A stretch of 64,000 nt of DNA from positions 1-64,000 of the forward strand of contig NZ_AUMJ01000028.1 of NCBI RefSeq assembly GCF_000430625.1. The letters run 5' to 3'. Positions 1 to 64,000 of the stretch are shown piece by piece; position 1 is the first letter of the stretch, and each line of letters begins with the position of its first letter. This stretch comes from Aneurinibacillus terranovensis DSM 18919 (lineage in GTDB: Bacteria > Bacillota > Bacilli > Aneurinibacillales > Aneurinibacillaceae). The translations under genes and the position numbers were made by a program. The notes under the pieces were generated by a model, which ran no database searches, had not been told where the DNA came from, and was given only the letters and a program-made list of their open reading frames with translations.

Positions 1-91
1 CACGATGTTGCGTTCTTAGTCGACGTTCCTTAATACTCATTTAAAAAGCTGGTTATACTAAATCAGAATTGTATCTGAGTTATATCGCACA

Positions 92-189
92 TTTGGCATT
101 TCACTGTTCAGTTTTCAAGGAACTTTATTTTCGTCATCGCTCTCAGCGGCGACTCTATCAATATATCACGTATCAAACTTCAAAGTCAA
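92..189 (-). promoter_or_regulatory. rRNA operon promoter and 5' leader (leftward)
   Basis: On the minus strand there is a -35 TTGACT (184-189), an 18-nt spacer and a -10 TATATT (160-165). Downstream, at about 121-92, is the TTGAAAACTGAACAGTG-type sequence that is characteristic of Bacillales rRNA operon leaders and spacers. No 16S sequence is visible, so the mature 16S gene must begin to the left of position 1. I infer the leader of a leftward rRNA operon; an internal spacer is less likely because a promoter is present. Confidence 0.7.
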
Positions 190-412
190 TAACTTTTTTA
201 AAACTATTTCCCTCACAAATGAGCCTATCCTTCAAGCTTACCCCTCATTGCTTTCATTAGTTTTCATACTGCACAGAGCATCAGCCGGGCAGGAACTAAA
301 ACCTATCACATTTACCCACTTGCTAGCAACTTTTAATTCCATAATGAGTCAAATAAAATGTTGGAAATCGATCTATTATTTTTCTGCATACATAGTCAGG
401 AGGTAGCCTGTT

Positions 413-1366
413 TTGAAAAATAGATGGCTAAAACAAATGTTTGCTTTCACAATCACAATAGGCAGTTTATGCACGGGCTTCTCTCATGTTTCCGCATCTT
501 CAGTCTCTTTCGATGATATTAATAGCTATTGGGCAAAGAAGCAAATTGTAAATCTGGCAAATGAACGAGTGGTTAGCGGTATAGACGAAGACACGTTTGC
601 ACCGAACAAACCATTAACCCGGGCTCAATTTACTGTAATGCTGGCAAAAATATTAAAAGAAAACCTTCGTACTTCCGGATCGGCCGCAGAAGTCGGTAAG
701 TATTTTTCCGATGTAAGTTTCTCTGCTTTCTACGCGGATGAACTTGTCCGATTGCGTAAAGCCAATATTATTGATGATCGAGGAGCTTTTCATGGAGACA
801 GACAAATTACGCGGGAAGAAATGGCCCATTATTTAGTTAAAGGCTACACGTATCTTTATGCCCAGGATTTGTCCTCTTTCGTTACCTCTCATGAAATTCC
901 CTTCAAAGACGCACAGCAAATCGCATCACGATACATGAAGGATGTAATGATCGCGGATAAAATTAATCTCATATTCGGACGAAGCAATGGCGATTTTAAT
1001 CCGAAAAGCTCTTTAACCCGGGGAGAAGCCGCCTCCGTCATGTACCGCTTTGGCCAAATCGTTCCTTACAAAGAAAAAGATAAACGTTCAGGTCAATTCG
1101 CAGATAAATATGATGCCTACTATAAAAATGGACAACTGTATATTACTTTCACCTATGATATCAATGGCGCAGGCTTTGACGGACAGATTCTCGTGATAAC
1201 CCGATCAGGAACACAGTTAAAAATTAATGTTGAACAGATAAAATTGGACAACAGTTCTTCAGGCAACGTCTTCAAACAAATGCGCACGATTACCGTTCAT
1301 GAAGCCGGCGTATCAAAAGTAATTGTTATAATGAACGGAAAACAAACAGCAAGCTTCAATGTTTAA
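413..1366 (+). CDS. Secreted protein with three S-layer homology (SLH) domains
   Basis: This is a 317-residue exported protein that probably anchors to pyruvylated secondary cell-wall polymer. A Lys/Arg-rich N-terminus and hydrophobic core give a signal peptide of about 28 residues ending near SASS. Three SLH repeats follow, at about 32-80, 97-150 and 163-218, each with the usual F.D...YWA start and the LTRAQF/ITREEM/LTRGEA type end. The last 100 residues are a beta-rich tail I do not recognise. The start is TTG at 413 with AGGAGG at 399-404, the only well-placed ribosome site. The gene stands alone between the rRNA leader and a strong terminator. Its enzymatic role, if any, is unknown. Confidence 0.85.
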   Translation: MKNRWLKQMFAFTITIGSLCTGFSHVSASSVSFDDINSYWAKKQIVNLANERVVSGIDEDTFAPNKPLTRAQFTVMLAKILKENLRTSGSAAEVGKYFSDVSFSAFYADELVRLRKANIIDDRGAFHGDRQITREEMAHYLVKGYTYLYAQDLSSFVTSHEIPFKDAQQIASRYMKDVMIADKINLIFGRSNGDFNPKSSLTRGEAASVMYRFGQIVPYKEKDKRSGQFADKYDAYYKNGQLYITFTYDINGAGFDGQILVITRSGTQLKINVEQIKLDNSSSGNVFKQMRTITVHEAGVSKVIVIMNGKQTASFNV

Positions 1367-1370
1367 AAGC

Positions 1371-1407
1371 AAAAACGATTTATCAACCACTGATAAATCG
1401 TTTTTTT
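1371..1407 (+). terminator. Rho-independent terminator after the SLH gene
   Basis: A perfect 15-bp stem (AAAAACGATTTATCA and its complement) encloses a 5-nt loop and ends in a T-run, directly behind the SLH stop codon. Confidence 0.9.
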
Positions 1408-1590
1408 ATTAACTTAATTCACCGCTTGTTTAAGAAACGATTCCTCGTATTCCTTTATATTACCGAAATATACAACTCTTATAAATAATCAAAATAATTT
1501 ATATATGCAATTTTTTTGCTTTACGTATCAAATGATTTAGTATAGAATTCTTTTCATAGATAGTAAGGAGGAATAAAAGAGTATAGATAT

Positions 1591-1605
1591 ATAATTCAGA
1601 ATATT
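1591..1605 (+). promoter_or_regulatory. CodY-box-like site upstream of the permease
   Basis: ATAATTCAGAATATT matches the published CodY consensus AATTTTCWGAAAATT at 11 of 15 positions. It lies 76 bp before an amino-acid permease, a typical CodY target class. A 17-nt identical copy (1591-1607) occurs again at 23497-23513. CodY binding is inference. Confidence 0.4.
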
Positions 1606-1680
1606 ATTTTTTATAACACACTTTACTGTTTAAACGCGTCTATTCGTGTAGGGAAAACTTTTTATTTAGGAGAGCATATT

Positions 1681-3093
1681 ATGAGTCTTTTTAGGAAAAA
1701 ATCGATTTCAGCTTTACTCAAGAACACGGAAACTAAAGAGGGTGGATTAAAGAAAGCGCTCGGCGCCTTTGATTTAACGATGCTGGGAATTGGCGCAATT
1801 ATCGGAACAGGAATTTTTGTTCTTACCGGAGTTGCCGCAGCCGAGCATGCCGGTCCCGCCCTGATTCTTTCTTTTATTTTGTCAGGACTCGCCTGCGTAT
1901 TTGCGGCTCTTTGTTATGCGGAATTTGCTTCCACTGTTCCTGTATCAGGCAGCGCTTACACCTACAGCTACGCAGTATTCGGTGAAATCATCGCCTGGAT
2001 TCTCGGCTGGGATTTACTTTTGGAATACGGGCTCGCATCATCGGCTGTCGCCAGCGGCTGGTCCGGTTATTTTCAGGGGTTAATTTCAGGATTTGGCATA
2101 CACTTGCCTACCGCTTTAACAAGCGCTTATAACCCTGCTAAAGGAACATATGTGGACTTACCGGCCATCGCTATTATTTTCCTTATTACATTTTTATTGA
2201 TGCGTGGAGTTAAAGAATCCTCCCGTGTTACCAACATTATCGTTTTAGTCAAAATTGCTGTCGTTCTTCTCTTTATTGGAGTCGGTGTGTGGTATGTCAA
2301 ACCTGCTAACTGGACACCGTTTATGCCTTTCGGTTTTCAGGGTGTAGCAACAGGGGCGGCCACAGTGTTTTTTGCCTATATCGGTTTTGATGCCGTTTCA
2401 ACTGCTGCGGAAGAAGTGCGGAATCCGCAGCGCAGCATGCCAATCGGCATTATAGGTTCTCTATTTGTTTGTACGGTTCTCTATATTGTCGTATCTGCTA
2501 TCCTCACAGGAATTGTGCCTTATACCCTGCTTGACGTGAAAAACCCGGTTGCTTTTGCTATCCAGTTCGTTCACCAGAATTGGGTTGCGGGATTTATCTC
2601 ACTCGGTGCCATTTGCGGTATTACCACCGTATTGATTGTTATGATGTATGGTCAAAGCCGTTTGTTCTTTGCTATCAGCCGTGACGGACTGCTTCCGAGG
2701 GCTTTATCTGATGTTAACCCTCGCACGCAGACTCCTACAAAGAGTACATGGCTCACGGCTTTACTGTGCGCGGTGTTTGCCGGATTTGTTCCATTGGACA
2801 AACTCGCCGATTTAACAAATATCGGCACCCTGTTTGCCTTTGTCGTTGTTTCTATCGGAATTATTGTTCTGCGAAAAACACAGCCTGACCTGAAGCGGGC
2901 TTTTAAAGTACCTTTCGTCCCAGTATTACCGGCATTGGCCGTTATCTTCTGCGGCTACCTGATGGTCAACCTGCCGTCTTTAACATGGAAAGGGTTTGCT
3001 ATCTGGTTTGTGATTGGAATTATTGTTTATATCTTTTACGGAAACAAAAACAGCCTTCTTTCGAAAGAAAATAAGTCAGACAAAGTCGCCTAG
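1681..3093 (+). CDS. APC-family amino-acid permease (YfnA/CAT-like)
   Basis: This 470-residue integral membrane transporter belongs to the cationic amino acid transporter branch of the APC superfamily and most likely takes up amino acids by proton symport. Visible features are the first-helix signature GIGAIIGTGIFVLTG (residues 36-50), about twelve hydrophobic segments, and the conserved FFAYIGFDAVSTAAEEVRNP stretch near 230-250. Length and motifs fit YfnA of B. subtilis. The start ATG has AGGAGAG at good spacing. It is monocistronic, with a long AT-rich upstream region that carries a CodY-like box, and is closed by a bidirectional terminator. Substrate specificity cannot be told from sequence. 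Confidence 0.9.
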   Translation: MSLFRKKSISALLKNTETKEGGLKKALGAFDLTMLGIGAIIGTGIFVLTGVAAAEHAGPALILSFILSGLACVFAALCYAEFASTVPVSGSAYTYSYAVFGEIIAWILGWDLLLEYGLASSAVASGWSGYFQGLISGFGIHLPTALTSAYNPAKGTYVDLPAIAIIFLITFLLMRGVKESSRVTNIIVLVKIAVVLLFIGVGVWYVKPANWTPFMPFGFQGVATGAATVFFAYIGFDAVSTAAEEVRNPQRSMPIGIIGSLFVCTVLYIVVSAILTGIVPYTLLDVKNPVAFAIQFVHQNWVAGFISLGAICGITTVLIVMMYGQSRLFFAISRDGLLPRALSDVNPRTQTPTKSTWLTALLCAVFAGFVPLDKLADLTNIGTLFAFVVVSIGIIVLRKTQPDLKRAFKVPFVPVLPALAVIFCGYLMVNLPSLTWKGFAIWFVIGIIVYIFYGNKNSLLSKENKSDKVA

Positions 3094-3149
3094 AACACAC
3101 GATTAATATAAAAAACTAATATAAAAAAAGATAAGTTCCCAAACAATAA

Positions 3150-3187
3150 AAAAAGTCTTCGGAAAATTTATACGAAGACTTTTTTTA
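3150..3187. terminator. Bidirectional terminator between convergent genes
   Basis: The stem AAAAGTCTTCG / CGAAGACTTTT is flanked by A- and T-runs, so it can serve both the rightward permease and the leftward acyl-CoA synthetase. Confidence 0.85.
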
Positions 3188-3206
3188 TATTATTTTTACG
3201 GATTTA

Positions 3207-4793
3207 TTAATTTACATTACGTTCTTTTTCGAGCTGTCTGAGTTCAACCCGTCGTATTTTTCCGGAAGTTGTTTTTGGCAGTTCGTTGACAAATTCAATT
3301 TCACGGGGATATTTATACGGTGCTGTAATATTTTTAACATGTTCCTGAAGTTCTTTAACAAGTGTATCAGCAGCCGCTTTTTCATCCCGCAGGATAACAA
3401 ACGCTTTGACAATGCTTCCACGAATCGGGTCCGGACTGGCGACAACCGCACATTCTTTAACAGCAGGGTGTTTCACCAGCGCATCTTCAACTTCAAAAGG
3501 GCCTATCGTATATCCTGAACTGATGATGATATCATCTGACCGGCCCTCAAAGAAGTAATACCCGTCCTCGTCCTCTCTTGCCTGATCCCCGGTCAGATAC
3601 CAATCTCCACGAAAAGCCGCCGCTGTACGTTCCGGGTCATTTAAATAGCCTTTAAACAGGGCCGGTACACTCCGGTGGACAGCAATGTCACCTACTGTGC
3701 CTTGTTTAACAGGATTGCCGTCTTCATCGATAATCGCTATGCGATTTCCCGGTGTTGGTTTCCCCATCGAGCCCGGTTTGACTTCCATCCCCTTAAGCGT
3801 TCCAACAATGAGTGAATTTTCAGTTTGGCCGTATCCGTCCCGAACCGTGATATTGAAATACTTCTTAAAGGTATCAATCACTTCACGGTTTAACGGCTCC
3901 CCTGCACTAACCGTGCTGTGTAAATGCTCCAGATTGTATTGGTCGAGCCCATCTTCTTTTGCCATGAGCCGGTATTCCGTAGGCGTACAGCAGAGCACAT
4001 TTACTTTATATTTTTCAAGCAAAGATAAATACTTTTCGGGATCGAATTTGCCGTAATAGACAAGCCCGGTTGCTCCCGTGCCTAAGGTGGAGATAAAAGG
4101 GCTCCAGTTCCACTTTGCCCATCCGGGTCCTGCGGTAGCCCAGACGATATCTCCATCGTGGACATCTAGCCACATCCTGGCAGCCACAGCCTGGTGGGCA
4201 TAAGCCCAGCTGTGTGTGTGAATCACACCCTTTGGGTTGCCTGTGGTGCCAGACGTATAATTTAAGAACGCTACATCATCCGCGCGAGTATTGGCCGCTT
4301 CAAATTGCTCTCCTTTGCCCTCTGCTACACTTTCAAAAGGTGTCCATCCTGCTTTTTTCCCGCCGACTACAATAAACGTTTGCAGTGTACGGCAGTCTGT
4401 CCGAATTTCATCTATGCGATCGGTTAAGGTATGGAACGAGATGACCGCTTTTGCCTGTGAATGGGTCGCTCTATATAAAATATCCTTCGGCATTAACATC
4501 TCCGAGCCAGGCAAAATAATGGCCCCTATTTTAAGTGCAGCCATATAGCTTATATATGCATGTTCAATACGCGGTAAAATAATAATTACTTTATCGCCTT
4601 TTTCAATTCCAAGCTCTGTGAGCCCGTTTGCAAGTTGATTGGATGCTTTGGTTAACTGGGCATAAGTAAACCGCTTCGTTTCCCCTGCCTCATTTTCCCA
4701 TAACAATGCCAGCTTTTCAGGATTTTTTGCGTGACGTTCAATGTCATTCACCATATTGTAGTATTCAGGTGCATGCAGATTAACCCGTGTCAT
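3207..4793 (-). CDS. AMP-forming acyl-CoA synthetase (MbcS/AcsA-like)
   Basis: This 528-residue ligase activates a short or branched fatty acid to acyl-CoA through an acyl-adenylate. It carries the ANL-family P-loop YTSGTTGNPKG, the GYGQTE motif, the YLTGD(Q) hinge-region motif, and the C-terminal TTSGKIRR segment with the catalytic lysine. I place the start at the ATG at 4793, which has GGGGGAGAG just before it; the upstream in-frame ATG has no ribosome site. Length and sequence resemble B. subtilis YtcI/MbcS (methyl-branched acyl-CoA synthetase) more than the larger AcsA, about 650 residues in E. coli. The exact acid is unknown. The gene is alone, in an area rich in acyl-CoA genes. Confidence 0.85.
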   Translation of the reverse strand: MTRVNLHAPEYYNMVNDIERHAKNPEKLALLWENEAGETKRFTYAQLTKASNQLANGLTELGIEKGDKVIIILPRIEHAYISYMAALKIGAIILPGSEMLMPKDILYRATHSQAKAVISFHTLTDRIDEIRTDCRTLQTFIVVGGKKAGWTPFESVAEGKGEQFEAANTRADDVAFLNYTSGTTGNPKGVIHTHSWAYAHQAVAARMWLDVHDGDIVWATAGPGWAKWNWSPFISTLGTGATGLVYYGKFDPEKYLSLLEKYKVNVLCCTPTEYRLMAKEDGLDQYNLEHLHSTVSAGEPLNREVIDTFKKYFNITVRDGYGQTENSLIVGTLKGMEVKPGSMGKPTPGNRIAIIDEDGNPVKQGTVGDIAVHRSVPALFKGYLNDPERTAAAFRGDWYLTGDQAREDEDGYYFFEGRSDDIIISSGYTIGPFEVEDALVKHPAVKECAVVASPDPIRGSIVKAFVILRDEKAAADTLVKELQEHVKNITAPYKYPREIEFVNELPKTTSGKIRRVELRQLEKERNVN

Positions 4794-4984
4794 GTTCTCT
4801 CCCCCATTCATTTCCCGATATTTTTCTACATTTTTTGAAAACGGTTACGGATTATAATTCTATAAATTTTGCAAATTTCCTTCCCGTTATCTCTAAAAAA
4901 ACGAATCCAAATTTCCCCTTTATCCAGCAGAAGAAGACATGCCCACCACAAATATAGATTGTCTCATGTACTTTCCAATAAAGC

Positions 4985-5014
4985 AAAAAAAGAGGCCAGC
5001 CGCTGCTGCCTTCT
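4985..5014 (-). terminator. Probable terminator of the terC-like gene
   Basis: On the minus strand AAGGCAGC pairs with GCTGGCCT, with one bulged G, and is followed by CTTTTTTT. The stem is imperfect, so the call is moderate. Confidence 0.5.
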
Positions 5015-5031
5015 TGACAGTCATTATAAAA

Positions 5032-5706
5032 TCAGCCGTAGGACGCAAACATTCTTCTGCGCCACCATGCTCCGCCTATCAAAATAATAGCTACAAGTAC
5101 AAGTGGTGCCGCCCAATCAAGAAATGCATAGGAAGGTAAAATAAATTGCTGTATCGTTTCTTCAGACATAACCATCGTACCGGCGGTATGCGCCAGAATC
5201 GCGGCTCCAATATATACAAGTGTCGGAACCTGATCCATCAATTTAGCGATAAAATTGCTTCCAATCATAAGAAGCGGAATGCTTAAGCCCAGGCCAAACA
5301 TGACAAGAATAATATTTCCATGGGCTGCCCCGCCAACCGCCAGTACATTGTCAAGACTCATCACGAAATCGGCAACAATAATGGTTTTTACGGCCGCACC
5401 CAACGAATTCTCCGCTCTAATGGCAGATGTGTCTTCTCCATCGCTAATGAGCAGCTTAAACGCAATCCACGCAAGCATAATTCCACCAATGGCTTTTAAA
5501 TATGGAATCAACAAAAACCATGTGGCAAGCGCGGTTAAAATTACCCGTAAACCGACGGCCCCTACGATCCCCCATAAAACAGCCTTCTTCCGGTCCTCCT
5601 TTCGGAGCCGACGGCTGGCCATCCCAATGACAACCGCGTTATCACCGCTTAATACAATATCGATGATAATGATGTTTAAAAAACCCACCCAGAACTTCGC
5701 GTCCAT
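5032..5706 (-). CDS. TerC-family integral membrane protein (YjbE/YceF type)
   Basis: This 224-residue membrane protein has about seven transmembrane helices. It carries the two repeated TerC motifs, DIVLSGDNAVVIGMA (residues 16-30) and DFVMSLDNVLAVGGAA (about 112-127), whose acidic residues are thought to bind metal. Bacillus relatives (YjbE, YceF, YkoY) take part in Mn2+ export that supplies secreted enzymes, so metal transport is the likely role. AGGAGG precedes the ATG. I looked for a yybP-ykoY manganese riboswitch in the short 145-bp upstream region and see none. Confidence 0.85.
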   Translation of the reverse strand: MDAKFWVGFLNIIIIDIVLSGDNAVVIGMASRRLRKEDRKKAVLWGIVGAVGLRVILTALATWFLLIPYLKAIGGIMLAWIAFKLLISDGEDTSAIRAENSLGAAVKTIIVADFVMSLDNVLAVGGAAHGNIILVMFGLGLSIPLLMIGSNFIAKLMDQVPTLVYIGAAILAHTAGTMVMSEETIQQFILPSYAFLDWAAPLVLVAIILIGGAWWRRRMFASYG

Positions 5707-5851
5707 AAGTCGCCTCCTCGCTCCTTATGGAACCATTATATTCGCACACAGGACACGCTATTACTATTATTGAAGAAACTTCCTTTGCCAGTGAGTATGT
5801 TGTTTTGATGAATGTATTCCATTTGCTATTGAATCACACTCAAAGACGAAT

Positions 5852-6511
5852 TTACTCTTTAATGATGATGTAGCCAGAATGAAACTCAATCTTTCCTTCT
5901 TTTTTTAATTGGCTTATAGTACGGCTTGCGGTCTCCCTCGTTGTTCCCACCATATTAGCAAGATCCTGCTGGGTTAATTCCATATTGATTTGGTATCCTT
6001 GCGCCGTTTTATAGCCATTTGTTTTTGCCAGAGATGTAAGGGTATTCATAATTTTATCTGTCATATCTTTACTCAACACATTCGTGAGCCTGGCCTGAAG
6101 GATTCGTATTTTCTCCTCAAGGCTTCGCAGCAGTTCAATGCTTAACGTTGGATTGCTTTCAAGCATCCGCGTAAATTCCCCAACTTTAATAAAGAACAGC
6201 GAACAATCTTCCATAGCCTCGGCAGTAGCCGGATACGGGCTTCCACCAAACAATCCAATATGGGGAAATAAGTCACCCTCTTTTAATAAGTTAACGATTT
6301 GTTCTCGCCCGTCTTCCGTTGTTTTATATACTTTGATTCTTCCTTTATGAATCACATAAATGGCCGTGCATTCCTCACCCTCATAAAAGAGAATTTCCCG
6401 CTTTTTAATTTCCTTTGAAGACATCACTGAACCTATTTTTTCCCGGGCTGTGTCCGTTACATGTTCAAATAAAGGAACATCTTTGAGAAAATCTTTCCGG
6501 TGGTCCCCCAT
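5852..6511 (-). CDS. Crp/Fnr-family transcriptional regulator
   Basis: This 219-residue regulator has an N-terminal cyclic-nucleotide-binding fold (about 10-130), a dimerisation helix (about 130-155) and a C-terminal winged helix-turn-helix with LTQQDLANMVGTTRETASR. It has only two isolated cysteines (ECTAI and EDCSL) and no cysteine cluster, so it is unlikely to be an Fe-S Fnr sensor. The residues that bind cAMP in Crp are also not clearly present, so the ligand is unknown. GGGAGG lies 11 nt before the ATG. Neighbours are TerC upstream of its 3' end and purU behind; no operon is evident. Confidence 0.85.
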   Translation of the reverse strand: MGDHRKDFLKDVPLFEHVTDTAREKIGSVMSSKEIKKREILFYEGEECTAIYVIHKGRIKVYKTTEDGREQIVNLLKEGDLFPHIGLFGGSPYPATAEAMEDCSLFFIKVGEFTRMLESNPTLSIELLRSLEEKIRILQARLTNVLSKDMTDKIMNTLTSLAKTNGYKTAQGYQINMELTQQDLANMVGTTRETASRTISQLKKEGKIEFHSGYIIIKE

Positions 6512-6656
6512 TCTGTATACCGCCTCCCATATGTAAACACTTTATATAAGTGTACCATATATATGATTGCAATTCTTTTACCGAACTTAATCGACAGGGG
6601 GCTTCACATCATGGGTGACCATTTGAATAAATAACAGACTAAAAATATGCCCACAC

Positions 6657-6686
6657 AAAAAAGCACGGATAAATCCGGGCTTTTTT
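6657..6686 (-). terminator. Terminator after purU
   Basis: AAAAAAGC and CGGAT pair with ATCCG and GCTTTTTT around a short AA loop with one mismatch. It works on either strand and sits 7 bp beyond the purU stop. Confidence 0.85.
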
Positions 6687-6693
6687 ATTTCCT

Positions 6694-7587
6694 TTATAAG
6701 AAAACGATCGTTTTATTTTTATGTACAATGATTCGATCTTCAAGATGCCATTTAACGGCACGCCTAAGTACAGTACGTTCAATATAGCGTCCCTCTTTTT
6801 TTAGTTCTTCGGCATTGTTGCGATGGCTAACGCGAATCACATCCTGCTCGATAATAGGTCCCGCATCCAGCTCTTCGGTTACGTAGTGAGCAGTCGCACC
6901 AATAATTTTTACACCTCGCCTGTACGCTTGGTCGTATGGTTTTCCGCCAATGAAAGCCGGTAAAAACGAATGGTGAATATTTATTACCTGGTTTGGGAAA
7001 TGCTCAACAAAATACGGGGACAAAATCTGCATATAACGCGCGAGTACAATAAAATCCACCTTGCCTTCCATCAGTTCGCGCTGCTTCTTTTCCCCCTCAT
7101 GCTTGGTTTCGGCTGTAATCGGAACATGGTGAAACGGGATGTTCATCGACTCCACCAACTCGCGGGAATCAGGATGGTTGCTAATGACCATCGGGATTTC
7201 CGCGTTCAAATCCCCCTCCTGCCAATGCCATAGCAATTCGCGCAGGCAGTGTTCTTCCCTGGATGAAAAGATAACCATTTTTTTCGGCTGACCGGCGGAT
7301 GTAATACGCCAATCCATTTCAAACTCGTCCGCCACCGCTGAGAAATCATCACGCAGCTCATTTAACTCCTCCTCCAGGCCATCCCGATAAAACTCGATAC
7401 GCATGAAAAACATACCGCCTTCCGGATCCTGCGTATACTGGTCGGACTGGATAATATTCGCCCCGTTATCAAATAGAAATTTGGATACCGCCGCTACAAT
7501 ACCGGGACGATCCGGGCAGGCGATCAACATGCGGGCAACTCCACGGTACTTCTCCTGGAATTTTGATAAAATTTGTTGTGCTGTCAT
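6694..7587 (-). CDS. purU: Formyltetrahydrofolate deformylase PurU
   Basis: This enzyme hydrolyses 10-formyl-THF to formate and THF, balancing one-carbon pools and feeding formate to purine synthesis. It has an N-terminal ACT domain (LIACPDRPGIVAAV, about 19-32) and a C-terminal formyltransferase-like domain with the catalytic Asn and His in INIHHSFLPAF and the catalytic Asp in ELDAGPIIEQD. I choose the ATG at 7587 (297 residues), which has GGAGG eight bases upstream and matches the usual length of about 300. The open frame runs 38 codons further upstream but has no ribosome site. It is followed by a terminator. Confidence 0.92.
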   Translation of the reverse strand: MTAQQILSKFQEKYRGVARMLIACPDRPGIVAAVSKFLFDNGANIIQSDQYTQDPEGGMFFMRIEFYRDGLEEELNELRDDFSAVADEFEMDWRITSAGQPKKMVIFSSREEHCLRELLWHWQEGDLNAEIPMVISNHPDSRELVESMNIPFHHVPITAETKHEGEKKQRELMEGKVDFIVLARYMQILSPYFVEHFPNQVINIHHSFLPAFIGGKPYDQAYRRGVKIIGATAHYVTEELDAGPIIEQDVIRVSHRNNAEELKKEGRYIERTVLRRAVKWHLEDRIIVHKNKTIVFL

Positions 7588-7704
7588 CTCTCTTGCCTCC
7601 ATGAATGGCTTTTTTATTTTCTCCATTATACACTGTTTTACACGCCTGTTTAATGGCCCCTGCTTTATCGATATAATAAAAAACAATAATTTCCTACACA
7701 ATTA

Positions 7705-7744
7705 AGAAAGCGGAACCTCTCCCAATGGAGTAATTCCGCTTTAG
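7705..7744 (-). terminator. Probable terminator after folE
   Basis: The stem AAAGCGGAA (7707-7715) / TTCCGCTTT (7734-7742) has an 18-nt loop. The T-run on the minus strand is short, so termination may be weak. Confidence 0.5.
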
Positions 7745-7783
7745 TTTCCCCTCCGTACTTAAGGGTAACAACTTAAAAGGCGA

Positions 7784-8392
7784 TTATTGTTTTTCCAGCA
7801 GGCGGAAGAAACGTTCCTCCTGAACCCCGTCCTTTGAATCGAATACCCCGCGGCGGGCAATGGTTCTTGTTTTGCTCCCGGGTTTTTTAATACCACGCAT
7901 AGTCATGCACATGTGCTCCGCTTCGACAATCGCAATCGAACCAATAGGTTTAATGACTTCTTCCAGCGTGTCCACAATCTGATTGGTGATGCGTTCCTGA
8001 ACCTGTGGACGCCTGGATAAAATCTCAACAAGACGGGCAAATTTACTTAAGCCAACAATACGGCCGTCCGGTATATATCCGATGTGGACTTTACCAAAGA
8101 AGGGCACGAAATGGTGCTCACACATACTATAGAAAGGAATATCCTGAACGATAACAATATCATTGGTTCCTTCAGCCGGAAACGTTTTACCGATGACATC
8201 CGCCGGGTTCTCATGTATCCCACTAAAAATTTCACGATACATTTTGGCAATTCGTTTCGGCGTTTCCTTCAATCCTTCGCGATCCGCATCTTCTCCGATT
8301 AGTTTTATGACTTCATAGAAGTGTTCTTCAATCGGATCAACCGTTGGATTAAAAACTTTATTGCTACTGGACTTAACTGCTTCCACGCGCAT
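7784..8392 (-). CDS. folE: GTP cyclohydrolase I FolE
   Basis: This enzyme converts GTP to 7,8-dihydroneopterin triphosphate, the first step of tetrahydrofolate (and queuosine-type pterin) synthesis. The 202-residue protein carries the zinc ligands in SMCEHHFVPF and HMCMTMRG and the ARRGVF C-terminal motif of type IA enzymes, so it is the zinc-dependent form. The start at 8392 (MRVEAV) is preceded by AAGGAG nine bases upstream; the longer frame begins inside that ribosome site. It lies upstream of purU but is separated from it by a hairpin, and diverges from the HesB-like gene on the right. Confidence 0.93.
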   Translation of the reverse strand: MRVEAVKSSSNKVFNPTVDPIEEHFYEVIKLIGEDADREGLKETPKRIAKMYREIFSGIHENPADVIGKTFPAEGTNDIVIVQDIPFYSMCEHHFVPFFGKVHIGYIPDGRIVGLSKFARLVEILSRRPQVQERITNQIVDTLEEVIKPIGSIAIVEAEHMCMTMRGIKKPGSKTRTIARRGVFDSKDGVQEERFFRLLEKQ

Positions 8393-8498
8393 AGCGTTCA
8401 TCTCCTTCATTTATACAGAACAGATTTCAGCAGTGCCAGCTTCTGTTCTCCATGAAATGAATTGTATAGTATTTGTCTAATAATAACAAGAAGATAAT

Positions 8499-8527
8499 TT
8501 GTTAATTACTATTTCTATATATATAAT
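8499..8527 (+). promoter_or_regulatory. Sigma-A promoter of the HesB-like gene
   Basis: TTGTTA (8499-8504), a 17-nt spacer and a perfect TATAAT (8522-8527) form a strong sigma-A promoter about 110 bp before the GTG start of the HesB-like gene. It shows that the gene is meant to be transcribed. Confidence 0.7.
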
Positions 8528-8636
8528 AGAAGAAAATAGAGGTTGTTTTCAACATCAATTACCGGCTATCCAGTCAGCAGATATCACACTTGCTTGCATG
8601 ATCGTATTGCACAGAAAAATGAAAGGGGAGATTTCC

Positions 8637-8954
8637 GTGCTGCAAGTAACAGAACGGGCAAAAAACGAAGTGAAAAACAGAGTAGCATCGCGGCGTTTAA
8701 CTGTACTCGGCATCCGGGAAGGCGGCTGAGGCTTCACGCTGCGTTTTGCCCTGGTTCAGGGCAACATACCAGGCACCTCTTTTGAATGCAGGGATAAAGA
8801 GGGAATAACTTATTGTATAGACAAAGACATTCAGGAAATGTACCCGGAGACTCTTACCCTTGATTATATGGTCAATCAGGGATTCCGGCTGTATACAAGC
8901 AGCCAGTATTTGGCGACACATATGCGAATTTTTCATGCGCTTGAAGAAGTATGA
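8637..8954 (+). CDS. HesB/IscA-like protein with in-frame UGA: candidate selenoprotein
   Basis: Read through one TGA (8727-8729), this frame gives 105 residues with the HesB-like (A-type Fe-S biogenesis) pattern: VTERAKNEV at the start, GIREGG-U-GFTLRF around the TGA, and GITYCID and LDYMVNQGFRLY later. The TGA is codon 31, aligned with the first conserved Cys of IscA (SGCSG). The C-terminal CGC pair of IscA is absent; other cysteines are C51 and C60. GTG start with GGGGAG six bases before; strong promoter at 8499. No other stop interrupts the 75 codons after the TGA, and a bSECIS-like hairpin follows. HesB-like selenoproteins are a known class. The alternative is a recent nonsense mutation. 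No Sec machinery genes are in the window. Confidence 0.65.
8746..8764 (+). promoter_or_regulatory. Putative bacterial SECIS hairpin
   Basis: TTGCCCT (8746-8752) pairs perfectly with AGGGCAA (8758-8764) around the loop GGTTC. The apical loop starts 23 nt after the TGA and its first two bases are G. Published bSECIS rules ask for a distance of about 16-37 nt, a small loop and a G among the first two loop bases; all are met. The function is inferred. Confidence 0.5.
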
Positions 8955-8962
8955 AACCTATA

Positions 8963-9161
8963 CTGAGAAAAACTCGCGGGCGTTGCCGCTCGTCCTTTTT
9001 CTGCAGGGTAGCGAAACGGCCGCTTAGTGACCGGAAGGTCGGACCGACAAAACATCCGGGTACCTCAATGATGGAGACAATTGTCGGTCTGATCGACCTT
9101 CCGGCCACACGCTCCACATCGAAAAAGCAACGTTCGGCACACTCCCGCGAGTTTTTCTCAG
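8963..9161. repeat. 199-bp imperfect inverted repeat (MITE-like or structured RNA)
   Basis: Perfect 18-bp ends (8963-8980 CTGAGAAAAACTCGCGGG, complement at 9144-9161) are followed by further paired blocks: TGCCG 8984/9135, CTTTTTC 8995/9121, CCGGAAGGTCG 9031/9094 and GACCGACA 9042/9082. The arms differ between blocks. I see no target-site duplication and no convincing ORF. It begins 8 bp after the HesB-like stop codon. Confidence 0.7.
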
Positions 9162-9172
9162 GTGACCAATGG

Positions 9173-9220
9173 AAGAAAGTATATGTTGCTTTAACACTGT
9201 AAAGCAACATATACTTTCTT
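9173..9220. repeat. Perfect 21-bp inverted repeat, 6-nt loop
   Basis: 9173-9193 and 9200-9220 are exact reverse complements (inner part GTATATGTTGCTTTA) around ACACTG. There is no T-run directly after it, so it is not a standard terminator. It lies between the long repeat and the real terminator at 9229. Confidence 0.8.
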
Positions 9221-9228
9221 TAACGGTT

Positions 9229-9266
9229 AAAAAGGCGAACCTCCTTCGGTAAGGTTCGCCTTTTTC
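9229..9266. terminator. Bidirectional terminator between the HesB-like and Cof-phosphatase genes
   Basis: The 14-bp stem AAAAAGGCGAACCT / AGGTTCGCCTTTTT with flanking A and T runs closes the rightward HesB region and the leftward phosphatase gene. Confidence 0.9.
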
Positions 9267-9330
9267 TATATTTTACATGTTTCCCGTTTTTTGTTTCCGG
9301 TTTCGGTTTTATCTCGTTTTCGAATCGTTG

Positions 9331-10140
9331 TTATCTTATTTTCGCTTTTTCCAGGATAAGACGGCGGATCGCGTCGGCTACACCGTTGTCGTTATTGGAA
9401 GCCACAATAAGATCAGCCTCCCGTTTGACATCTTCCGGTGCGTTCTCGACAGCAACCCCAACACCGGCCGCGTGAATCATTTCCAGGTCATTATAATAAT
9501 TTCCAATGGCAATCGTCTCGTTCATTGAAATTCCCAGTTTATCCGCTAGGTGGCGAAGCGCCGTTCCTTTAGACGTTGACTTCTCAATAATATCAATATA
9601 ATAAGGGCCGCTTCGAATCGTTTTTATCGGCAATTGCATCGCTTGAATATCTGCAAAAGCTTTCGTTAACTGTTCATCGGAACCGAAAAGTGTGAATTTT
9701 ACAATCTTGTCCCGGACACGTAACGCATCGTCGACCAGTTTGGGGGTGGCAAGATATTTTGCATACATCTTGTTAACTTCTTCATTATCAAGGGTCTCTG
9801 TATACATTTCAAAAGGCGAACAAAAGTCGGTATGGATACCGGAAGCCCGGCAATAGCTTACTACATCTTTTAAATCATCCATATAAAAACCGCTTTCCCA
9901 TAAAATTTCCCTGGTTTTTGAATGGGTGACAACCGCCCCATTATGGGTAATAAGATAACCGTCCAGCTCCAGTTCCTCCAATATAGGAATCACGCTGAAA
10001 GGCCCGCGTCCCGAACACATTACAACGGTAACTCCTTGTTCTTCGGCGAGGTGCAGTGTTTTTTTTGTTTCTCCGGTGATGCTGTAATCATCGGTAAGTA
10101 ATGTTCCATCAATATCGATTGCTGCTAATTTGTAATTCAT
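9331..10140 (-). CDS. Cof-type HAD-superfamily phosphatase
   Basis: This 269-residue HAD hydrolase is of the Cof/YidA/YwpJ subfamily, which dephosphorylates small phosphometabolites (sugar phosphates, FMN, PLP). It has motif I DIDGTLL (residues 8-14, both Asp present), motif II CSGR, a type IIB cap in the middle, a Lys in the LRVRDKIVKF region, and motif IV GNYYNDLEM. Length is typical. The ATG is preceded by AAGGAG at a slightly long spacing. It is monocistronic and ends at a strong shared terminator. The substrate cannot be predicted. Confidence 0.88.
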   Translation of the reverse strand: MNYKLAAIDIDGTLLTDDYSITGETKKTLHLAEEQGVTVVMCSGRGPFSVIPILEELELDGYLITHNGAVVTHSKTREILWESGFYMDDLKDVVSYCRASGIHTDFCSPFEMYTETLDNEEVNKMYAKYLATPKLVDDALRVRDKIVKFTLFGSDEQLTKAFADIQAMQLPIKTIRSGPYYIDIIEKSTSKGTALRHLADKLGISMNETIAIGNYYNDLEMIHAAGVGVAVENAPEDVKREADLIVASNNDNGVADAIRRLILEKAKIR

Positions 10141-10388
10141 AAATAGTAAAAATGCTCCTTTCCCCCTGACAATATGCTGCTAATCGGTGTATATTCAGTG
10201 GTTCGCTGTATAAAATGCCTGCAGCATGGTTTCGCTTTCTGAGGTTTTAAAATAAACTCTGTATGTGTATTGTAATCATATCATAATCTGTTATTCCATG
10301 ATTCTGTCCCAAGAAGTAAGTTTCATTGCCCTGCTTGTCTGGTATAATAGCAAAAGAGAAATTAACTGTAGGGGAGAATTTATAACCA

Positions 10389-12149
10389 ATGCATATCGAC
10401 TTGCGCAGCTTTCTACGCACACTTCAAAAAGAGAACAATTTGCTTGAAATAACCGCTTCGGTGGATGCGAATCTTGAACTGGCGGAAATTCATCGCCGTG
10501 TGATTGACGAGGGTGGACCTGCTCTTTTATTTACCAATGTAAAGGACAGCGAATTTCCGGTGGTGACGAATCTGTTCGGAACAGAGAGACGGGTGGAACT
10601 CGCTTTCGGCCCGCGTCCGGAAAAACTCGTCCAACAGCTGGTCGGCTCACTTGATAAGCTTCTTCCTCCGAAAATAAAAACGCTGTGGGAAAGCCGCTCG
10701 GCCCTGCTGGATGTTGCGCGTACCGGGCTCAAAAATGTTCCCCCGGCCAAGGCTCCGGTGACAAATGTGCTGGATGAAATGGTCGATTTACATAAACTAC
10801 CCGTACTAACCAGCTGGCAGCTAGACGGCGGGCCTTTTTTTACACTTCCACTCGTCTATACGGAACACCCGGTTACGAAAGAACACAACCTTGGCATGTA
10901 CCGGATGCAGGTGCAGGAAAAAAACCGGACAGGCATACACTGGCAAATTCATAAAGGCGGCGGGTTTCACCATCACGAGGCGGAACTTCGCAATCGATCC
11001 CTTCCAGTTACCATGTTTCTCGGAGGACCTCCGGCTCTCACGATCACAGCGATTGCCCCTCTGCCCGAGATGGTGCCGGAACTCATTTTTACTTCCTTTT
11101 TAATGGGGGAAAAGCTGGATATAACAAGCATACCGGACCATGCCCATAAACTGATTGCCCAGGCTGAATTCGCATTTTGCGGGGAAGTTCCGCCACATGT
11201 GCGCCACCCGGAAGGCCCGTTCGGCGACCATTATGGCTACTATTCCTGGATACACGATTTTCCTGTGTTTAACATCAAGAAGGTGTACCGCCGCAAAGAT
11301 GCGATTTATCCCGCAACGGTAGTAGGCAAACCGCGGCAGGAAGATTATTTTATCGGCGAATACCTGCAGCGGCTTCTTTCTCCCATCTTCCCTGTAGTGA
11401 TGCCCGGCGTTAAAAGCCTCTGGACATATGGAGAAACCGGCTTCCATTCACTGGCGGGAGCTGTGGTGCGGGAGAGCTATTATCGGGAAGCAATGGCCCA
11501 TGCGTTCCGAATTATGGGAGAAGGTCAGCTAACACTGACCAAATTTTTAATGCTGACGGACACTCCCAGCGATTTGCAAAATTTCGCTCCTTTTCTGGAA
11601 ACAATTCTGGCCCGCTTTAATCCGAACCGCGATCTGCTGATTGTCCATGATACGTCGATGGATACGCTCGACTATACAGGACGCAAGTTTAACCACGGCA
11701 GCAAAGCAATTATGCTCGGAATTGGCGATCCGATCCGCGAACTTCCGCGTGAGTATGCCGGCAGCCCGATTCCCGGCATTGCCAAGATTAAACCGTACTG
11801 CGCGGGCTGCCTGGTTGTATCGGGCGCAGGCTATACGGCGGACGGGGAACTGGCAAACAAGCTGGTGGAGCAAGGAGCCGAACAGCTTGCGCCATGGCCA
11901 CTCGTATTTGTGGTGGATGATGCGGACGAGATCGTCGACCAAACTACCTTCTTATGGACCACCTTTACACGTTTTGACCCGGCCCACGATGTGTATGCGA
12001 GGAAAAGCCTGGTGCAGAACAAAGTGCAGTTTGACGGCCCGATTATTATCGATGCGCGGATGAAACCTTTTTATCCGGATGAACTCATTCCGCGGGAAGA
12101 TATCGTCACACTCGTTGACAGCAGATGGAAGGAGTACTTTCCTTCCTGA
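10389..12149 (+). CDS. UbiD-family prenylated-FMN decarboxylase
   Basis: This 586-residue (de)carboxylase belongs to the UbiD family, which uses prenylated FMN made by UbiX. The family's acidic active-site region is visible as RHPEGPFGDHYGYYS (around 276-290), preceded by the HWQIHKGGGFHHHEA block that binds metal and prFMN. The start ATG has AGGGGAGA at good spacing. In Bacillales, UbiD paralogues are proposed for menaquinone (futalosine) or aromatic acid decarboxylation; the substrate here is open. No ubiX partner lies in the window. The neighbouring convergent UbiB-like kinase gene hints at a quinone theme but proves nothing. Confidence 0.88.
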   Translation: MHIDLRSFLRTLQKENNLLEITASVDANLELAEIHRRVIDEGGPALLFTNVKDSEFPVVTNLFGTERRVELAFGPRPEKLVQQLVGSLDKLLPPKIKTLWESRSALLDVARTGLKNVPPAKAPVTNVLDEMVDLHKLPVLTSWQLDGGPFFTLPLVYTEHPVTKEHNLGMYRMQVQEKNRTGIHWQIHKGGGFHHHEAELRNRSLPVTMFLGGPPALTITAIAPLPEMVPELIFTSFLMGEKLDITSIPDHAHKLIAQAEFAFCGEVPPHVRHPEGPFGDHYGYYSWIHDFPVFNIKKVYRRKDAIYPATVVGKPRQEDYFIGEYLQRLLSPIFPVVMPGVKSLWTYGETGFHSLAGAVVRESYYREAMAHAFRIMGEGQLTLTKFLMLTDTPSDLQNFAPFLETILARFNPNRDLLIVHDTSMDTLDYTGRKFNHGSKAIMLGIGDPIRELPREYAGSPIPGIAKIKPYCAGCLVVSGAGYTADGELANKLVEQGAEQLAPWPLVFVVDDADEIVDQTTFLWTTFTRFDPAHDVYARKSLVQNKVQFDGPIIIDARMKPFYPDELIPREDIVTLVDSRWKEYFPS

Positions 12150-12238
12150 AAACAAATTGGGCTGGCCCGAACGAAAACTCGAAGACAGTGGGCAATGGAA
12201 AAGTGGAGCCTAGAAACAGAAACGTTGGCAGATGCATC

Positions 12239-12526
12239 TCACCCTTTGTAACGGTTCCAGAATTTGAGCAGGAACCGGAACGGCCAAGGAAGCCACCATC
12301 CGGCCCGATCCGCCTGGCGGGTAAAATTAATAAAGGCTGCGGCCGCTCGGCGGTTTTCTTTAATTTTTTCTTCATCGCCTCTAACAGTAAACCTGTATCC
12401 GTCTTTTAATCCTTCCAGCTTAAACGAAAAATTGCCGCATTCCGCCTCAGCCTCCTTAAACGCTTTTTCATCCACTTCTTTTTTCCATTCTTCTTTTCCC
12501 AGTTTTTCGTCTCTTTCTTTCGCCAT
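12239..12526 (-). CDS. Small charged hypothetical protein downstream of the ubiB-like gene
   Basis: This 95-residue protein is one I do not recognise. The first half is very rich in Lys and Glu. The last third is aromatic and basic (WWLPWPFRFLLKFWNRYKG) and could be an amphipathic membrane-touching helix. AGAGGTG lies seven bases before the ATG, and the gene starts 19 bp after the stop of the UbiB-like kinase, so the two are probably co-transcribed. The good ribosome site and position argue that it is real; the antisense frames here look like shadows. Confidence 0.6.
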   Translation of the reverse strand: MAKERDEKLGKEEWKKEVDEKAFKEAEAECGNFSFKLEGLKDGYRFTVRGDEEKIKENRRAAAAFINFTRQADRAGWWLPWPFRFLLKFWNRYKG

Positions 12527-12545
12527 CTTTGTTCACCTCTATTCG

Positions 12546-14198
12546 TTAATTAACAGTCGATCGTTCTTTGAGAAGATTCACCGCTTTCTTCTGGTAATGA
12601 AGCAAACGCTGGAACGCGATCATCATAACCCCTATGCATATATATGTTTCTGTGGAATAGTGCATGACCCACAGCAGAATGGCGCTTCCCCATCCCAGTA
12701 CAAGAAACAGGAGGGATGTCTTCTGCCTGGCCCTATAGTATGCGAGCCATTTATTGATTTCATCCCGATTGCGAATATACTGTCGGTATTCAGCAGAATT
12801 ATCTATGTAGCGATTTAATTGCCGCGGTAAAGCCACAATTTCCCGCACCACGTCTTTCGCGAGTTTCACGATAACTTCCCGGTTGCTTGTCCGTGTTTCC
12901 TCCTGGTTTAGCCATTCGGCAACGATGGGGCGGCCCAGTTCCAAAAAATCCACATCGGGTTTAATCGTCGTAATCACGCCAATAACTGTGCTGAAAGCCC
13001 TGCCTAAAAATGCGTATTCCGCCGGCAGTTGAATCGGCTGTACCTGCACGAAATCCTGGAGCTGCAAGATCATTTCTTCCAGCACATCATCGTCAAGGGT
13101 CATGAAATCACGCGTAAAATACAGTTCAAGCCCCACTTGCAAAGCGATTTTCACCTGTTCCCGGTCCGCCTGTTGGGTTAAAAAGTGAAGTTTATCGAGT
13201 GCGTCCACTACCCCATCAAAATCTTTAAGAATGACCGCCTGGATCACCTGCTGGATATACATGCGGGACTGCGGCTTGATTTCCCCAACCATACCAAAAT
13301 CAAGAAGGACGATCGTTCCGGCAGAGCAGATGAAGATATTTCCCGGGTGTAAATCAGCGTGAAAAAAGCCATATTGCAAAACTTGCTCCAAAAATAATCG
13401 GGCCACGCGCGTCACAACATATTCTTTATCAATGTTGTGAGTTTCAAGAAACCGGTGATCGGTAACCTTAGCGCCTTCCACCCAATCCATCACAAGAATG
13501 CGCCGGGTCATAAACTCTTCGTAATAGCGTGGAATTTTTACGGTACTATCATTTGCATACATTTCCATAAAGCGTTTAGCATGCACGTATTCTTTTCGAA
13601 AGTCAAGTTCTCTCGAAATGGTTTGCTCCAATTGCCGGTACAATTCCTTCAGGTCGGTCATTTTCCCCCAGCGGGTAAATCTCCTGGCAAGGCTCACCAC
13701 AAGGCGGGTAGCAGCAAAGTCAGCGCTGATGATTTTTTCTATGCCCGGACGTTGAATCTTTATCGCGACTTTTTCACCGGTTTTCAGAAAAGCCTGGTAC
13801 ACTTCTCCGATCGAGGCGGAAGCTACCGGGCCATCAGAAATATCCACAAACACTTCATGAACAGGCTGGTTAAGCTCCTTTTCCAATACCTGCCTGCTTT
13901 CTTCCCACTGAACAGAAGGGACACGGTCAGTTAAATCAGCCAGTTCTCTTGTAAACGCACGCGGCATGACATCCGCCCTCGTACTTAGAAACTGACCCAT
14001 CTTAATGAGCAGCCCTCCAAGTTTGAGCGCGTTCTGTTTATACTCACGCGCCTGCCGTCCGACAAGCTGCTCCCACTTTTCCTGCAGTTCAGCGCGGTTT
14101 CCTGTACGGTATTTGCGGTTAAACCACCACACCTGAAAGAAAAAGCGTACGGTCATGAAGACGATGACGTAAATTCTATAATAGCGGTTCCGAAGCAT
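12546..14198 (-). CDS. UbiB/AarF/ABC1 atypical kinase family protein
   Basis: This 550-residue protein belongs to the ABC1/UbiB family of atypical kinases or ATPases linked to quinone and membrane lipid biology. Visible motifs are the KxGQ element LIKMGQFLSTRADVMP, the Ala-rich ASIGEVYQA loop, VAIKIQRPG with the catalytic lysine, FHADLHPGNIF and LLDFGMVG (metal site), plus two hydrophobic helices near the C-terminus. The start is set at 14198 because GAGGAG lies six bases before this ATG; the two upstream in-frame ATGs lack ribosome sites. It lies downstream of mtnA and upstream of the small charged gene. Confidence 0.9.
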   Translation of the reverse strand: MLRNRYYRIYVIVFMTVRFFFQVWWFNRKYRTGNRAELQEKWEQLVGRQAREYKQNALKLGGLLIKMGQFLSTRADVMPRAFTRELADLTDRVPSVQWEESRQVLEKELNQPVHEVFVDISDGPVASASIGEVYQAFLKTGEKVAIKIQRPGIEKIISADFAATRLVVSLARRFTRWGKMTDLKELYRQLEQTISRELDFRKEYVHAKRFMEMYANDSTVKIPRYYEEFMTRRILVMDWVEGAKVTDHRFLETHNIDKEYVVTRVARLFLEQVLQYGFFHADLHPGNIFICSAGTIVLLDFGMVGEIKPQSRMYIQQVIQAVILKDFDGVVDALDKLHFLTQQADREQVKIALQVGLELYFTRDFMTLDDDVLEEMILQLQDFVQVQPIQLPAEYAFLGRAFSTVIGVITTIKPDVDFLELGRPIVAEWLNQEETRTSNREVIVKLAKDVVREIVALPRQLNRYIDNSAEYRQYIRNRDEINKWLAYYRARQKTSLLFLVLGWGSAILLWVMHYSTETYICIGVMMIAFQRLLHYQKKAVNLLKERSTVN

Positions 14199-14270
14199 AC
14201 CCATCTCCTCAGCCATGTTATATATTCTCAATAGAGAGAGCCAGAGAGTTTTCCTTCCTTATAAATCTTT

Positions 14271-15332
14271 TTACTTGTTGAATAATTTCCTAAGGCCTTC
14301 CTCATAGGGCTCCTGGATAATTCCTTTTTCCGTGATAATCGCTGTCACATAGTCATGGGGAGTGACGTCAAAGGCCGGATTGTACACTTTGATGTCAGCA
14401 GGGGCAACCATCCTTCCCATGCTGTGGGTTACTTCTACCGCATGCCGCTCCTCGATCGGAATCATCGTACCATTTGGCGTCTGCAAATCAATGGAAGAGA
14501 GCGGGGCCGCCACGTAGAACGGAATATTATGTGCTCTGGCAAGCACAGCAAGCCCATAGGTGCCAATTTTATTGGCGACATCTCCATTCGCGGCAACCCG
14601 ATCCGTTCCGACGATGACGGCCTGCACCCACCCGTTAGCCATCACCTTGGCTGCCATATTATCGCAAATAAGGGTCACATCAATTCCTGCCTGCTGCAGT
14701 TCATACGCTGTAAGACGCGCACCCTGAAGTACCGGACGCGTTTCGTCGGCAAACACTTTTATATTCCAGCCTTTCTCATGGGCCAAATACATCGGCGCCG
14801 TCGCGGTCCCATATTTGGCCGTGGCAAGCCCGCCCGCGTTACAGTGGGTGAGGACGCCCATTCCGTCATGAAATAGCGTAAGCGCGTGTTCCCCAATCGC
14901 GCGGCACACATCCTCATCCTCCTGCTGGATCTGCCTGGCTTCGGCAAGAAGCACCTGCTTGATCTCCTGTGACGGCATTCCATCCACTGCGGCACGCTGT
15001 GCGGCTTTGTACATCCGATCCAATGCCCAGAATAAATTCACAGCGGTTGGGCGCGAAGTAGCAAGATAGTCCGCATAATTTCTTATTTCACCCAGCAATA
15101 CCTCCGGGTCACTTGTCTCGCTATGACGAACGGCTATATATAAACCATAAGCTGCAGTTATACCAATAGCCGGTGCCCCGCGTACCTGCATCTTCTGTAT
15201 CGCATCCCATACGTCGTCCACTTTCTCCAGCGTAAGGTAATCTGTCACGTGCGGCAATTTGGTTTGATCAAGAAGGATCAGCGAATCGCTATCCCAGCGA
15301 ACTGATTGCAGAGACTTGTATATTTGTTTCAT
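14271..15332 (-). CDS. mtnA: S-methyl-5-thioribose-1-phosphate isomerase MtnA
   Basis: This enzyme isomerises methylthioribose-1-phosphate to methylthioribulose-1-phosphate in the methionine salvage pathway. The 353-residue protein shows [13 protein letters not shown], the catalytic cysteine in [10 protein letters not shown] and the catalytic aspartate in [18 protein letters not shown], all characteristic of MtnA rather than eIF2B. AAGGAG lies at good distance from the ATG. Other salvage genes (mtnK, mtnW, mtnX, mtnB, mtnD) are not adjacent, so the pathway must be split in this genome. I do not see a SAM (S-box) leader in the short upstream region. Confidence 0.93.
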
Positions 15333-15523
15333 TTTGTAGCTCCTTCACTTTATTTTCATTTCCCAGACTCTTATGAATAAAAGAATCATTTTTGGGGTAT
15401 TATTATAAATGATAGGTGAAAACAACACATAGCTGTCATTTTACAATTCATTTGCTGGTTACCCGATTACTTACCTGAGTATACGTCGATATATGGGAGA
15501 CTGCAAGAAGAGGAGGGTTGAAA

Positions 15524-15625
15524 ATGAATCCGGAAGATTGGATGGAATGGGAGTTTCCAAGTGTTTACTGTATTACAAAAATGATTTACCAGGCAAGGAA
15601 TACGGATTACACGGAAGGAATGTAA
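15524..15625 (+). CDS. 33-residue microprotein
   Basis: This tiny gene is supported by context: a perfect GAGGAGGG sits seven bases before the ATG, and a strong terminator begins two bases after the stop. The peptide begins MNPEDWMEWEFPSVYC and ends NTDYTEGM; it is acidic and aromatic with one cysteine and no signal peptide. I do not recognise it. It diverges from mtnA and converges on the CxxC protein gene. Confidence 0.55.
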   Translation: MNPEDWMEWEFPSVYCITKMIYQARNTDYTEGM

Positions 15626-15626
15626 G

Positions 15627-15668
15627 AAAAAGGAGGCACAGGCCTGCTCAGGCTTGTGCCTCCTTTTC
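15627..15668. terminator. Bidirectional terminator overlapping a gene end
   Basis: AAAAAGGAGGCACA pairs with TGTGCCTCCTTTT, with an inner GCCTG/CAGGC pair. The last codons of the leftward CxxC gene lie inside the hairpin. Confidence 0.85.
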
Positions 15669-15800
15669 TGTTTCCTTTTTTTCCTGACAGGAAAAGCAAA
15701 GCATTTTCCCGGGTTCTACCACTACCCCGCCAATAAAGCCGTCGTGACAATAGATTTTCGTACCACACTGAATGCAATCTCCTACATATTCCTGCACCAT
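15648..15800 (-). CDS. Small CxxC zinc-ribbon-like protein
   Basis: This 50-residue protein has two knuckles, CIQCGTKIYC and CFSCQEK, separated by a Gly/Val-rich stretch, as in small zinc ribbons. The ATG at 15800 has AGAGGTG very close upstream; the GTG one codon later would have better spacing. An upstream in-frame ATG (14 residues longer) has no ribosome site. Function is unknown; such proteins often bind Zn and may touch nucleic acid. It ends inside the shared terminator. Confidence 0.6.
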   Translation of the reverse strand: MVQEYVGDCIQCGTKIYCHDGFIGGVVVEPGKMLCFSCQEKKETEKEAQA

Positions 15801-15952
15801 CGCACCTCTATCCCAAATTCCCTCCATAGGGTGATTTAATTGTACCCTATTTTTTCTTTTTAGGCCTTTATATTTCGCTTTTTTACCGACGTTTCCTCTG
15901 CCGGAAAAAAGGGTATTCCATAAATAACACAACACGAAAAGGGAGTTGAATA

Positions 15953-16153
15953 TTGGATAAGAATGAACATGTTTATGCGAACAGTTTTGAATGGAAAGAT
16001 GAACCAGTTAATAAAAATCAGGCGGAAGATGTAAAAAATACCGACTGGAGCGTGGCCCGGAAAAATTAGGTAAAAAAACAGAATAAGGTGCTCTGGGGAA
16101 CAGCCTGGGAATCCGATCACTCAGGAAGTTCAATGGAGATGAAAATGGAGTAG
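15953..16153 (+). pseudogene. Small gene with an in-frame amber stop (38 + 28 codons)
   Basis: TTG start at 15953 with GGGAG seven bases upstream. It codes 38 residues (starting MDKNEHVYANSFEWKDE) to TAG at 16067-16069, and the same frame continues for 27 more sense codons (KVLWGTAWESDH...) to a second TAG at 16151-16153, which sits in the terminator palindrome. Composition is similar on both sides of the first TAG (acidic, Trp-containing). It may be a 66-residue gene broken by one mutation or a genuine 38-residue gene. The family is unknown. Confidence 0.4.
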
Positions 16154-16176
16154 CCCGCGGGCTACTCCATTTTCAT
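16139..16176. terminator. Perfect 38-nt palindrome formed by two convergent gene ends
   Basis: ATGAAAATGGAGTAGCCCG is followed directly by its exact reverse complement. It contains the last codons and stop of phaJ on the minus strand and the end of the small frame on the plus strand, so both frames end in MKME. It should act as a terminator hairpin, though without a long T-run. Confidence 0.7.
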
Positions 16177-16605
16177 GACAACAGCCTCGCCTTCGACCAC
16201 AACTTTTTGATCCTGGTTTACTAGATTGGTTTGCAGTCTAATAATTTTTTTGTCGTCTTTTTTCTCTATTACTTCTGCTATGGCAGTTATGGTATCACCA
16301 ATTTTAACCGGTGCCTTAAATTTAACATTTTGCGACAAATAAATCGTGTTAGTTCCCGGTAATTGCGTGCCGAGGATTGTCGAAATAAAGCTTGCCGTTA
16401 ACATGCCGTGCGCAATTCTTTCTTTAAAAAACGTGTTTTTTGCGAATTCGTCGTCGATATGAATCGGATTTACATCTCCTGTCAATCTGGCAAACGTCAA
16501 AATATCTTCATTTTTAATCGTTCTGGTAATCTGCGCCTTATCACCGACGTGGATCTCATTGTACGATTTTTCAACAACATGTCTCGATTGCTCCACTAAA
16601 TCCAT
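16162..16605 (-). CDS. phaJ: (R)-specific enoyl-CoA hydratase PhaJ (MaoC-like)
   Basis: This 147-residue hot-dog-fold hydratase converts trans-2-enoyl-CoA to (R)-3-hydroxyacyl-CoA, feeding beta-oxidation intermediates to PHA synthase. The family's active-site segment is present: TGDVNPIHIDDEFA, with the catalytic Asp and His, followed by RIAHGM. AAGGAGAT precedes the ATG. It is the last of three leftward genes (phaQ, phaP, phaJ) next to the divergent phaRBC, as in B. megaterium-type loci. A terminator separates phaP from phaJ, so partial read-through or a separate promoter must drive it. Confidence 0.9.
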   Translation of the reverse strand: MDLVEQSRHVVEKSYNEIHVGDKAQITRTIKNEDILTFARLTGDVNPIHIDDEFAKNTFFKERIAHGMLTASFISTILGTQLPGTNTIYLSQNVKFKAPVKIGDTITAIAEVIEKKDDKKIIRLQTNLVNQDQKVVVEGEAVVMKME

Positions 16606-16632
16606 TTTTTATCTCCTTTTACGGCTTTTTCT

Positions 16633-16670
16633 GAAAAAACCCCCTGTTTTTCATTGTCAGGGGGTTTTTC
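16633..16670 (-). terminator. Terminator after phaP
   Basis: GAAAAAACCCCCTG pairs with CAGGGGGTTTTTC, just beyond the phaP stop and before phaJ. Its strength implies that phaP mRNA mostly ends here. Confidence 0.85.
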
Positions 16671-16691
16671 AGTGGATTCTACACTTATTTA

Positions 16692-17252
16692 TTATTTAAA
16701 CATATTCATCGTGCTGTTTTTGTTGACTTCAAACGTTTCTATAATACCTTTTTGCGTTGTTTTAACCTGGGATAAGAAGTTTTCGATAAGGGACTGAATT
16801 TCATCACGCGTTTTTTGCTGTTGGGAAAACAAGCTTTTAATCGCTGTTTCCACCTGCTCATTCGATTTGTTGAGCACCGTTAACCCTGCTTTTCCAGGTG
16901 TCCAGGTTAATTGCTGGATGCGGTTTGAAATTTCTTCAAGCCGGGAATTCCAATCTTCGAATACTTTACTTGCCTGTTCTCCGGTGAAGTTGCTTACATG
17001 GTTGCGATAGTTTTCTTTTACATCTTCTAAAAATTTTTTAACTTCCTGCTCCATTTTTTCCATGTTTTCAGTTGTTTTAGCCCAGATTTCCTTCTGACGG
17101 TCAATCGTTTGAAGCGTTAAGTTTTCCATTTCACGCTGGTATGCATACAGCATTTTAATTCCGTTCATCCAGCCATCCCACATAGAATCCACAATATTCG
17201 TTCCGTTCTGGTTCACCGTGTTTTCCTTCTCAGGCCTTTTGTTGATTGCCAT
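16692..17252 (-). CDS. phaP: Phasin PhaP (PHA granule-associated protein)
   Basis: This 186-residue, almost wholly helical protein is rich in Gln, Glu and Lys with an amphipathic heptad character; it coats PHB granules and limits their size. It has no signal peptide or transmembrane helix. The start segment contains a conserved aromatic patch (MWDGWMNGIKMLYAYQREMEN) followed by coiled-coil. Identity rests on its position between phaQ and phaJ beside phaRBC and on its composition. The ATG has GGGAGG upstream. In the B. megaterium paradigm it is repressed by PhaQ together with phaQ itself. Confidence 0.85.
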   Translation of the reverse strand: MAINKRPEKENTVNQNGTNIVDSMWDGWMNGIKMLYAYQREMENLTLQTIDRQKEIWAKTTENMEKMEQEVKKFLEDVKENYRNHVSNFTGEQASKVFEDWNSRLEEISNRIQQLTWTPGKAGLTVLNKSNEQVETAIKSLFSQQQKTRDEIQSLIENFLSQVKTTQKGIIETFEVNKNSTMNMFK

Positions 17253-17328
17253 GGTAAATCCCTCCCGAATGTTAATTTTTATGGTGATTGCAGCATAGCT
17301 GCAGCATCCCTGCCGGGAATCTGTGTTC

Positions 17329-17775
17329 TCACTTGCTGTCGTCTTTTTTAGTAGTCATTAAAGTTGGCGGCATAAATAACTCGGTATACATGTTAAAGAA
17401 ACGATCGAGCATCGACTGATATTGCTCAAGAGAAACCGCCCACGACTTTAAGTACTGTTCTCCCGCATCTGTGAGAGAATAAATGCGTTTTGCCGGTCCG
17501 CCTGCAGAAGTGTCCCATTCAGATTTCACCATGTTGTCCTTTTCAAGTTGCCGTAAGGTTCGATAAACATTGCCCTGGTCCACGGAGGGAAATCCAAACT
17601 TTATTAACTGTTGAATTAACTCATACCCATGGACATTCCAACCGCGGAGCTGCAGGAGGAGAAATGGAATCAGTAAATTCTTAGGTACAGCACCGGATAC
17701 CTTCTCATCTTTTGCGGTTTCGGCCTCTGTTTCCGTATCCGCCTGCTCATTTACCTGCTCTCTCTTTTCAGTCAT
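17329..17775 (-). CDS. phaQ: PadR-family regulator PhaQ
   Basis: This 148-residue repressor has an acidic, Glu/Thr-rich N-terminal tail (1-27) and then a PadR winged helix (LLIPFLLLQLRGWNVHGYEL, GNVYRTLRQLEKDNMV, then the GGPAKRIYSLTDAGEQYL wing). PhaQ of B. megaterium represses phaQP and is released by PHB itself. It is the first gene of the leftward set, back to back with phaR. TAGGTGAT precedes the ATG. Matching TGTGTAAT elements cover its start region and are candidate operators. Confidence 0.88.
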   Translation of the reverse strand: MTEKREQVNEQADTETEAETAKDEKVSGAVPKNLLIPFLLLQLRGWNVHGYELIQQLIKFGFPSVDQGNVYRTLRQLEKDNMVKSEWDTSAGGPAKRIYSLTDAGEQYLKSWAVSLEQYQSMLDRFFNMYTELFMPPTLMTTKKDDSK

Positions 17776-17824
17776 GTGTAATCACCTACAAATCTGTAAA
17801 ATAAACCTTATGTGTAATTTACAC
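17774..17824 (-). promoter_or_regulatory. Candidate PhaQ operator region
   Basis: ATGTGTAAT occurs at 17774-17782 (overlapping the phaQ start codon) and again at 17810-17818. The second copy is part of the perfect inverted repeat GTGTAATTTACAC (17812-17824). PadR proteins bind such dyads, so autorepression of phaQP is inferred. Confidence 0.45.
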
Positions 17825-18117
17825 CTATGTTTTTATTTTGTCAAATGTTTTCACGAGTACTCCTTCATCATTTTCTCCGTATATACCAAACGTCCTATAT
17901 ATAAAGTATCTCAAGCGTGTAAACGTTCACATTCGCGATGGTTCAAGCGTATTAATTAGAGATTAACAAAACGTTAAAAAAAATATCACAATTTATCGAA
18001 TTGTTTTATTTGAGTTACACCTTATTCTTTACTATAATCTTACATGAAAATGTTCTTTTATACATATTCCGTTCGACCATATGTATAACGGAAAACATTC
18101 GAGAGGAGATGAAGAGG

Positions 18118-18621
18118 GTGAGCCAACAAATACCATTTGATCCATTTTCCATGTGGAAAGAACTGTATGACAAAACGGAAACCCACTGGAGTCAAGTATT
18201 TGACGAGACTATGCGGAAAGAAGATTATTCCGAATGGATGGGCCAATTCCTGAACATGTATTTGCAGTACCAGAACATGGTGAAGCAATCGGCGGAGAAG
18301 TATCTGGAACAGGCCAATATACCTTCCCGTGCGGATATTTCAAATCTCGCTTCCTTAATCGTGAATCTGGAAGCAAAGGTAGACGGATTGGAAGAACTGA
18401 TGGAAGGGGACCTTTCCCACCAAATCAGCAATTTGGACACAACAAGCGAAATCAATCGGCTGAAAACAGACATGAAAGCCATTGACAAAAAGATGGATCA
18501 AGTGCTCAAGCTTTTAAAACAACAGGAAGAAAATCTTCTCTCCCTGAAAGAAGAAGCCATCACCCGGGAAGCAAAATCTGTACAGGAAAAACCTACGCAA
18601 GAAAAACAAACAAATCAATAG
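18118..18621 (+). CDS. phaR: PHA synthase subunit PhaR (class IV)
   Basis: This is the small partner subunit that class IV PHA synthases need for activity. The GTG at 18118 (167 residues) is chosen because GAGAGGAG lies nine bases upstream; the frame is open a further 39 codons but without ribosome site. The N-terminal FDPFSMWKELYDKTE segment matches PhaR of Bacillus. The middle is helical (LASLIVNLEAKVDGLEEL) and the C-terminus a Gln/Lys/Glu coiled coil. First gene of phaRBC; phaB follows after 107 bp. Confidence 0.9.
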   Translation: MSQQIPFDPFSMWKELYDKTETHWSQVFDETMRKEDYSEWMGQFLNMYLQYQNMVKQSAEKYLEQANIPSRADISNLASLIVNLEAKVDGLEELMEGDLSHQISNLDTTSEINRLKTDMKAIDKKMDQVLKLLKQQEENLLSLKEEAITREAKSVQEKPTQEKQTNQ

Positions 18622-18728
18622 GTTTTCACTGGCACACGAGACTATTTTGTGAAGTTATTTACAGAAATATCGATGTGAAGATTTCATTACAAACACGTTA
18701 AGGATGTCATGTGAAGGGGTGTAGGTGT

Positions 18729-19472
18729 ATGGTAAAACTAGATGGAAAAGTGGCGATTGTCACAGGAGGGTCACGCGGAATTGGCGCAGCGATTGCAAAA
18801 GAATTGGCTGCTAATGGTGCAAAGGTTGTTATTAACTATAACAGCAGCAGTGAAGCTGCAGAACAAGTTGTAAGCGAAATTGAAGCAGCTGGCGGTCAGG
18901 CTTTCGCCAGCCAGGCGGACGTATCTGATTCAAAACATGCTCGCGTACTTGTAGAAGATGCGATAAACAAGTACGGCCAACTTGACATTCTCGTAAACAA
19001 TGCCGGAATTACCCGCGACCGTACATTCCGTAAACTTAGTGAAGAAGACTGGAAAAAGGTTATTGATGTCAATTTAAACAGCATATTTAACATGACAAGT
19101 GCGGCTCTTGCTCACATTCAGGCTTCCGAAACCGGCCGGATTATTAATATATCCTCTATCATCGGCCAGGCGGGTGGATTTGGCCAAACCAACTATTCAG
19201 CCGCAAAAGCAGGGATGATCGGCTTCACTAAATCGCTGGCACTCGAACTCGCCCGAACAGGGGTGACAGTAAACGCTATTTGCCCTGGTTTTATTGAAAC
19301 AGAAATGGTCACTGCAATCCCTGAGGAAATCCGGGAGCAGATTGTGGCTAAAATTCCGGTCCGCCGTTTCGGCAAGCCCGAAGAAATTGCCCGTGGAGTG
19401 ATCTATCTCTGTCAGGATGGCGCCTATATCACAGGACAAGAATTAAATATTAACGGCGGCATGTATATGTAA
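18729..19472 (+). CDS. phaB: Acetoacetyl-CoA reductase PhaB
   Basis: This NADPH-dependent short-chain dehydrogenase makes (R)-3-hydroxybutyryl-CoA, the PHB monomer. The 247-residue protein has the nucleotide motif TGGSRGIGAAIA, NNAGITRD, the catalytic Ser-Tyr-Lys (INISSIIG, NYSAAKAGM) and the SDR C-terminus INGGMYM. FabG-type enzymes look alike; placement between phaR and phaC settles the call. The ATG at 18729 with AAGGGG upstream is preferred over the GTG six codons earlier. A beta-ketothiolase (phaA) is not in the locus; the thiolase remnant at 62.2 kb is broken. Confidence 0.92.
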   Translation: MVKLDGKVAIVTGGSRGIGAAIAKELAANGAKVVINYNSSSEAAEQVVSEIEAAGGQAFASQADVSDSKHARVLVEDAINKYGQLDILVNNAGITRDRTFRKLSEEDWKKVIDVNLNSIFNMTSAALAHIQASETGRIINISSIIGQAGGFGQTNYSAAKAGMIGFTKSLALELARTGVTVNAICPGFIETEMVTAIPEEIREQIVAKIPVRRFGKPEEIARGVIYLCQDGAYITGQELNINGGMYM

Positions 19473-19551
19473 TTATACAGTAATAAATTTTTCTTATATA
19501 AATATAAAATATAGGGAATAAGCAAATATTTAAATTCCTGGAGGGAAAATC

Positions 19552-20640
19552 ATGTCAGCTCCGCTTTCAAAGGATTGGGAGGATATACTGGAAGGAATGC
19601 CACAAGAGGTGAAGCGTTCTTACCGTCGTTTTAAACGGGCAACCGAAATTCTGACAACAGAAGCCGAACCACAAGTAGGGCAAACACCAAAGGAAGTTAT
19701 CTGGACAAAAAATAAAACCAAACTTTACCGGTATGCCCCTTCCAAGCCAAAAACCCACCGTATACCACTTTTAATGGTCTATGCCTTAATTAACAAACCT
19801 TATATCCTGGATTTGTCACCCGGTAACAGTCTGATCGAATACCTTGTTAATCGCGGATTTGATGTGTACCTGCTTGACTGGGGCACACCGGCACTTGAAG
19901 ACCGCTATATGAAACTGGACGATTACATCATGGATTACATCCCACGCGCCGCACGCAAAGTCATGAAAGCGGCGAATAGCGACGAAATATCAGTGCTGGG
20001 CTATTGCATGGGTGGAACCATGACTTCAATCTTTGCCGCGCTTCACCCGGAACTTCCCATCCGCAATTTGCTTTTTATGACCAGCCCGTTTGACTTTAGC
20101 GATGCCGGCCTGTTTACCCACTGGCTCGATGAGCGTTACTTCAACTTGGATAAAATGGTCGATACAATGGGAATTATTCCGCCCGAAATGATCGATTTCG
20201 GGAATAAAATGCTAAAACCTGTTGTAAACTTCTACGGGCCGTATGTAAATCTGGTGGACCGCGCGGAGAACGAAAACTTTGTGAAAGGCTGGAAGCTTAT
20301 GCAGAAATGGGTTAACGACGGAATTCCGTTCCCAGGTGAAGCCTTCCGCCAGTGGATCCGGGACTTTTACCAGCACAACAAGCTGATTAAAGGGGAACTT
20401 ATTGTCCGCGGCCGTGAGGTGCATCTCAGCAATATTAAAGCGAATGTGCTGAATGTAGCGGCTGAACGTGACCATATCGCAATCCCGCATCAGGTTGAAG
20501 CATTGATGAATGTAATTTCCAGCGAAGACAAGACGTATGCGGTGATGCCCACAGGACACGTTTCCGTTTGTTTCGGCCGTCAAGCTATCAACAAAACATA
20601 TCCAACGGTCGGAGATTGGCTCGCAGAACGTTCTCAATAG
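19552..20640 (+). CDS. phaC: PHA synthase subunit PhaC (class IV)
   Basis: This 362-residue alpha/beta-hydrolase-like polymerase joins 3-hydroxyacyl-CoA units into PHA. The lipase-box-like motif GYCMGG has the nucleophilic Cys near residue 152, with the catalytic Asp in AERDHIAIP (about 307) and His in PTGHVSV (about 336). The short length and dependence on PhaR define class III/IV; with phaR in the operon it is class IV. GGAGGG lies before the ATG. Expression ends in the hairpin of the MITE-like element downstream. Confidence 0.95.
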   Translation: MSAPLSKDWEDILEGMPQEVKRSYRRFKRATEILTTEAEPQVGQTPKEVIWTKNKTKLYRYAPSKPKTHRIPLLMVYALINKPYILDLSPGNSLIEYLVNRGFDVYLLDWGTPALEDRYMKLDDYIMDYIPRAARKVMKAANSDEISVLGYCMGGTMTSIFAALHPELPIRNLLFMTSPFDFSDAGLFTHWLDERYFNLDKMVDTMGIIPPEMIDFGNKMLKPVVNFYGPYVNLVDRAENENFVKGWKLMQKWVNDGIPFPGEAFRQWIRDFYQHNKLIKGELIVRGREVHLSNIKANVLNVAAERDHIAIPHQVEALMNVISSEDKTYAVMPTGHVSVCFGRQAINKTYPTVGDWLAERSQ

Positions 20641-20684
20641 GAAAGAAAATAATTTTTATAGAAAGCCCGCAGATGCATCGTAAT

Positions 20685-20833
20685 GGACTGTCCCAAAAAA
20701 GGGGGGCCGATATTATCAAATCCCAAAAAAGGACTCTTATCACTATAAAAAGTGGCAGGAGTCCTTTTTTGGGGGCTATTTTAAGGTGAAAGTGGGGCTG
20801 AAAATTTTAGAAAATTACTTTTGGGACAGCCCC
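20685..20833. mobile_element. MITE-like element, about 149 bp, behind phaC
   Basis: The ends form an inverted repeat (GGACTGTCCCAAAA left; complement of GGGCTGTCCCAAAA right, one mismatch), a type seen at the ends of IS elements with GGCTGTCCCAAAA termini. Inside is a perfect 15-bp hairpin, CCCAAAAAAGGACTC (20722-20736) with its complement (20759-20773). There is no transposase and no clear target duplication. It separates phaC from convergent thiI and probably terminates both. Confidence 0.55.
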
Positions 20834-20848
20834 ACTCGATTCATTCTA

Positions 20849-22051
20849 CTAGAAGAATGAGTGTCCTTCTTCAGATGCAACAGGGTCTATCCACAGGCTT
20901 TCTACCCCGTTCACCGCATTCTCTACCAGCCGCTCCACATCGAGTTCCCGCTCGAATTTTTCCGCTAATTCAAGCTTAGGCCGCGTAACGGGTGACTTCG
21001 GTACAAATATAGTACAGCAGTCTTCAAACGGAAGTATCGACGTCTCATACGTTTCAATTTTCCGCGCGATTTGCATAATTTCTTCCTTATCCATGGCCAC
21101 AACCGGGCGCAGAACCGGCGTGTCGATGACATGATTAATCGTATACATGCTTTCCATCGTCTGTGAAGCGACCTGTCCCAAGCTTTCGCCGGTCGCAATG
21201 GCCAAAGCGCCGTGCTGCTGGGCCAGGCGTTCGGTAATTCGCATCATAAAACGGCGCATGATCGTGATCGTATAATCTTCGCGGCATGTCTCACGAATTT
21301 TTGTTTGTATTTCCGTAAAAGGAACGATGTGAAGCTTCATTCCGCCGCTATACTGCGTGAGAATGCGTGCGAGGTCAATGACTTTCTGTTTTGCCTGCTC
21401 CGATGTAAAAGGATAACTGTGAAAATGGACGCCTTCAATGCGGACACCGCGCTTCATGGTCATCCATCCGGCCACCGGACTGTCAATTCCTCCGGAAAGC
21501 ATGAGCATTGCTTTCCCGCTGCTGCCGGTTGGCAGACCGCCCATTCCCGGAATGGTATCGCATGAAATAAATACTCCTTCTACCCGTATTTCAACGCGCA
21601 GTTCTACTTCAGGCTGATGCACATCGACAGTGAGGTTGTTCGTATTACGCAGCACATATGCGCCAATTTCTCGGTTCATTTCCCCTGAAAGGTACGGGAA
21701 CTGTTTATTGGGCCGTTTAACCACAACTTTAAACGTTTTCGGAAAAGGCTCCACGTCACGAATGACTGCTAAAGCGGCTTCCTTGATGGTTTCAATGTCA
21801 AACGACTGGATGAAACGGGTAGGGCTGAACGAATGAATTCCGAAAACTTTTCTCAGCTTCGCTTCGATTTCCCCATAAGGTTCTCCGTGCAGTTCGAGAT
21901 ATAATCTGCCATATGCGCGTACTACCTGCACTTTCGAATAGGCATAAAGAGCTTTTTTTATATTGCGAATGAGCTGATTTTCAAAATCCTTACGATTGCG
22001 TTTCTTTAACGCCAGCTCACCATAACGAATCAGGACATGTTCATACTGCAT
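20849..22051 (-). CDS. thiI: tRNA 4-thiouridine synthase ThiI
   Basis: This enzyme adenylates U8 of tRNA for sulfur transfer and can also serve thiamine thiazole synthesis. The 400-residue protein has an N-terminal ferredoxin-like/THUMP region (about 60-165) and a PP-loop MLMLSGGIDSPVAGW. It lacks the C-terminal rhodanese domain of E. coli ThiI, as is normal in Bacillus. It starts one base after the stop of the cysteine desulfurase gene, the usual Bacillus pair in which the desulfurase supplies sulfur directly. AGGGTG precedes the ATG. Confidence 0.95.
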   Translation of the reverse strand: MQYEHVLIRYGELALKKRNRKDFENQLIRNIKKALYAYSKVQVVRAYGRLYLELHGEPYGEIEAKLRKVFGIHSFSPTRFIQSFDIETIKEAALAVIRDVEPFPKTFKVVVKRPNKQFPYLSGEMNREIGAYVLRNTNNLTVDVHQPEVELRVEIRVEGVFISCDTIPGMGGLPTGSSGKAMLMLSGGIDSPVAGWMTMKRGVRIEGVHFHSYPFTSEQAKQKVIDLARILTQYSGGMKLHIVPFTEIQTKIRETCREDYTITIMRRFMMRITERLAQQHGALAIATGESLGQVASQTMESMYTINHVIDTPVLRPVVAMDKEEIMQIARKIETYETSILPFEDCCTIFVPKSPVTRPKLELAEKFERELDVERLVENAVNGVESLWIDPVASEEGHSFF

Positions 22052-22052
22052 A

Positions 22053-23207
22053 TTACACCCTCATTATCTTTGCTAAATTTGGTATGGTTTCTTCGATTAC
22101 CCGCATAAATCGGTCCACTTCCTCCAGTATGTTGGAAGCTGAAAAACTTACGCGCAGCGAACTCCCCGCCCGTTCCGCATCCATCCCTGCCGCCAACAGA
22201 ACGCGCGAAGGTTTGAATTGTCTGGAAGAACAGGCAGATTGGGTTGAAAGATAAATCTCCTTTTCTTCCAGTGCATGCAGGACAACTTCAGACTTTAGGC
22301 CGGGAAACGAAAAATTAATAATATGGGGCGCGGCGCACGAATCGTTTTTTTGTGGACCGTTAATGCGGCAGCCAGGGAAGTTTTCCAGCTTACTCAGGAG
22401 ATGGTGTCTCAGCGTTTCCATATGTTCCCGATTCCTTTGCAACGATTCCTTTGCCATTCGCATGGCTTTTGCCATAGCGACAATCCCTGGCAGATTTTCC
22501 GTACCTGACCTGCGTCCTTCTTCTTGTCCTCCCCCGATGATGAGCGGTGATAAACGAATGCCTTTGCGGACATAGAGTAAGCCCACTCCCCTTACGCCAT
22601 GAAATTTATGAGCAGAAAGCGATAATAGGTCCGCCCCCCAGCGGGAAGGCTCAACGGGAAGTTTTCCAAACCCTTGAACGGCATCGACATGAAAGAGCGT
22701 CTTTGGGTAGCGTGAAAGAATGTCGCCAATTTCTTTTACCGGCTGCACAGTGCCTAACTCATTATTTACATACATCACAGACACAAGGATAGTGTCGTCA
22801 CGCATTGCCTGTTCAATGGTAGACGGCGCCACCCTTCCCTCGTCATCTACCGGTACATACGTGACCGTATAACCCATTTCTTCCAGTTGCTTCCCCGCTT
22901 CATATACCGAAGAATGTTCAACCTGACTTATGATAATGTGCTTTCCCCGATTTCGGTACTGCCAGGCCACCCCTTTTAACGCAGCGTTGTTGCTTTCTGT
23001 TCCGCCCGATGTAAATATAATTTCATCCGGTAACACACCTAAACTTTCGGCTGCAACCTGCCGGGATTGCGCTAAGAGTCTGGCTGCTTTCGATCCGAGC
23101 TTATGCAGGGAGGAAGGGTTTCCGAAATACTGCTGAGCGACTTCTCCATACACTTTAACCACTTCCGGATTTGGAAGCGTTGTCGCACTATTATCAAAAT
23201 AAATCAC
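22053..23207 (-). CDS. nifZ: Cysteine desulfurase NifZ/IscS-like, sulfur donor for ThiI
   Basis: This 384-residue class V PLP aminotransferase-fold enzyme takes sulfur from cysteine as a persulfide. Visible features: GGTESNNAAL, the PLP lysine in SLSAHKFHGVRGVGLLY, and the sulfur-carrying cysteine in STQSACSSRQF. The compact C-terminus and coupling to thiI (1-bp gap) identify the Bacillus NifZ type dedicated to tRNA thiolation rather than SufS or IscS. The start is a GTG with a weak GGATGTGA site. Confidence 0.92.
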   Translation of the reverse strand: MIYFDNSATTLPNPEVVKVYGEVAQQYFGNPSSLHKLGSKAARLLAQSRQVAAESLGVLPDEIIFTSGGTESNNAALKGVAWQYRNRGKHIIISQVEHSSVYEAGKQLEEMGYTVTYVPVDDEGRVAPSTIEQAMRDDTILVSVMYVNNELGTVQPVKEIGDILSRYPKTLFHVDAVQGFGKLPVEPSRWGADLLSLSAHKFHGVRGVGLLYVRKGIRLSPLIIGGGQEEGRRSGTENLPGIVAMAKAMRMAKESLQRNREHMETLRHHLLSKLENFPGCRINGPQKNDSCAAPHIINFSFPGLKSEVVLHALEEKEIYLSTQSACSSRQFKPSRVLLAAGMDAERAGSSLRVSFSASNILEEVDRFMRVIEETIPNLAKIMRV

Positions 23208-23478
23208 TTGATTTCACATCCATTTTTAAGAATCCATAACTTGTTTGCCATTCGAATTTTATTCGAAAAAGCATCAACTTATATCATACCACATTTTATT
23301 TTATGTCATCATTATTTTACGTTTTTTCCCCAAAAATCATGTTGAGCTGTTTTCTAAAAATTGTTTTATGATTGGAAGCGGTTACATTCGGTAAACCTAT
23401 TTACAAAATGTCTTAGGCTTGTTAATATAGTTTTCAATAAATTAAAAATATTGGCCGATTGAGGAGGTATTTTTCTCA

Positions 23479-23583
23479 ATGAAAAGCCAAGGAGAAATAA
23501 TTCAGAATATTATAATTTTTAAAGGAGAGATTAATCATGACTGTGACTGTGAAAATGGAGATGTTAAAAAAAATAGAGGCTGA
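23479..23583 (+). CDS. Possible 34-residue leader peptide
   Basis: ATG at 23479 with GAGGAGG eleven bases upstream. The frame codes MKSQGEIIQNIIIFKGEINH, then DCDCENGDVKKNRG, and overlaps the start of the next small gene in another frame, covering its ribosome site. Translation here could therefore control the downstream gene. It could also be chance. Confidence 0.3.
   Translation: MKSQGEIIQNIIIFKGEINHDCDCENGDVKKNRG
23497..23511 (+). promoter_or_regulatory. Second CodY-box-like site
   Basis: The same ATAATTCAGAATATT as at 1591-1605, in a 17-nt identical block. It lies 26 bp before the start codon of the 49-residue gene. Binding by CodY is inferred only from consensus similarity (11 of 15). 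Confidence 0.35.
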
Positions 23584-23686
23584 AATTGCGCGTTTGCAGC
23601 TTCAGGTGAAGGCTATGCAGAACTCTGCAGATGGCTTTGAAAAACTGGACACCGATTTCTGTCTTAACGAAGTATATAACGGATAA
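23537..23686 (+). CDS. 49-residue coiled-coil microprotein
   Basis: ATG at 23537 with AAAGGAGAG eight bases before it. The peptide begins MTVTVKMEMLKKIEAEIARL and continues with a heptad-like helix, ending in DTDFCLNEVYNG with one cysteine. A strong terminator follows. I do not recognise a family. It sits alone between nifZ (divergent) and the M50 protease gene (convergent). Confidence 0.6.
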   Translation: MTVTVKMEMLKKIEAEIARLQLQVKAMQNSADGFEKLDTDFCLNEVYNG

Positions 23687-23702
23687 TATGTAAAAAAAAG
23701 CC

Positions 23703-23746
23703 AAAGGGACAGCACCTGCACGACGGGTAAACAGCTGTCCCTTTTC
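23703..23746. terminator. Bidirectional terminator
   Basis: The 11-bp stem AAAGGGACAGC / GCTGTCCCTTT with A and T runs lies between the microprotein gene and the M50 protease gene. Confidence 0.8.
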
Positions 23747-23756
23747 TTTGTCGTTA

Positions 23757-24866
23757 TCACATGGTCGTTTGCGGTGTTAGCAGAGAGGTGTAATACATCA
23801 AACACAACAGGAGGGCCGCCAGCCCGAAATAGGTAAAACCATAAGCGAAGCGCTGTCCTATGGAAACTTTATAATACGCTTCTTCTTTGACCATACCCTG
23901 GTACTCCAAATAGGGTTCGTAAGAAATTTGTAAGATCATGCGGACCATTTCGGGCATTCGTTCCGTCCTTAGGAGCCACACGTGGTTTACTAATCCTTTA
24001 GTAAAAGGGATTTGCCGCAGAATATCGAGTCCCGGGTAACCAATCATAAGCTGTTCCTGTTTTTGAACGATGTCTCCAACCTGAACAAACGGCAGTGTTC
24101 TCTGATGTTCCATAGCCGGCACGAACACCCCGTGTTCCTCAAAGTATGAAACAGGCACTTCAAGCACCACATGCTCTTCGCGGGCACCTGCGGATATACC
24201 GGATCGATCTCCTCTGGCAGCTTTTCTTCTTTTCACATAGCTGCTGTATAATTCCCAGGCGAAAAAGCACCAGAAGAAGAAAAATAAAATAGATCGCAAA
24301 TAAATAATGAAAATTACCCCCCCGATAAGTCCAACAAGCCATAACCAGCGGGAAATGGCCGTAACAATCCTTCCGCCGTCTAGCGGATGTATCGGCAGTA
24401 AATTGATAAGATTGATAAAAAAGCCAATCATCGCAATGGCAAACAATGCCTCATACCCGGTGAGAACCCCTAACGCGAGCGCAGCCACAGCACCAATCGT
24501 CCCAAGCAGCGGCCCACCGATGGCAATAAACGCTTCGGTAGCAGCATCCTGCGGCTGCTTTTTCATCGTAATCAGCGCTCCCATAAATGGAATAAAAGCC
24601 GGGGCTGACACCGGTAATTTCTTGATTCTGGCCGCCCATACATGACCCATCTCATGAATAAATATCATAGCGACCAAGCCTATCGCAACAGACCACGGGT
24701 AAATCAGCAAGTACCCTCCAATCGAGAGCGCAATAGACCAGATGGTCGGACCCAATTTTCCAAATTTGAGAAAAGGCAAAAGAAATTTTAACTTTCCACT
24801 GATAAGGGCGAGAAAAGCAAGAAGTCCTCCTGTTTTTTTCCAACTCTTTTTCCCCTGATTAGGCAC
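23757..24866 (-). CDS. Site-2-type (M50) membrane metalloprotease homologue
   Basis: This 369-residue membrane protein has the zinc protease motif HEMGHVWAAR (about residues 71-80) and the second metal motif HPLDGGR, both within hydrophobic segments, as in rhomboid-unrelated site-2 proteases of the SpoIVFB/YwhC type. A cytosolic domain of about 120 residues follows, then one C-terminal helix. There is no PDZ or CBS domain. GTG start with GGGAGATG. Possible substrate is unknown. The gene has its own region between two terminators. Confidence 0.85.
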   Translation of the reverse strand: MPNQGKKSWKKTGGLLAFLALISGKLKFLLPFLKFGKLGPTIWSIALSIGGYLLIYPWSVAIGLVAMIFIHEMGHVWAARIKKLPVSAPAFIPFMGALITMKKQPQDAATEAFIAIGGPLLGTIGAVAALALGVLTGYEALFAIAMIGFFINLINLLPIHPLDGGRIVTAISRWLWLVGLIGGVIFIIYLRSILFFFFWCFFAWELYSSYVKRRKAARGDRSGISAGAREEHVVLEVPVSYFEEHGVFVPAMEHQRTLPFVQVGDIVQKQEQLMIGYPGLDILRQIPFTKGLVNHVWLLRTERMPEMVRMILQISYEPYLEYQGMVKEEAYYKVSIGQRFAYGFTYFGLAALLLCLMYYTSLLTPQTTM

Positions 24867-24925
24867 GATATCATCTCCCTATAAAACGTACGTACCGCCC
24901 CCCTAAAAAGTTTCAATTATTATGC

Positions 24926-24953
24926 AAAAACCGGATCATTATGATCCGGTTTT
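24926..24953 (-). terminator. Terminator after the DUF4190-like gene
   Basis: AAAAACCGGATCAT pairs with ATGATCCGGTTTT, 6 bp beyond the stop codon. Confidence 0.85.
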
Positions 24954-24958
24954 CATTG

Positions 24959-25270
24959 TTAATAAAAGGGGCGTAAAAACAATGTCAGCAAAACAGCAAC
25001 AGCAGAAAGCCCCATGGCCCATCGGCCGCTGGCGGCTCCTCTCCTTGCGGCTGCATAACCGAGAACGAAGCCGACAATTCCTAACAGAAAAGGCATCACA
25101 AAAAACGAAAGGAGCGATAGCACAAGTGCCAGTGTACCAATTCCGGTTCCGGTCCGATTCTGCGTGTCTGCCATTTCCTTCTTTTGCGGGTAGACAAGTG
25201 TGGGACGACCCGGGGCAATTTCAGCTGCAGTTTCTTCCTTAAAATCGGTAAATTTTTTATCCTTTTCCAT
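24959..25270 (-). CDS. Small two-helix membrane protein (DUF4190-like)
   Basis: This 103-residue protein has a soluble N-terminus of about 48 residues and two hydrophobic helices near 52-75 and 85-102, joined by the short basic AAARRGAASGRWAMG loop, the arrangement of DUF4190 proteins. Start at 25270 with GGGAGG five bases before the ATG; the longer frame lacks a ribosome site. No function is known for the family. Confidence 0.7.
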   Translation of the reverse strand: MEKDKKFTDFKEETAAEIAPGRPTLVYPQKKEMADTQNRTGTGIGTLALVLSLLSFFVMPFLLGIVGFVLGYAAARRGAASGRWAMGLSAVAVLLTLFLRPFY

Positions 25271-25550
25271 GATTGCCTCCCTTCGCCTTGTAACAGAATA
25301 GACGTTATTTTTCTGTAGATGTAAGGCCATGCTGCATACCTGATCTCTGTTAGAGACTTATGTCTGCTTATTTGCAAGCGATTGTTGGTTTCCCCATCTA
25401 TAGAGTCCCTCTAACGGTTAAGTCCATACAGGCATAATTTCACAGCTTGTTCAACGGGTACAGCGCTTGTTTTATAAAAATTTCGTTTTTCGTTTTATTT
25501 ACTTTGATATGATAAGCCTATAGAAGAATATACTCCGACGGAGGTCATGG

Positions 25551-26339
25551 ATGAATCACATAAAAGGAAAAATTATAGCCATCACAGGCGCATCAAGCGG
25601 AATCGGCCGCACCTTTGCCTGTTTGGCGGCAGATCACGGTGCCACCCCCGTTTTGCTTGCCCGCACGGCGCATGCCCTGCAAGAACTGAAGGAAGATCTC
25701 GCTCCTAAATCGCCTCAGACCGGTTCATACCGTCTGGATGTAACGGATGAGCAGCAGGTTTGTTCCGTGGTCGAGGAAATTATTGCTGCGTACGGGCAAA
25801 TCGATATCTGGATCAATAATGCGGGATACGGTATTTTCTCCGCTTTTACGGAGGCTGATTTGAACGATTTCACCGGAATGATGGATGTGAACTATATGGG
25901 AACCGTTCGCTGCATAAAAGCAGTTCTTCCCCACATGCTGCGGCGCAACACAGGGCACATTGTAAATGTCGCTTCCGTCGCCGGCAAACTGCCAACGCCG
26001 AAGTCAAGCGGATATTCCGCGACTAAATTTGCTGTACTCGGCTTCACAAACAGCCTCCGCCAAGAATTGAATGGAACGGGCGTAAACATTTCGTCTGTTA
26101 ATCCCGGCCCGGTCCATACTGCTTTTTTTGAGCGGGCGGACACGAACGGGGAATACAGGCGCAATATTGAAAAATTCATGCTTACACCGGAAAAAGTTGC
26201 ACAGGCCATGTTGGATGCGATTGAAACAAACAAAGCAGAAATAACGGTTCCACGCTATATGAAACTCGGCATTTTAGTTCACCAGCTTTTTCCCAGCCTG
26301 TTTAACCGCATCATCGTGCCGCGCATTAATAAAAAATAA
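25551..26339 (+). CDS. Short-chain dehydrogenase/reductase (YqjQ-like)
   Basis: This 262-residue classical SDR has TGASSGIGRTFA, NNAGYG, the catalytic Ser in NVASVAGKLPTP and YSATKFAVLG with Tyr and Lys. The C-terminus resembles the YqjQ/DltE-like group acting on lipid-like or unknown carbonyl compounds. GGAGG lies six bases before the ATG. It is followed 41 bp later by a DUF378 gene, probably in one transcript. The substrate is unknown. Confidence 0.88.
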   Translation: MNHIKGKIIAITGASSGIGRTFACLAADHGATPVLLARTAHALQELKEDLAPKSPQTGSYRLDVTDEQQVCSVVEEIIAAYGQIDIWINNAGYGIFSAFTEADLNDFTGMMDVNYMGTVRCIKAVLPHMLRRNTGHIVNVASVAGKLPTPKSSGYSATKFAVLGFTNSLRQELNGTGVNISSVNPGPVHTAFFERADTNGEYRRNIEKFMLTPEKVAQAMLDAIETNKAEITVPRYMKLGILVHQLFPSLFNRIIVPRINKK

Positions 26340-26380
26340 ACGGACATACTACGGATAGGGCTGAAAGGAGTGAATTAAAC

Positions 26381-26578
26381 ATGGATCGATTAGCACTTAT
26401 TCTGGTGATTGTTGGAGCTTTAAACTGGCTTCTCGTCGGTCTTTTCCAATGGGACCTTGTTGCCGCTCTTTTTAACGGCGAATCTTCTTTCTTAAGCCGT
26501 GTGGTCTATTCCCTTGTAGGTCTGGCAGGTCTGTACTGCATCAGTCTGCTGTTTCGCGAACGTTCCTCTGCACAATAA
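26381..26578 (+). CDS. DUF378 membrane protein (YuzA-like)
   Basis: This 65-residue protein has two hydrophobic helices. The family hallmark VGALNWLLVGLFQWDLVAALF is seen near residues 11-31, and VVYSLVGLAGLY in the second helix. AAAGGAG precedes the ATG. It is co-transcribed with the SDR and ends before a large structured terminator region. Function is unknown. Confidence 0.85.
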   Translation: MDRLALILVIVGALNWLLVGLFQWDLVAALFNGESSFLSRVVYSLVGLAGLYCISLLFRERSSAQ

Positions 26579-26590
26579 AAATGTGGCTAA

Positions 26591-26696
26591 TGCCAAACCA
26601 CAGGCGCAAAAAAACGACGAGCCTTTACCGCTTTTCAGGGGGTGCTACCTGAAGAGGGAATTGGCAGAGGCGATGTTTTTTTACGCCTGTCTTTTT
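26591..26696 (+). terminator. Large structured terminator with a competing stem
   Basis: 26600-26615 pairs with 26675-26690 (15 of 16 bp, with AAAAAAA against TTTTTTT), followed by CTTTTTT. Inside are GCCT/AGGC and TTCAGG/CCTGAA hairpins. TGCCAA (26591-26596) can instead pair with TTGGCA (26661-26666), giving a second, exclusive fold around a junction. It resembles an attenuator in form; I cannot match it to a named riboswitch. Confidence 0.55.
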
Positions 26697-26847
26697 TATT
26701 CACTTTTTCTATGAGTGGTCTCGGAAATTACGGTTAGTTATGGTAAAATACATGAAATAATGAGACAATGAAGGCGATACTTGCTAAACGGCAGGTTATT
26801 TTTTTTTGCAGAGACAAGTTCTGTTTTTGTAGGAAAGGAGGAAATGC

Positions 26848-27972
26848 GTGACTTCCAACCAGGTTTCGTCAGGCTGGAATATGGAAATCGATTATTTACG
26901 GGCCTTTGCTATTGCAGCCGTGATCGTTATTCATGTATCCGCATACTTCACATCGATTAAAACAATCAACTCCATCGTTGTGGTATCCATGTTTCTCGAC
27001 GTGCTGGCGCATTACGCCGTTCCTTTGTTTATCTTTATTTCCGGATTTGCTCTTGCGCTTAAATATAAAAAAATCGAGTCCATTGGGAAATTCTATGGGA
27101 AGAGGGCAAAATCGATTCTGCCCCAATATTTATGTTTCACGATTGTATACACCCTATTTTTTAATGAACCGAATGCACCCGGCGTCATCCTCAGAAAAAT
27201 CGTTCATAATTTTATGTGGGCGGGGGCTGCATACCACCTGTGGTTTTACGCGATTATTGTCCAGATTTATGCCCTGTTTCCCCTCGTTCTGGCGGTCTAT
27301 AATTATGTTGAAAAACGGTGGAAAAGTGAATGGCTGGTCCTTTTGGCGTTACTCATTCAAACCGTCTGGAATGTTTATTATATTGTATCTCCTACTTTTA
27401 TAAGCATTGCCCTGTCCCAAATTTTTTATCTTGTATTTGGTATGTATATTTGCCGGACGTATACGTCCATTTCAACATGGATACATTCTGTTAAACTATC
27501 CAATTACACAGCGACCGCTGGAATTTTTCTGGTGACGGCCGCGATTTCAGCCTTTTGGATGAGCGGTTTACTAAAATATAAATTGTTCTATAGTATTAAG
27601 CCTTCTTATTTTATCGGCCCTGCTATCCTGGAACCCGCCCTCTACCTTTTCATCTTTGTATTATGTTTTAGAATGGCCCACACCCTTGCCAAATGGAAAA
27701 ACCCGTTTACAGCTATTATTCAAAAAATAGGCAGATTCTCTTTTGGCATTTACCTCGTCCATGTGCTTGTCTTAAAATTATTGATCAGCGGCTTTGCAGT
27801 GGTAAATCTAAAGCCCGCTCACCTGCTTTTTTATCCGCTCCTGTACCTCGGGACGCTTGCCTTTAGTTTTCTGCTCGTCTACCTGATAAGCCTTCTGCCG
27901 TACAGCCAGTTCATTGTCGGCATTCACTCCAGACGAAAAACAAAGGAAAACGCAGAAACCACCGCGGCATAA
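26848..27972 (+). CDS. Acyltransferase-3 family membrane protein
   Basis: This 374-residue protein has about ten transmembrane helices. It has the family opening DYLRAFAIAAVIVIHVSAYF with the catalytic His (about residue 31), FIFISGFALALKY, and GIYLVHVLVLKLL near the C-terminus. Such proteins O-acetylate cell-wall or surface polysaccharide (OatA, WecH types). No extracellular SGNH domain is fused. GTG start with AAAGGAGG. The upstream leader holds the structured terminator element. Confidence 0.85.
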   Translation: MTSNQVSSGWNMEIDYLRAFAIAAVIVIHVSAYFTSIKTINSIVVVSMFLDVLAHYAVPLFIFISGFALALKYKKIESIGKFYGKRAKSILPQYLCFTIVYTLFFNEPNAPGVILRKIVHNFMWAGAAYHLWFYAIIVQIYALFPLVLAVYNYVEKRWKSEWLVLLALLIQTVWNVYYIVSPTFISIALSQIFYLVFGMYICRTYTSISTWIHSVKLSNYTATAGIFLVTAAISAFWMSGLLKYKLFYSIKPSYFIGPAILEPALYLFIFVLCFRMAHTLAKWKNPFTAIIQKIGRFSFGIYLVHVLVLKLLISGFAVVNLKPAHLLFYPLLYLGTLAFSFLLVYLISLLPYSQFIVGIHSRRKTKENAETTAA

Positions 27973-27976
27973 AATA

Positions 27977-28012
27977 GAAAAAACGAGTAACGTCTTTCGT
28001 CCTCGTTTTTTC
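27977..28012 (+). terminator. Terminator after the acyltransferase gene
   Basis: GAAAAAACGAG pairs with CTCGTTTTTTC around a 14-nt loop. Confidence 0.85.
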
Positions 28013-28320
28013 TTCGCCCACTATTTATTTATCATCCGGCAAATTTATATGATTAACTTCTTGTTAAGCAGTTGGGACATTAAAATTATTTTGACCTTGA
28101 AAATTGTGTTATATTGGTAATATTAACGTTGAATTAAGGCGGTCGGGGGAGGTTTTTACATGTGATTTCGATTTAGAAAAGGCTCTTTTCCCTGATTCAG
28201 CGGAAAATTGATTGTTCAGATGCAATGAGTAATTTTGAGCATAGAATGAAGTTCGCTAAAACGAAAGGATTTCAATTGGTTGAAAAGATTGCTACGAAAT
28301 AAATGGTGGAGTAGAGAGAC
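28013..28320 (+). other. 308-bp gene-free stretch before the nuclease gene
   Basis: It is AT-rich and presumably contains the nuclease promoter; I see no clear -35/-10 pair with good spacing. GGGGGAGG with a GTG nine bases later (28161) opens a frame that meets TAG after four codons and then stays open to 28302 (including a stretch NFEHRMKFAKTKGF). This may be a worn gene remnant. Confidence 0.3.
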
Positions 28321-29154
28321 ATGAAATTTTTATTTGGTATAGCAGCAGCTCTATTGGTAATTGCGTTCTTATATTCTCCCGAAAAAAACTCCGTTGCCGT
28401 TCCTCCGCCCACGTCAAAGACCGTGGTGAATGCACCGCAGGCTGCATTCATAACAGCTGCAACAACGAGTACAGTACCGGCAAACTCCTTTCCGGCAAAA
28501 GTTTCCAGAGTAGTAGACGGAGATACTTTTAAGGTTATTATCAATGGTAAAGAGGAAACGGTACGAATGCTGCTCATTGATACACCGGAAACAGTCAAGC
28601 CAAACACCCCGGTTCAACCTTTTGGTAAAGAGGCATCAAATTTTACTAAAGCAATGCTTACAGGGAAAACTGTCCAATTAGAACGGGATATCAGCGACGC
28701 CAGAGACAAGTATGGCCGGTTGCTCTATTATGTGTATGTAAATGGGAAATCGGTTCAGGAAGCGCTGTTGGAAAATGGATTAGCCCGTGTAGCTTACGTG
28801 TATCCGCCTAATGTGAAATATGTAGACCAGTATAGAGCCATTCAATCCAGGGCACAAAAAGAAGGTATCGGCATTTGGAGCGTTGAAAATTATGTTCAAG
28901 CGGACGGATTCCATCCATCAAATACGTCAAGCACCGCTTCACATCATACACCAACTTCTACATCACAAGTTGTACACAACTCAGCTCCAGCATCGAACGT
29001 TGCTGAAGCGGGAAATGTTTCATCAAATGACGACGGCGTATATTACAAAAATTGCACGGAGGCAAGAAAAGCAGGAGCAGCACCGATATATCGGGGTCAG
29101 CCTGGATACAGACCGGCTCTCGATCGTGATAATGATGGGTGCGCATGTGAATAA
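28321..29154 (+). CDS. Secreted thermonuclease with excalibur domain
   Basis: This 277-residue staphylococcal-nuclease-fold enzyme has an N-terminal signal or anchor helix (3-20), a Pro/Thr-rich linker, and the SNase domain at about 58-190 with VVDGDTFKV (Ca2+ Asp), RMLLIDTPE (catalytic Arg) and RDKYGRLLYYVYV (Glu/Arg region). A Ser/Thr/His linker leads to a C-terminal excalibur calcium-binding domain YYKNCTEARKAG...DRDNDGCACE. B. subtilis YncB/YokF are similar nucleases. It probably degrades extracellular DNA and RNA. The ATG follows GGTGGAG. Confidence 0.9.
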   Translation: MKFLFGIAAALLVIAFLYSPEKNSVAVPPPTSKTVVNAPQAAFITAATTSTVPANSFPAKVSRVVDGDTFKVIINGKEETVRMLLIDTPETVKPNTPVQPFGKEASNFTKAMLTGKTVQLERDISDARDKYGRLLYYVYVNGKSVQEALLENGLARVAYVYPPNVKYVDQYRAIQSRAQKEGIGIWSVENYVQADGFHPSNTSSTASHHTPTSTSQVVHNSAPASNVAEAGNVSSNDDGVYYKNCTEARKAGAAPIYRGQPGYRPALDRDNDGCACE

Positions 29155-29294
29155 AGTTGGGATCAGACTTGGCCTTGTTAATTATTAAGTAAGACTAAAA
29201 ATTACTTTCTTTTTCTGTTGTGACTCCAGCATAGTTTTTCAAAATATGAATTAACTCTCCTCTTACAGGGAGGGCGTATGATAAATCGGAATTT

Positions 29295-30290
29295 TCATAC
29301 TCCTAAATCCTTAAATGCCACAAACTTCTTGCTCTTCTCGTCCCAGAGACGGTATCGAAGGGAACGTAAACTAAAAAGCAGACCGATGGCTGGAACATTC
29401 TGCAAAGAAGGGTTGCTTTCATGGCCTCGTTGCAGATTATAGTTCGGCACTTTGGGATGTAGATGGTGAATATGATGAAACCCGATATTTCCCGTCATCC
29501 ATTGCAAGATCTTCGGCAACTTATAGAATGAACTGCCTTGTAGAGCCGCACGTACGTAGTCCCAATTATCTGCTCTCTCAAAATAGGTGTTTTCAAATTG
29601 GTGCTGTACGTAAAACAACCAAATGCCCGCCATTCCTGAAAGATAAAGGATCGGCCCTTGCACAAGAAGAAACTTCTGCCAGCCCAACATCCAGCAAAGC
29701 AGTCCTGCCATTCCGGCCAGTCCGAAATTGGTTACATAGGTGTTCAAGCGCTCTTTTCGTCGAGCTCCTTTCCTGTTAAACCTGTATTCAATCAAAAAAA
29801 TGTAGACTGGTCCAAGTCCGAACATCACAAACGGGTTTCGATAAATTCGGTAAACCATTCGCCGTAACGGGGATAATGCCAAGTACTCATTCACCGTAAG
29901 CATCCAAATATCACCTGTGCCTCTTTGATTCAGGTTACTGCTTGTTGCGTGATGAACGGAGTGTTCGTTCTTCCATTGGTAATAAGGGAAGAACGTCAGA
30001 ATACCGGTAATCATTCCGATAATCACATTGGCCTTTGGGCTTAAAAAGAAAGACTGATGGCAGCAGTCATGAAATATGATAAACATCCGAATCAGAAATC
30101 CGGCTGCCAGAGTCGCGAGGGTCAATGTAATCCAATATGAAACGGACAAACTTAGGTAGGCCAAACACCATAGTATTAAAAAGGGGACTATTGTATTTAT
30201 AAGTTGCCATAAACTTTGCCTGATATCCGGTCTTTCAAAAGGAGCAATGTCCTTTTTCCAATTGTTTTGTTTTTTTTGGATGTTCACCAT
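29295..30290 (-). CDS. Membrane fatty-acid desaturase (Des-like)
   Basis: This 331-residue desaturase introduces a double bond into membrane phospholipid acyl chains. The three di-iron histidine boxes are HDCCH, HSVHH and HHIHHLHP, placed between four or more hydrophobic helices as in B. subtilis Des. Start at 30290 with AAGGA seven bases upstream; the GTG/ATG eight codons earlier carries that site inside. No desKR sensor pair is present. The next gene upstream is a cold-shock protein gene, which fits a cold response, but a terminator lies between them. Confidence 0.88.
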   Translation of the reverse strand: MVNIQKKQNNWKKDIAPFERPDIRQSLWQLINTIVPFLILWCLAYLSLSVSYWITLTLATLAAGFLIRMFIIFHDCCHQSFFLSPKANVIIGMITGILTFFPYYQWKNEHSVHHATSSNLNQRGTGDIWMLTVNEYLALSPLRRMVYRIYRNPFVMFGLGPVYIFLIEYRFNRKGARRKERLNTYVTNFGLAGMAGLLCWMLGWQKFLLVQGPILYLSGMAGIWLFYVQHQFENTYFERADNWDYVRAALQGSSFYKLPKILQWMTGNIGFHHIHHLHPKVPNYNLQRGHESNPSLQNVPAIGLLFSLRSLRYRLWDEKSKKFVAFKDLGV

Positions 30291-30502
30291 CAATTTTTCC
30301 TTTCTATAAACCATTTAAGTCAAACGCGTTTGAATAAATTCGAAATGAGCTAGACCATATTAGTATGGATTACATTATAATTCAACTTTTGTTGAATATC
30401 GTTAGCTCGTCAACCTACAGGAAGAGGTTACCATTTGACCAAAAGAATAAAACCCCTTATTTTTTTACTATGAGTAGTGTATTTTAATCCACTTTAATAA
30501 AG

Positions 30503-30533
30503 AAAAGCTGCTAACATGATTTAGTCAGCAGCC
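30503..30533 (-). terminator. Terminator after the cold-shock gene
   Basis: On the minus strand GGCTGCTGAC pairs with GTTAGCAGC(TTTT), about 40 bp beyond the stop codon. Confidence 0.75.
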
Positions 30534-30574
30534 TTGAGCTCGTACTCTTATCGTATAAGCTTTTTTGCTATTTT

Positions 30575-30775
30575 TTATAACTTAACAACGTTTGCAGCTT
30601 GATTTCCACGATTGCCTTGAGTAATATCAAAACTTACTCGTTGGCCTTCTTCAAGAGATTTGAATCCATCTCCAGTGATTGCAGAGAAATGTACAAATAC
30701 ATCTTCTCCACCTTCAACCTCAATAAAACCAAATCCTTTGTCTGCATTAAACCATTTTACTGTACCTGTATTCAT
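30575..30775 (-). CDS. Cold-shock protein (CspB/CspA family)
   Basis: This 66-residue single OB-fold RNA chaperone has RNP1 KGFGFIEV and RNP2 VFVHFSAI, and ends NQAANVVKL as in Bacillus Csps. It binds single-stranded RNA/DNA and prevents secondary structure at low temperature. AGGCTC near the start is a modest ribosome site; the leader holds long nested inverted repeats that could act as a thermosensor. Which Csp paralogue (B, C or D) cannot be told. Confidence 0.93.
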
Positions 30776-30802
30776 TAAGAGCCTCCAAAAATTTTAATAT
30801 AT

Positions 30803-30912
30803 TATGTATTGATATTTACCGTAGAAAATAAAAATTCACATATTATCACGAGTCACATATACATTGAAAATATAACTCTTGATAACATGTGAATTATAAA
30901 CATCAATACATA
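30803..30912 (-). promoter_or_regulatory. Nested inverted repeats in the cold-shock mRNA leader
   Basis: TATGTATTGAT (30803-30813) is complementary to 30902-30912. Inside it, ATTCACAT(A)TTATCACGAG (30833-30851) pairs with 30877-30895 at 17 of 19 positions. Together they form one hairpin of about 110 nt upstream of csp, like the long structured leaders of known cold-shock mRNAs. That it lies in the transcript is inferred. Confidence 0.5.
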
Positions 30913-31033
30913 AATAAATCTTAAATTCATTGTAACATATCCATTTCAACATAGCAACAAATAAACATTTTTATCCTATATCGTTAAATAACAACGATTA
31001 AATTATAACGTAGCCATCTGATGTATCGGACAT

Positions 31034-31073
31034 AAATAAACTGCCGCTCCTTATAGGGACGGCAGTTTATTTT
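31034..31073 (-). terminator. Terminator of the fixABCX operon
   Basis: AAATAAACTGCCG pairs with CGGCAGTTTATTT, with an inner CTCC/GGGA part. It lies about 120 bp beyond fixX, and no gene lies between. Confidence 0.75.
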
Positions 31074-31194
31074 CCTCCTCGTACAAACGCTCCGTAACAA
31101 ATTGCTTCAACAACGTCTGGTCACATTGCGGTCACACCTATTGGATTTGGTTGAATTTTTCAATAGAAACGGCAATTCTTTAATTTGCTTTCTG

Positions 31195-31491
31195 TTACGC
31201 CAGCCTGAACACGATTCCGTGGCCGCCCTTCGGATATTCCCATTTGATATTTTCATACGGGCAACCAATACGACAGCTGCCGCATTCATGGCAACCCTCA
31301 TAGCCAACTGCCATCCGCGCACCTTCCCACTTGTATACCTCTCCCGGACAAAACAGCGTGCATAGTTTATCCGGACAGCTTGTTGCACAGATGTCATGGC
31401 TTAATACATGAAGATGTGACTGCGTGTCCGCACGAAACCGGAGCAAATACTGCTTTTCTTCAATGGTGTTTGTCTTAGGTACACCGCTCAT
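31195..31491 (-). CDS. fixX: Ferredoxin-like protein FixX
   Basis: This 98-residue iron-sulfur partner of FixC is thought to accept low-potential electrons or pass them to the quinone oxidoreductase in the bifurcating ETF complex. Cysteines appear as CATSCPDKLCTLFCPGE and GCHECGSCRIGCPYE; the second set is a classic 4Fe-4S motif. The ATG at 31491 overlaps the fixC stop (TAATG) and has GGAAGGTGA upstream. Last gene of fixABCX. Confidence 0.9.
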   Translation of the reverse strand: MSGVPKTNTIEEKQYLLRFRADTQSHLHVLSHDICATSCPDKLCTLFCPGEVYKWEGARMAVGYEGCHECGSCRIGCPYENIKWEYPKGGHGIVFRLA

Positions 31492-32786
31492 TATTTCATC
31501 ACCTTCCATGCACGATATAAGTCTTGAACCATCCCTAACTTTCCTCTGCCTTCCGTCAGTAATTTTAATATTTTCTTTTGTTTTTCTTTCTTAGGCGTAC
31601 CATCAACAGTAAAGAACTGGCTGGCTGCCTTATTAATCATTGGAATGTATTCTTTAAAGTACTGCGGATGATTTTCAAACGTATGGGCCGCGTCCTTATA
31701 TTTTTTCAAATCCTGGCCTACGAAGCCTTCAAGCAACCTTGTTCGATATGAATCCAACATATTCTCAGAGAAATCGTTGGCTTCTTTGGCAAGAATAATC
31801 GTTTCCGCAGCCAGGCGTCCAGCCGTCATCGCCATATTGCTTCCCTCACGATGGATAGAGTTAACCATTTGCCCGGCGTCTCCTATGACAACCACGCCGT
31901 TTCCAACGATTTTCGGCATTGAATTAAAGCCGCCTTCAGGTATAAGATGCGCCGCATATTCCATCGGTTCCCCGCCTTTAATTAACGGTCGTATAATCGG
32001 GTGGTTCTTTAAATAGTCGAGCAGATCATACGGACGCATCCGTTGTTTAATCATGCCGGACAGTGTAGTTCCTACTCCGATATTAATGCTGTCTTTATTT
32101 GTGTAGATAAATCCTGTACCAAGGGAACCTTTTGTCGCATCGCCAAAAATTTCAATGGTGGTGCCTTGGTTCGGTTCCAGATTGAAACGATCCTCTATTT
32201 TTTCGGCCGGCAGGTTAATAACCTCCATTACGGCAAGCGCAACTTCATGGGGTTTAAACTCTTTATGAAAACCAAGCGATTTGGCAAGCAGAGAATTTAC
32301 CCCGTCGGCGAGCACTACGACGTCCGCATATACATCGCCGTCCGGTCTGTCCGTGCGCACTCCGATAACCCGTCCGTCTTCTACGATACACTCTTTGACA
32401 ACCGTTTCATTAATAAGAAGTGCACCCTGTTCCACCGCTTTACTTGCATACCACTGATCGAACTTTGCCCGCAGTACGGTGAAATTGTTATACGGTTCTT
32501 TCCCCCACTCCATTCCTTTATAGCCGGATGTAAACACAGACTCTTCACCGAGCATCCAAAAGCGCTGTTCTACAACCGGGCGCTCCACCGGCGCTTCTTT
32601 ATAAAAGCCTGGGATAATTTCCTCCATTTGCTTACGGTAGAGGACGCCTCCCATTACGTTTTTCGCACCTGGATATTCACCGCGTTCGATCAATAAAACC
32701 GAAAGTCCTGCTTTAGCCATCGTATAGGCCGCGGATGTTCCTGCCGGACCTGCGCCGACTACAATCGCATCAAATTTCTCAGCCAT
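31491..32786 (-). CDS. fixC: FixC, ETF-quinone oxidoreductase-like flavoprotein
   Basis: This 431-residue FAD protein of the ETF-QO/FixC family passes electrons from the ETF-like FixAB pair to the quinone pool. The FAD motif VVGAGPAGTSAAYTMAKAG is at residues 8-26 and the second FAD-binding segment GVVVIGDAGQMVN near 300. Unlike mitochondrial ETF-QO it has no own 4Fe-4S domain, which FixX supplies. It overlaps the end of fixB by 8 bp and fixX by 1 bp, so translation is coupled. Confidence 0.92.
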   Translation of the reverse strand: MAEKFDAIVVGAGPAGTSAAYTMAKAGLSVLLIERGEYPGAKNVMGGVLYRKQMEEIIPGFYKEAPVERPVVEQRFWMLGEESVFTSGYKGMEWGKEPYNNFTVLRAKFDQWYASKAVEQGALLINETVVKECIVEDGRVIGVRTDRPDGDVYADVVVLADGVNSLLAKSLGFHKEFKPHEVALAVMEVINLPAEKIEDRFNLEPNQGTTIEIFGDATKGSLGTGFIYTNKDSINIGVGTTLSGMIKQRMRPYDLLDYLKNHPIIRPLIKGGEPMEYAAHLIPEGGFNSMPKIVGNGVVVIGDAGQMVNSIHREGSNMAMTAGRLAAETIILAKEANDFSENMLDSYRTRLLEGFVGQDLKKYKDAAHTFENHPQYFKEYIPMINKAASQFFTVDGTPKKEKQKKILKLLTEGRGKLGMVQDLYRAWKVMK

Positions 32787-34170
32787 ATACTACTTCACCG
32801 CCTTTGCGCGCTTTTTTGAATTCTTCTATGAGACGCGGTACGATTTGGAATGCGTCTCCTACAATACTATAAGTCGCTACATTATGAATGGGTGCCTCCG
32901 GATCTTTATTAATCGCAATAATGAATTCGGAGTTTTGCATTCCTACGATATGCTGCACCGCTCCGGAAATGGCAATGGCAAAGTATATTTTCGGCGTTAC
33001 GGTTACCCCTGTTTGGCCGATTTGGTGATGATGGTCAATCCAACCGGACTCAACGGCATCCCTTGTCGCACCTACGCTTGCACCTAATACATCCGCCAGC
33101 TGATAGCACAATTCAAAACCCCGCTCATCGCCGAGTCCCTTTCCACCAGCAACAATAATATGGGCTTCATCGAGTTTGACGCGCTGGTTTACATCACGCA
33201 CAATGTCAAGCACCCGGGTTTTCAGGTCATCTTCCTTCAGCCCGATGGATTCCTCAATGACAACGCCTGTGCGGCCGGGTATCGGATCAATTGCTTTCAT
33301 CACTTTCGAACGAACGGTTGCCATCTGCGGGCGATGATTTTTACACAGGATAGTCGCCATAATGTTGCCGCCAAACGCCGGACGGCTTGCTTCGAGAAGC
33401 CGCTGCTCCGGGTTGACATCAAGCATCGTACAGTCTGCCGTGAGCCCTGTTTTTAGCTCGGTAGCGACAGCACTGGCCAAGTCCTTCCCATTGGTGGTCG
33501 CTCCATACAGGATAATCTCAGGTTTGTATTTACCGCAAAGGTCAACGACGCCTTTCATGTAGGTCTCGGAGCGGTAGTCGTGCAGAATATGATCATCCAT
33601 GATGTATACCTTATCCGCCCCATATTCAAAACATTTCGATGCCAGAGACTTGATTCCATCCCCTAAAATAAACCCGCATAAGGGAGTATTTATTTTATCT
33701 GCCAAGCGGCGGCCTGCTCCGAGCAGTTCCAGCGAAACACCGGCAATCACCCCATCGGTCTGGTCGATAAATACCCAGACCCCTTCATGCTCGGCAAACT
33801 TATCGGTCCGTGTCTCTTCTTTCTTTTCTGGTTTCTTCTCTTGTTCCACCTTTGCTGAGGGTTTCGCAGGCTCAGGCTGTACGGAAGGTTCAGCCGGCGC
33901 GGTAGCGGCAGCCGGTGCGGCAGCTGGCGGCGTCTCGCTTTTTTCAGGCGCTGGCGGCGCAGCGGTTGGCGGTGCGGCGGCAGGCGCTTTCTTTGTCGGA
34001 TTGGGCAGGCTAATAGCTTCCGTCGGACAAACCGGGATACATTCCTGGCATTCTTCACATTTATCAACATGTACTTCGCACTTATCAGGACCTAAATACA
34101 GCGCTTCAACCGGACAGGTGTCAACGCACGTTCCACACGATATACAGGCAGCAGATATTGTAACGGCCAT
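32779..34170 (-). CDS. fixB: FixB (EtfA) with N-terminal 2[4Fe-4S] ferredoxin domain
   Basis: This 463-residue electron-transfer flavoprotein alpha subunit is fused to a ferredoxin. Residues 1-55 hold two full clusters, CISCGTCVDTCP and CEECQECIPVCP. A Pro/Ala/Glu linker of about 80 residues follows (55-135), rich in AAPP and KPEKKEE. The EtfA domain then runs from about VWVFIDQTDGVIAGVSLELL to GRTGVVIEESIG and the FAD-binding VGATRDAVESGWIDHHHQIGQTG and GISGAVQHIVGMQNS-like segments. The fusion puts a ferredoxin next to the bifurcating flavin. It begins one base after fixA ends. Confidence 0.92.
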   Translation of the reverse strand: MAVTISAACISCGTCVDTCPVEALYLGPDKCEVHVDKCEECQECIPVCPTEAISLPNPTKKAPAAAPPTAAPPAPEKSETPPAAAPAAATAPAEPSVQPEPAKPSAKVEQEKKPEKKEETRTDKFAEHEGVWVFIDQTDGVIAGVSLELLGAGRRLADKINTPLCGFILGDGIKSLASKCFEYGADKVYIMDDHILHDYRSETYMKGVVDLCGKYKPEIILYGATTNGKDLASAVATELKTGLTADCTMLDVNPEQRLLEASRPAFGGNIMATILCKNHRPQMATVRSKVMKAIDPIPGRTGVVIEESIGLKEDDLKTRVLDIVRDVNQRVKLDEAHIIVAGGKGLGDERGFELCYQLADVLGASVGATRDAVESGWIDHHHQIGQTGVTVTPKIYFAIAISGAVQHIVGMQNSEFIIAINKDPEAPIHNVATYSIVGDAFQIVPRLIEEFKKARKGGEVVYG

Positions 34171-34998
34171 CTATTTGACGCCCCCTTCTACAAGCAATTC
34201 ACGTTTTTCCTTCATAAGAATGTCGACGATTTGGCGCACCTGCTCCTCGGGTTTTCCTTCAATTTTCTTGCCGCCTTCAGGCTTAGGCGGGCTGAACATT
34301 TTCCCAACAATCGTTGGCGATCCCTTCAGGCCGAGCTGGCTTCGGTCGACATTCTCCAGATCATCCACCGTCCACACCTGTGGCTGGTAGCGAGCGGCGC
34401 GAATCATATTCGGGAGAGGCGAATAAGGAACCTCGTTAATTTCTTTTTCAACGGTCAATAGGCAGGGCAAAGAAGATTGAAGCAGTTCATATCCATCTTC
34501 GAGCTTACGGTGGACGAGTATTTCTTTCTTCTCCTCATTTACTTCAGCCACTTTCTTTACACCCGTCAGTGGAGGAATCCCCAGACGACGGGCGATTCCG
34601 GGACCGACTTGTCCGGTATCCCCGTCAATTGCCATCTTTCCGCATATCACAAGATCAATGGGTTCCTGTTTCGCAATTCGGTCAATCGCTTTGGAAAGCG
34701 CGTAGCTTGTCGCCAATGTATCAGCACCGGCAAAGGCACGGTCAGAAATTAAATATCCCTCATCCGCACCAATTTCTACACATTTTCGTATTGCTGCCAC
34801 AGCCTGCGGGGGCCCCATCGACAGAATAGATACCTTACCTCCATAGCGGGCGCGAAGCCGGACAGCTTCCTCAACCGCATGAGTATCATACGGGTTAAGA
34901 ATCGCCGGAACACCTCTCCTATCCAGCGTATTCGTTTTGGGGTCAATTTTAATGATTTTCGTATCCGGGACCTGCTTAATACAGACCAGAATATGCAT
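34171..34998 (-). CDS. fixA: FixA (EtfB), bifurcating ETF beta subunit
   Basis: This 275-residue ETF beta subunit starts IKQVPDTK and has LNPYDTHAVEEAVRLR, GGKVSILSMGPPQA, the AMP/FAD-site segment GKMAIDGDTGQVGPGIARRLG and LPCLLTVEKEINEVPYS. In FixAB the beta subunit binds the bifurcating FAD and oxidises NADH, sending one electron to ferredoxin and one via FixC to quinone. AAGGAGG lies seven bases before the ATG. First gene of the four-gene operon; its promoter must lie in the AT-rich 340 bp upstream. Confidence 0.92.
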   Translation of the reverse strand: MHILVCIKQVPDTKIIKIDPKTNTLDRRGVPAILNPYDTHAVEEAVRLRARYGGKVSILSMGPPQAVAAIRKCVEIGADEGYLISDRAFAGADTLATSYALSKAIDRIAKQEPIDLVICGKMAIDGDTGQVGPGIARRLGIPPLTGVKKVAEVNEEKKEILVHRKLEDGYELLQSSLPCLLTVEKEINEVPYSPLPNMIRAARYQPQVWTVDDLENVDRSQLGLKGSPTIVGKMFSPPKPEGGKKIEGKPEEQVRQIVDILMKEKRELLVEGGVK

Positions 34999-35346
34999 GC
35001 AAGTTTCCTCCTTCTTTATGCAGAAAAATATATTGTGAAAAATATAACTACCTCAGCTAAAAAAATAGCGATCTTGCCTTTAACACTATTTTCACAGTAA
35101 AAAGATTAAAAATTGCAATAATGTATAATATTCAGATATTTTATAACATATTGCTAGTGGGAATCTTTTTAATACATTGTATGAGAAATAAAGATATGTA
35201 ATACTCTTATTCGCTACAATTGACGAAATTCCTGCTGAGAAAAAAATTAATGTCAAATGAAATTTCATTTTATTTTTATTGCATGAATAAAAACCTGAAA
35301 TCCCGGTTTAAGTACCGCCATCTCAGGTTTCTACAAAGGGATCTAT
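34999..35346. other. 348-bp intergenic region between fixA and gntR
   Basis: AT-rich. The right-hand part should hold the fixA promoter; the left of the gntR end holds a terminator (35291-35330). I see no ORF with a ribosome site and no known RNA motif. Confidence 0.5.
35291..35330 (-). terminator. Terminator after gntR, end of the TRAP cluster
   Basis: AAACCTGA pairs with TCAGGTTT, with an inner CGGT/ACCG stem. It is followed on the minus strand by TTTATTC and lies 17 bp beyond the gntR stop. Confidence 0.75.
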
Positions 35347-36021
35347 TTAGCCGTTTACCGATTCGTTTTCCATATCAAGAATATCACTTTCGAATATCTC
35401 CTTCTTTACATAATTTAAATGGTCTTGAAAAGCTTTTATCCCCTCCTTAACATTTTGAGTTAGAAATGCATTTAATATGGGTTCATGAATTTTAGCCAGT
35501 TCAGTTAGATTAGAAAAATAAAATTGACTTGTTAGATACCAAAAACGGTCTGCTTTACTCCTTACCATTTCCCACATCTGAAACATCAACTCGTGATCCG
35601 CCATTTTATAAATTTGATCATGGAATTCAATATCTGTATTTCTAATTTTATCCAAATTATTATTTTTACCAGCCTGCAACATCTTGTCATAAATATTGCT
35701 TAAGGTATCAAGATCCTTGGGAACAATACGTTCTATCGCCCGGGAAATAGCAAATGATTCCAAAACCTCCCGCAGACTATACAGTTCCTCTATATCTTTT
35801 CTTGATAAACTGGATACGAATGTTCCTTTATGGCGATGCGAAACCACAAAGCCTTCTTCATTTAATCGAAGCAGCGCCTCTCTCACCGGTGCCTGGCTAA
35901 CACCATGAGTTTTAGCCACTTCTAACTCCACAATCCGATCGCCTGGTTTTAAGACACCTTTTATAATTGATTCCTTTAATAATTCGTAAATTTGATCGCC
36001 TAATGAACTTCGTTTAATCAT
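35347..36021 (-). CDS. GntR-family (FadR/FCD) regulator of the TRAP cluster
   Basis: This 224-residue regulator has an N-terminal winged helix (KTHGVSQAPVREALLRLNEEGFV) and a C-terminal all-helical FCD ligand-binding domain with the metal-site pattern D...H near IEFHDQIYK and the later LTELAKIHEPILNAF helix with His. Such FCD regulators bind organic acids. The ATG at 36021 is used; a TTG three codons earlier is possible since the GAGGAG site is far from the ATG. A dyad at 36048 lies just upstream and an equal one lies before dctP, so it is probably the autoregulated local regulator. Confidence 0.88.
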   Translation of the reverse strand: MIKRSSLGDQIYELLKESIIKGVLKPGDRIVELEVAKTHGVSQAPVREALLRLNEEGFVVSHRHKGTFVSSLSRKDIEELYSLREVLESFAISRAIERIVPKDLDTLSNIYDKMLQAGKNNNLDKIRNTDIEFHDQIYKMADHELMFQMWEMVRSKADRFWYLTSQFYFSNLTELAKIHEPILNAFLTQNVKEGIKAFQDHLNYVKKEIFESDILDMENESVNG

Positions 36022-36047
36022 ATCTCTCAATCACTCCTCTCATCCAT

Positions 36048-36063
36048 ATTATCGATAATCAAT
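36048..36063 (-). promoter_or_regulatory. GntR operator copy 1 (before gntR)
   Basis: ATTATCGATAATCAAT contains the perfect dyad ATTATCGATAAT, 27 bp upstream of the gntR start. The same 16 bases occur at 48876-48891, in reverse orientation on the plus strand. Role inferred. Confidence 0.55.
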
Positions 36064-36106
36064 TATAAACACAACGATTTTGCACTGAAACGAGTTAAAA
36101 ATTACT

Positions 36107-37081
36107 TCATTTTAAATTAACCGGATTAGGGGGTACACGTCCCTGAAACACATCCATTAAGTTTCTGGCAGCTAATTTCGCCATATTCATTCTTGTATTT
36201 ATACTTGCACTGGCAATGTGGGGAAGAGCCAATACATTATCCAGCCGCAGCAACGGGTGACCGGGGGGAACAGGCTCCATCTCGAATACATCAAGACCGG
36301 CCGCCCAAATTCGTTTTTCAATAAGGGCTTCGTAGAGTGCCTGCTCATTAACAATGCCGCCGCGTGCTGTATTAATCAGAACGGTTGTTGGTTTCATTAA
36401 CGACAACTCATAAGTAGAAATTAAATTCTTAGTCTCGTTGTTGTATGGCACCATGATAACAACAAAATCCGATACCCTTAGAAGATTCTCAAACTCGCAA
36501 TATTGTATGCCCAACTCCTCTTCAATGTCTAACCTTCGCCTGCGGTTATAGTACAAAATATTCATATTAAATCCCTTAGCACGCCTGGCAATCGCTTGCC
36601 CGATGTTACCGAGACCTATGATGCCTAACGTTGCATGATGGATATCCTGACCCGTTAAAAGCATAGGGGACCATGTTTTCCAACGCCCCTTTTTTAGATA
36701 ATCACTTGCCTCGCCAAATCGTCGTGCAGCTGCGATAAGAAGACCAAATGTTAAATCCGCGGTTGATTCTGTTAAAACATCGGGTGTATTCGTTACTACA
36801 ATTCGCCGTTTTGTTGCTGCATCCACATCTATATTGTTGTAGCCTACGGCCATATTACTAATAACCTTCAGTTTATTCCCATTTTCTAATAGATTTTGGT
36901 CCACCGAATCGGTTAACAAACAAAGCAATCCTTCCGTATCAGTGATTTCCTTCTCAAGGATTTCACGTGGAACTGGCTCATCCTCTTTTTCCCACATCTT
37001 CATGTCACATACCGAATGGAGATTCTCAATAATCTCCTCGGGCAGCTTTCTTGTCACATACACTTTTGGTTTTTTTTCCAC
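36107..37081 (-). CDS. D-2-hydroxyacid dehydrogenase
   Basis: This 324-residue NAD(P)-dependent dehydrogenase of the glyoxylate/hydroxypyruvate reductase type interconverts a 2-keto acid and a D-2-hydroxy acid. The Rossmann motif is LGIIGLGNIGQAIARRAKG; catalytic residues are Arg in TARGGIVNE, Glu in VFEMEPVPPGHPL and His in LPHIASASINTR. GTG start with GAGGAG upstream. It is the tenth gene of the cluster, behind dctQM, so it probably handles a 2-oxo or 2-hydroxy acid made by the pathway. Confidence 0.88.
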   Translation of the reverse strand: MEKKPKVYVTRKLPEEIIENLHSVCDMKMWEKEDEPVPREILEKEITDTEGLLCLLTDSVDQNLLENGNKLKVISNMAVGYNNIDVDAATKRRIVVTNTPDVLTESTADLTFGLLIAAARRFGEASDYLKKGRWKTWSPMLLTGQDIHHATLGIIGLGNIGQAIARRAKGFNMNILYYNRRRRLDIEEELGIQYCEFENLLRVSDFVVIMVPYNNETKNLISTYELSLMKPTTVLINTARGGIVNEQALYEALIEKRIWAAGLDVFEMEPVPPGHPLLRLDNVLALPHIASASINTRMNMAKLAARNLMDVFQGRVPPNPVNLK

Positions 37082-37132
37082 AATTCTTCTACTCCTCTTT
37101 TTAAATAACTTTCCTTTCCATTATACTCCGAC

Positions 37133-39007
37133 TTATTTTCCAAACAGATTTGGTAAGAAAGAAACGATCCCCGGGAAAGCGATTACAAAAATTAAATCAA
37201 GAACCAACATTAAGATAAACGGTATGACGGCTTTCGCTAACCGTTCCACAGTAATATTTGTGATGCCGCTGGCAATGTATAGAATGATGCCGATTGGTGG
37301 CGTAAGCAGGCCGATGGCAGAGTTAATCAGCAGCAATATACCGAAATGAACAGGATCAATTCCGATGCTATTTAAAATGGGCATTAAAATGGGCACGATT
37401 AATAAAATGGTCGAATTGGTTTCGAGAACCACGTGAACTAAAGCGAGGAAAACGTTAACGATGATGAGAACGACATACGGATTATGAGATAAACTTAATA
37501 GGAAATTAGAGGTTGTTTGAGAAAGCTGGCTAACGACTAACAACCATCCTAAAATAAACGCGCTTGCTACAATAAACATGACCCGGCTGGTCCCGTGTAT
37601 CGCATCCAAAAATCCCTGGTACAACGATTTGAACGTTAATTGACCCTGGAATAACATGACAATTAAAGTATAAAAGACAGCAATAACGCCTGCTTCTGTA
37701 GTGGTAAAGATTCCGGACATAATCCCTCCGAGAATGATAACGGGCGTCCATATTGGAAAAAAGGCTCCCTTAAACGCCTGCCACACCTCCGTGCTGGTTG
37801 GCTTTGCTTCTTTTGGATAATTGCGTTTCCTTGCGGTGAAGAAAACAACTATCGCAAAAGAAATGATGACCATCAACGCCGGAAAGAAGCTGGCAAGAAA
37901 CATCTTGGTAACTGAAACATTGGCTGTTATGGCAAATAAAATAGTCGTTATACTTGGAGGTATCAGCACCCCAAGAGTACCGGCGGCAGATTGAATGGCT
38001 GTCGCAAAAGGTTTATCATATCCTCTTGCGACCATACCTGGTAACATTACGGAACCAATCGCTGCCGTGTCCGCTACTGCTGAACCAGAGATATCAGCAA
38101 AGAAAGCACTTACCAATATATCAGCATATCCCAACCCACCGCGAACCCATCCGATAAGAACACTTGTTAAGCGAACTAACCGTTCAGCTACTCCTCCAAC
38201 CTGCATTAATGATCCTGTAAGCATAAAAAAGGGAATAGCCATCAGCGAAAAATTATCACTAATGAGAAACATTCGCTGGGGCACAACGGTCATCGGGATC
38301 GGACTGCTTAAAAAAAATAAAGTGATAGAGGTTAATCCTAACACAAAAGCAATCGGTATTCCTAAAGAGAAAAAAACTATGAGGCAGATAAACAGGGTTA
38401 ATGGAAAGTTAAGCTGCATATGGCTATCTAATGAACCTAAATACAAAGACAAAATGATTAACCCAACCGACAACACCCACATCATTAAAGGGATTCCACG
38501 ACGTTCCTTCCATATATAAGATAAGGTATGAATGGAAGAAATGACAGAAAATACAGGAAACACTAAATACAAATAGGAAAGAGGAATCTCTAATGCAGGA
38601 GAAAGACCTGATTCAAAGGTTGGAATCACCCTCACACTTAAAATAAAAAGAATAGCATTAAAACCAAGTGTAAGCACCCGGCCAAGTAAAATGCCCATCC
38701 CTTTCAATTTACCGGGAAGAACATTGATGACACTTCCAAAAGAAGGATGTAAATTCTGTTTAATACCGATGGTTGCTCCCAAAAACACACTCCAAAGAAA
38801 TAAATACCGTCCTATTTCATCAGACCATGCAAGTGATTTGTTGAGAACATATCTAAACAAGACTTGCAAAGCAATGTCTACAACCATTCCCCCCATTAAA
38901 GCAATCGTTATAACAATGACCATTCGGTTTACCCTGCTGCTCAAACGTTCAAGCAGATTGTCAATCTTTGGACTCGTAGGAATGGCAGATACTTCAACGC
39001 TATTCAT
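37133..39007 (-). CDS. TRAP transporter fused small and large membrane subunits (DctQM)
   Basis: This 624-residue protein combines DctQ (about 1-190, four helices, FRYVLNKSLAWSDEIGRYLFLW) and DctM (about 195-624, some twelve helices, VSAFFADISGSAVADTAAIGSVMLPGM). It is the permease of a tripartite ATP-independent transporter driven by a sodium or proton gradient; it works with the DctP protein at 47.8 kb. Most TRAP systems keep Q and M separate; the fused form is a known variant. Start at 39007 with GAGGAA nine bases upstream. It is separated from dctP by seven enzymes in the same transcript. Confidence 0.92.
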   Translation of the reverse strand: MNSVEVSAIPTSPKIDNLLERLSSRVNRMVIVITIALMGGMVVDIALQVLFRYVLNKSLAWSDEIGRYLFLWSVFLGATIGIKQNLHPSFGSVINVLPGKLKGMGILLGRVLTLGFNAILFILSVRVIPTFESGLSPALEIPLSYLYLVFPVFSVISSIHTLSYIWKERRGIPLMMWVLSVGLIILSLYLGSLDSHMQLNFPLTLFICLIVFFSLGIPIAFVLGLTSITLFFLSSPIPMTVVPQRMFLISDNFSLMAIPFFMLTGSLMQVGGVAERLVRLTSVLIGWVRGGLGYADILVSAFFADISGSAVADTAAIGSVMLPGMVARGYDKPFATAIQSAAGTLGVLIPPSITTILFAITANVSVTKMFLASFFPALMVIISFAIVVFFTARKRNYPKEAKPTSTEVWQAFKGAFFPIWTPVIILGGIMSGIFTTTEAGVIAVFYTLIVMLFQGQLTFKSLYQGFLDAIHGTSRVMFIVASAFILGWLLVVSQLSQTTSNFLLSLSHNPYVVLIIVNVFLALVHVVLETNSTILLIVPILMPILNSIGIDPVHFGILLLINSAIGLLTPPIGIILYIASGITNITVERLAKAVIPFILMLVLDLIFVIAFPGIVSFLPNLFGK

Positions 39008-39046
39008 AGTTTTCACTTCCTCTTTGCTTAGTGTGGTGTTGATCCA

Positions 39047-39814
39047 TCACCGATGCTGATATACCGGTTTCCGTTTTTCAAGAAAGGCGGTCACTGCTTC
39101 TTTAACATCTTCCGTTTCATGAACACAGGCAAACATCTCTCTTCCTGCATTGAAAAATCTCTCTTTTTCCTTTTCGTATTTTTTTATTGCATTTTTAATT
39201 GTTTTTAGTGCAACACCCGGTCTGGAGCATAACATTTGCGCATATTCTTCCGTGCGTTCTTTGCCTTTTGCCGGTGTTGAAATTTCCGTTGCCAGGCCCA
39301 TCTGAAATGCCGCTTCCGCTGAAACGGTCTTACCGCTTAACAACAAGGACATAGCCTTTCCAGCACCTACCAAATCGACCAAACGTTCCAGTCCGCCATT
39401 ACCAGGGAAAACTCCTCGCAGGACTTCCGGATAACCAAAATTCACATGTTGATCGAATATTCTAATATCAAAAGCGCTCGCCAGCTCGGCACCGGCTCCT
39501 AATGCGTTGCCAAATATGCAGGACACGGTTGACTGGGGTGCCTCCATGATAGAAGCCAGCATTTCGTGTCCGCAATCCCATACATTCGGGGCATCTTTCG
39601 TGCTAATTCTTTCGTGAAATTCCTTCAAATCCGCACCGCAACAAAAATGATCGCCAATCGCCTCAAACAAAATCACCCGAATCGATTCATTTTTTGAAAC
39701 TTCTTTAAACGCCTCTGTTACTTCACGTTTTACCTGGTTTGATAACAAATTATAAGGGGGGTGATCCAGTAAAATTTTTGCCATGCCCTCATTGACTGAA
39801 AGATGAACACTCAT
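39047..39814 (-). CDS. Enoyl-CoA hydratase/isomerase family protein
   Basis: This 255-residue crotonase-fold protein has the oxyanion-hole regions CGADLKEFHERIS and IFGNALGAGAELASAFDIRIFD, and GVFPGNGGLERLVDLVGAG where hydratases carry the second catalytic Glu. The pattern CIFGNALGAGAELA has E at its end, and PGNGGLERL keeps a Gly-rich loop, so hydratase, isomerase or hydrolase activity are all possible. It overlaps the flavoprotein stop by 4 bp (ATGA), showing translational coupling within the cluster. Confidence 0.82.
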   Translation of the reverse strand: MSVHLSVNEGMAKILLDHPPYNLLSNQVKREVTEAFKEVSKNESIRVILFEAIGDHFCCGADLKEFHERISTKDAPNVWDCGHEMLASIMEAPQSTVSCIFGNALGAGAELASAFDIRIFDQHVNFGYPEVLRGVFPGNGGLERLVDLVGAGKAMSLLLSGKTVSAEAAFQMGLATEISTPAKGKERTEEYAQMLCSRPGVALKTIKNAIKKYEKEKERFFNAGREMFACVHETEDVKEAVTAFLEKRKPVYQHR

Positions 39815-41568
39815 ACAAAGCTTTCATTCCTTTCCTCACGTATATCTGTAGGCCAAGTGTATCGCTCCACTGCCATCTCCCCATCACGACACAGGATACG
39901 AATGCTCTTCTTCCAATTCGCATCATCTTTGTTTGGATAATCCTCCCGATAATGACAGCTTCGACTCTCTCTTCTTTCGCGGGCTGCAAGAGTAATTGCC
40001 TTGGAGGTAATGACCATATGCCGTAATTCAACCGCTTTACGGATGTTCTTCGCTTCGATTAGATAGTTGCCCTCCCGTAAATTTGATTCCATATTCTTTA
40101 AAAAAGCCCACATATCGGCGAGTCTCTCTTCACTGCGGATCACCAAACAGTTTTGATGCATTTTTTTCTTCAAATCACGAACCGCGTCATCGATTTGAAG
40201 GTTCCCCTTTTCACTGGCGGTTATCCAGGAATTTAATTTCTCCAGTTCGATGTTCGCCTGTTTCTCTATTTCAGCAGCATTCGCTTTCCAACCCTTACTC
40301 CAACCGGCTGCCGCCTTTCCGGTTCGATAGCCAAATACCTGTCCTTCGGCAAGAGAATTTCCACCGGGGCGATCGGGCCCGCGCACCCCTCCGGCGGTCT
40401 CACCAGCGATAAAAAGACCGGGAATGGAGGTTTCTCCGTTTGGATTTAAGATTTGCGCCCCACCATTCATGCACTGCGCCACTAAGCCAATTTTGAATCG
40501 TTCTCGTGTAATGTCAATTCCCTTAGATTTTAAGACTCTTTTCGTTTTAGGAATTTTGCCTTCCAGGATTTCTTCCAGACAAACAGTTAGATCGCCCCAA
40601 ACGTATCCTTTCTCCGCGGGATGCTTTTCAAATTCTTGTTGTATCGATGTATCCAGATAAAAAGATGGATTCGAGACGGTGAAGGGAAAGGCCTTAGCCG
40701 CATAAACGTTTTCAACGGTTATGTGATCTGGAAGATTTTTTTCCAGGAAACGTTCGCCAGCATCATTTACTAAAATCGGGTTGGTTTTCCATACAGGTCC
40801 TGAAAGAAGAGTAACCAGCGGATCAATGACGGCAGGTCCAATCTGGACAAATTCCATGTTAACTAACGGAATTCCCATCTCATAAGCCATGGCATAGCCA
40901 TCCCCTGTCATGTCAGGTGTCCCGACACCGTAGCGATATAAATAATGGGCGCCTCCACATGCCAAGATAACAGAGCCTGTTTCGTATAAAACCATTTCTT
41001 CATTCTGTCCGTCATGAGCTAGAGCACCAATAATTCGGTCATTTTCGTCTGTTAGTAACCGGAAAACCATGATATGTTCGTCAACAGGAACATTACTTTT
41101 CTTTAATTCATTTGCCAGAGTGTTTAAAATATGTCTGGCTGTGACCCCATTCACCCTGCATGTTCGCGGATAAGTGGCAAAGTCACTCATTCCCTGAACC
41201 AGTTTGCCATTTTTCTGTTTATCAAAATTGAGACCCAAGTCGATTAAATCTTGAATGCGATCCGGCGCCTCAGAAGCAAGTACCCATACCAACCGGGGGT
41301 CAATAAAACACCGCCCCGCTTCCATCGTATCTTCATAATGAATCTCCGGTTTATCCCGTTCATCACCATGGCCTATTGCCGCGGCGATTGCCAGTAGTTC
41401 GGAAAATGCGGTGGCGGTGGATCCGCTGTGCAGCCATTTGGATTTTATAGCGATGCGCACGTTAGCGCCATTTTCAGCCGCGGTAAGGGCAGCTCTCGCA
41501 GCCGCACCCCCACCGCCCACAACAAGCACATCGGCCGTGATCTTTCGTGATATTTTAAAGGTAGTCAT
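39811..41568 (-). CDS. Fumarate-reductase/SDH-like FAD flavoprotein
   Basis: This 585-residue flavoprotein has the FAD motif LVVGGGGAAARAALTAAENG, ILACGGAHYLYRYG, TPDMTGDGYAMAYEMG, GLFIAGETAGGV and DRPGGNSLAEGQVFG, all in SDH/FRD A-subunit order. Differences from succinate dehydrogenase: the HPTG dicarboxylate motif reads IGPAVID and the GVHGANR motif reads GVRGPDR. No iron-sulfur or membrane subunit is in the cluster. It may be a soluble desaturase or reductase for an organic acid or its CoA ester, with electron partner unknown. It overlaps the CoA-transferase stop by 4 bp. Confidence 0.82.
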   Translation of the reverse strand: MTTFKISRKITADVLVVGGGGAAARAALTAAENGANVRIAIKSKWLHSGSTATAFSELLAIAAAIGHGDERDKPEIHYEDTMEAGRCFIDPRLVWVLASEAPDRIQDLIDLGLNFDKQKNGKLVQGMSDFATYPRTCRVNGVTARHILNTLANELKKSNVPVDEHIMVFRLLTDENDRIIGALAHDGQNEEMVLYETGSVILACGGAHYLYRYGVGTPDMTGDGYAMAYEMGIPLVNMEFVQIGPAVIDPLVTLLSGPVWKTNPILVNDAGERFLEKNLPDHITVENVYAAKAFPFTVSNPSFYLDTSIQQEFEKHPAEKGYVWGDLTVCLEEILEGKIPKTKRVLKSKGIDITRERFKIGLVAQCMNGGAQILNPNGETSIPGLFIAGETAGGVRGPDRPGGNSLAEGQVFGYRTGKAAAGWSKGWKANAAEIEKQANIELEKLNSWITASEKGNLQIDDAVRDLKKKMHQNCLVIRSEERLADMWAFLKNMESNLREGNYLIEAKNIRKAVELRHMVITSKAITLAARERRESRSCHYREDYPNKDDANWKKSIRILCRDGEMAVERYTWPTDIREERNESFV

Positions 41569-43184
41569 TTTATTCCCTCATTATAAGTGGTTATTTCAAC
41601 TTTTGTTTCGCGAAATAGATGGGTGGACATTGGCTTGAGATCATGGGAGATTTCCACTTCACAATCCATTTGTGAAAGAATATGTTTTTCTATATCGATT
41701 CCCGGTGCAATTTCTGATAATATCAGCCCATTTGGGCCTAAACGGAACACAGCACGTTCGGTAATATAAAACACTTCTTGCCCCTTCTCGAAGGTCGCTT
41801 TCCCATTAAAGGTTAAATGTTCCACATTTTTAATAAATTTCTTATATTTTCCTTCCTGTACAATATGAAGTTTTTCATTTTCGATACGAACCTTGAGCCC
41901 CCCGCTTGTTAATGTTCCACAGAACATAATCTTTCTTGTTTTATGGGCGATATCAATAAATCCGCCTGAACCACGAAATATACCATTAAACTTACTAACA
42001 TTGACATTCCCCTGACTGTCAATTTGCGCAAAACCTAGAAGACTCGCTGAAAGACCTCCACAATGATAAAAATCAAAAATTTGCGGGGAGGTTACGATAG
42101 CAGTAGGATTGATATGAGCTCCAAAAACTTCCTCACCCATAGGAATTCCTCCAATGGCCCCGTGTTCCAGGGAAAAGGTCACCTGGTCAAAAAAGCCTTC
42201 TTCTAATGCTAGCTGGGGCAAACCAACCGGTATGCCTACACCCAGGTTAACAATAGCACCGGGTAGTAATTCTTGAGCAGCCCGCCGTAAAATAATCTTT
42301 TTCTCGTTTAACGCCATCGGTTTCGCCACCTGGGAGCAGGGAACTTTAATTTCTCCTGTCCAACTCGGATTAAAGCCTAACAAACTTTGTTCCTGATTAG
42401 GATCCGCAACGACGGAATCTACTAATATTCCCGGTATAGCTACATTTCTTGGATGGAGACTCCCCTTTTCGGTAATTCTTTTAACCTGGGCAATGACGTA
42501 ACCGCCATTAGCCTTTGCAGACATCGCCATTTCCAACCCGCTTAATGTGGCAGGCTCTTGTTCCAATGAGATATTGCCATCTTCATCAGCCGTTGTCCCC
42601 CGAATAATCGCTACATCAATAGGAAAGGAGCGATAAAACAAGTATTCTTCTCCTTTATGCTTTATTACTTCAACAATGTTCTCCTTTGTTATTTCATTTA
42701 ACCGCCCGCCATCATAGCGGGGATCCACATACGTATGGAGTCCAACTTTTGTCATGACTCCTGGCTTGTCGCCAGCTATGGCACGGACTAAATGAAATAG
42801 AATTCCCATTGAAAAACCATACGCTTCGATTTCATTATCGCTGATCATTCGGGTAATTCTCGGGCTTTCCTTTGCGCTAAAGCTGCCGCTAATCCATCTT
42901 TTCAGCATCCCTTTGTTTGCGAAATGTTCTAAGCCTGTGCTTCTAGTTTGACTCCACCCTACTCGAACCGGGGTGACAACGGTCAGATTTCGCGGTTCAC
43001 CTGTGGTATGGAATCGTTCTTCAAGAGCTGCTAAAACTTTTTCCGGGCAAAGAACGGAGATCAATCCACCAATGGTGATTGTCGCGTTACTAGGTATTCG
43101 GCTTACGGCTTCTTCGAAGGATACCACTTTTGATTTCCGGTTATTTTCATCCACGAAATTCCCCTTATAGCTTGCCTCCACCAT
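41565..43184 (-). CDS. Family I CoA-transferase (acetate/propionate CoA-transferase type)
   Basis: This 539-residue enzyme fuses the alpha and beta halves of a family I CoA-transferase, as in YdiF and propionate CoA-transferase. The alpha half has RIPSNATITIGGLISVL at the start; the beta half has LGVGIPVGLPQLA and SLEHGAIGGIPMG, whose Glu is the residue that forms the glutamyl-CoA thioester in this family. It should activate the pathway acid with CoA from acetyl-CoA or succinyl-CoA. AAAGGAGAG lies five bases before the ATG. Confidence 0.9.
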   Translation of the reverse strand: MVEASYKGNFVDENNRKSKVVSFEEAVSRIPSNATITIGGLISVLCPEKVLAALEERFHTTGEPRNLTVVTPVRVGWSQTRSTGLEHFANKGMLKRWISGSFSAKESPRITRMISDNEIEAYGFSMGILFHLVRAIAGDKPGVMTKVGLHTYVDPRYDGGRLNEITKENIVEVIKHKGEEYLFYRSFPIDVAIIRGTTADEDGNISLEQEPATLSGLEMAMSAKANGGYVIAQVKRITEKGSLHPRNVAIPGILVDSVVADPNQEQSLLGFNPSWTGEIKVPCSQVAKPMALNEKKIILRRAAQELLPGAIVNLGVGIPVGLPQLALEEGFFDQVTFSLEHGAIGGIPMGEEVFGAHINPTAIVTSPQIFDFYHCGGLSASLLGFAQIDSQGNVNVSKFNGIFRGSGGFIDIAHKTRKIMFCGTLTSGGLKVRIENEKLHIVQEGKYKKFIKNVEHLTFNGKATFEKGQEVFYITERAVFRLGPNGLILSEIAPGIDIEKHILSQMDCEVEISHDLKPMSTHLFRETKVEITTYNEGIK

Positions 43185-43201
43185 CTGGACTCTCCTTTCC
43201 T

Positions 43202-43852
43202 TTATTCACCTTCATACTTTCGTAAATCAAACAAATCTACCGTGAGTTCACCCTGCTTAATCCGCTCTATTATTTCTTGTTCAAACTCTACTTTTTCTTG
43301 TGCTTTTCCCGCAATCTCTTCCAGGTGATCCCGGGGAATGACGACGACACCGTCAGCATTTCCCAGGATGATGTCTCCAGGATTCACCCATACCCCCCCA
43401 ACCAGTACAGGTACATTCAATTTTCCTATATTTTTCTTTTCCGTCTTTTTTATCGAAATGGATCGGGTAAATATAGGAAAACCTAATTCCATAATTTGTT
43501 GAGAGTCACGAATGCTGCCGTCAATGACTACCGCTTGAATTCCGCGTTCCTGAGCTGCAATGGTGATAATTTCTCCCCAAGCCCCTCCTTCATAGTAACC
43601 GTTCGTGGAAGCCACAAGGATATCACCTGGTTGAGCCTTGGAAACCGCAAGATGAAGCATAAGGTTGTCACCCGGCGGGCAATGAACGGTGAAAGCCTGG
43701 CCACAAATCTTATTTTGAGCATCAAGGGGTTTAATCCCTCGATCCATGGCTTGCTGGTTCCCTGCCAGACAATCGGATACAATAGCCGTATCAAACTCTA
43801 ACAAGGTATTTATGATTTCTGATAGAGCTGGTTTTTTTACATTCATACTCAT
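43202..43852 (-). CDS. RraA-like / 4-hydroxy-4-methyl-2-oxoglutarate aldolase family protein
   Basis: This 216-residue protein is of the RraA fold that includes class II HMG/CHA aldolases and oxaloacetate decarboxylases. The signature VIDGSIRDSQQI (Arg and Asp for substrate and metal) and VWVNPGDIILGNADGVVVIPRDHL are intact, and the GEIITIAAQERG helix matches. It would cleave or decarboxylate a 4-hydroxy-2-oxo acid to give pyruvate, if it follows the aldolase branch. The start ribosome site is weak (AGGCTGA); it follows the acyl-CoA dehydrogenase by 9 bp. Confidence 0.82.
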   Translation of the reverse strand: MSMNVKKPALSEIINTLLEFDTAIVSDCLAGNQQAMDRGIKPLDAQNKICGQAFTVHCPPGDNLMLHLAVSKAQPGDILVASTNGYYEGGAWGEIITIAAQERGIQAVVIDGSIRDSQQIMELGFPIFTRSISIKKTEKKNIGKLNVPVLVGGVWVNPGDIILGNADGVVVIPRDHLEEIAGKAQEKVEFEQEIIERIKQGELTVDLFDLRKYEGE

Positions 43853-43861
43853 ATCATCAGC

Positions 43862-45001
43862 CTACTTTCGTTGATCGAATTTGCGCCCAAGGACGCTGGC
43901 AGCCATCATCGTTTTATGCACTTGTAAAGTCCCCCCGGCAATCGATGCAGCGCGCACACACCGGTAATACCATTCCAAGGGGTACTGTTTGGAGAAACCG
44001 TAGCCTCCGTGCAGCTGCAGGCAATCATCTGTAATCTTCTTTGCTGCCTCAGCAACATAAACTTTGGCAATGCTTACAGCATTTTTGTCCGGCTTATTAT
44101 TTGCCGCCGCTTGTGCAGCCCGGTATAATAACGTTCTGGCAGCTTCCAACTGCATATACATATCAGCAATCATCCACTGAACACCCTGAAACTCACATAT
44201 CTCCTTACCGAATTGTTTTCGTTCCTGTACATATTGCACGGTGCGATCAAAGGCTGCCTGGGTAATGCCAAGTGTTTGAGCGGCATACCCTAATCGAACA
44301 CCGTTATACACGCCCATTAACGCCTTAAATGCATCTCTTTCAATCAAAAGGTTTTCTTTTGGTACAAGAGCGTCATCAAAATAGAGCGCACATTGAATTT
44401 CCCCGCTCATATTTTCCTCGTTTACCCCTACGGTGAATCCCGGAGTATTGCGTTCTACGAGGATAGCCCCAATGTCGGAGGCACGACCCGTATTGCCAAA
44501 ACGAACATAAACAACGAATAAGTCGGCAAGGTGAGCTTCACTGATAAATATTTTGGAGCCATTTAATTTATAGTAATCCCCGGCATCCGTAGCGGTAGTG
44601 GTCAAATCTGTGGTCGCACTGCCGGCCTCTGGTTCACTCATGCCAAGGGCAACAAATAGTTCACCGGAAATAATCCGGGGCAAGTATTTCTTCTTTTGTT
44701 CTTCCGTGCCCAAATGATTGATAAAGTTTGCAATTCCAATGCTGGTATGGTAAACCAATCTTCCGCTGGTCGGACAAACACGGCATAATTCTTCTATAAT
44801 TAACAAAGCATCCAATAGACTTAAATTCATACCGCCATATTCTTCAGGAAGAGTGACCCCAAGAAAGCCATGTTCTGCAAGCATTCTAGCGTTCTCCCAA
44901 AATTCTTCTCCTTCTAACCAATATGTCCCCGGCTTTAATTTTTTCTGTGCGAAATCACGGACAATTTTTTGCCATGACGTCTCTGTCTCTGTAAGCTGCA
45001 T
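43862..45001 (-). CDS. Acyl-CoA dehydrogenase family protein lacking the usual catalytic Glu
   Basis: This 379-residue ACAD-fold flavoprotein has GMSEPEAGSATTDL, LNGSKIFISEA, ERKQFGKEI and LQLHGGYGFSKQYPLEWYYR, so FAD and acyl-CoA binding look normal. The usual catalytic position IYEGTSEIQ reads IAGGTLQVH, so the Glu is replaced by Gly. The isovaleryl-type alternative position on the earlier helix also lacks Glu (GVYNGVRLGYAA). It may use another base or a different reaction. Start at 45001 with GGGAGG nine bases upstream; an ATG two codons earlier is too close. Confidence 0.85.
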   Translation of the reverse strand: MQLTETETSWQKIVRDFAQKKLKPGTYWLEGEEFWENARMLAEHGFLGVTLPEEYGGMNLSLLDALLIIEELCRVCPTSGRLVYHTSIGIANFINHLGTEEQKKKYLPRIISGELFVALGMSEPEAGSATTDLTTTATDAGDYYKLNGSKIFISEAHLADLFVVYVRFGNTGRASDIGAILVERNTPGFTVGVNEENMSGEIQCALYFDDALVPKENLLIERDAFKALMGVYNGVRLGYAAQTLGITQAAFDRTVQYVQERKQFGKEICEFQGVQWMIADMYMQLEAARTLLYRAAQAAANNKPDKNAVSIAKVYVAEAAKKITDDCLQLHGGYGFSKQYPLEWYYRCVRAASIAGGTLQVHKTMMAASVLGRKFDQRK

Positions 45002-45022
45002 TATCATGATCCTCCCTGCCGT

Positions 45023-46504
45023 TTATTTAGCACCCGAATAAATAACTTTCAAATCAGTGAAAAAATCTTTTGTTGTGACACCAATAGAATACGGACCAAC
45101 TGCGGAATCTTTTAACCCGCCAAACGGCACATGCGATTCACTAATCGTTCCGTTGTTGATATGAAGCATACCCGTTTGCACCTCACTGGCAAATCTTTCG
45201 GCGTATTCCATATTTTTAGTAAAACACGAGGCTGCTAAGCCATACTCTGTATCATTCACGATTTGTAATGCTTCACCGAAGTCATCGACAGGAACGATGG
45301 TGAGTACGGGCCCAAATATTTCTTCCTTCGCAATTCTCATCTCCGCCGTAACATCACTAAAAATTGTAGGTTGGAAGAAATATCCTTGTTCTCCTGCACG
45401 CTGTCCTCCAGCGATTAAGCTTGCTCCCTCTTCCAACCCAAGCTGAACATAACGCTCAACCGTATCTAATTGCTCCTGTGACACGAGCGGACCAAAGGTG
45501 ACAGCGTCATCCAACCCATCTCCTATCTTATAGGAAGATACTCTCGTGGAAAGGCTTTTAATTAATGATTTGAGGCAGCTTCGTTGTACAACGATACGGC
45601 TAATTGAAGTACATCGCTGTCCACTCGCTGCAAAAGCGGCGGGCACGATTTGATCCACGGCTCTTTCTATATCCTCATAATCAAAGATGACCGCTGCGTT
45701 TTTCCCCCCCATCTCCAATTGGACTTGAACCAAACGTTCTGCTGCGATACGGTATATCGACGATCCGACTGCCGTTGAGCCTGTAAAGGTTATTCCACGA
45801 ACCAATGGGTGACCGACAAGGATATCGCCAACCTGACGGCCGGATCCAATTACTAAATTCAATACTCCTTTCGACAGTCCGGCTTCCTCAAAAATTTCAA
45901 TAATTTTCGCTCCCATGGCAGCTGTCACACTGGCTGGTTTAAATACAACGGTATTGCCGGCCGCTAAGGCGGGAGCAATCTTTCGAAGCGGGGTGACAAT
46001 GGGGAAGTTCCATGGTGATATAGCAGCAATCACCCCTTTTGGTATGCGAACGGTTTTAATAGAGATTCCCGGGCGTTCACTGGGTAATGTCTCTCCTCCC
46101 AACCGGGAAGCTTCCCCGGCAATATAACGCACTTCACGAATCGTTTTATCTACCTCGCCCAGCGACTCCTTCAATGGTTTCCCTTGTTCGACTGTCAACA
46201 AATGTGCCACTTCAACCCGTTTCGCTTCCAGAATCGAAGCAAAACGAAATAATAGATCTCCGCGTGTGGGTGCCGGTGTGTTTGACCATTCGTGAAAAGC
46301 CCGATATGCCGCTTCTACCGCTCGATTCGTATCTTCTTCATTTGAGTAGGGAGCGATAGCCACAATTTCGCTTGATTTTGCCGGATTTTCTCTGGTGAAA
46401 GTTTTTCCACTTGTTGAGGGCACCCATTCCCCGTCAATAAAGTTGCTAATCTCTAGTGGTAATGTAGTCTTTATTGTTAATGGCAAAGTAATGTTTTTTG
46501 TCAT
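45023..46504 (-). CDS. NAD(P)-dependent aldehyde dehydrogenase
   Basis: This 493-residue ALDH-superfamily enzyme has the cofactor motif SPWNFPIVTPLRKIAPALAAGNTV, GSTAVGSSI, the general-base Glu in QLEMGGKNAA and the catalytic Cys in AASGQRCTSISR. It resembles succinate-semialdehyde, alpha-ketoglutaric-semialdehyde and aromatic aldehyde dehydrogenases. Next to an Fe-alcohol dehydrogenase it probably completes an alcohol-to-acid oxidation. AGGAGG precedes the ATG; it lies 11 bp behind the alcohol dehydrogenase gene. Confidence 0.9.
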   Translation of the reverse strand: MTKNITLPLTIKTTLPLEISNFIDGEWVPSTSGKTFTRENPAKSSEIVAIAPYSNEEDTNRAVEAAYRAFHEWSNTPAPTRGDLLFRFASILEAKRVEVAHLLTVEQGKPLKESLGEVDKTIREVRYIAGEASRLGGETLPSERPGISIKTVRIPKGVIAAISPWNFPIVTPLRKIAPALAAGNTVVFKPASVTAAMGAKIIEIFEEAGLSKGVLNLVIGSGRQVGDILVGHPLVRGITFTGSTAVGSSIYRIAAERLVQVQLEMGGKNAAVIFDYEDIERAVDQIVPAAFAASGQRCTSISRIVVQRSCLKSLIKSLSTRVSSYKIGDGLDDAVTFGPLVSQEQLDTVERYVQLGLEEGASLIAGGQRAGEQGYFFQPTIFSDVTAEMRIAKEEIFGPVLTIVPVDDFGEALQIVNDTEYGLAASCFTKNMEYAERFASEVQTGMLHINNGTISESHVPFGGLKDSAVGPYSIGVTTKDFFTDLKVIYSGAK

Positions 46505-46515
46505 GAAGTTTCCTC

Positions 46516-47685
46516 CTAAAGCACTCTTTCTAAAATGAAGCGCAAATCTGCTGCCGATACATCTTTCGGATTGGCCAGAGCTATACCACTATCAAAAGCT
46601 TCCTGGGAGACCACATCTAATTCTTCCGATGATAATTTCACGTTTATCTGACTGAGAGTTGGTGGGATTTCCAGATCAGAGACTAGTTTTTTTACCGCGA
46701 ACACAGCTCGATCAGCCGCATCTCTGACGCTAAGTCCTTCCACGTTCTCACCTAGCGCAATGGCTATTTCCCGAAATTTTTCTAAGTTTGTGCTTACGTT
46801 ATACTCCATTACAACAGGCAATAAAATGGAATTGGCCAATCCATGGGCAATCCGATAGCGGCCTCCTAAAGGATGCGATAAGGCATGCACGGCTGCCACC
46901 CGCCCCCAAATGAATGCTGCTCCAGCAATAGTACTGGCCAGCATCATTTGTGATGCCGCTTCCAAATCCATACGCCGGGCTACAAATGGTCTAAGAGACT
47001 TACCAATCAATCGGATGGCATAGAGCCCCAATGCTTCTGTAATGGGTTGTGCCTGATTAGACGTGTAAGATTCAATCGCATGGCTTAGTGCATCCATCCC
47101 CGTAATAGCGACAACGTGTTTTGGAAGCGTTGTCAAAAGTTGCGGATCCAAAATGGCTGCTTTCGGATGCAGATGTTCGCTTAGAATACCCATTTTATAT
47201 TGCCTTGTGGTATCTTTCAGAACGGTTGCATGGGTAATTTCAGAACCCGTCCCGGCTGTTGTTGGAATCGCGATAACATCTGGGCCGCGATTTGGAAGTT
47301 TATTTTTCCCTTCGAATTGTGCAAGATTTCCGGAATTGGCAACGGCAGCTGAAGCGCCTTTTGCTGTATCAATAGAGCTTCCTCCGCCAATCCCAATAAT
47401 GGCCTCACACTCGTTCGTCAGGTATATTTGCTTTACATGTTCTACAATTTCAAGCGTAGGGTCCGGTTGGACTTCCGCAAAAACGGTATAGGTAATGTCT
47501 GCTTTCGTAAGTATTTTTTCCAGGCGATCTAACCCACCCGACCGAACAATACCTCCATCTGTACAGATTAAAACTTTTGTATAATTGTATTTCTTGATCA
47601 CATCCGGAAGCTTCTCGAGCATACCAACACCGTAATGAATTTGCGTATGCAACCCAAATTCAAAGGAATCTAGTAAAAGATTCAT
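46516..47685 (-). CDS. Iron-containing alcohol dehydrogenase
   Basis: This 389-residue type III ADH has the NAD loop IGIGGGSSIDTAKGASA, PTTAGTGSEITHATVL, and the metal ligands in LDPQLLTTLPKHVVAITGMDALSHAIE, HALSHPLGGRYRIAHGLANSILLP. The family includes 4-hydroxybutyrate, 1,3-propanediol and maleylacetate-reductase-type enzymes. It would oxidise an alcohol group of the imported compound, or reduce an aldehyde. GGAGG is well placed. It is the second gene of the cluster, directly after dctP. Confidence 0.9.
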   Translation of the reverse strand: MNLLLDSFEFGLHTQIHYGVGMLEKLPDVIKKYNYTKVLICTDGGIVRSGGLDRLEKILTKADITYTVFAEVQPDPTLEIVEHVKQIYLTNECEAIIGIGGGSSIDTAKGASAAVANSGNLAQFEGKNKLPNRGPDVIAIPTTAGTGSEITHATVLKDTTRQYKMGILSEHLHPKAAILDPQLLTTLPKHVVAITGMDALSHAIESYTSNQAQPITEALGLYAIRLIGKSLRPFVARRMDLEAASQMMLASTIAGAAFIWGRVAAVHALSHPLGGRYRIAHGLANSILLPVVMEYNVSTNLEKFREIAIALGENVEGLSVRDAADRAVFAVKKLVSDLEIPPTLSQINVKLSSEELDVVSQEAFDSGIALANPKDVSAADLRFILERVL

Positions 47686-47754
47686 ATTCCCGTACCTCCA
47701 AGTAATAAAATGAAGTTTTTTTCTTTTCGAAGATTCATGTAAAGAGATAGTGAC

Positions 47755-48777
47755 CTATTTTTTTAATTCCGAGAAAAATTCATCGAAATATTGTTTTCCA
47801 ATTTTCGATTCATTATTTTTATAAACCGGCTGAACTTTATTCACAAAATCGTTATAAGCTTCTGGCGTAAGTTCCGTTATTTTCATACCTTTTTCTATAA
47901 GTGTCTTCTTATACTCTGCGTTTTTCTCTCGATTTAATTTACGCTGGTAGTTAGCCGCTTCAACTGCAGCGTCCTTTACCGCTTTTTGTTGATCTGGAGT
48001 AAGTTGATCGTAAAAGATTTTCGAAATGACAAGTCCCATCGGATTGTAAACGTGATTGGTTAAAGTAAGGTACTTCTGGACCTCATAAAATCTATCGAGT
48101 GTCATGTTTCCAAACGGATTTTCCTCACCATCCACCACATGCTGCTGCATGGCGGTAAATAACTCCGGATAAGCGATCGGCGTTGGATTGGCTCCTAAGG
48201 TCCTCCAAATTTCTAACTGCATGGGCGTTTGCATCGTCCGAATTTTCATTCCGGCAAGATCATCCACCGTTTTTATTTCATGCTTACTGTTCGTTAGATT
48301 TCGAAAGCCATTTTCCATATAAGAAAGCAATATAAGGCCATTCTTTTCGAGAAGCTTTCCTGCCTCTTGACCATAGGTTCCGTCCAGTATCTTATCAGCA
48401 GCCTGTTCATCTTTGAAAACAAAGGGCAGGTCATAAGCTAGCATAGGCGGTGAAAAATTAGCCAACATGGATGTAGATACTCCCGTTGCCTCCAGGGAGC
48501 CTGTTTGTAACCCCTGGATCATCGATTGGTCATCCCCCAGCTGGCCATTCGGATAAATTTGAACCTTAATGGCTCCATTTGTTTTGGTTTCGACTACTTC
48601 TTTAAATTTAAGATAACCTTGATATAAGGTGTGTTTATCTGAATTCACTGAACCTAGTTTAATTACCTTTGCTGCGTTCTGTGACTGATTTTTACCACTG
48701 GTTGCTGAACTACCGGAACAACCGGCTAGTAAGCCTAAAATCATTATTAAGGCAACAAATACTAAGAACTTTTTCAT
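47755..48777 (-). CDS. TRAP substrate-binding lipoprotein DctP
   Basis: This 340-residue extracytoplasmic solute receptor has a lipobox (LGLLAGCSGSS, Cys about residue 20) after a short hydrophobic signal peptide, so it is tethered to the outer face of the membrane. The DctP fold is seen in LGSVNSDKHTLYQGYLKFKE, FRNLTNSKHEIKTVDDLAGMKIRTMQTPMQLE (the carboxylate-binding Arg lies in the KIRTM stretch) and NPFGNMTLDRFYEVQKYL. It captures an organic acid for DctQM. GGGGGG lies before the ATG. First gene of the cluster; the operator dyad is 98 bp upstream. Confidence 0.92.
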   Translation of the reverse strand: MKKFLVFVALIMILGLLAGCSGSSATSGKNQSQNAAKVIKLGSVNSDKHTLYQGYLKFKEVVETKTNGAIKVQIYPNGQLGDDQSMIQGLQTGSLEATGVSTSMLANFSPPMLAYDLPFVFKDEQAADKILDGTYGQEAGKLLEKNGLILLSYMENGFRNLTNSKHEIKTVDDLAGMKIRTMQTPMQLEIWRTLGANPTPIAYPELFTAMQQHVVDGEENPFGNMTLDRFYEVQKYLTLTNHVYNPMGLVISKIFYDQLTPDQQKAVKDAAVEAANYQRKLNREKNAEYKKTLIEKGMKITELTPEAYNDFVNKVQPVYKNNESKIGKQYFDEFFSELKK

Positions 48778-48875
48778 TCAATTCCCCCCTAAAAAATAGT
48801 AATGCAACCCTCTGATTTCCAAACTCGTGGCAATGATAGATGCGTTAGCTCCCTCCTCATCCAAATATATCCAAT

Positions 48876-48892
48876 ATTGATTATCGATAATC
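48876..48892 (-). promoter_or_regulatory. GntR operator copy 2 (before dctP)
   Basis: ATTGATTATCGATAATC contains the perfect 14-bp palindrome GATTATCGATAATC. On the minus strand it reads ATTATCGATAATCAAT, identical over 16 bases to the gntR upstream site at 36048-36063. It lies about 100 bp before the dctP start, in promoter position. Role inferred. Confidence 0.6.
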
Positions 48893-49185
48893 TATAATAA
48901 AACTATCACAAGTTATTTGAATTGTCAAATGTAATATAAAATTTAGAATTTTTTATCCATTCCATGATTTTTTTTCTGGGCAGGCGTAGAAAAAGTGACT
49001 TCCTAACAAATTCATGTAATCATTATCTCAGAAAGGTTTGACCATTTTTAGCTTTGGGGTACAATTGGAGAATACCTATTTGGCCCTGCCTCTTTTTACG
49101 TGATGATAGAGCGATATGTGACATGACTTTAGTTGAGTGGAGATAGGGTATCGCTGGCAAAACTATAGGAAAGGATGGTGAAACA

Positions 49186-50466
49186 ATGGCACAATGGGAT
49201 GTAGTTGTGATAGGCGGAGGGCCGGCCGGGCTTATGGCTTCAGCCGCTGCCGCCAGTTATAATGTGAAGGTTCTTTTAGTAGATAAAGGAGATAAGCTGG
49301 GGAGAAAATTAGCAATTTCCGGCGGTGGGCGCTGTAATGTGACCAATGCAAAACCGCTTGACGAGTTAATTAAGAATGTGCCGGGAAACGGGAAATTTCT
49401 GTTTAGCGCGCTGCACATGTTTTCCAATACGGATATTATTGGATTTTTTACCAGACTTGGAATCGAATTAAAAGAAGAAGACCGCGGAAGAATGTTTCCC
49501 GTGAATAATAAAGCAAAATCAGTGGTAGATGCGCTGGTTAAAGAAGTGCGCCGCCTTGGTGTGACGATTCGGACGAATAAGCCTGTTAAAGAGCTTGTTT
49601 ATGATCAAGACGCAGTCAAAGCCATTGTTCTGGCATCGGGTGAGACGATTACAAGTAAGACGGTTATTGTAGCCGTCGGCGGCCAATCAGTTCCGACTAC
49701 TGGGTCAACCGGGGACGGTTATCCGTGGGCCAAGGCTGCAGGGCATACAATTATCGATTTATTTCCGACCGCAGTGCCGCTCACGGCAAGTGATTTCTTT
49801 ATACAAGATGCACGCCTGCAGGGACTATCCTTACGAAACGTGGAACTTACCCTGTTCAATCCAAAAGGAAAAAAAGTTTGCACAGAAGAGGGCGATATGC
49901 TGTTTACGCATTTCGGTATTTCAGGCCCCGCTGTATTGCGCACCAGTCATTATGTTTCCGTCACACAGCGAAAATTCAAAAACACACCGCTTCTTCTAAC
50001 GATCGATATGATGCCCGCTAAATCGGCAGGCAGCATTGCTGAAGAAACGGTGGCCATGCTAAAAGAAGAACCAAGAAAGGCAATAAAAAATGTGCTTCGT
50101 ACATATTTGCCGGACAGGCTTTTAAAGCTTATGCTTGAAATAGCGGGCATCAATGAAGACGTCACCTATTACGATTTACCCAGAGACAAATGGGAAAAAT
50201 TCGTTCAGTTGATTAAACATTTTCCGGTGACCATTACAGGAACACTCTCGCTCGAACAAGCTACCGTAACAGGCGGCGGCGTCAAGATAAAGGAAATTGA
50301 CCCGAAAACGATGCAGTCTAAATGTAAAAAAGGGCTTTTTTTTGCCGGTGAGATCATGGATGTTCACGCCCATACAGGCGGTTACAACATAACGGTTGCT
50401 TTTACAACAGGACACGCGGCCGGCACGGCGGCTGCGAAACAGGCGCTTGAAGCAGAGAAGTTTTAA
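49186..50466 (+). CDS. HI0933/YhiN-family flavoprotein (YtfP-like)
   Basis: This 426-residue NAD(P)/FAD-dependent oxidoreductase-like protein has the FAD motif VVIGGGPAGLMASAAAAS, GRKLAISGGGRCNVTNAKP (family hallmark), TVIVAVGGQSVPTTGSTGDG, and the C-terminal FAGEIMDVHAHTGGYNITVAF. The B. subtilis homologue is YtfP. It is widely conserved, with no established reaction. AAGGATGGTG is the ribosome site. It ends before a strong terminator and is divergent from the TRAP cluster. Confidence 0.88.
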   Translation: MAQWDVVVIGGGPAGLMASAAAASYNVKVLLVDKGDKLGRKLAISGGGRCNVTNAKPLDELIKNVPGNGKFLFSALHMFSNTDIIGFFTRLGIELKEEDRGRMFPVNNKAKSVVDALVKEVRRLGVTIRTNKPVKELVYDQDAVKAIVLASGETITSKTVIVAVGGQSVPTTGSTGDGYPWAKAAGHTIIDLFPTAVPLTASDFFIQDARLQGLSLRNVELTLFNPKGKKVCTEEGDMLFTHFGISGPAVLRTSHYVSVTQRKFKNTPLLLTIDMMPAKSAGSIAEETVAMLKEEPRKAIKNVLRTYLPDRLLKLMLEIAGINEDVTYYDLPRDKWEKFVQLIKHFPVTITGTLSLEQATVTGGGVKIKEIDPKTMQSKCKKGLFFAGEIMDVHAHTGGYNITVAFTTGHAAGTAAAKQALEAEKF

Positions 50467-50580
50467 TCTGAAAAAATTTTTCTGGTTGGATGTTTAACAT
50501 TTGGTAACAAGGGGTAGTATAATAGTGAACCTACTCCCCCTTGAAAATGCAACTGACTCTCACACCTCTACTCCCTTATT

Positions 50581-50610
50581 GGCACATCCTTAGGATGTGC
50601 CACTTTTTTT
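50581..50610 (+). terminator. Terminator after the YtfP-like gene
   Basis: GGCACATCC pairs with GGATGTGCC around TTA and is followed by ACTTTTTTT. Confidence 0.9.
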
Positions 50611-50804
50611 GTTTTCCAGGAGTAGTTAGAAATAAACCAGGGAGCGGGCGGGATGCATCGAATCCGTTTATTTGTTTCTTACCTTGCACTACCCGTGGAA
50701 GCGAAAGATATTGCAGGTCAAAGTTGAAGTTGCTACAATAAGGCATACCAATAGATAAGAGCTGATCTATATATAAAACTAATAATAGATAAGGATGAAG
50801 CACA

Positions 50805-51107
50805 GTGGCATTCGGAATTGCAAGAGAAGAATTGGAAAAGTGGAAGGAAGCGGTGAGCAGAGGAGAGATTGCTTTTTTGACTCACTACTGGTTGGATCCG
50901 CGTTTTCCGGACAGCAAAACAGTAACAAAAGTCGGGTGTGCAAACCTCAAGAGCCTGTCTGATTGGTGTACTGCCAATGGATTAAATCCGAAGTATATTC
51001 ACAATCGGGCTCCATTCCCCCACTTCGACCTCATTGGTCCGAAGCAGAAGGAAATCCTGCAAAAAGAAAACTTGCGGGATCAATTGACACGGTTCAGGTT
51101 ACTTTAA
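50805..51107 (+). CDS. Conserved hypothetical protein (YneQ-like)
   Basis: This 100-residue protein with the pattern MAFGIAREELEKWK, IAFLTHYWLDPRFP, TVTKVGCAN and HFDLIGPKQKEIL is similar to B. subtilis YneQ as I recall it. No known function. GTG start with AAGGATGA. It ends in a 4-bp convergent overlap with the hemolysin-III-like gene. Confidence 0.7.
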   Translation: MAFGIAREELEKWKEAVSRGEIAFLTHYWLDPRFPDSKTVTKVGCANLKSLSDWCTANGLNPKYIHNRAPFPHFDLIGPKQKEILQKENLRDQLTRFRLL

Positions 51108-51754
51108 TATGCGCGGAAAGGGAGCAAACACAGAACAGAAAAATAGTGAGCGATCGATCCGCCCAAAACGAATAAGTGCCAGACGGCATGATGATATTTA
51201 AATCCTCTCCAAACATAAAACACAGCGCCAACGGTGTAAAGCACACCACCTGTAACCAGTAATGCAAGGCCGGTCGGATTGATGTTCAACACCAGCGAAT
51301 TCCAGGCAAAGACGATTAGCCAGCCCATCACAACGTACAGCAAAGTGGAGAGAAATAAGAACCTTTTGACAAAGAAGCATTTAAAAACTGTGCCTCCAAC
51401 TGCAATCCCCCACACGACAGCAAATAATGTCCACCCTAACCATCCTTTCACTGCGATAAATAAAAACGGAGTATAGGTACCGGAAATGAAAAAATAGATG
51501 GAGGAATGATCGAATATCTCAAAGAGATCTTTTGCTTTCCCCTGGGGAAGAGCATGCAGGAAGGTGGACGATAAATATAAAAGCAGCATCGTAACTCCAA
51601 ATAACGTGAAACTGACAATATACCAGGCGTTTCCGAAACGAGAAGAAAAAACAACTAAGAGAACTAAAGCAGGAATGCTTAAAAGGGCACCGATCCCATG
51701 AATGATGGAATTGGCAATCTCCTCTCCTTTGGAAAAAACATGTGTAGTAACCAT
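51104..51754 (-). CDS. Hemolysin III/PAQR-family membrane protein (YplQ-like)
   Basis: This 216-residue protein has seven transmembrane helices. PAQR metal-site motifs are visible: NSIIHGIGA near the start, YLSSTFLHALP and FDHSSIYFFISGTYTPF, and the C-terminal HHAVWHLFVLGGSIAHYF. The family includes YplQ, implicated in membrane homeostasis, and adiponectin-receptor-like hydrolases; the hemolysin name is historical. AAGGATGTGA lies before the ATG. Confidence 0.88.
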   Translation of the reverse strand: MVTTHVFSKGEEIANSIIHGIGALLSIPALVLLVVFSSRFGNAWYIVSFTLFGVTMLLLYLSSTFLHALPQGKAKDLFEIFDHSSIYFFISGTYTPFLFIAVKGWLGWTLFAVVWGIAVGGTVFKCFFVKRFLFLSTLLYVVMGWLIVFAWNSLVLNINPTGLALLVTGGVLYTVGAVFYVWRGFKYHHAVWHLFVLGGSIAHYFSVLCLLPFRAY

Positions 51755-51798
51755 AAGAGCTCACATCCTTTTGGACTGAAGTTATACAGGGACGAATG

Positions 51799-51835
51799 AA
51801 AAGGAGCACCCCTTTCAGAGGAAGTGCTCTTTTTT
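51799..51835 (-). terminator. Terminator after the ezrA-like gene
   Basis: AAAAGGAGCAC pairs with GTGCTCTTTT in a loop of 14 nt; flanking A and T runs allow either direction. Confidence 0.7.
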
Positions 51836-51861
51836 CAAATAGAATCATTATGTAGGAACTG

Positions 51862-54108
51862 CTACTCAAACCGCTCGGCGGCTATGTCGGACGCTTTCCG
51901 GGCAAGTTGGTACGCTTCTTCATATTCACCTCTGCGAAAAGCTTGCTCCGCCTGGGAAAGAAGGTTGGCGATTTCCTTGTCATAACGGCGAAAACGATTG
52001 GTACGCTGGATCATTTCTTCCGCTTCGTTGCTGAAACGAATCGTATTCGTCGCATTTTCCAGTAATTGGATAACCTGTTCCGTTGCTTCTTTTAAAAAAT
52101 GCTCGACCTTTTGCATATTAAGCGGTATTTCTTCCAGCCCATGCTCTACGGTCGCAAGGGCCTGTCGGGAAATTCGGCTGCTATTGAGCACACTCTCAGG
52201 AATCCCCGGAAGATGCAGGCGTTTCAACTGCTGCTCGACCCGCGCTACATCGCTGCGCAGTTTCGTTAACGACTCCCGCGCGGCCAGCTCTCCCGCGCGG
52301 AATTCTTTCAATTCATTCAGTACGACTTCCCGCCGCTCAATCATGCTGTTTGCACGTTCTGCTGCCTGCGCCAGTGTCTCCCTGTTTCGCTTATACCTTT
52401 CTGCTTCTTCCGTCAGTGCCACCTGCTCCAGCGCATGCTCAATTTCCGCTATCACTTCGGGAATTTGTTGGGAGTAGTGGAACGCTTCTCCGTCTTCCAC
52501 TTGGTAACGCTCCGCTAAATCAGCAAGCTCGCTCATCAAATAACTTTTATCTTCACGCAGTACAGAGAGCTGGTACGGTAATTCCTGCAAAAATCGCTGG
52601 TACTGATGGCGGCTTGTAACAATTTCCTCCATGGCCTGATAAACAGATTCTATCTCTTCCCGCACTTTTACAATTACCTGTTCAGTTTCCGCCACTTTTC
52701 CGTCTTCGAACAGCTTGGGAAGCTTATCCGCTTCCCCGCGTATTTTCACCAGCTTGCCGGCAAAAAACTCTTCCCCGTCAGTATACCCTTCCTGCAGCAT
52801 TTCCCGATAATCCTCATCAAGCTGGCGGATTTCTTGATCCAGGTCTTTTTCAATCGTCTGCCTCAGCAGTGATACTTTCTGGACAGCTTCAAACAGCGAT
52901 TTCTGTTCTTCATGAAGTTTTTGCAGCTTTGTCTTCGTTTCTTCGAAATTACCGTTTTCCTGGCTCTCCTTAATCTCCTGCTCTTCTTTTATAAATTGGT
53001 TGAGCCGATCTTTCATCGAATGAAACGATGCGTTAAATTGAATGCGAAGTTCATCGAGGCGGCGTTCAATCTTTTGCCTTTGCTGCCCGACTTCCCCTTT
53101 TAACGTTTCGATATCTTTCAGCGTCTCTGTCAACTTGTTCGCGCGTCTGCCCAATTGAAAATAGCTATCTTCAATACGCTGCAGCCTCGCCTTCGCCTCT
53201 TGAATAATTTCACGGCCTCTTCTAAAACGAAACTTTCCAATCGTTTCTTCCGCATCAACTAAAATGAGTTCAACGTCTGCTATCGCATCTTTTTTCAAAT
53301 CGTCGAGCGACGTTAGAATATCCAAATACCGTTCTCTGACTTTGGTTGACTCTTTCTTCCACTCCGTACCAACATCAAACGCATTTAATTCGTCTAACAG
53401 CTTTCCGCGCCACGTATCGACCTCGTCTACCTCTTTCAATAGGAGGCTCCTCCTGAAATAAGCCCATACAACGACGACAATCGCAATGAGAAGAATGGCA
53501 AAGCCAATGATAAACCACAGGGGCCACTGCCCGTTACTGGCGGCGGCAGTGGATTGGGCTGGAGCCGCTTCTGTTTGGGCGGTATTAGAAACAATCTGTC
53601 CGCTGGCTTTCTTTTGCTGGTATGTTTTGATCTCATTGTTAATTTCCTTTACGAAAGTGGATACCCCGGTTGTAAACGCGTCTTCCTTCGCATACGGATT
53701 AAAAAACAAATCAATTTTGCGGTTGATTACGTCTCTGGTGATTCCATTCTTCGCAAAATAACTTCCGCTGATAATCGCCATCGTTTTATCATCCACCGAC
53801 AAAATCATGACCATCGTATTTGGGTCGATTTTAAATGTATCGGACACGCTTTTGGCGTATTCCTCAAGCGTTTGAGGATTTGTGTTTTTAACCGCGACCA
53901 GTTTATAGACCTGGGGGCCAGCTGTGAAAAGTTTGGTCAGCTGCTGTGCCTGCTGTTTTTTTATAATCCCCCCCGGATCGGTGATGGGTTTATCAATCGA
54001 CTGAGGGAGATCGGCGGCCCACACCTGAAGGGAGGAAGTTAAGAGTGCAAAACTTAAAAGAATCAAAAATATAAAAAAACGAGTCAATCGTTGAGGCTGT
54101 CCTTTCAT
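51862..54108 (-). CDS. ezrA: TPM-domain/EzrA fusion, septation ring regulator homologue
   Basis: This 748-residue protein has a signal or first helix (about 8-33), a TPM domain outside the cell (about 36-160, DPGGIIKKQQAQQL, NTMVMILSVDDKTMAIISG), a second helix (WPLWFIIGFAILLIAIVVVV, about 196-216) and then about 530 residues of cytoplasmic coiled coil. The last part, NRFRRYDKEIANLL...QAFRRGEYEEAYQLA, matches the QNR-patch end of EzrA, which inhibits aberrant FtsZ rings. B. subtilis EzrA is about 562 residues with a single N-terminal helix, so the extracellular TPM domain is extra. AAAGGAG places the start at 54108. The neighbouring refZ and dgcP support the identity. Confidence 0.85.
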   Translation of the reverse strand: MKGQPQRLTRFFIFLILLSFALLTSSLQVWAADLPQSIDKPITDPGGIIKKQQAQQLTKLFTAGPQVYKLVAVKNTNPQTLEEYAKSVSDTFKIDPNTMVMILSVDDKTMAIISGSYFAKNGITRDVINRKIDLFFNPYAKEDAFTTGVSTFVKEINNEIKTYQQKKASGQIVSNTAQTEAAPAQSTAAASNGQWPLWFIIGFAILLIAIVVVVWAYFRRSLLLKEVDEVDTWRGKLLDELNAFDVGTEWKKESTKVRERYLDILTSLDDLKKDAIADVELILVDAEETIGKFRFRRGREIIQEAKARLQRIEDSYFQLGRRANKLTETLKDIETLKGEVGQQRQKIERRLDELRIQFNASFHSMKDRLNQFIKEEQEIKESQENGNFEETKTKLQKLHEEQKSLFEAVQKVSLLRQTIEKDLDQEIRQLDEDYREMLQEGYTDGEEFFAGKLVKIRGEADKLPKLFEDGKVAETEQVIVKVREEIESVYQAMEEIVTSRHQYQRFLQELPYQLSVLREDKSYLMSELADLAERYQVEDGEAFHYSQQIPEVIAEIEHALEQVALTEEAERYKRNRETLAQAAERANSMIERREVVLNELKEFRAGELAARESLTKLRSDVARVEQQLKRLHLPGIPESVLNSSRISRQALATVEHGLEEIPLNMQKVEHFLKEATEQVIQLLENATNTIRFSNEAEEMIQRTNRFRRYDKEIANLLSQAEQAFRRGEYEEAYQLARKASDIAAERFE

Positions 54109-54160
54109 CGCGCGCATACTCCTTTAGTAAAATTCCTATATTATTAATTAGGTATGACAC

Positions 54161-54192
54161 AAAAAAGTTCCTGCTTTGATCAGGAACTTTTC
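54161..54192 (-). terminator. Terminator after refZ
   Basis: AAAAAGTTCCTG pairs with CAGGAACTTTT around CTTTGAT. Confidence 0.85.
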
Positions 54193-54203
54193 TATAAAAA
54201 AAC

Positions 54204-54827
54204 TCACACTGTGTCGATTGGCGTCACCATGCGCAGTAAAAAGTCGAATACATAATCGATCATGCGGCCCACAAATTTTTCGTCTAATGGTTCTACATAG
54301 AAAACTTCACGAAGAATTTGCGGATAAATGTAAGGAAAGCTCATAATAGAAAAAATATGTAGGGTCAGCCCCTCAACCGGTACATCCTGAAATTCCCCCT
54401 GAGCTATTCCTTCCTCTATGATGGCGGAAAAATAGTGCTTTAATCTTGCTATGTATGTACTCATAATTTCTCTGCCAAGCATGGATTCGACAGAGAGTTC
54501 ACGCTGTATGAGACGAGTCACCTGATACGCTTCGCATTGAAAACGAATAAACTCTTCGAGCATGTTGCGAAGCAGAACATAAAGGGTTGTCCAATCATTT
54601 CGGTACCGGCAGTCATCAAGCCGGTTAAACAGCTCCTCATAGTAGCATACCATGACGTATTCCAGCAGCCCTTTTTTATTTTTGAAGTAGTAAGAGATAA
54701 GAGCAACATTCACCGCAGCCTCAGAAGCGATTTGCCGTACCGTTGTTCCGTCAAACCCCTGAAAGTCAAACAGTTTAATCGCAGCCTCAACAATTTTTTG
54801 TTTGGTTAAGTTTGATGTCCGCTTCAC
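54204..54827 (-). CDS. refZ: TetR-family regulator RefZ (YttP-like)
   Basis: This 207-residue TetR-fold DNA-binding protein has the HTH GFDGTTVRQIASEAAVNVALISYYFKNK. In B. subtilis RefZ (YttP, about the same length) binds motifs near the origin and affects Z-ring placement at sporulation. The C-terminal FSIMSFPYIYPQILREVFYV segment fits. The GTG at 54827 is favoured, with GGGAGG eight bases before. The location next to ezrA and dgcP is the B. subtilis order, so orthology is likely; ordinary metabolic regulation is the alternative. Confidence 0.8.
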   Translation of the reverse strand: MKRTSNLTKQKIVEAAIKLFDFQGFDGTTVRQIASEAAVNVALISYYFKNKKGLLEYVMVCYYEELFNRLDDCRYRNDWTTLYVLLRNMLEEFIRFQCEAYQVTRLIQRELSVESMLGREIMSTYIARLKHYFSAIIEEGIAQGEFQDVPVEGLTLHIFSIMSFPYIYPQILREVFYVEPLDEKFVGRMIDYVFDFLLRMVTPIDTV

Positions 54828-54867
54828 CCTCCGCACCTCCCTATTGCGTTCATCTATAAATATAAAG

Positions 54868-54894
54868 AAAACCTTGCGTTACGACAGCAAGGTT
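54868..54894 (-). terminator. Terminator at the end of the TVP38-like gene
   Basis: AACCTTGC (54872-54879) pairs with GCAAGGTT and overlaps the stop region of the TVP38-like gene; on the minus strand TTTTC follows. Confidence 0.6.
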
Positions 54895-55541
54895 GATTTC
54901 TTTTTCTTTTTTAAGTAATTAAGTCCCACCATGAAGAGCGCCAGTCCAATGATAAGGAGCACAAGTGTTCCTTTATGATTCTCCCAGTTAATCATATAGT
55001 TTCCAAGCACGGATTCAAAAAACACAGCCGGAATTTTCCCAAGAATAGTAGCAAACAAAAATGATTTAAACGGAAGCTTTGAAATACCAGAAGCCGTATT
55101 TACCGCACTTGACGGCAAAACAGGGATCCAGCGAGCGAACAGGATGATGAAAAATCCTTTCGTCTCAGCTTGCCTGTTGAGTTTTTGTACAAACGCATGA
55201 TGGCCCATCTTCTTTTCCGCCCAATCTCTGGCCGCATACCGGGCAAGCGCGAAATTCGCAAGCGCTGCCAATACCGCAGCAATCCAGTTGGTTACAAAGC
55301 CGCCCCATAGGCCAAAAACCATTACATTCGCTCCTGCCAACAGCACGAACGGAACAATAGGAAAAAAGGTCTGTATAACAACAGCGGCCATCGCTATAAA
55401 AATTGCAATCCATCCATAGGATTGGATGCGTGCAGCGACCTCTTCAATATTTCCGGTACGCAATAATTGACCGAAATCGGTCTGCATAATCAAGGCAAGA
55501 CACACGACCAGGAAGAGGACAGAAAAAATAATTTTCTTCAA
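54879..55541 (-). CDS. TVP38/TMEM64-family membrane protein
   Basis: This 220-residue DedA-superfamily (VTT domain) protein has about six hydrophobic segments. The core motif FPIVPFVLLAGANVMVFGLWGGF and the FILFARWIPVLPSSAVNTASG segment (conserved Arg and Pro) identify the family, which is linked to lipid scrambling or transport. TTG start with GGAGG seven bases before. It is upstream of refZ but separated from it by a hairpin. Confidence 0.85.
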   Translation of the reverse strand: MKKIIFSVLFLVVCLALIMQTDFGQLLRTGNIEEVAARIQSYGWIAIFIAMAAVVIQTFFPIVPFVLLAGANVMVFGLWGGFVTNWIAAVLAALANFALARYAARDWAEKKMGHHAFVQKLNRQAETKGFFIILFARWIPVLPSSAVNTASGISKLPFKSFLFATILGKIPAVFFESVLGNYMINWENHKGTLVLLIIGLALFMVGLNYLKKKKKSTLLS

Positions 55542-55651
55542 CCAATTTCCTCCTCTACTCTTTGCTGCACTCTCTGCCCCTCATTATACCATTGTTATAC
55601 GAAAAAAAACCTCAAAAAGTCATGTTTTTAATAAAAAATTTCATGGTGTTT

Positions 55652-56623
55652 TTATACGAGCCGGTAAACATTCTGCCCGCCTTGTTTTCGCACCGAAACA
55701 CGCCCGCTCTCTTCCAGAAGATCCAGGTGGCCTACCGTGTCTGACATCGTAAGCGGCAGTTGTGTTTGATAAATTTTAGGGAAAATCTCAGCAGAAAGCT
55801 GGAAGGCCGTTTTTTCCCCTTCCTGCAAGAACTGAACTAATCGTTCCGCGCGGGTCCAGTTGCGATTTAACCTGCTTGTAATGAGGCTGCGATAATCGGT
55901 GATTTCTTCGCCATGGCCGGAATACATACGCGTTACCGGCAGGCGAAATATTTCCTGCATGGCTTTACGATAAACGAGAATCGGCCGCGCTCGCTCTCCC
56001 TTCGGGTCAAAAGGAGGTTCAATAAAGGCATTGGCCGGCACTTCCTTAATTAAAAAGTCGCCGACCAGCATAATCCCGTCTTTTTCCCGGTATAGTGACA
56101 AATGGTTCTGCGTATGGCCCGGCGTAAATACAACGGTCCACTCCGGATTCCCCGGAAGCTCGGCTCCGCCTTCCATGGCGTGATGGACAGGAGCAGACTC
56201 TGTGTAGGTATTCATACTGCTTCGGAATTCATCCACCGCTCTCAGCAAAGCATCAGGCACCCCATGTTCCAGGTAGAACTGACGAAAATAATGATCGTGG
56301 TAATACATAAAATCTTTCGTAAGCTCCATGTAGGGCACCGCATGCGGATGTGCAATGACATTTACATCGGCACGGTGAAGAATCTCCCCGACCAAGCCGC
56401 TGTGATCGACGTGCGGGTGAGTCAGAAATAGCTGATCGACATCATGCCAATCCAGACCAGCCCGCTTGATAAATTCGTCCAACAAGTGCCAGGCTTCTCT
56501 AGTCTTAGGGCCGGCATCGACGAGCGTAACCGTTTCTCCTTTTATCAGGTAAACATTAACAGGCCCAACACTAAATGGGGTGGGGATTCGAAGGGATAGA
56601 AGATCCGTTTTTACCTTGTTCAT
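55652..56623 (-). CDS. Metallo-beta-lactamase-fold hydrolase with C-terminal winged helix
   Basis: This 323-residue MBL-fold enzyme has zinc ligands in FLTHPHVDHSGLVGEI (HxHxDH), the later His in FTPGHTQNHLSLY and the Asp in LVGDFLI, then a short C-terminal winged helix (about 255-323). Family members hydrolyse thioesters or acyl esters such as glyoxalase II-type substrates. The ATG at 56623 has GAGGAGG before it; the upstream ATG lacks one. Substrate unknown. Confidence 0.85.
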   Translation of the reverse strand: MNKVKTDLLSLRIPTPFSVGPVNVYLIKGETVTLVDAGPKTREAWHLLDEFIKRAGLDWHDVDQLFLTHPHVDHSGLVGEILHRADVNVIAHPHAVPYMELTKDFMYYHDHYFRQFYLEHGVPDALLRAVDEFRSSMNTYTESAPVHHAMEGGAELPGNPEWTVVFTPGHTQNHLSLYREKDGIMLVGDFLIKEVPANAFIEPPFDPKGERARPILVYRKAMQEIFRLPVTRMYSGHGEEITDYRSLITSRLNRNWTRAERLVQFLQEGEKTAFQLSAEIFPKIYQTQLPLTMSDTVGHLDLLEESGRVSVRKQGGQNVYRLV

Positions 56624-56668
56624 GACAGCCTCCTCTGACTGAATGTTCATTCATGTGATATTGAAATG

Positions 56669-56700
56669 AAAGAGGCTTCAAAAAACGAAGCACCCTCTTT
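56669..56700 (-). terminator. Terminator after dgcP
   Basis: AAAGAGGCTTC pairs with GAAG...CTCTTT (three-base bulge) with flanking T and A runs. Confidence 0.7.
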
Positions 56701-56723
56701 GTTCCTTTATACGATTATGCTGA

Positions 56724-59003
56724 TTATGTTTGCGGATCAGCAGCAATCACCCGGTTTCGACCTGCGCGTTTTGCTTCATACAGCGCCTCATCAGCGCGTT
56801 GAATCAAAAATTCCACGTCTATTTTTGCTTGTTCTCTTGTCCAGGTCGCCACGCCGCATGAAATCGTAATGTTCGGCGTAGTCTGTGTCATTACTTTGGT
56901 TCGCACCCGCTCAGCTACCGTTATCGCTGTTTCCATCGAGCACTTTGGCAGGTAGATGGCAAGTTCCTCTCCTCCCCACCTGGCTGCGACTTCCGTGCTG
57001 CGGACAGAGGAAAGGAGAATATTGGCCACTTGAATTAATATTTTATCTCCGGTTTGGTGCCCGTACGTATCATTAATTCGCTTAAAATGGTCAATGTCCA
57101 TCAGGATAAGCGAACCGTAAGCATCCTGCTGTTGGGAAAGGTAAATATGATCATACAGGTATTTGCGGTTATACAGGCCCGTTAAATTATCAGTAATGAC
57201 CATCCTTTCTACTTCCGCGTGCAGGGAAGCGTTTGTCATGGCAAGGTTCATATGCTGCGCCAATAATTCCAGCATTTTGAAATTATCAAACGTGTAGTAG
57301 TTCGGGCGTGAATCCATCACCAGTAAAGCTCCTGCTACCTCTTCCCCCTGAAACAGCGGAACACCCATAAAAGAACGGTGTTCAAAAAGCAAACAGCCCC
57401 GCTCCTCACCAGGTGGAATATCTGCGAGAATGACGGACTCTTTTTTCAAATAAATCTCTTTGAGCCGTTCCGCATGGGCATCAATTTGTTTGCCGATGTG
57501 TTCTTCATCGGTAGCCGCCTGGACGATGAACATATCCTCATCCGGAGCTTTGCGCAGAATACAGCAGTATTCCGTATGGTACGTTTCCACCAACTTACGA
57601 GTGACAAACGTAAGTACATCTTTTAATTTCAAGCTTGTGTTCAACTGCTTGGTAATTTTATTGATTAACATTAATTCATTAATAACGTTGCGTGATTGTT
57701 TATAAAGCTGGGCATTCTCGAAAGCATTTCCGGCTGTATCGGCCAGCATAGTAATATACCCGATTTCTCGTTCAGGCAGAATCACCTGCGTGTCGCTGTA
57801 GAGTTCAAGCACTCCGTATACCCCCTGTTTGCCGCGCAGCGGTGCAGCAAGGGTTAGCTTCCGTTCTCCATTCGAGGTTTGAACAATGGTCCTTCCTTCC
57901 ATATAAGCCTGAACGCTGACTTCACTATCTTCTCCAAAAAATTTAAATTGTTTCACCGGAAGCGTTGTGGAGAAAGAATCGTGGGACAGCCAGAGGTCAA
58001 CATTCATGTTTTGATACAGTTTCTTCGTGCTATCGATAACAGCGCGCAGTACGTCATCCACATCGATAGAAGAATGAATTTTTGTGGTAATTTCAAACAG
58101 CATGTTTCGCTTTTGTTCATCGCGCTGGTTACGAAGATGGTTGAAAGCGCTGTAAACGGGCATGCTTACCTCGTCGACAACTCCCCGGACAAACGTTTCT
58201 TCAATCGGGGTGTAACGTTGGTCTTCAGGGTGAGACAGCGCTACAAAACCAAGAATCGTCTGATGGAAGGTGATCGGTATGAGTAAATAATTAGGACCTA
58301 TAATATTTGATTCTTCTGTTTGAGCATCCTGGCCCCGTTTCTCCGGGTCTGTTGTAAAGTAAAGGCTCAATTTTTCATATAAAGTGTCATCGTTATGGTT
58401 TATTTCCGCCCAAAAATCTGCAAGCTCCTGATGGGAGGCCCAGTGAAACACCGCCCGATGCTGCTCCTGATCAAACAAAACAGCCAGACATTCGCCCTTT
58501 CCTCTCGTCAAGCCATTGGCAAACTTATTCACCAACGTATTCATCATCGCGGACAAGTCGGGCGTTTCGTTTATTTCTTTCACACAGGATGTAATGCTTT
58601 CAAGCAGAAAATTTCGTATCGACATAGTGAAAGAGCATGCGAAACCCTGCAGAAAAGCAAACGCTACTTCGGAAGCAACTCCTGCATCCGTCATCATTCC
58701 TATGTAACCTGTTGTGTGCAATTCGTAACAAACCCGCCATCCGAAAACGATTCCGTCATGACTTTTGTCGACAAAACTGACCGGCATATTTTCTACAGGA
58801 TAACCGGTTTCAAGGGTGAATTCGGGCACACCCATTTTTTCCGCTACAATTACCTTCCCATCCGTGTCCATTAAAAACAGCCATCCTTTGGCGACGGGGA
58901 AGAGGTCCAGGCAGAGATGCCGGGTGCAGCTTTTAAAAACTTTAGCCAGACTATTTCCATAAATTTGATCCAGCGCAAACACGCTCATCACTTTATTATT
59001 CAA
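56724..59003 (-). CDS. dgcP: GAF-GGDEF diguanylate cyclase (DgcP/YtrP-like)
   Basis: This 759-residue protein begins with a sensory region, has several GAF-like domains (roughly 135-290, 305-450, 455-595) and ends in a GGDEF domain (about 600-759) with RWGGEELAIYLP, an intact GGEEL active site that should make cyclic di-GMP from two GTP. The inhibitory I-site position five residues before it reads RSTE instead of RxxD, so product feedback may be weak. TTG start with AAGAAGG. In B. subtilis DgcP (YtrP) lies in the same neighbourhood near rpsD. There is no transmembrane helix, so it is a cytosolic sensor. Confidence 0.88.
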   Translation of the reverse strand: MNNKVMSVFALDQIYGNSLAKVFKSCTRHLCLDLFPVAKGWLFLMDTDGKVIVAEKMGVPEFTLETGYPVENMPVSFVDKSHDGIVFGWRVCYELHTTGYIGMMTDAGVASEVAFAFLQGFACSFTMSIRNFLLESITSCVKEINETPDLSAMMNTLVNKFANGLTRGKGECLAVLFDQEQHRAVFHWASHQELADFWAEINHNDDTLYEKLSLYFTTDPEKRGQDAQTEESNIIGPNYLLIPITFHQTILGFVALSHPEDQRYTPIEETFVRGVVDEVSMPVYSAFNHLRNQRDEQKRNMLFEITTKIHSSIDVDDVLRAVIDSTKKLYQNMNVDLWLSHDSFSTTLPVKQFKFFGEDSEVSVQAYMEGRTIVQTSNGERKLTLAAPLRGKQGVYGVLELYSDTQVILPEREIGYITMLADTAGNAFENAQLYKQSRNVINELMLINKITKQLNTSLKLKDVLTFVTRKLVETYHTEYCCILRKAPDEDMFIVQAATDEEHIGKQIDAHAERLKEIYLKKESVILADIPPGEERGCLLFEHRSFMGVPLFQGEEVAGALLVMDSRPNYYTFDNFKMLELLAQHMNLAMTNASLHAEVERMVITDNLTGLYNRKYLYDHIYLSQQQDAYGSLILMDIDHFKRINDTYGHQTGDKILIQVANILLSSVRSTEVAARWGGEELAIYLPKCSMETAITVAERVRTKVMTQTTPNITISCGVATWTREQAKIDVEFLIQRADEALYEAKRAGRNRVIAADPQT

Positions 59004-59028
59004 CTGTACGCCTTCTTTCTCTATCCGC

Positions 59029-59649
59029 TTACATCATCTCATCATCGAGATGGCTGTCATCATTTACTCGGTGTACGACCCAACAGGTGCCCTGATAGCC
59101 TATATGATTGATCGACGTATTGCGTAGTTTGGTGATACCGGGTCCATACCTTCCATTACTCATCTTATGCAGCAAGGCGTTAATCATCCCACCGTGGCTT
59201 ACAAGTACGATATGTTTTGCTTCATTAGCCTGCAAAATCGTTTGAATGCAGTTCATTCCCCGCTCTTGAAGTTCCGAAAAGGATTCAATTAACAGCCGTT
59301 CATTGCTTGGGTTCTGCGGGGCAACGTCCGCAAATACAGATCGAATGGTTTCATAGTCCTTCCCTTCCCATACTCCATAATTCCGTTCACGCAGATCCAT
59401 ATATTTATGCACCGAAAGTCCTGTCTCATTTGCTATAATCTCGGCGGTATGATAGGCACGCTCTAAATCGCTTGAGCAAATATAATCAATGGATTCACCT
59501 TTTAAATGTTTTGCCAGACGGTTCGCCTGTTCTATTCCCCGTTTATTGAGAGGGATATCACTATGGCCCTGAACACGCCGCTGTACATTCCAATCTGTTT
59601 CACCATGACGAATAAGATAAATATTTCGCACATTATCTTTGTAGTCCAT
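59029..59649 (-). CDS. Histidine phosphatase (phosphoglycerate-mutase-like)
   Basis: This 206-residue enzyme has the phosphohistidine motif LIRHGETDWN (residues 12-21) and the second catalytic His in VLVSHGGMINAL. The family includes cofactor-dependent PGM-like phosphatases (PhoE, CobC). Substrate unknown. It lies 25 bp upstream of dgcP and is likely co-transcribed with it. AGGAAGTAGG precedes the ATG. Confidence 0.87.
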   Translation of the reverse strand: MDYKDNVRNIYLIRHGETDWNVQRRVQGHSDIPLNKRGIEQANRLAKHLKGESIDYICSSDLERAYHTAEIIANETGLSVHKYMDLRERNYGVWEGKDYETIRSVFADVAPQNPSNERLLIESFSELQERGMNCIQTILQANEAKHIVLVSHGGMINALLHKMSNGRYGPGITKLRNTSINHIGYQGTCWVVHRVNDDSHLDDEMM

Positions 59650-59857
59650 AAATCATCCAACCTACTTCCTCACCTATGATTATACGAAATATTCCAAAAC
59701 GTTTCACGTATTATTTATGTGAATAATTTAAAAAGAGAAACGCAAAGAGAAAAATCGGGTGTTTTTGTTATCCCTCATCGGCCAGGTTATGCTACACTTT
59801 GTCTATCTATTATTAAAGTAATAAGCAATCTTGCAACGGGAAAGGAGGGACAAAGCA

Positions 59858-60808
59858 ATGAACGCTCAACGTTTTTTTACCGGCCGGATGGGTTTGATCG
59901 CAACAGCTGTCTTTGTCTGCCTGCTGTGGGGCAGCGCTTTTCCTTTCATTAAATTAAGCTATAGTCTGCTCTCAATCGGAAAAGCCGAATCAAGCAAACA
60001 AATTCTGTTCGCGGGATACCGCTTTTTTATCGCCTCGGTGATGTTATTGATATTTCTCGTAAGCAAGCGGCAAAGTATTCGTTGCGTCAAAGGATCGCTG
60101 CCCGCGCTCCTTCAGGTAGGCCTTTTTCAAACAACTCTGCAATACATACTATTTTATATTGGTTTAAGCTACAGCACCGGTATCGAAGGATCGATTATTA
60201 CCGGTTCCGGAACTTTCTTTTCCGTTATACTCGCCCATTATATGTACGCAAATGACCGAATGAGCTGGCGCAAGGTCATCGGCCTTACGCTTGGATTTAT
60301 CGGGGTGGTGCTGGCAAGCAATCCAAGCGGGGAATGGAAGCCATCCTTCGGCCTCGGTGAATTCGCCTTATTAATCGCTGCTTTTTCTAACTCGCTGGGA
60401 GGAATTCTGGCTAAGAATAAAGCCGCTAAACTGGACACCGTCTATCTAACGTCCTACCAGATGATGCTAGGTTCGGTTGTCATGCTTATTATCGGGGGAA
60501 GCGGCGCGGGATATCTGCCTTTTCATTTTACAACGGTGACGTTTATGTACCTATTATACCTGGCATTTCTCTCAGCCGCCGGTTTCGCGTTATGGAACAC
60601 CCTATTAAAGTATAATAAGGTTGGAAAAGTCTCCATGTATTTTTTCCTCGTTCCCGTATTCGGCGTACTGCAATCCGTTTTATTTCTAGGCGAAACGCTT
60701 CACTCTGTTATTTTTATGTCCTTGGTACTCGTTGTTGCCGGAATTATCGTTGTTAATAATAAAGATAATTCGGTTATCGCCAACGCCAAGCCGCAGGCGC
60801 AGCGATAA
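59858..60808 (+). CDS. DMT-family (EamA) transporter
   Basis: This 316-residue exporter has ten transmembrane helices in two EamA repeats; the first repeat starts AVFVCLLWGSAFPFIKLSYSL and the second EFALLIAAFSNSLGGILAKNKA. Members of the drug/metabolite transporter superfamily move amino acids, nucleotides or drugs. Start at 59858 with AAAGGAGG. It stands alone between divergent genes and the rpsD leader. Confidence 0.85.
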   Translation: MNAQRFFTGRMGLIATAVFVCLLWGSAFPFIKLSYSLLSIGKAESSKQILFAGYRFFIASVMLLIFLVSKRQSIRCVKGSLPALLQVGLFQTTLQYILFYIGLSYSTGIEGSIITGSGTFFSVILAHYMYANDRMSWRKVIGLTLGFIGVVLASNPSGEWKPSFGLGEFALLIAAFSNSLGGILAKNKAAKLDTVYLTSYQMMLGSVVMLIIGGSGAGYLPFHFTTVTFMYLLYLAFLSAAGFALWNTLLKYNKVGKVSMYFFLVPVFGVLQSVLFLGETLHSVIFMSLVLVVAGIIVVNNKDNSVIANAKPQAQR

Positions 60809-60929
60809 CCTTAATCGCACTTGTGTATGTATGAAAGTTATAGATTCTTATACGCTGAGAAAAAGCCGCAACGGACATTGACTTCTATATCAAATAAGAT
60901 ATAATATTGTTTATGTGTGTAAGGGTAGC

Positions 60930-61113
60930 AATGATTGTAGGTAAAAACGTCAAGTCAAATCTTATTAGTTTCATCCCTTGAGACTGCGGCTGAACTTCTC
61001 AAGCGGAGCATGCGGCGGAAACGCTACCGTCCGAAGAGCATGTAGCTAAAAAAGGAACTAGCTTGGCGGAAGTAAACACCTATTAAATCTTAACAAAAGG
61101 AGAACGAACAAAC
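60930..61113 (+). promoter_or_regulatory. rpsD leader region
   Basis: A leader of roughly 180 nt precedes rpsD, with G+C-rich, hairpin-prone stretches (CTCAAGCGGAGCATGCGGCG and the following part to 61050). B. subtilis rpsD has a structured leader to which S4 protein binds and represses its own synthesis. I infer the same here; base pairing was not calculated. AAAGGAG is the ribosome site. Confidence 0.5.
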
Positions 61114-61710
61114 ATGGCACGTTACACTGGCCCACGCCACAAATTAGCTCGTCGTCTTGGCATTTCTCTTGACGGCACAGGAAAAGATATTAAGCGTAAT
61201 TTCCCGCCGGGACAACACGGACACGGTCGCCGGAAAATGAGCGAATATGCGCTCCAATTAACGGAGAAGCAAAAACTTCGCCACATGTACGGCATGATGG
61301 AAAAGCAGTTTCGCAAACTGTTTGATGATGCAGGTAAAATGAGCGGTGTTCACGGGGAAAACTTCATGAAGCTTCTCGAATCCCGTTTAGATAACGTTGT
61401 ATACCGTCTTGGCTTTGCATCGACTCGTCCGGCTGCGCGCCAATTAACAACACACGGTCATATTACCGTTAACGGCAAAAAAGTAAACATTCCGTCTTAC
61501 CGCGTGAAACCGGGCGATGTTATCGGCCTACGCGAGAAAAGCCGCAACCTTGGAATCGTTAAAGAATCTCTTGAAGCTCGCGCATTCCTGCCAAACTACC
61601 TGAGCTTTAACGATAGCCAATTAGAAGGAACCTTCGTTCGTCTTCCTGACCGCGAAGAACTTCCGGCTGAAATTAACGAAAAACTTATCGTTGAGTTCTA
61701 CTCTCGTTAA
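61114..61710 (+). CDS. rpsD: 30S ribosomal protein S4
   Basis: This 198-residue primary 16S rRNA-binding protein nucleates assembly of the 30S body and takes part in decoding fidelity. It starts [19 protein letters not shown]; the S4 RNA-binding domain [42 protein letters not shown] is intact. It has no cysteine zinc cluster near residues 9-31, so it is the zinc-free (C-minus) form. Monocistronic, with its own leader and a strong terminator. Confidence 0.98.
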
Positions 61711-61724
61711 TATTGAGCAAATCG

Positions 61725-61757
61725 AAAGGTTGGGAGCAATTTGCCCCAACCTTTTTC
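61725..61757 (+). terminator. Terminator after rpsD
   Basis: AAAGGTTGGG pairs with CCCCAACCTTTTT around an AGCAATTTG-type loop, 15 bp after the stop. Confidence 0.9.
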
Positions 61758-61861
61758 ACATTATCGTACGTGCCGTTCGATGTTCGGCGGTGGTTTTCTT
61801 TGTCCTCCTGTCCAACGTCGCCTGACTCTTTATGTCCCGCTATGTTCAGATCATGCGTAAT

Positions 61862-62026
61862 TTACTGTGTTGCCCTCTTTTTTCTCTTTTTCGAGAGGGC
61901 ATTAAATAAAGTCTGCTTTATTTCCTTTTTTGAGCATTCATATAGTTGACGGCCATTTATTTTAAATATACCCACCGCTAATAATCGATCGATATATTTT
62001 TCTGCGTTATTTTTTATTTCTTTCAT
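61862..62026 (-). CDS. Fur-regulated basic protein, FbpA-like (54 residues)
   Basis: This short gene has ATG at 62026 and AGAGGTG four bases upstream. The product reads MKEIKNNAEKYIDRLLAVGI, then FKINGRQLYECSKKEIKQTL, and ends in a strongly basic tail (SKKRKKRATQ). The pattern Y(I/L)I(D/N)KL(I/L)..G(V/I)FK...RQLYELT is that of the Fbp small basic proteins of Bacillus, which act with the FsrA sRNA in iron sparing. The fifth-position ELT is ECS here. I see no obvious Fur box upstream. It overlaps a possible terminator hairpin GCCCTC/GAGGGC. Confidence 0.65.
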   Translation of the reverse strand: MKEIKNNAEKYIDRLLAVGIFKINGRQLYECSKKEIKQTLFNALSKKRKKRATQ

Positions 62027-62221
62027 AAAGCACCTCTGCTATCTTTTATGGTTTTGCTTCTCCTTCCTTCAGCTTAATCATAGTTTATTTATGTTACAGC
62101 AATGTTATAAGCAAATAAAAAATTGCTGAATGTAGTGTTAAAACCTTCCTAATTCTTTCAGGAGATGGCCTTTTCTTCCTTCTATAAAGTTTTTGACGGG
62201 GAATAAAAACACTTCTTATAT

Positions 62222-62386
62222 GAAGAATTAACTTCTTTTCCAGCTACCCGTTTAGCCGCGGAAAGAGCTTATCAAATGGACGAACTCCAACCTGGTGACA
62301 TTAATTTTGTTACAGTGCACGATTGCTTCACCATCGCGGAAATCGTAGCTACAGAAGACCTGGTTTTTTTCAATCCTGCAGCATGA
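62222..62386 (+). pseudogene. C-terminal remnant of a SCP-x/thiolase-family gene
   Basis: The open stretch reads EELTSFPATRLAAERAYQMD, then NFVTVHDCFTIAEIVATEDL and stops soon after. This is the conserved VHDCFTIAEI segment of thiolases of the lipid-transfer/acetyl-CoA acetyltransferase group. Only about 54 codons remain; upstream there are stops in all frames and no start. It is a deletion remnant, not a working gene. Confidence 0.75.
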
Positions 62387-62397
62387 CAATTGTTTCT

Positions 62398-63753
62398 TTA
62401 TTGTTGTTGCTCCCACCTTTTTATCTTTTTAATTAGTGTTGAATGATCAATTCCTAAGTATTTAGAGGCTTGTCGAAGTGACGAATGATTCACTACCGCT
62501 TCTCTAACAATTTGCTTTTCAATCTGTTCCATTCTCTTTTTCAAATTCGACATAGATTTGTGAAGAGAATATTGGACTCGATATGGCAAGTGATATGGTT
62601 CAATACATCCATCCGGTATCGATGTAACAATATTTTCCATTACATTTTTTAGCTCGCGGACATTTCCTGGCCATTCATACTCGTTGAGACACCTTTTTGT
62701 CTCTTGTGTCATTTCTTTATGAACTCTATACTTCTGACAAAAATAATCAAAATAGTGTTCAATAAGAATTTCTATATCCTCCCTCCTTTGAGCCAAGGAA
62801 GGAATTTGAATTTCAATAACTGAGATTCGATAATACAAATCTTCTCTGAATTTCTTTTGTTCTATTAAAGAAGTAATATTTTGATTGGTTGCACTAATGA
62901 TGCGGATATCCACTGGAATGGAGTCTTCTCCACCAATTCTCCTTATCTTTTTTTCCTGGATAGCTCGTAAAAGTTTAACTTGAAGCTGAACTGGCATCTC
63001 ACCAATTTCATCTAGCATTAGTGTTCCTTCATTTGCTAATTCCAACAGACCAATTTTCCCTTCCCGGCGTGCTCCAGTAAAGGCACCCGATTCATAACCA
63101 AAAAATTCGGATTCTAATAGAGTTTCAGGGATAGCTCCACAATTAACTTTAATAAAGGGCTTATCTTTTCGATCACTCAAATGATGAATTAAATTTGCTA
63201 TAACTTCCTTCCCTGCACCAGAAGGCCCCGTTAGTAAGACACTCGTTGGAAAAGGGGCTACCTGTTCAATTTTTTCATAGATTTTCTTCATGCTAATACT
63301 TTTAAATAAGAATTTATTTTCCTCTTGATCTGTTGTAAAGGAGAACCGGTAATTTTGCATTTGAGAGAATGTTTTCGTTTTGCTTAATTCATTTTGTAAT
63401 ATGTTTAATTTGGTTACATCTCGTACGCTAGTAACAATCATTTCGATGTTTCCTTCAGCATCAAAAACCGGATTTCCAGTTGCAATTACTTCTTTAATCT
63501 GTTTGATCTTTTGTAAGAGAGAAATTTTTTTCTTTGCCTGTAGTACTTGAAGAGATACAGATTCGTTAAGATACCCTTCGTCTATCAAATCTTGCATGTG
63601 CCGCCCTACAAGAACTTCACGGGAAAAGCCCGTAATTTGTTCATACGCTTTATTTACAAAAAGAGTAATACCGCGACGATCCACTACATAAATGCCATCC
63701 GTGGAAAATTCGAGAATGGCCATCAATTGTTCGTTATTCAAAGTACGTACCAT
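62398..63753 (-). CDS. Sigma-54-dependent activator with PAS domain (RocR/BkdR-like)
   Basis: This 451-residue enhancer-binding protein has an N-terminal PAS domain (about 8-115, DGIYVVDRRGITLFVNKAYEQITGFS), a central AAA+ domain (about 140-370) with Walker A TGPSGAGKE, the sigma-54 contact ESGAFTGARREG, Walker B LANEGTLMLDEIGEM, and a C-terminal Fis-type HTH (SSLRQASKYLGIDHSTLIKKIKRW). ATP hydrolysis opens sigma-54 promoters. It is divergent from a -24/-12 promoter at 63941 with two dyad sites between, so it is likely the activator of the gene beyond the right edge. The signal is unknown. Confidence 0.93.
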   Translation of the reverse strand: MVRTLNNEQLMAILEFSTDGIYVVDRRGITLFVNKAYEQITGFSREVLVGRHMQDLIDEGYLNESVSLQVLQAKKKISLLQKIKQIKEVIATGNPVFDAEGNIEMIVTSVRDVTKLNILQNELSKTKTFSQMQNYRFSFTTDQEENKFLFKSISMKKIYEKIEQVAPFPTSVLLTGPSGAGKEVIANLIHHLSDRKDKPFIKVNCGAIPETLLESEFFGYESGAFTGARREGKIGLLELANEGTLMLDEIGEMPVQLQVKLLRAIQEKKIRRIGGEDSIPVDIRIISATNQNITSLIEQKKFREDLYYRISVIEIQIPSLAQRREDIEILIEHYFDYFCQKYRVHKEMTQETKRCLNEYEWPGNVRELKNVMENIVTSIPDGCIEPYHLPYRVQYSLHKSMSNLKKRMEQIEKQIVREAVVNHSSLRQASKYLGIDHSTLIKKIKRWEQQQ

Positions 63754-63801
63754 TCCGTCCCTCCCACTACGTCAAACTGGATGGTGAATTGCATCAACTA
63801 T

Positions 63802-63888
63802 GCTGAAAATTCTCACCACTAATAAATTATAAAGATAAATTTATCGTTTGTAAACCCTTACACCGTCCTTTTGGTGAAATTTTTCACC
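63802..63888 (+). promoter_or_regulatory. Two upstream activator dyads for the sigma-54 activator
   Basis: GGTGAAATTTTTCACC (63873-63888) is a near-perfect dyad; GCTGAAAATTCTCACC (63802-63817, complement GGTGAGAATTTTCAGC) is a related copy with 12 of 16 matches. Centres are 71 bp apart, about seven helical turns. They lie between the activator gene and the -24/-12 promoter, so binding by that activator is inferred. Confidence 0.6.
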
Positions 63889-63940
63889 GATTTTGTTGTA
63901 GCAGTACTTGGGTAACGCTGATTATCCTTACATTTATACA

Positions 63941-63957
63941 TTGGCATTATAATTGCA
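63941..63957 (+). promoter_or_regulatory. Sigma-54 (-24/-12) promoter of the gene right of the window
   Basis: TTGGCAT, N5 and TTGCA match the TTGGCAC-N5-TTGCW consensus with the invariant GG and GC at the right spacing. AGGAGG (63989-63994) is the ribosome site of a gene whose start codon lies just beyond position 64000. Confidence 0.85.
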
Positions 63958-64000
63958 TAACTAACATTGAATGTTAATTCAGCAAATTAGGAGGTTTATC

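Follow-up and report, generated by a model that had tools for sequence, protein, structure and literature searches.

The locus considered here raises the question of whether a short reading frame with a TGA codon in its first third is a gene broken by a nonsense mutation or a gene for a selenoprotein. The sequence-only reading of the window, by which we mean the whole stretch of 64,000 nucleotides that was analysed, had described a HesB-like frame of 105 codons at 8637–8954 whose sole internal stop is the TGA of codon 31. The frame exists as described, is free of frameshifts and ends at a second TGA (8952–8954). Its elements are as follows.

8637..8954, + strand: predicted selenocysteine (Sec)-containing IscA/HesB-like gene, GTG start, 105 codons plus stop
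8727..8729, + strand: codon 31, a TGA predicted to encode selenocysteine; Sec-minus orthologues have TGC
8624..8630, + strand: Shine-Dalgarno sequence AGGGGAG, ending 6 nt 5' of the GTG; read from sequence
8499..8527, + strand: possible sigma-70-type promoter TTGTTA-17-TATAAT, 10/12 matches
8746..8764, + strand: bacterial SECIS-like hairpin, stem 8746–8753 / 8757–8764, triloop GTT 8754–8756
8787..8789, + strand: Cys51 codon; Cys present in every member of the Aneurinibacillus clade, rare elsewhere
8814..8816, + strand: Cys60 codon; Cys present in every member of the Aneurinibacillus clade, rare elsewhere
8976..8993, + strand: terminator-like stem-loop followed by a T run

The ribosome-binding site proposed in the sequence-only reading was retained, and alignment placed the same start residue in the homologues. 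The promoter, which had been called strong, was kept as a possible one, given that promoter-type matches were not enriched over shuffled sequence (3 found, 2.0 expected). According to their translations, the 5' neighbour is a divergent folE, and the 3' neighbours are a gene for a HAD-type hydrolase and then a ubiD-like gene. Directly 3' of the gene lies an element of ~199 bp (8963–9161) bounded by 21-bp terminal inverted repeats (CTGAGAAAAACTCGCGGG...). Its repeat end recurs on other contigs of the genome (L007, L012, L014 and L015); a multicopy element resembling a MITE or REP is therefore probable.

The case for selenocysteine had been made to hinge on selB and selC, and selA, selB, selC and selD were all found in the genome (4.25 Mb in 98 contigs, completeness given as 100%). 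SelB scored 338 bits against a cut-off of 242, and the tRNA-Sec, with anticodon TCA, scored 64 bits against 47. The selD gene carries an in-frame TGA of its own, making SelD itself a TGA-containing selenoprotein, and it adjoins selA beside an apparent selU/ybbB gene. The order on that contig (C10, locus L096) is tufA, selU-like, selD(Sec), selA, near the str/S10 ribosomal genes; on a second contig (C13, locus L017), selB adjoins rpsJ-rplC and the tRNA-Sec gene adjoins a tyrosine recombinase. Among the 11 genomes of the Aneurinibacillus family, to which the window genome belongs, selA, selB and tRNA-Sec co-occur in four, namely the window genome (G000), G001, G009 and G010, and none of the three was detected in the other 7; selD without them, in a Cys form, is present in G005, G006 and G008. 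A pan-genome study of Aneurinibacillus lists selenocysteine synthase in A. terranovensis and A. tyrosinisolvens only (PMC7996765). Second tRNA-Sec-like matches in G067 and G081 (L092 and L091) were rejected, as ARAGORN assigned them to tRNA-Ser(UGA). These serine tRNAs exceed the Rfam gathering score for tRNA-Sec (50 bits vs 47), and Rfam matches to this model therefore require a check of the anticodon.

The gene itself is present in 6 of the 11 family genomes, the window genome and five others. The codon aligned with codon 31 is TGA in G000, G001 and G009, all of which possess selA, selB and tRNA-Sec, and TGC in G002, G004 and G006, which possess none of the three. Protein identity with the two other species that keep TGA is 55–63%. 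The window shares the order purU-folE-gene-ubiD with strain BoGa-3 and with A. aneurinilyticus, whose gene has TGC; in A. tyrosinisolvens, too, the gene is flanked by folE and ubiD. As the order is kept around Sec and Cys forms, these are positional orthologues at one locus. An alignment-based search of contigs returned three named records, from A. aneurinilyticus, A. tyrosinisolvens and Aneurinibacillus sp. Ricciae_BoGa-3; a search of genome contigs with the single window protein gave no match. No homologues were found on plasmids or phages, nor did the PHROGs search return any.

A profile search over 399 genomes of the class added 34 genomes with weaker relatives. Six of these carry one TGA each, in every case exactly at codon 31 (AGUGF twice, GGUSC, GGUSS, GGUSA and GGUGT), and all six have a tRNA-Sec, the one component of the machinery covered by the search there. 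Among the Cys-bearing class genomes, a tRNA-Sec was found in 1 of 28, namely G285. Over the sampled genomes, tRNA-Sec accompanies 9/9 TGA-form genomes vs 1/31 Cys-form genomes (Fisher p = 3.7e-8, a value that ignores relatedness), and the TGA forms span five families of Bacilli. At this position the homologues have either a Cys codon or TGA, the latter having been seen solely where tRNA-Sec is present. That a TGA had fallen on this codon by chance, which the sequence-only reading had still allowed for, is excluded by its retention in two other species and in six more distant genes of Bacilli. Sec users do not require the gene, because G285 has a tRNA-Sec yet uses Cys in its window-type gene, and G010 is Sec-plus and lacks the gene.

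A SECIS just 3' of the TGA, with a small apical loop containing G, is a criterion for selenoprotein genes, and the hairpin at 8746–8764 has this form. The three Sec orthologues of the family share TTGCCCTG-GTT-CAGGGCAA or TCGCCCTG-GTY-CAGGGCGA, that is, an 8-bp stem closed by a three-base triloop starting with G (GUY), whose loop lies 24 nt after the TGA. One stem pair is compensatory among them (U-A vs C-G), and same-residue codons are identical at 4/4 positions in the stem vs 10/41 elsewhere (p = 0.007). The free energy of the Sec forms ranges from -12 to -17 kcal/mol; within the window, the minimum free energy of the hairpin is mildly unusual (z -1.0 to -1.95). Of 2,079 TGA triplets in the window, that at 8727 alone is followed by such a hairpin. 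The same 8-bp, GUY-triloop hairpin follows the Sec codon of selD in G000, G001, G009 and G010 and is absent from the two Cys-SelD genes examined. SelD is a different protein, and its hairpin loop is placed 33 nt after the TGA, as opposed to 24 in the window gene.

In the corresponding region, two Cys orthologues fold no more stably than shuffled sequence. At the SECIS position, the TGC orthologue of G004 (L023, 1600–1637) retains a hairpin of 7 bp (UCUCCCU-UAUUC-AGGGAGA, z -2.4); the loop of this hairpin does not start with G, and it is possibly a fossil SECIS. Most of the other TGA genes of Bacilli have a different loop, UGGAU at +28, and stem changes among the genes with this loop (GGUUC/GAACC to GGCUC/GAGCC) preserve pairing; the stem of G033 carries a bulge. 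No Rfam model matches the hairpin.

Taken at a probability of about 0.94, our reading is that the gene encodes a 105-residue selenoprotein of IscA/HesB fold in which TGA codon 31 specifies selenocysteine. Under translation table 11 the codon is nevertheless a stop, and a nonsense mutation followed by decay of the downstream half would yield a pseudogene. Decay of this kind does occur among relatives: a paralogue in G285 (L093, C1:568367–568663) carries Cys at the site and is interrupted by a TAA, and this true pseudogene serves as a contrast case. In the window gene, by comparison, the codon conservation that the sequence-only reading had asked for after the TGA was found. Differences between G000 and G009 in this part number 21/11/40 at codon positions 1/2/3 (p = 1e-4), and other pairs within the family agree. 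This third-position bias, read from sequence comparison, indicates that purifying selection acts on the codons 3' of the TGA and that the tail is not decaying; in family comparisons, conservation is no better for the codons 5' of the TGA than for those 3' of it. With frameshifts and other stops absent, and TGA kept at codon 31 in three species of the Aneurinibacillus family and six further Bacilli, a pseudogene is very improbable. Sec-free read-through is possible in principle, and near-cognate decoding or a variant code could place Trp, Cys or Arg at the UGA. TGA is, however, an ordinary stop here, ending 10 of the 47 window frames of at least 200 codons as well as the gene itself, the exchange partner at position 31 is always Cys, and TGA was seen in tRNA-Sec-positive genomes alone; such decoding is just as improbable as a pseudogene. 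The UGA might also act mainly as a selenium-sensing switch, giving a 30-residue peptide at low selenium and the full protein at high selenium. Every Sec codon may behave in part like this, but the 30-residue stub carries no conservation signal of its own, which makes a switch as the main function highly doubtful.

On the selenoprotein reading, we infer that selenium is inserted at residue 31 as follows. SelD would make selenophosphate, with which SelA would convert Ser-tRNA(Sec) into Sec-tRNA(Sec). SelB would then deliver the charged tRNA to UGA codon 31 by binding the downstream 8-bp GUY-triloop hairpin, and translation would continue to the terminal UGA, where the protein would end.

As to what kind of protein this is, an AlphaFold model (pLDDT 82, pTM 0.76) was used in a fold search, which returned IscA, SufA and YneR with Z scores of 9–10; searching the PDB with a sequence profile yielded nothing meaningful. 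Codon 31 had been claimed to align with the first Fe-S cluster cysteine of IscA, and alignment with E. coli IscA (SGCSG) bears this out. The C-terminal CGC was likewise said to be missing, and indeed none of the 40 homologues has the CxC. The only position at which all 40 carry Cys or Sec is residue 31; Cys51 and Cys60 each occur in 7/40, six of these being the Aneurinibacillus clade. The Pfam family PF01521 (Fe-S_biosyn) matches all six family members (best E 1.4e-7), the window protein scoring 26.1 bits vs a gathering threshold of 26.3.

With the A-type carriers IscA, SufA and ErpA (PF01521) the window protein shares the fold and the position of the first cysteine, and one may ask whether it is simply such a carrier, with Sec merely in place of one of the three cluster cysteines. 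It differs from them in lacking the C-terminal CxC, and in the A-type carrier family the two C-terminal cysteines form a highly conserved motif (PMC7144353). Because the motif is gone and Sec31 is the sole thiol or selenol common to the 40 homologues, the window protein is likely not a classical three-cysteine A-type carrier; the genome moreover holds two matches of NF038090/IscA type that are better (best E 1.5e-16). We therefore regard the classical carrier as an unlikely explanation and favour a selenoprotein whose single conserved selenol serves otherwise. As a tentative working hypothesis, drawn from the fold and the one invariant residue, a metal or Fe-S cluster might be bound by one selenolate per subunit of an oligomer. 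From the same two features, the selenol could alternatively be a redox or sulfur/selenium-handling centre.

The window gene represents a new subfamily among the HesB/IscA-like selenoproteins already known, for which both Sec and Cys forms exist (PMC1794560, PMC13188914). It resembles the HesB-like selenoprotein TIGR01911 (HesB_rel_seleno) in being a small protein of IscA/HesB type whose Sec lies close to the first cluster cysteine. That type has the motif UxGP, whereas the window family has GGU(G/S), with U-G/S-F/M, and the window protein gave no match to TIGR01911 at E<=1. The best curated model, both for the window protein and for 5/6 distant Sec relatives, is NF038090 (IscA_HesB_Se), with 22.2 bits for the window protein and 23–43 bits for the relatives vs a cut-off of 85; over the 399 genomes of the class, no match exceeded this cut-off. 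The closer TGA-bearing matches to NF038090, L112 (G063) and L124 (G026), are complete IscA/ErpA-like proteins that contain GGUSGF and a C-terminal CGCGSSF. In both, the TGA stands at the first of the three cluster cysteines and CGCGSSF is intact. The earlier judgement that a subfamily without CGC is unusual is thereby supported, as the curated models of HesB-like selenoproteins do not recognise the window protein.

UGGP-type Sec genes also occur in Bacilli (L100, L101, L103 and L107). G021 and G061 each hold one gene of this type and one of the window type, and the latter therefore forms a line of its own. An inventory from 2026 that covers 119 families of prokaryotic selenoproteins contains UxGP as its only HesB type (PMC13188914), and the literature searched, outside which most subscription journals lie, yielded no paper on NF038090 or on the window-type subfamily. 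On balance, we lean slightly towards a previously unlisted subfamily, present in at least five families of Bacilli, with an IscA fold that lacks the C-terminal cluster ligands and one invariant Sec/Cys used beyond classical Fe-S carriage, e.g., in selenolate metal binding or in redox or selenium handling.

In the protein tree, the family members group together in a single clade (100/99), within which the Cys forms constitute one group (98/95) and the Sec forms lie outside it; well-supported forks are few and the rooting inside the family clade is weak. Since selA, selB and tRNA-Sec are absent from the genus of the Cys forms, and G004 has a possible fossil hairpin, a change from Sec to Cys upon loss of the machinery is suggested as the simplest reading of these sequences.

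The window-type subfamily is not captured by any NCBIfam model of June 2026, and as it is missing both from these models and from the inventory, its genes will probably be overlooked or annotated as truncated. The hairpin common to two genes of one genome offers a simple SelB-SECIS pair for study. The Aneurinibacillus family represents a clean natural experiment, in which one locus has Sec where the machinery is present and Cys where it is absent, and this Sec/Cys pair allows the contribution of Sec to an IscA-fold protein with one conserved chalcogen to be tested.
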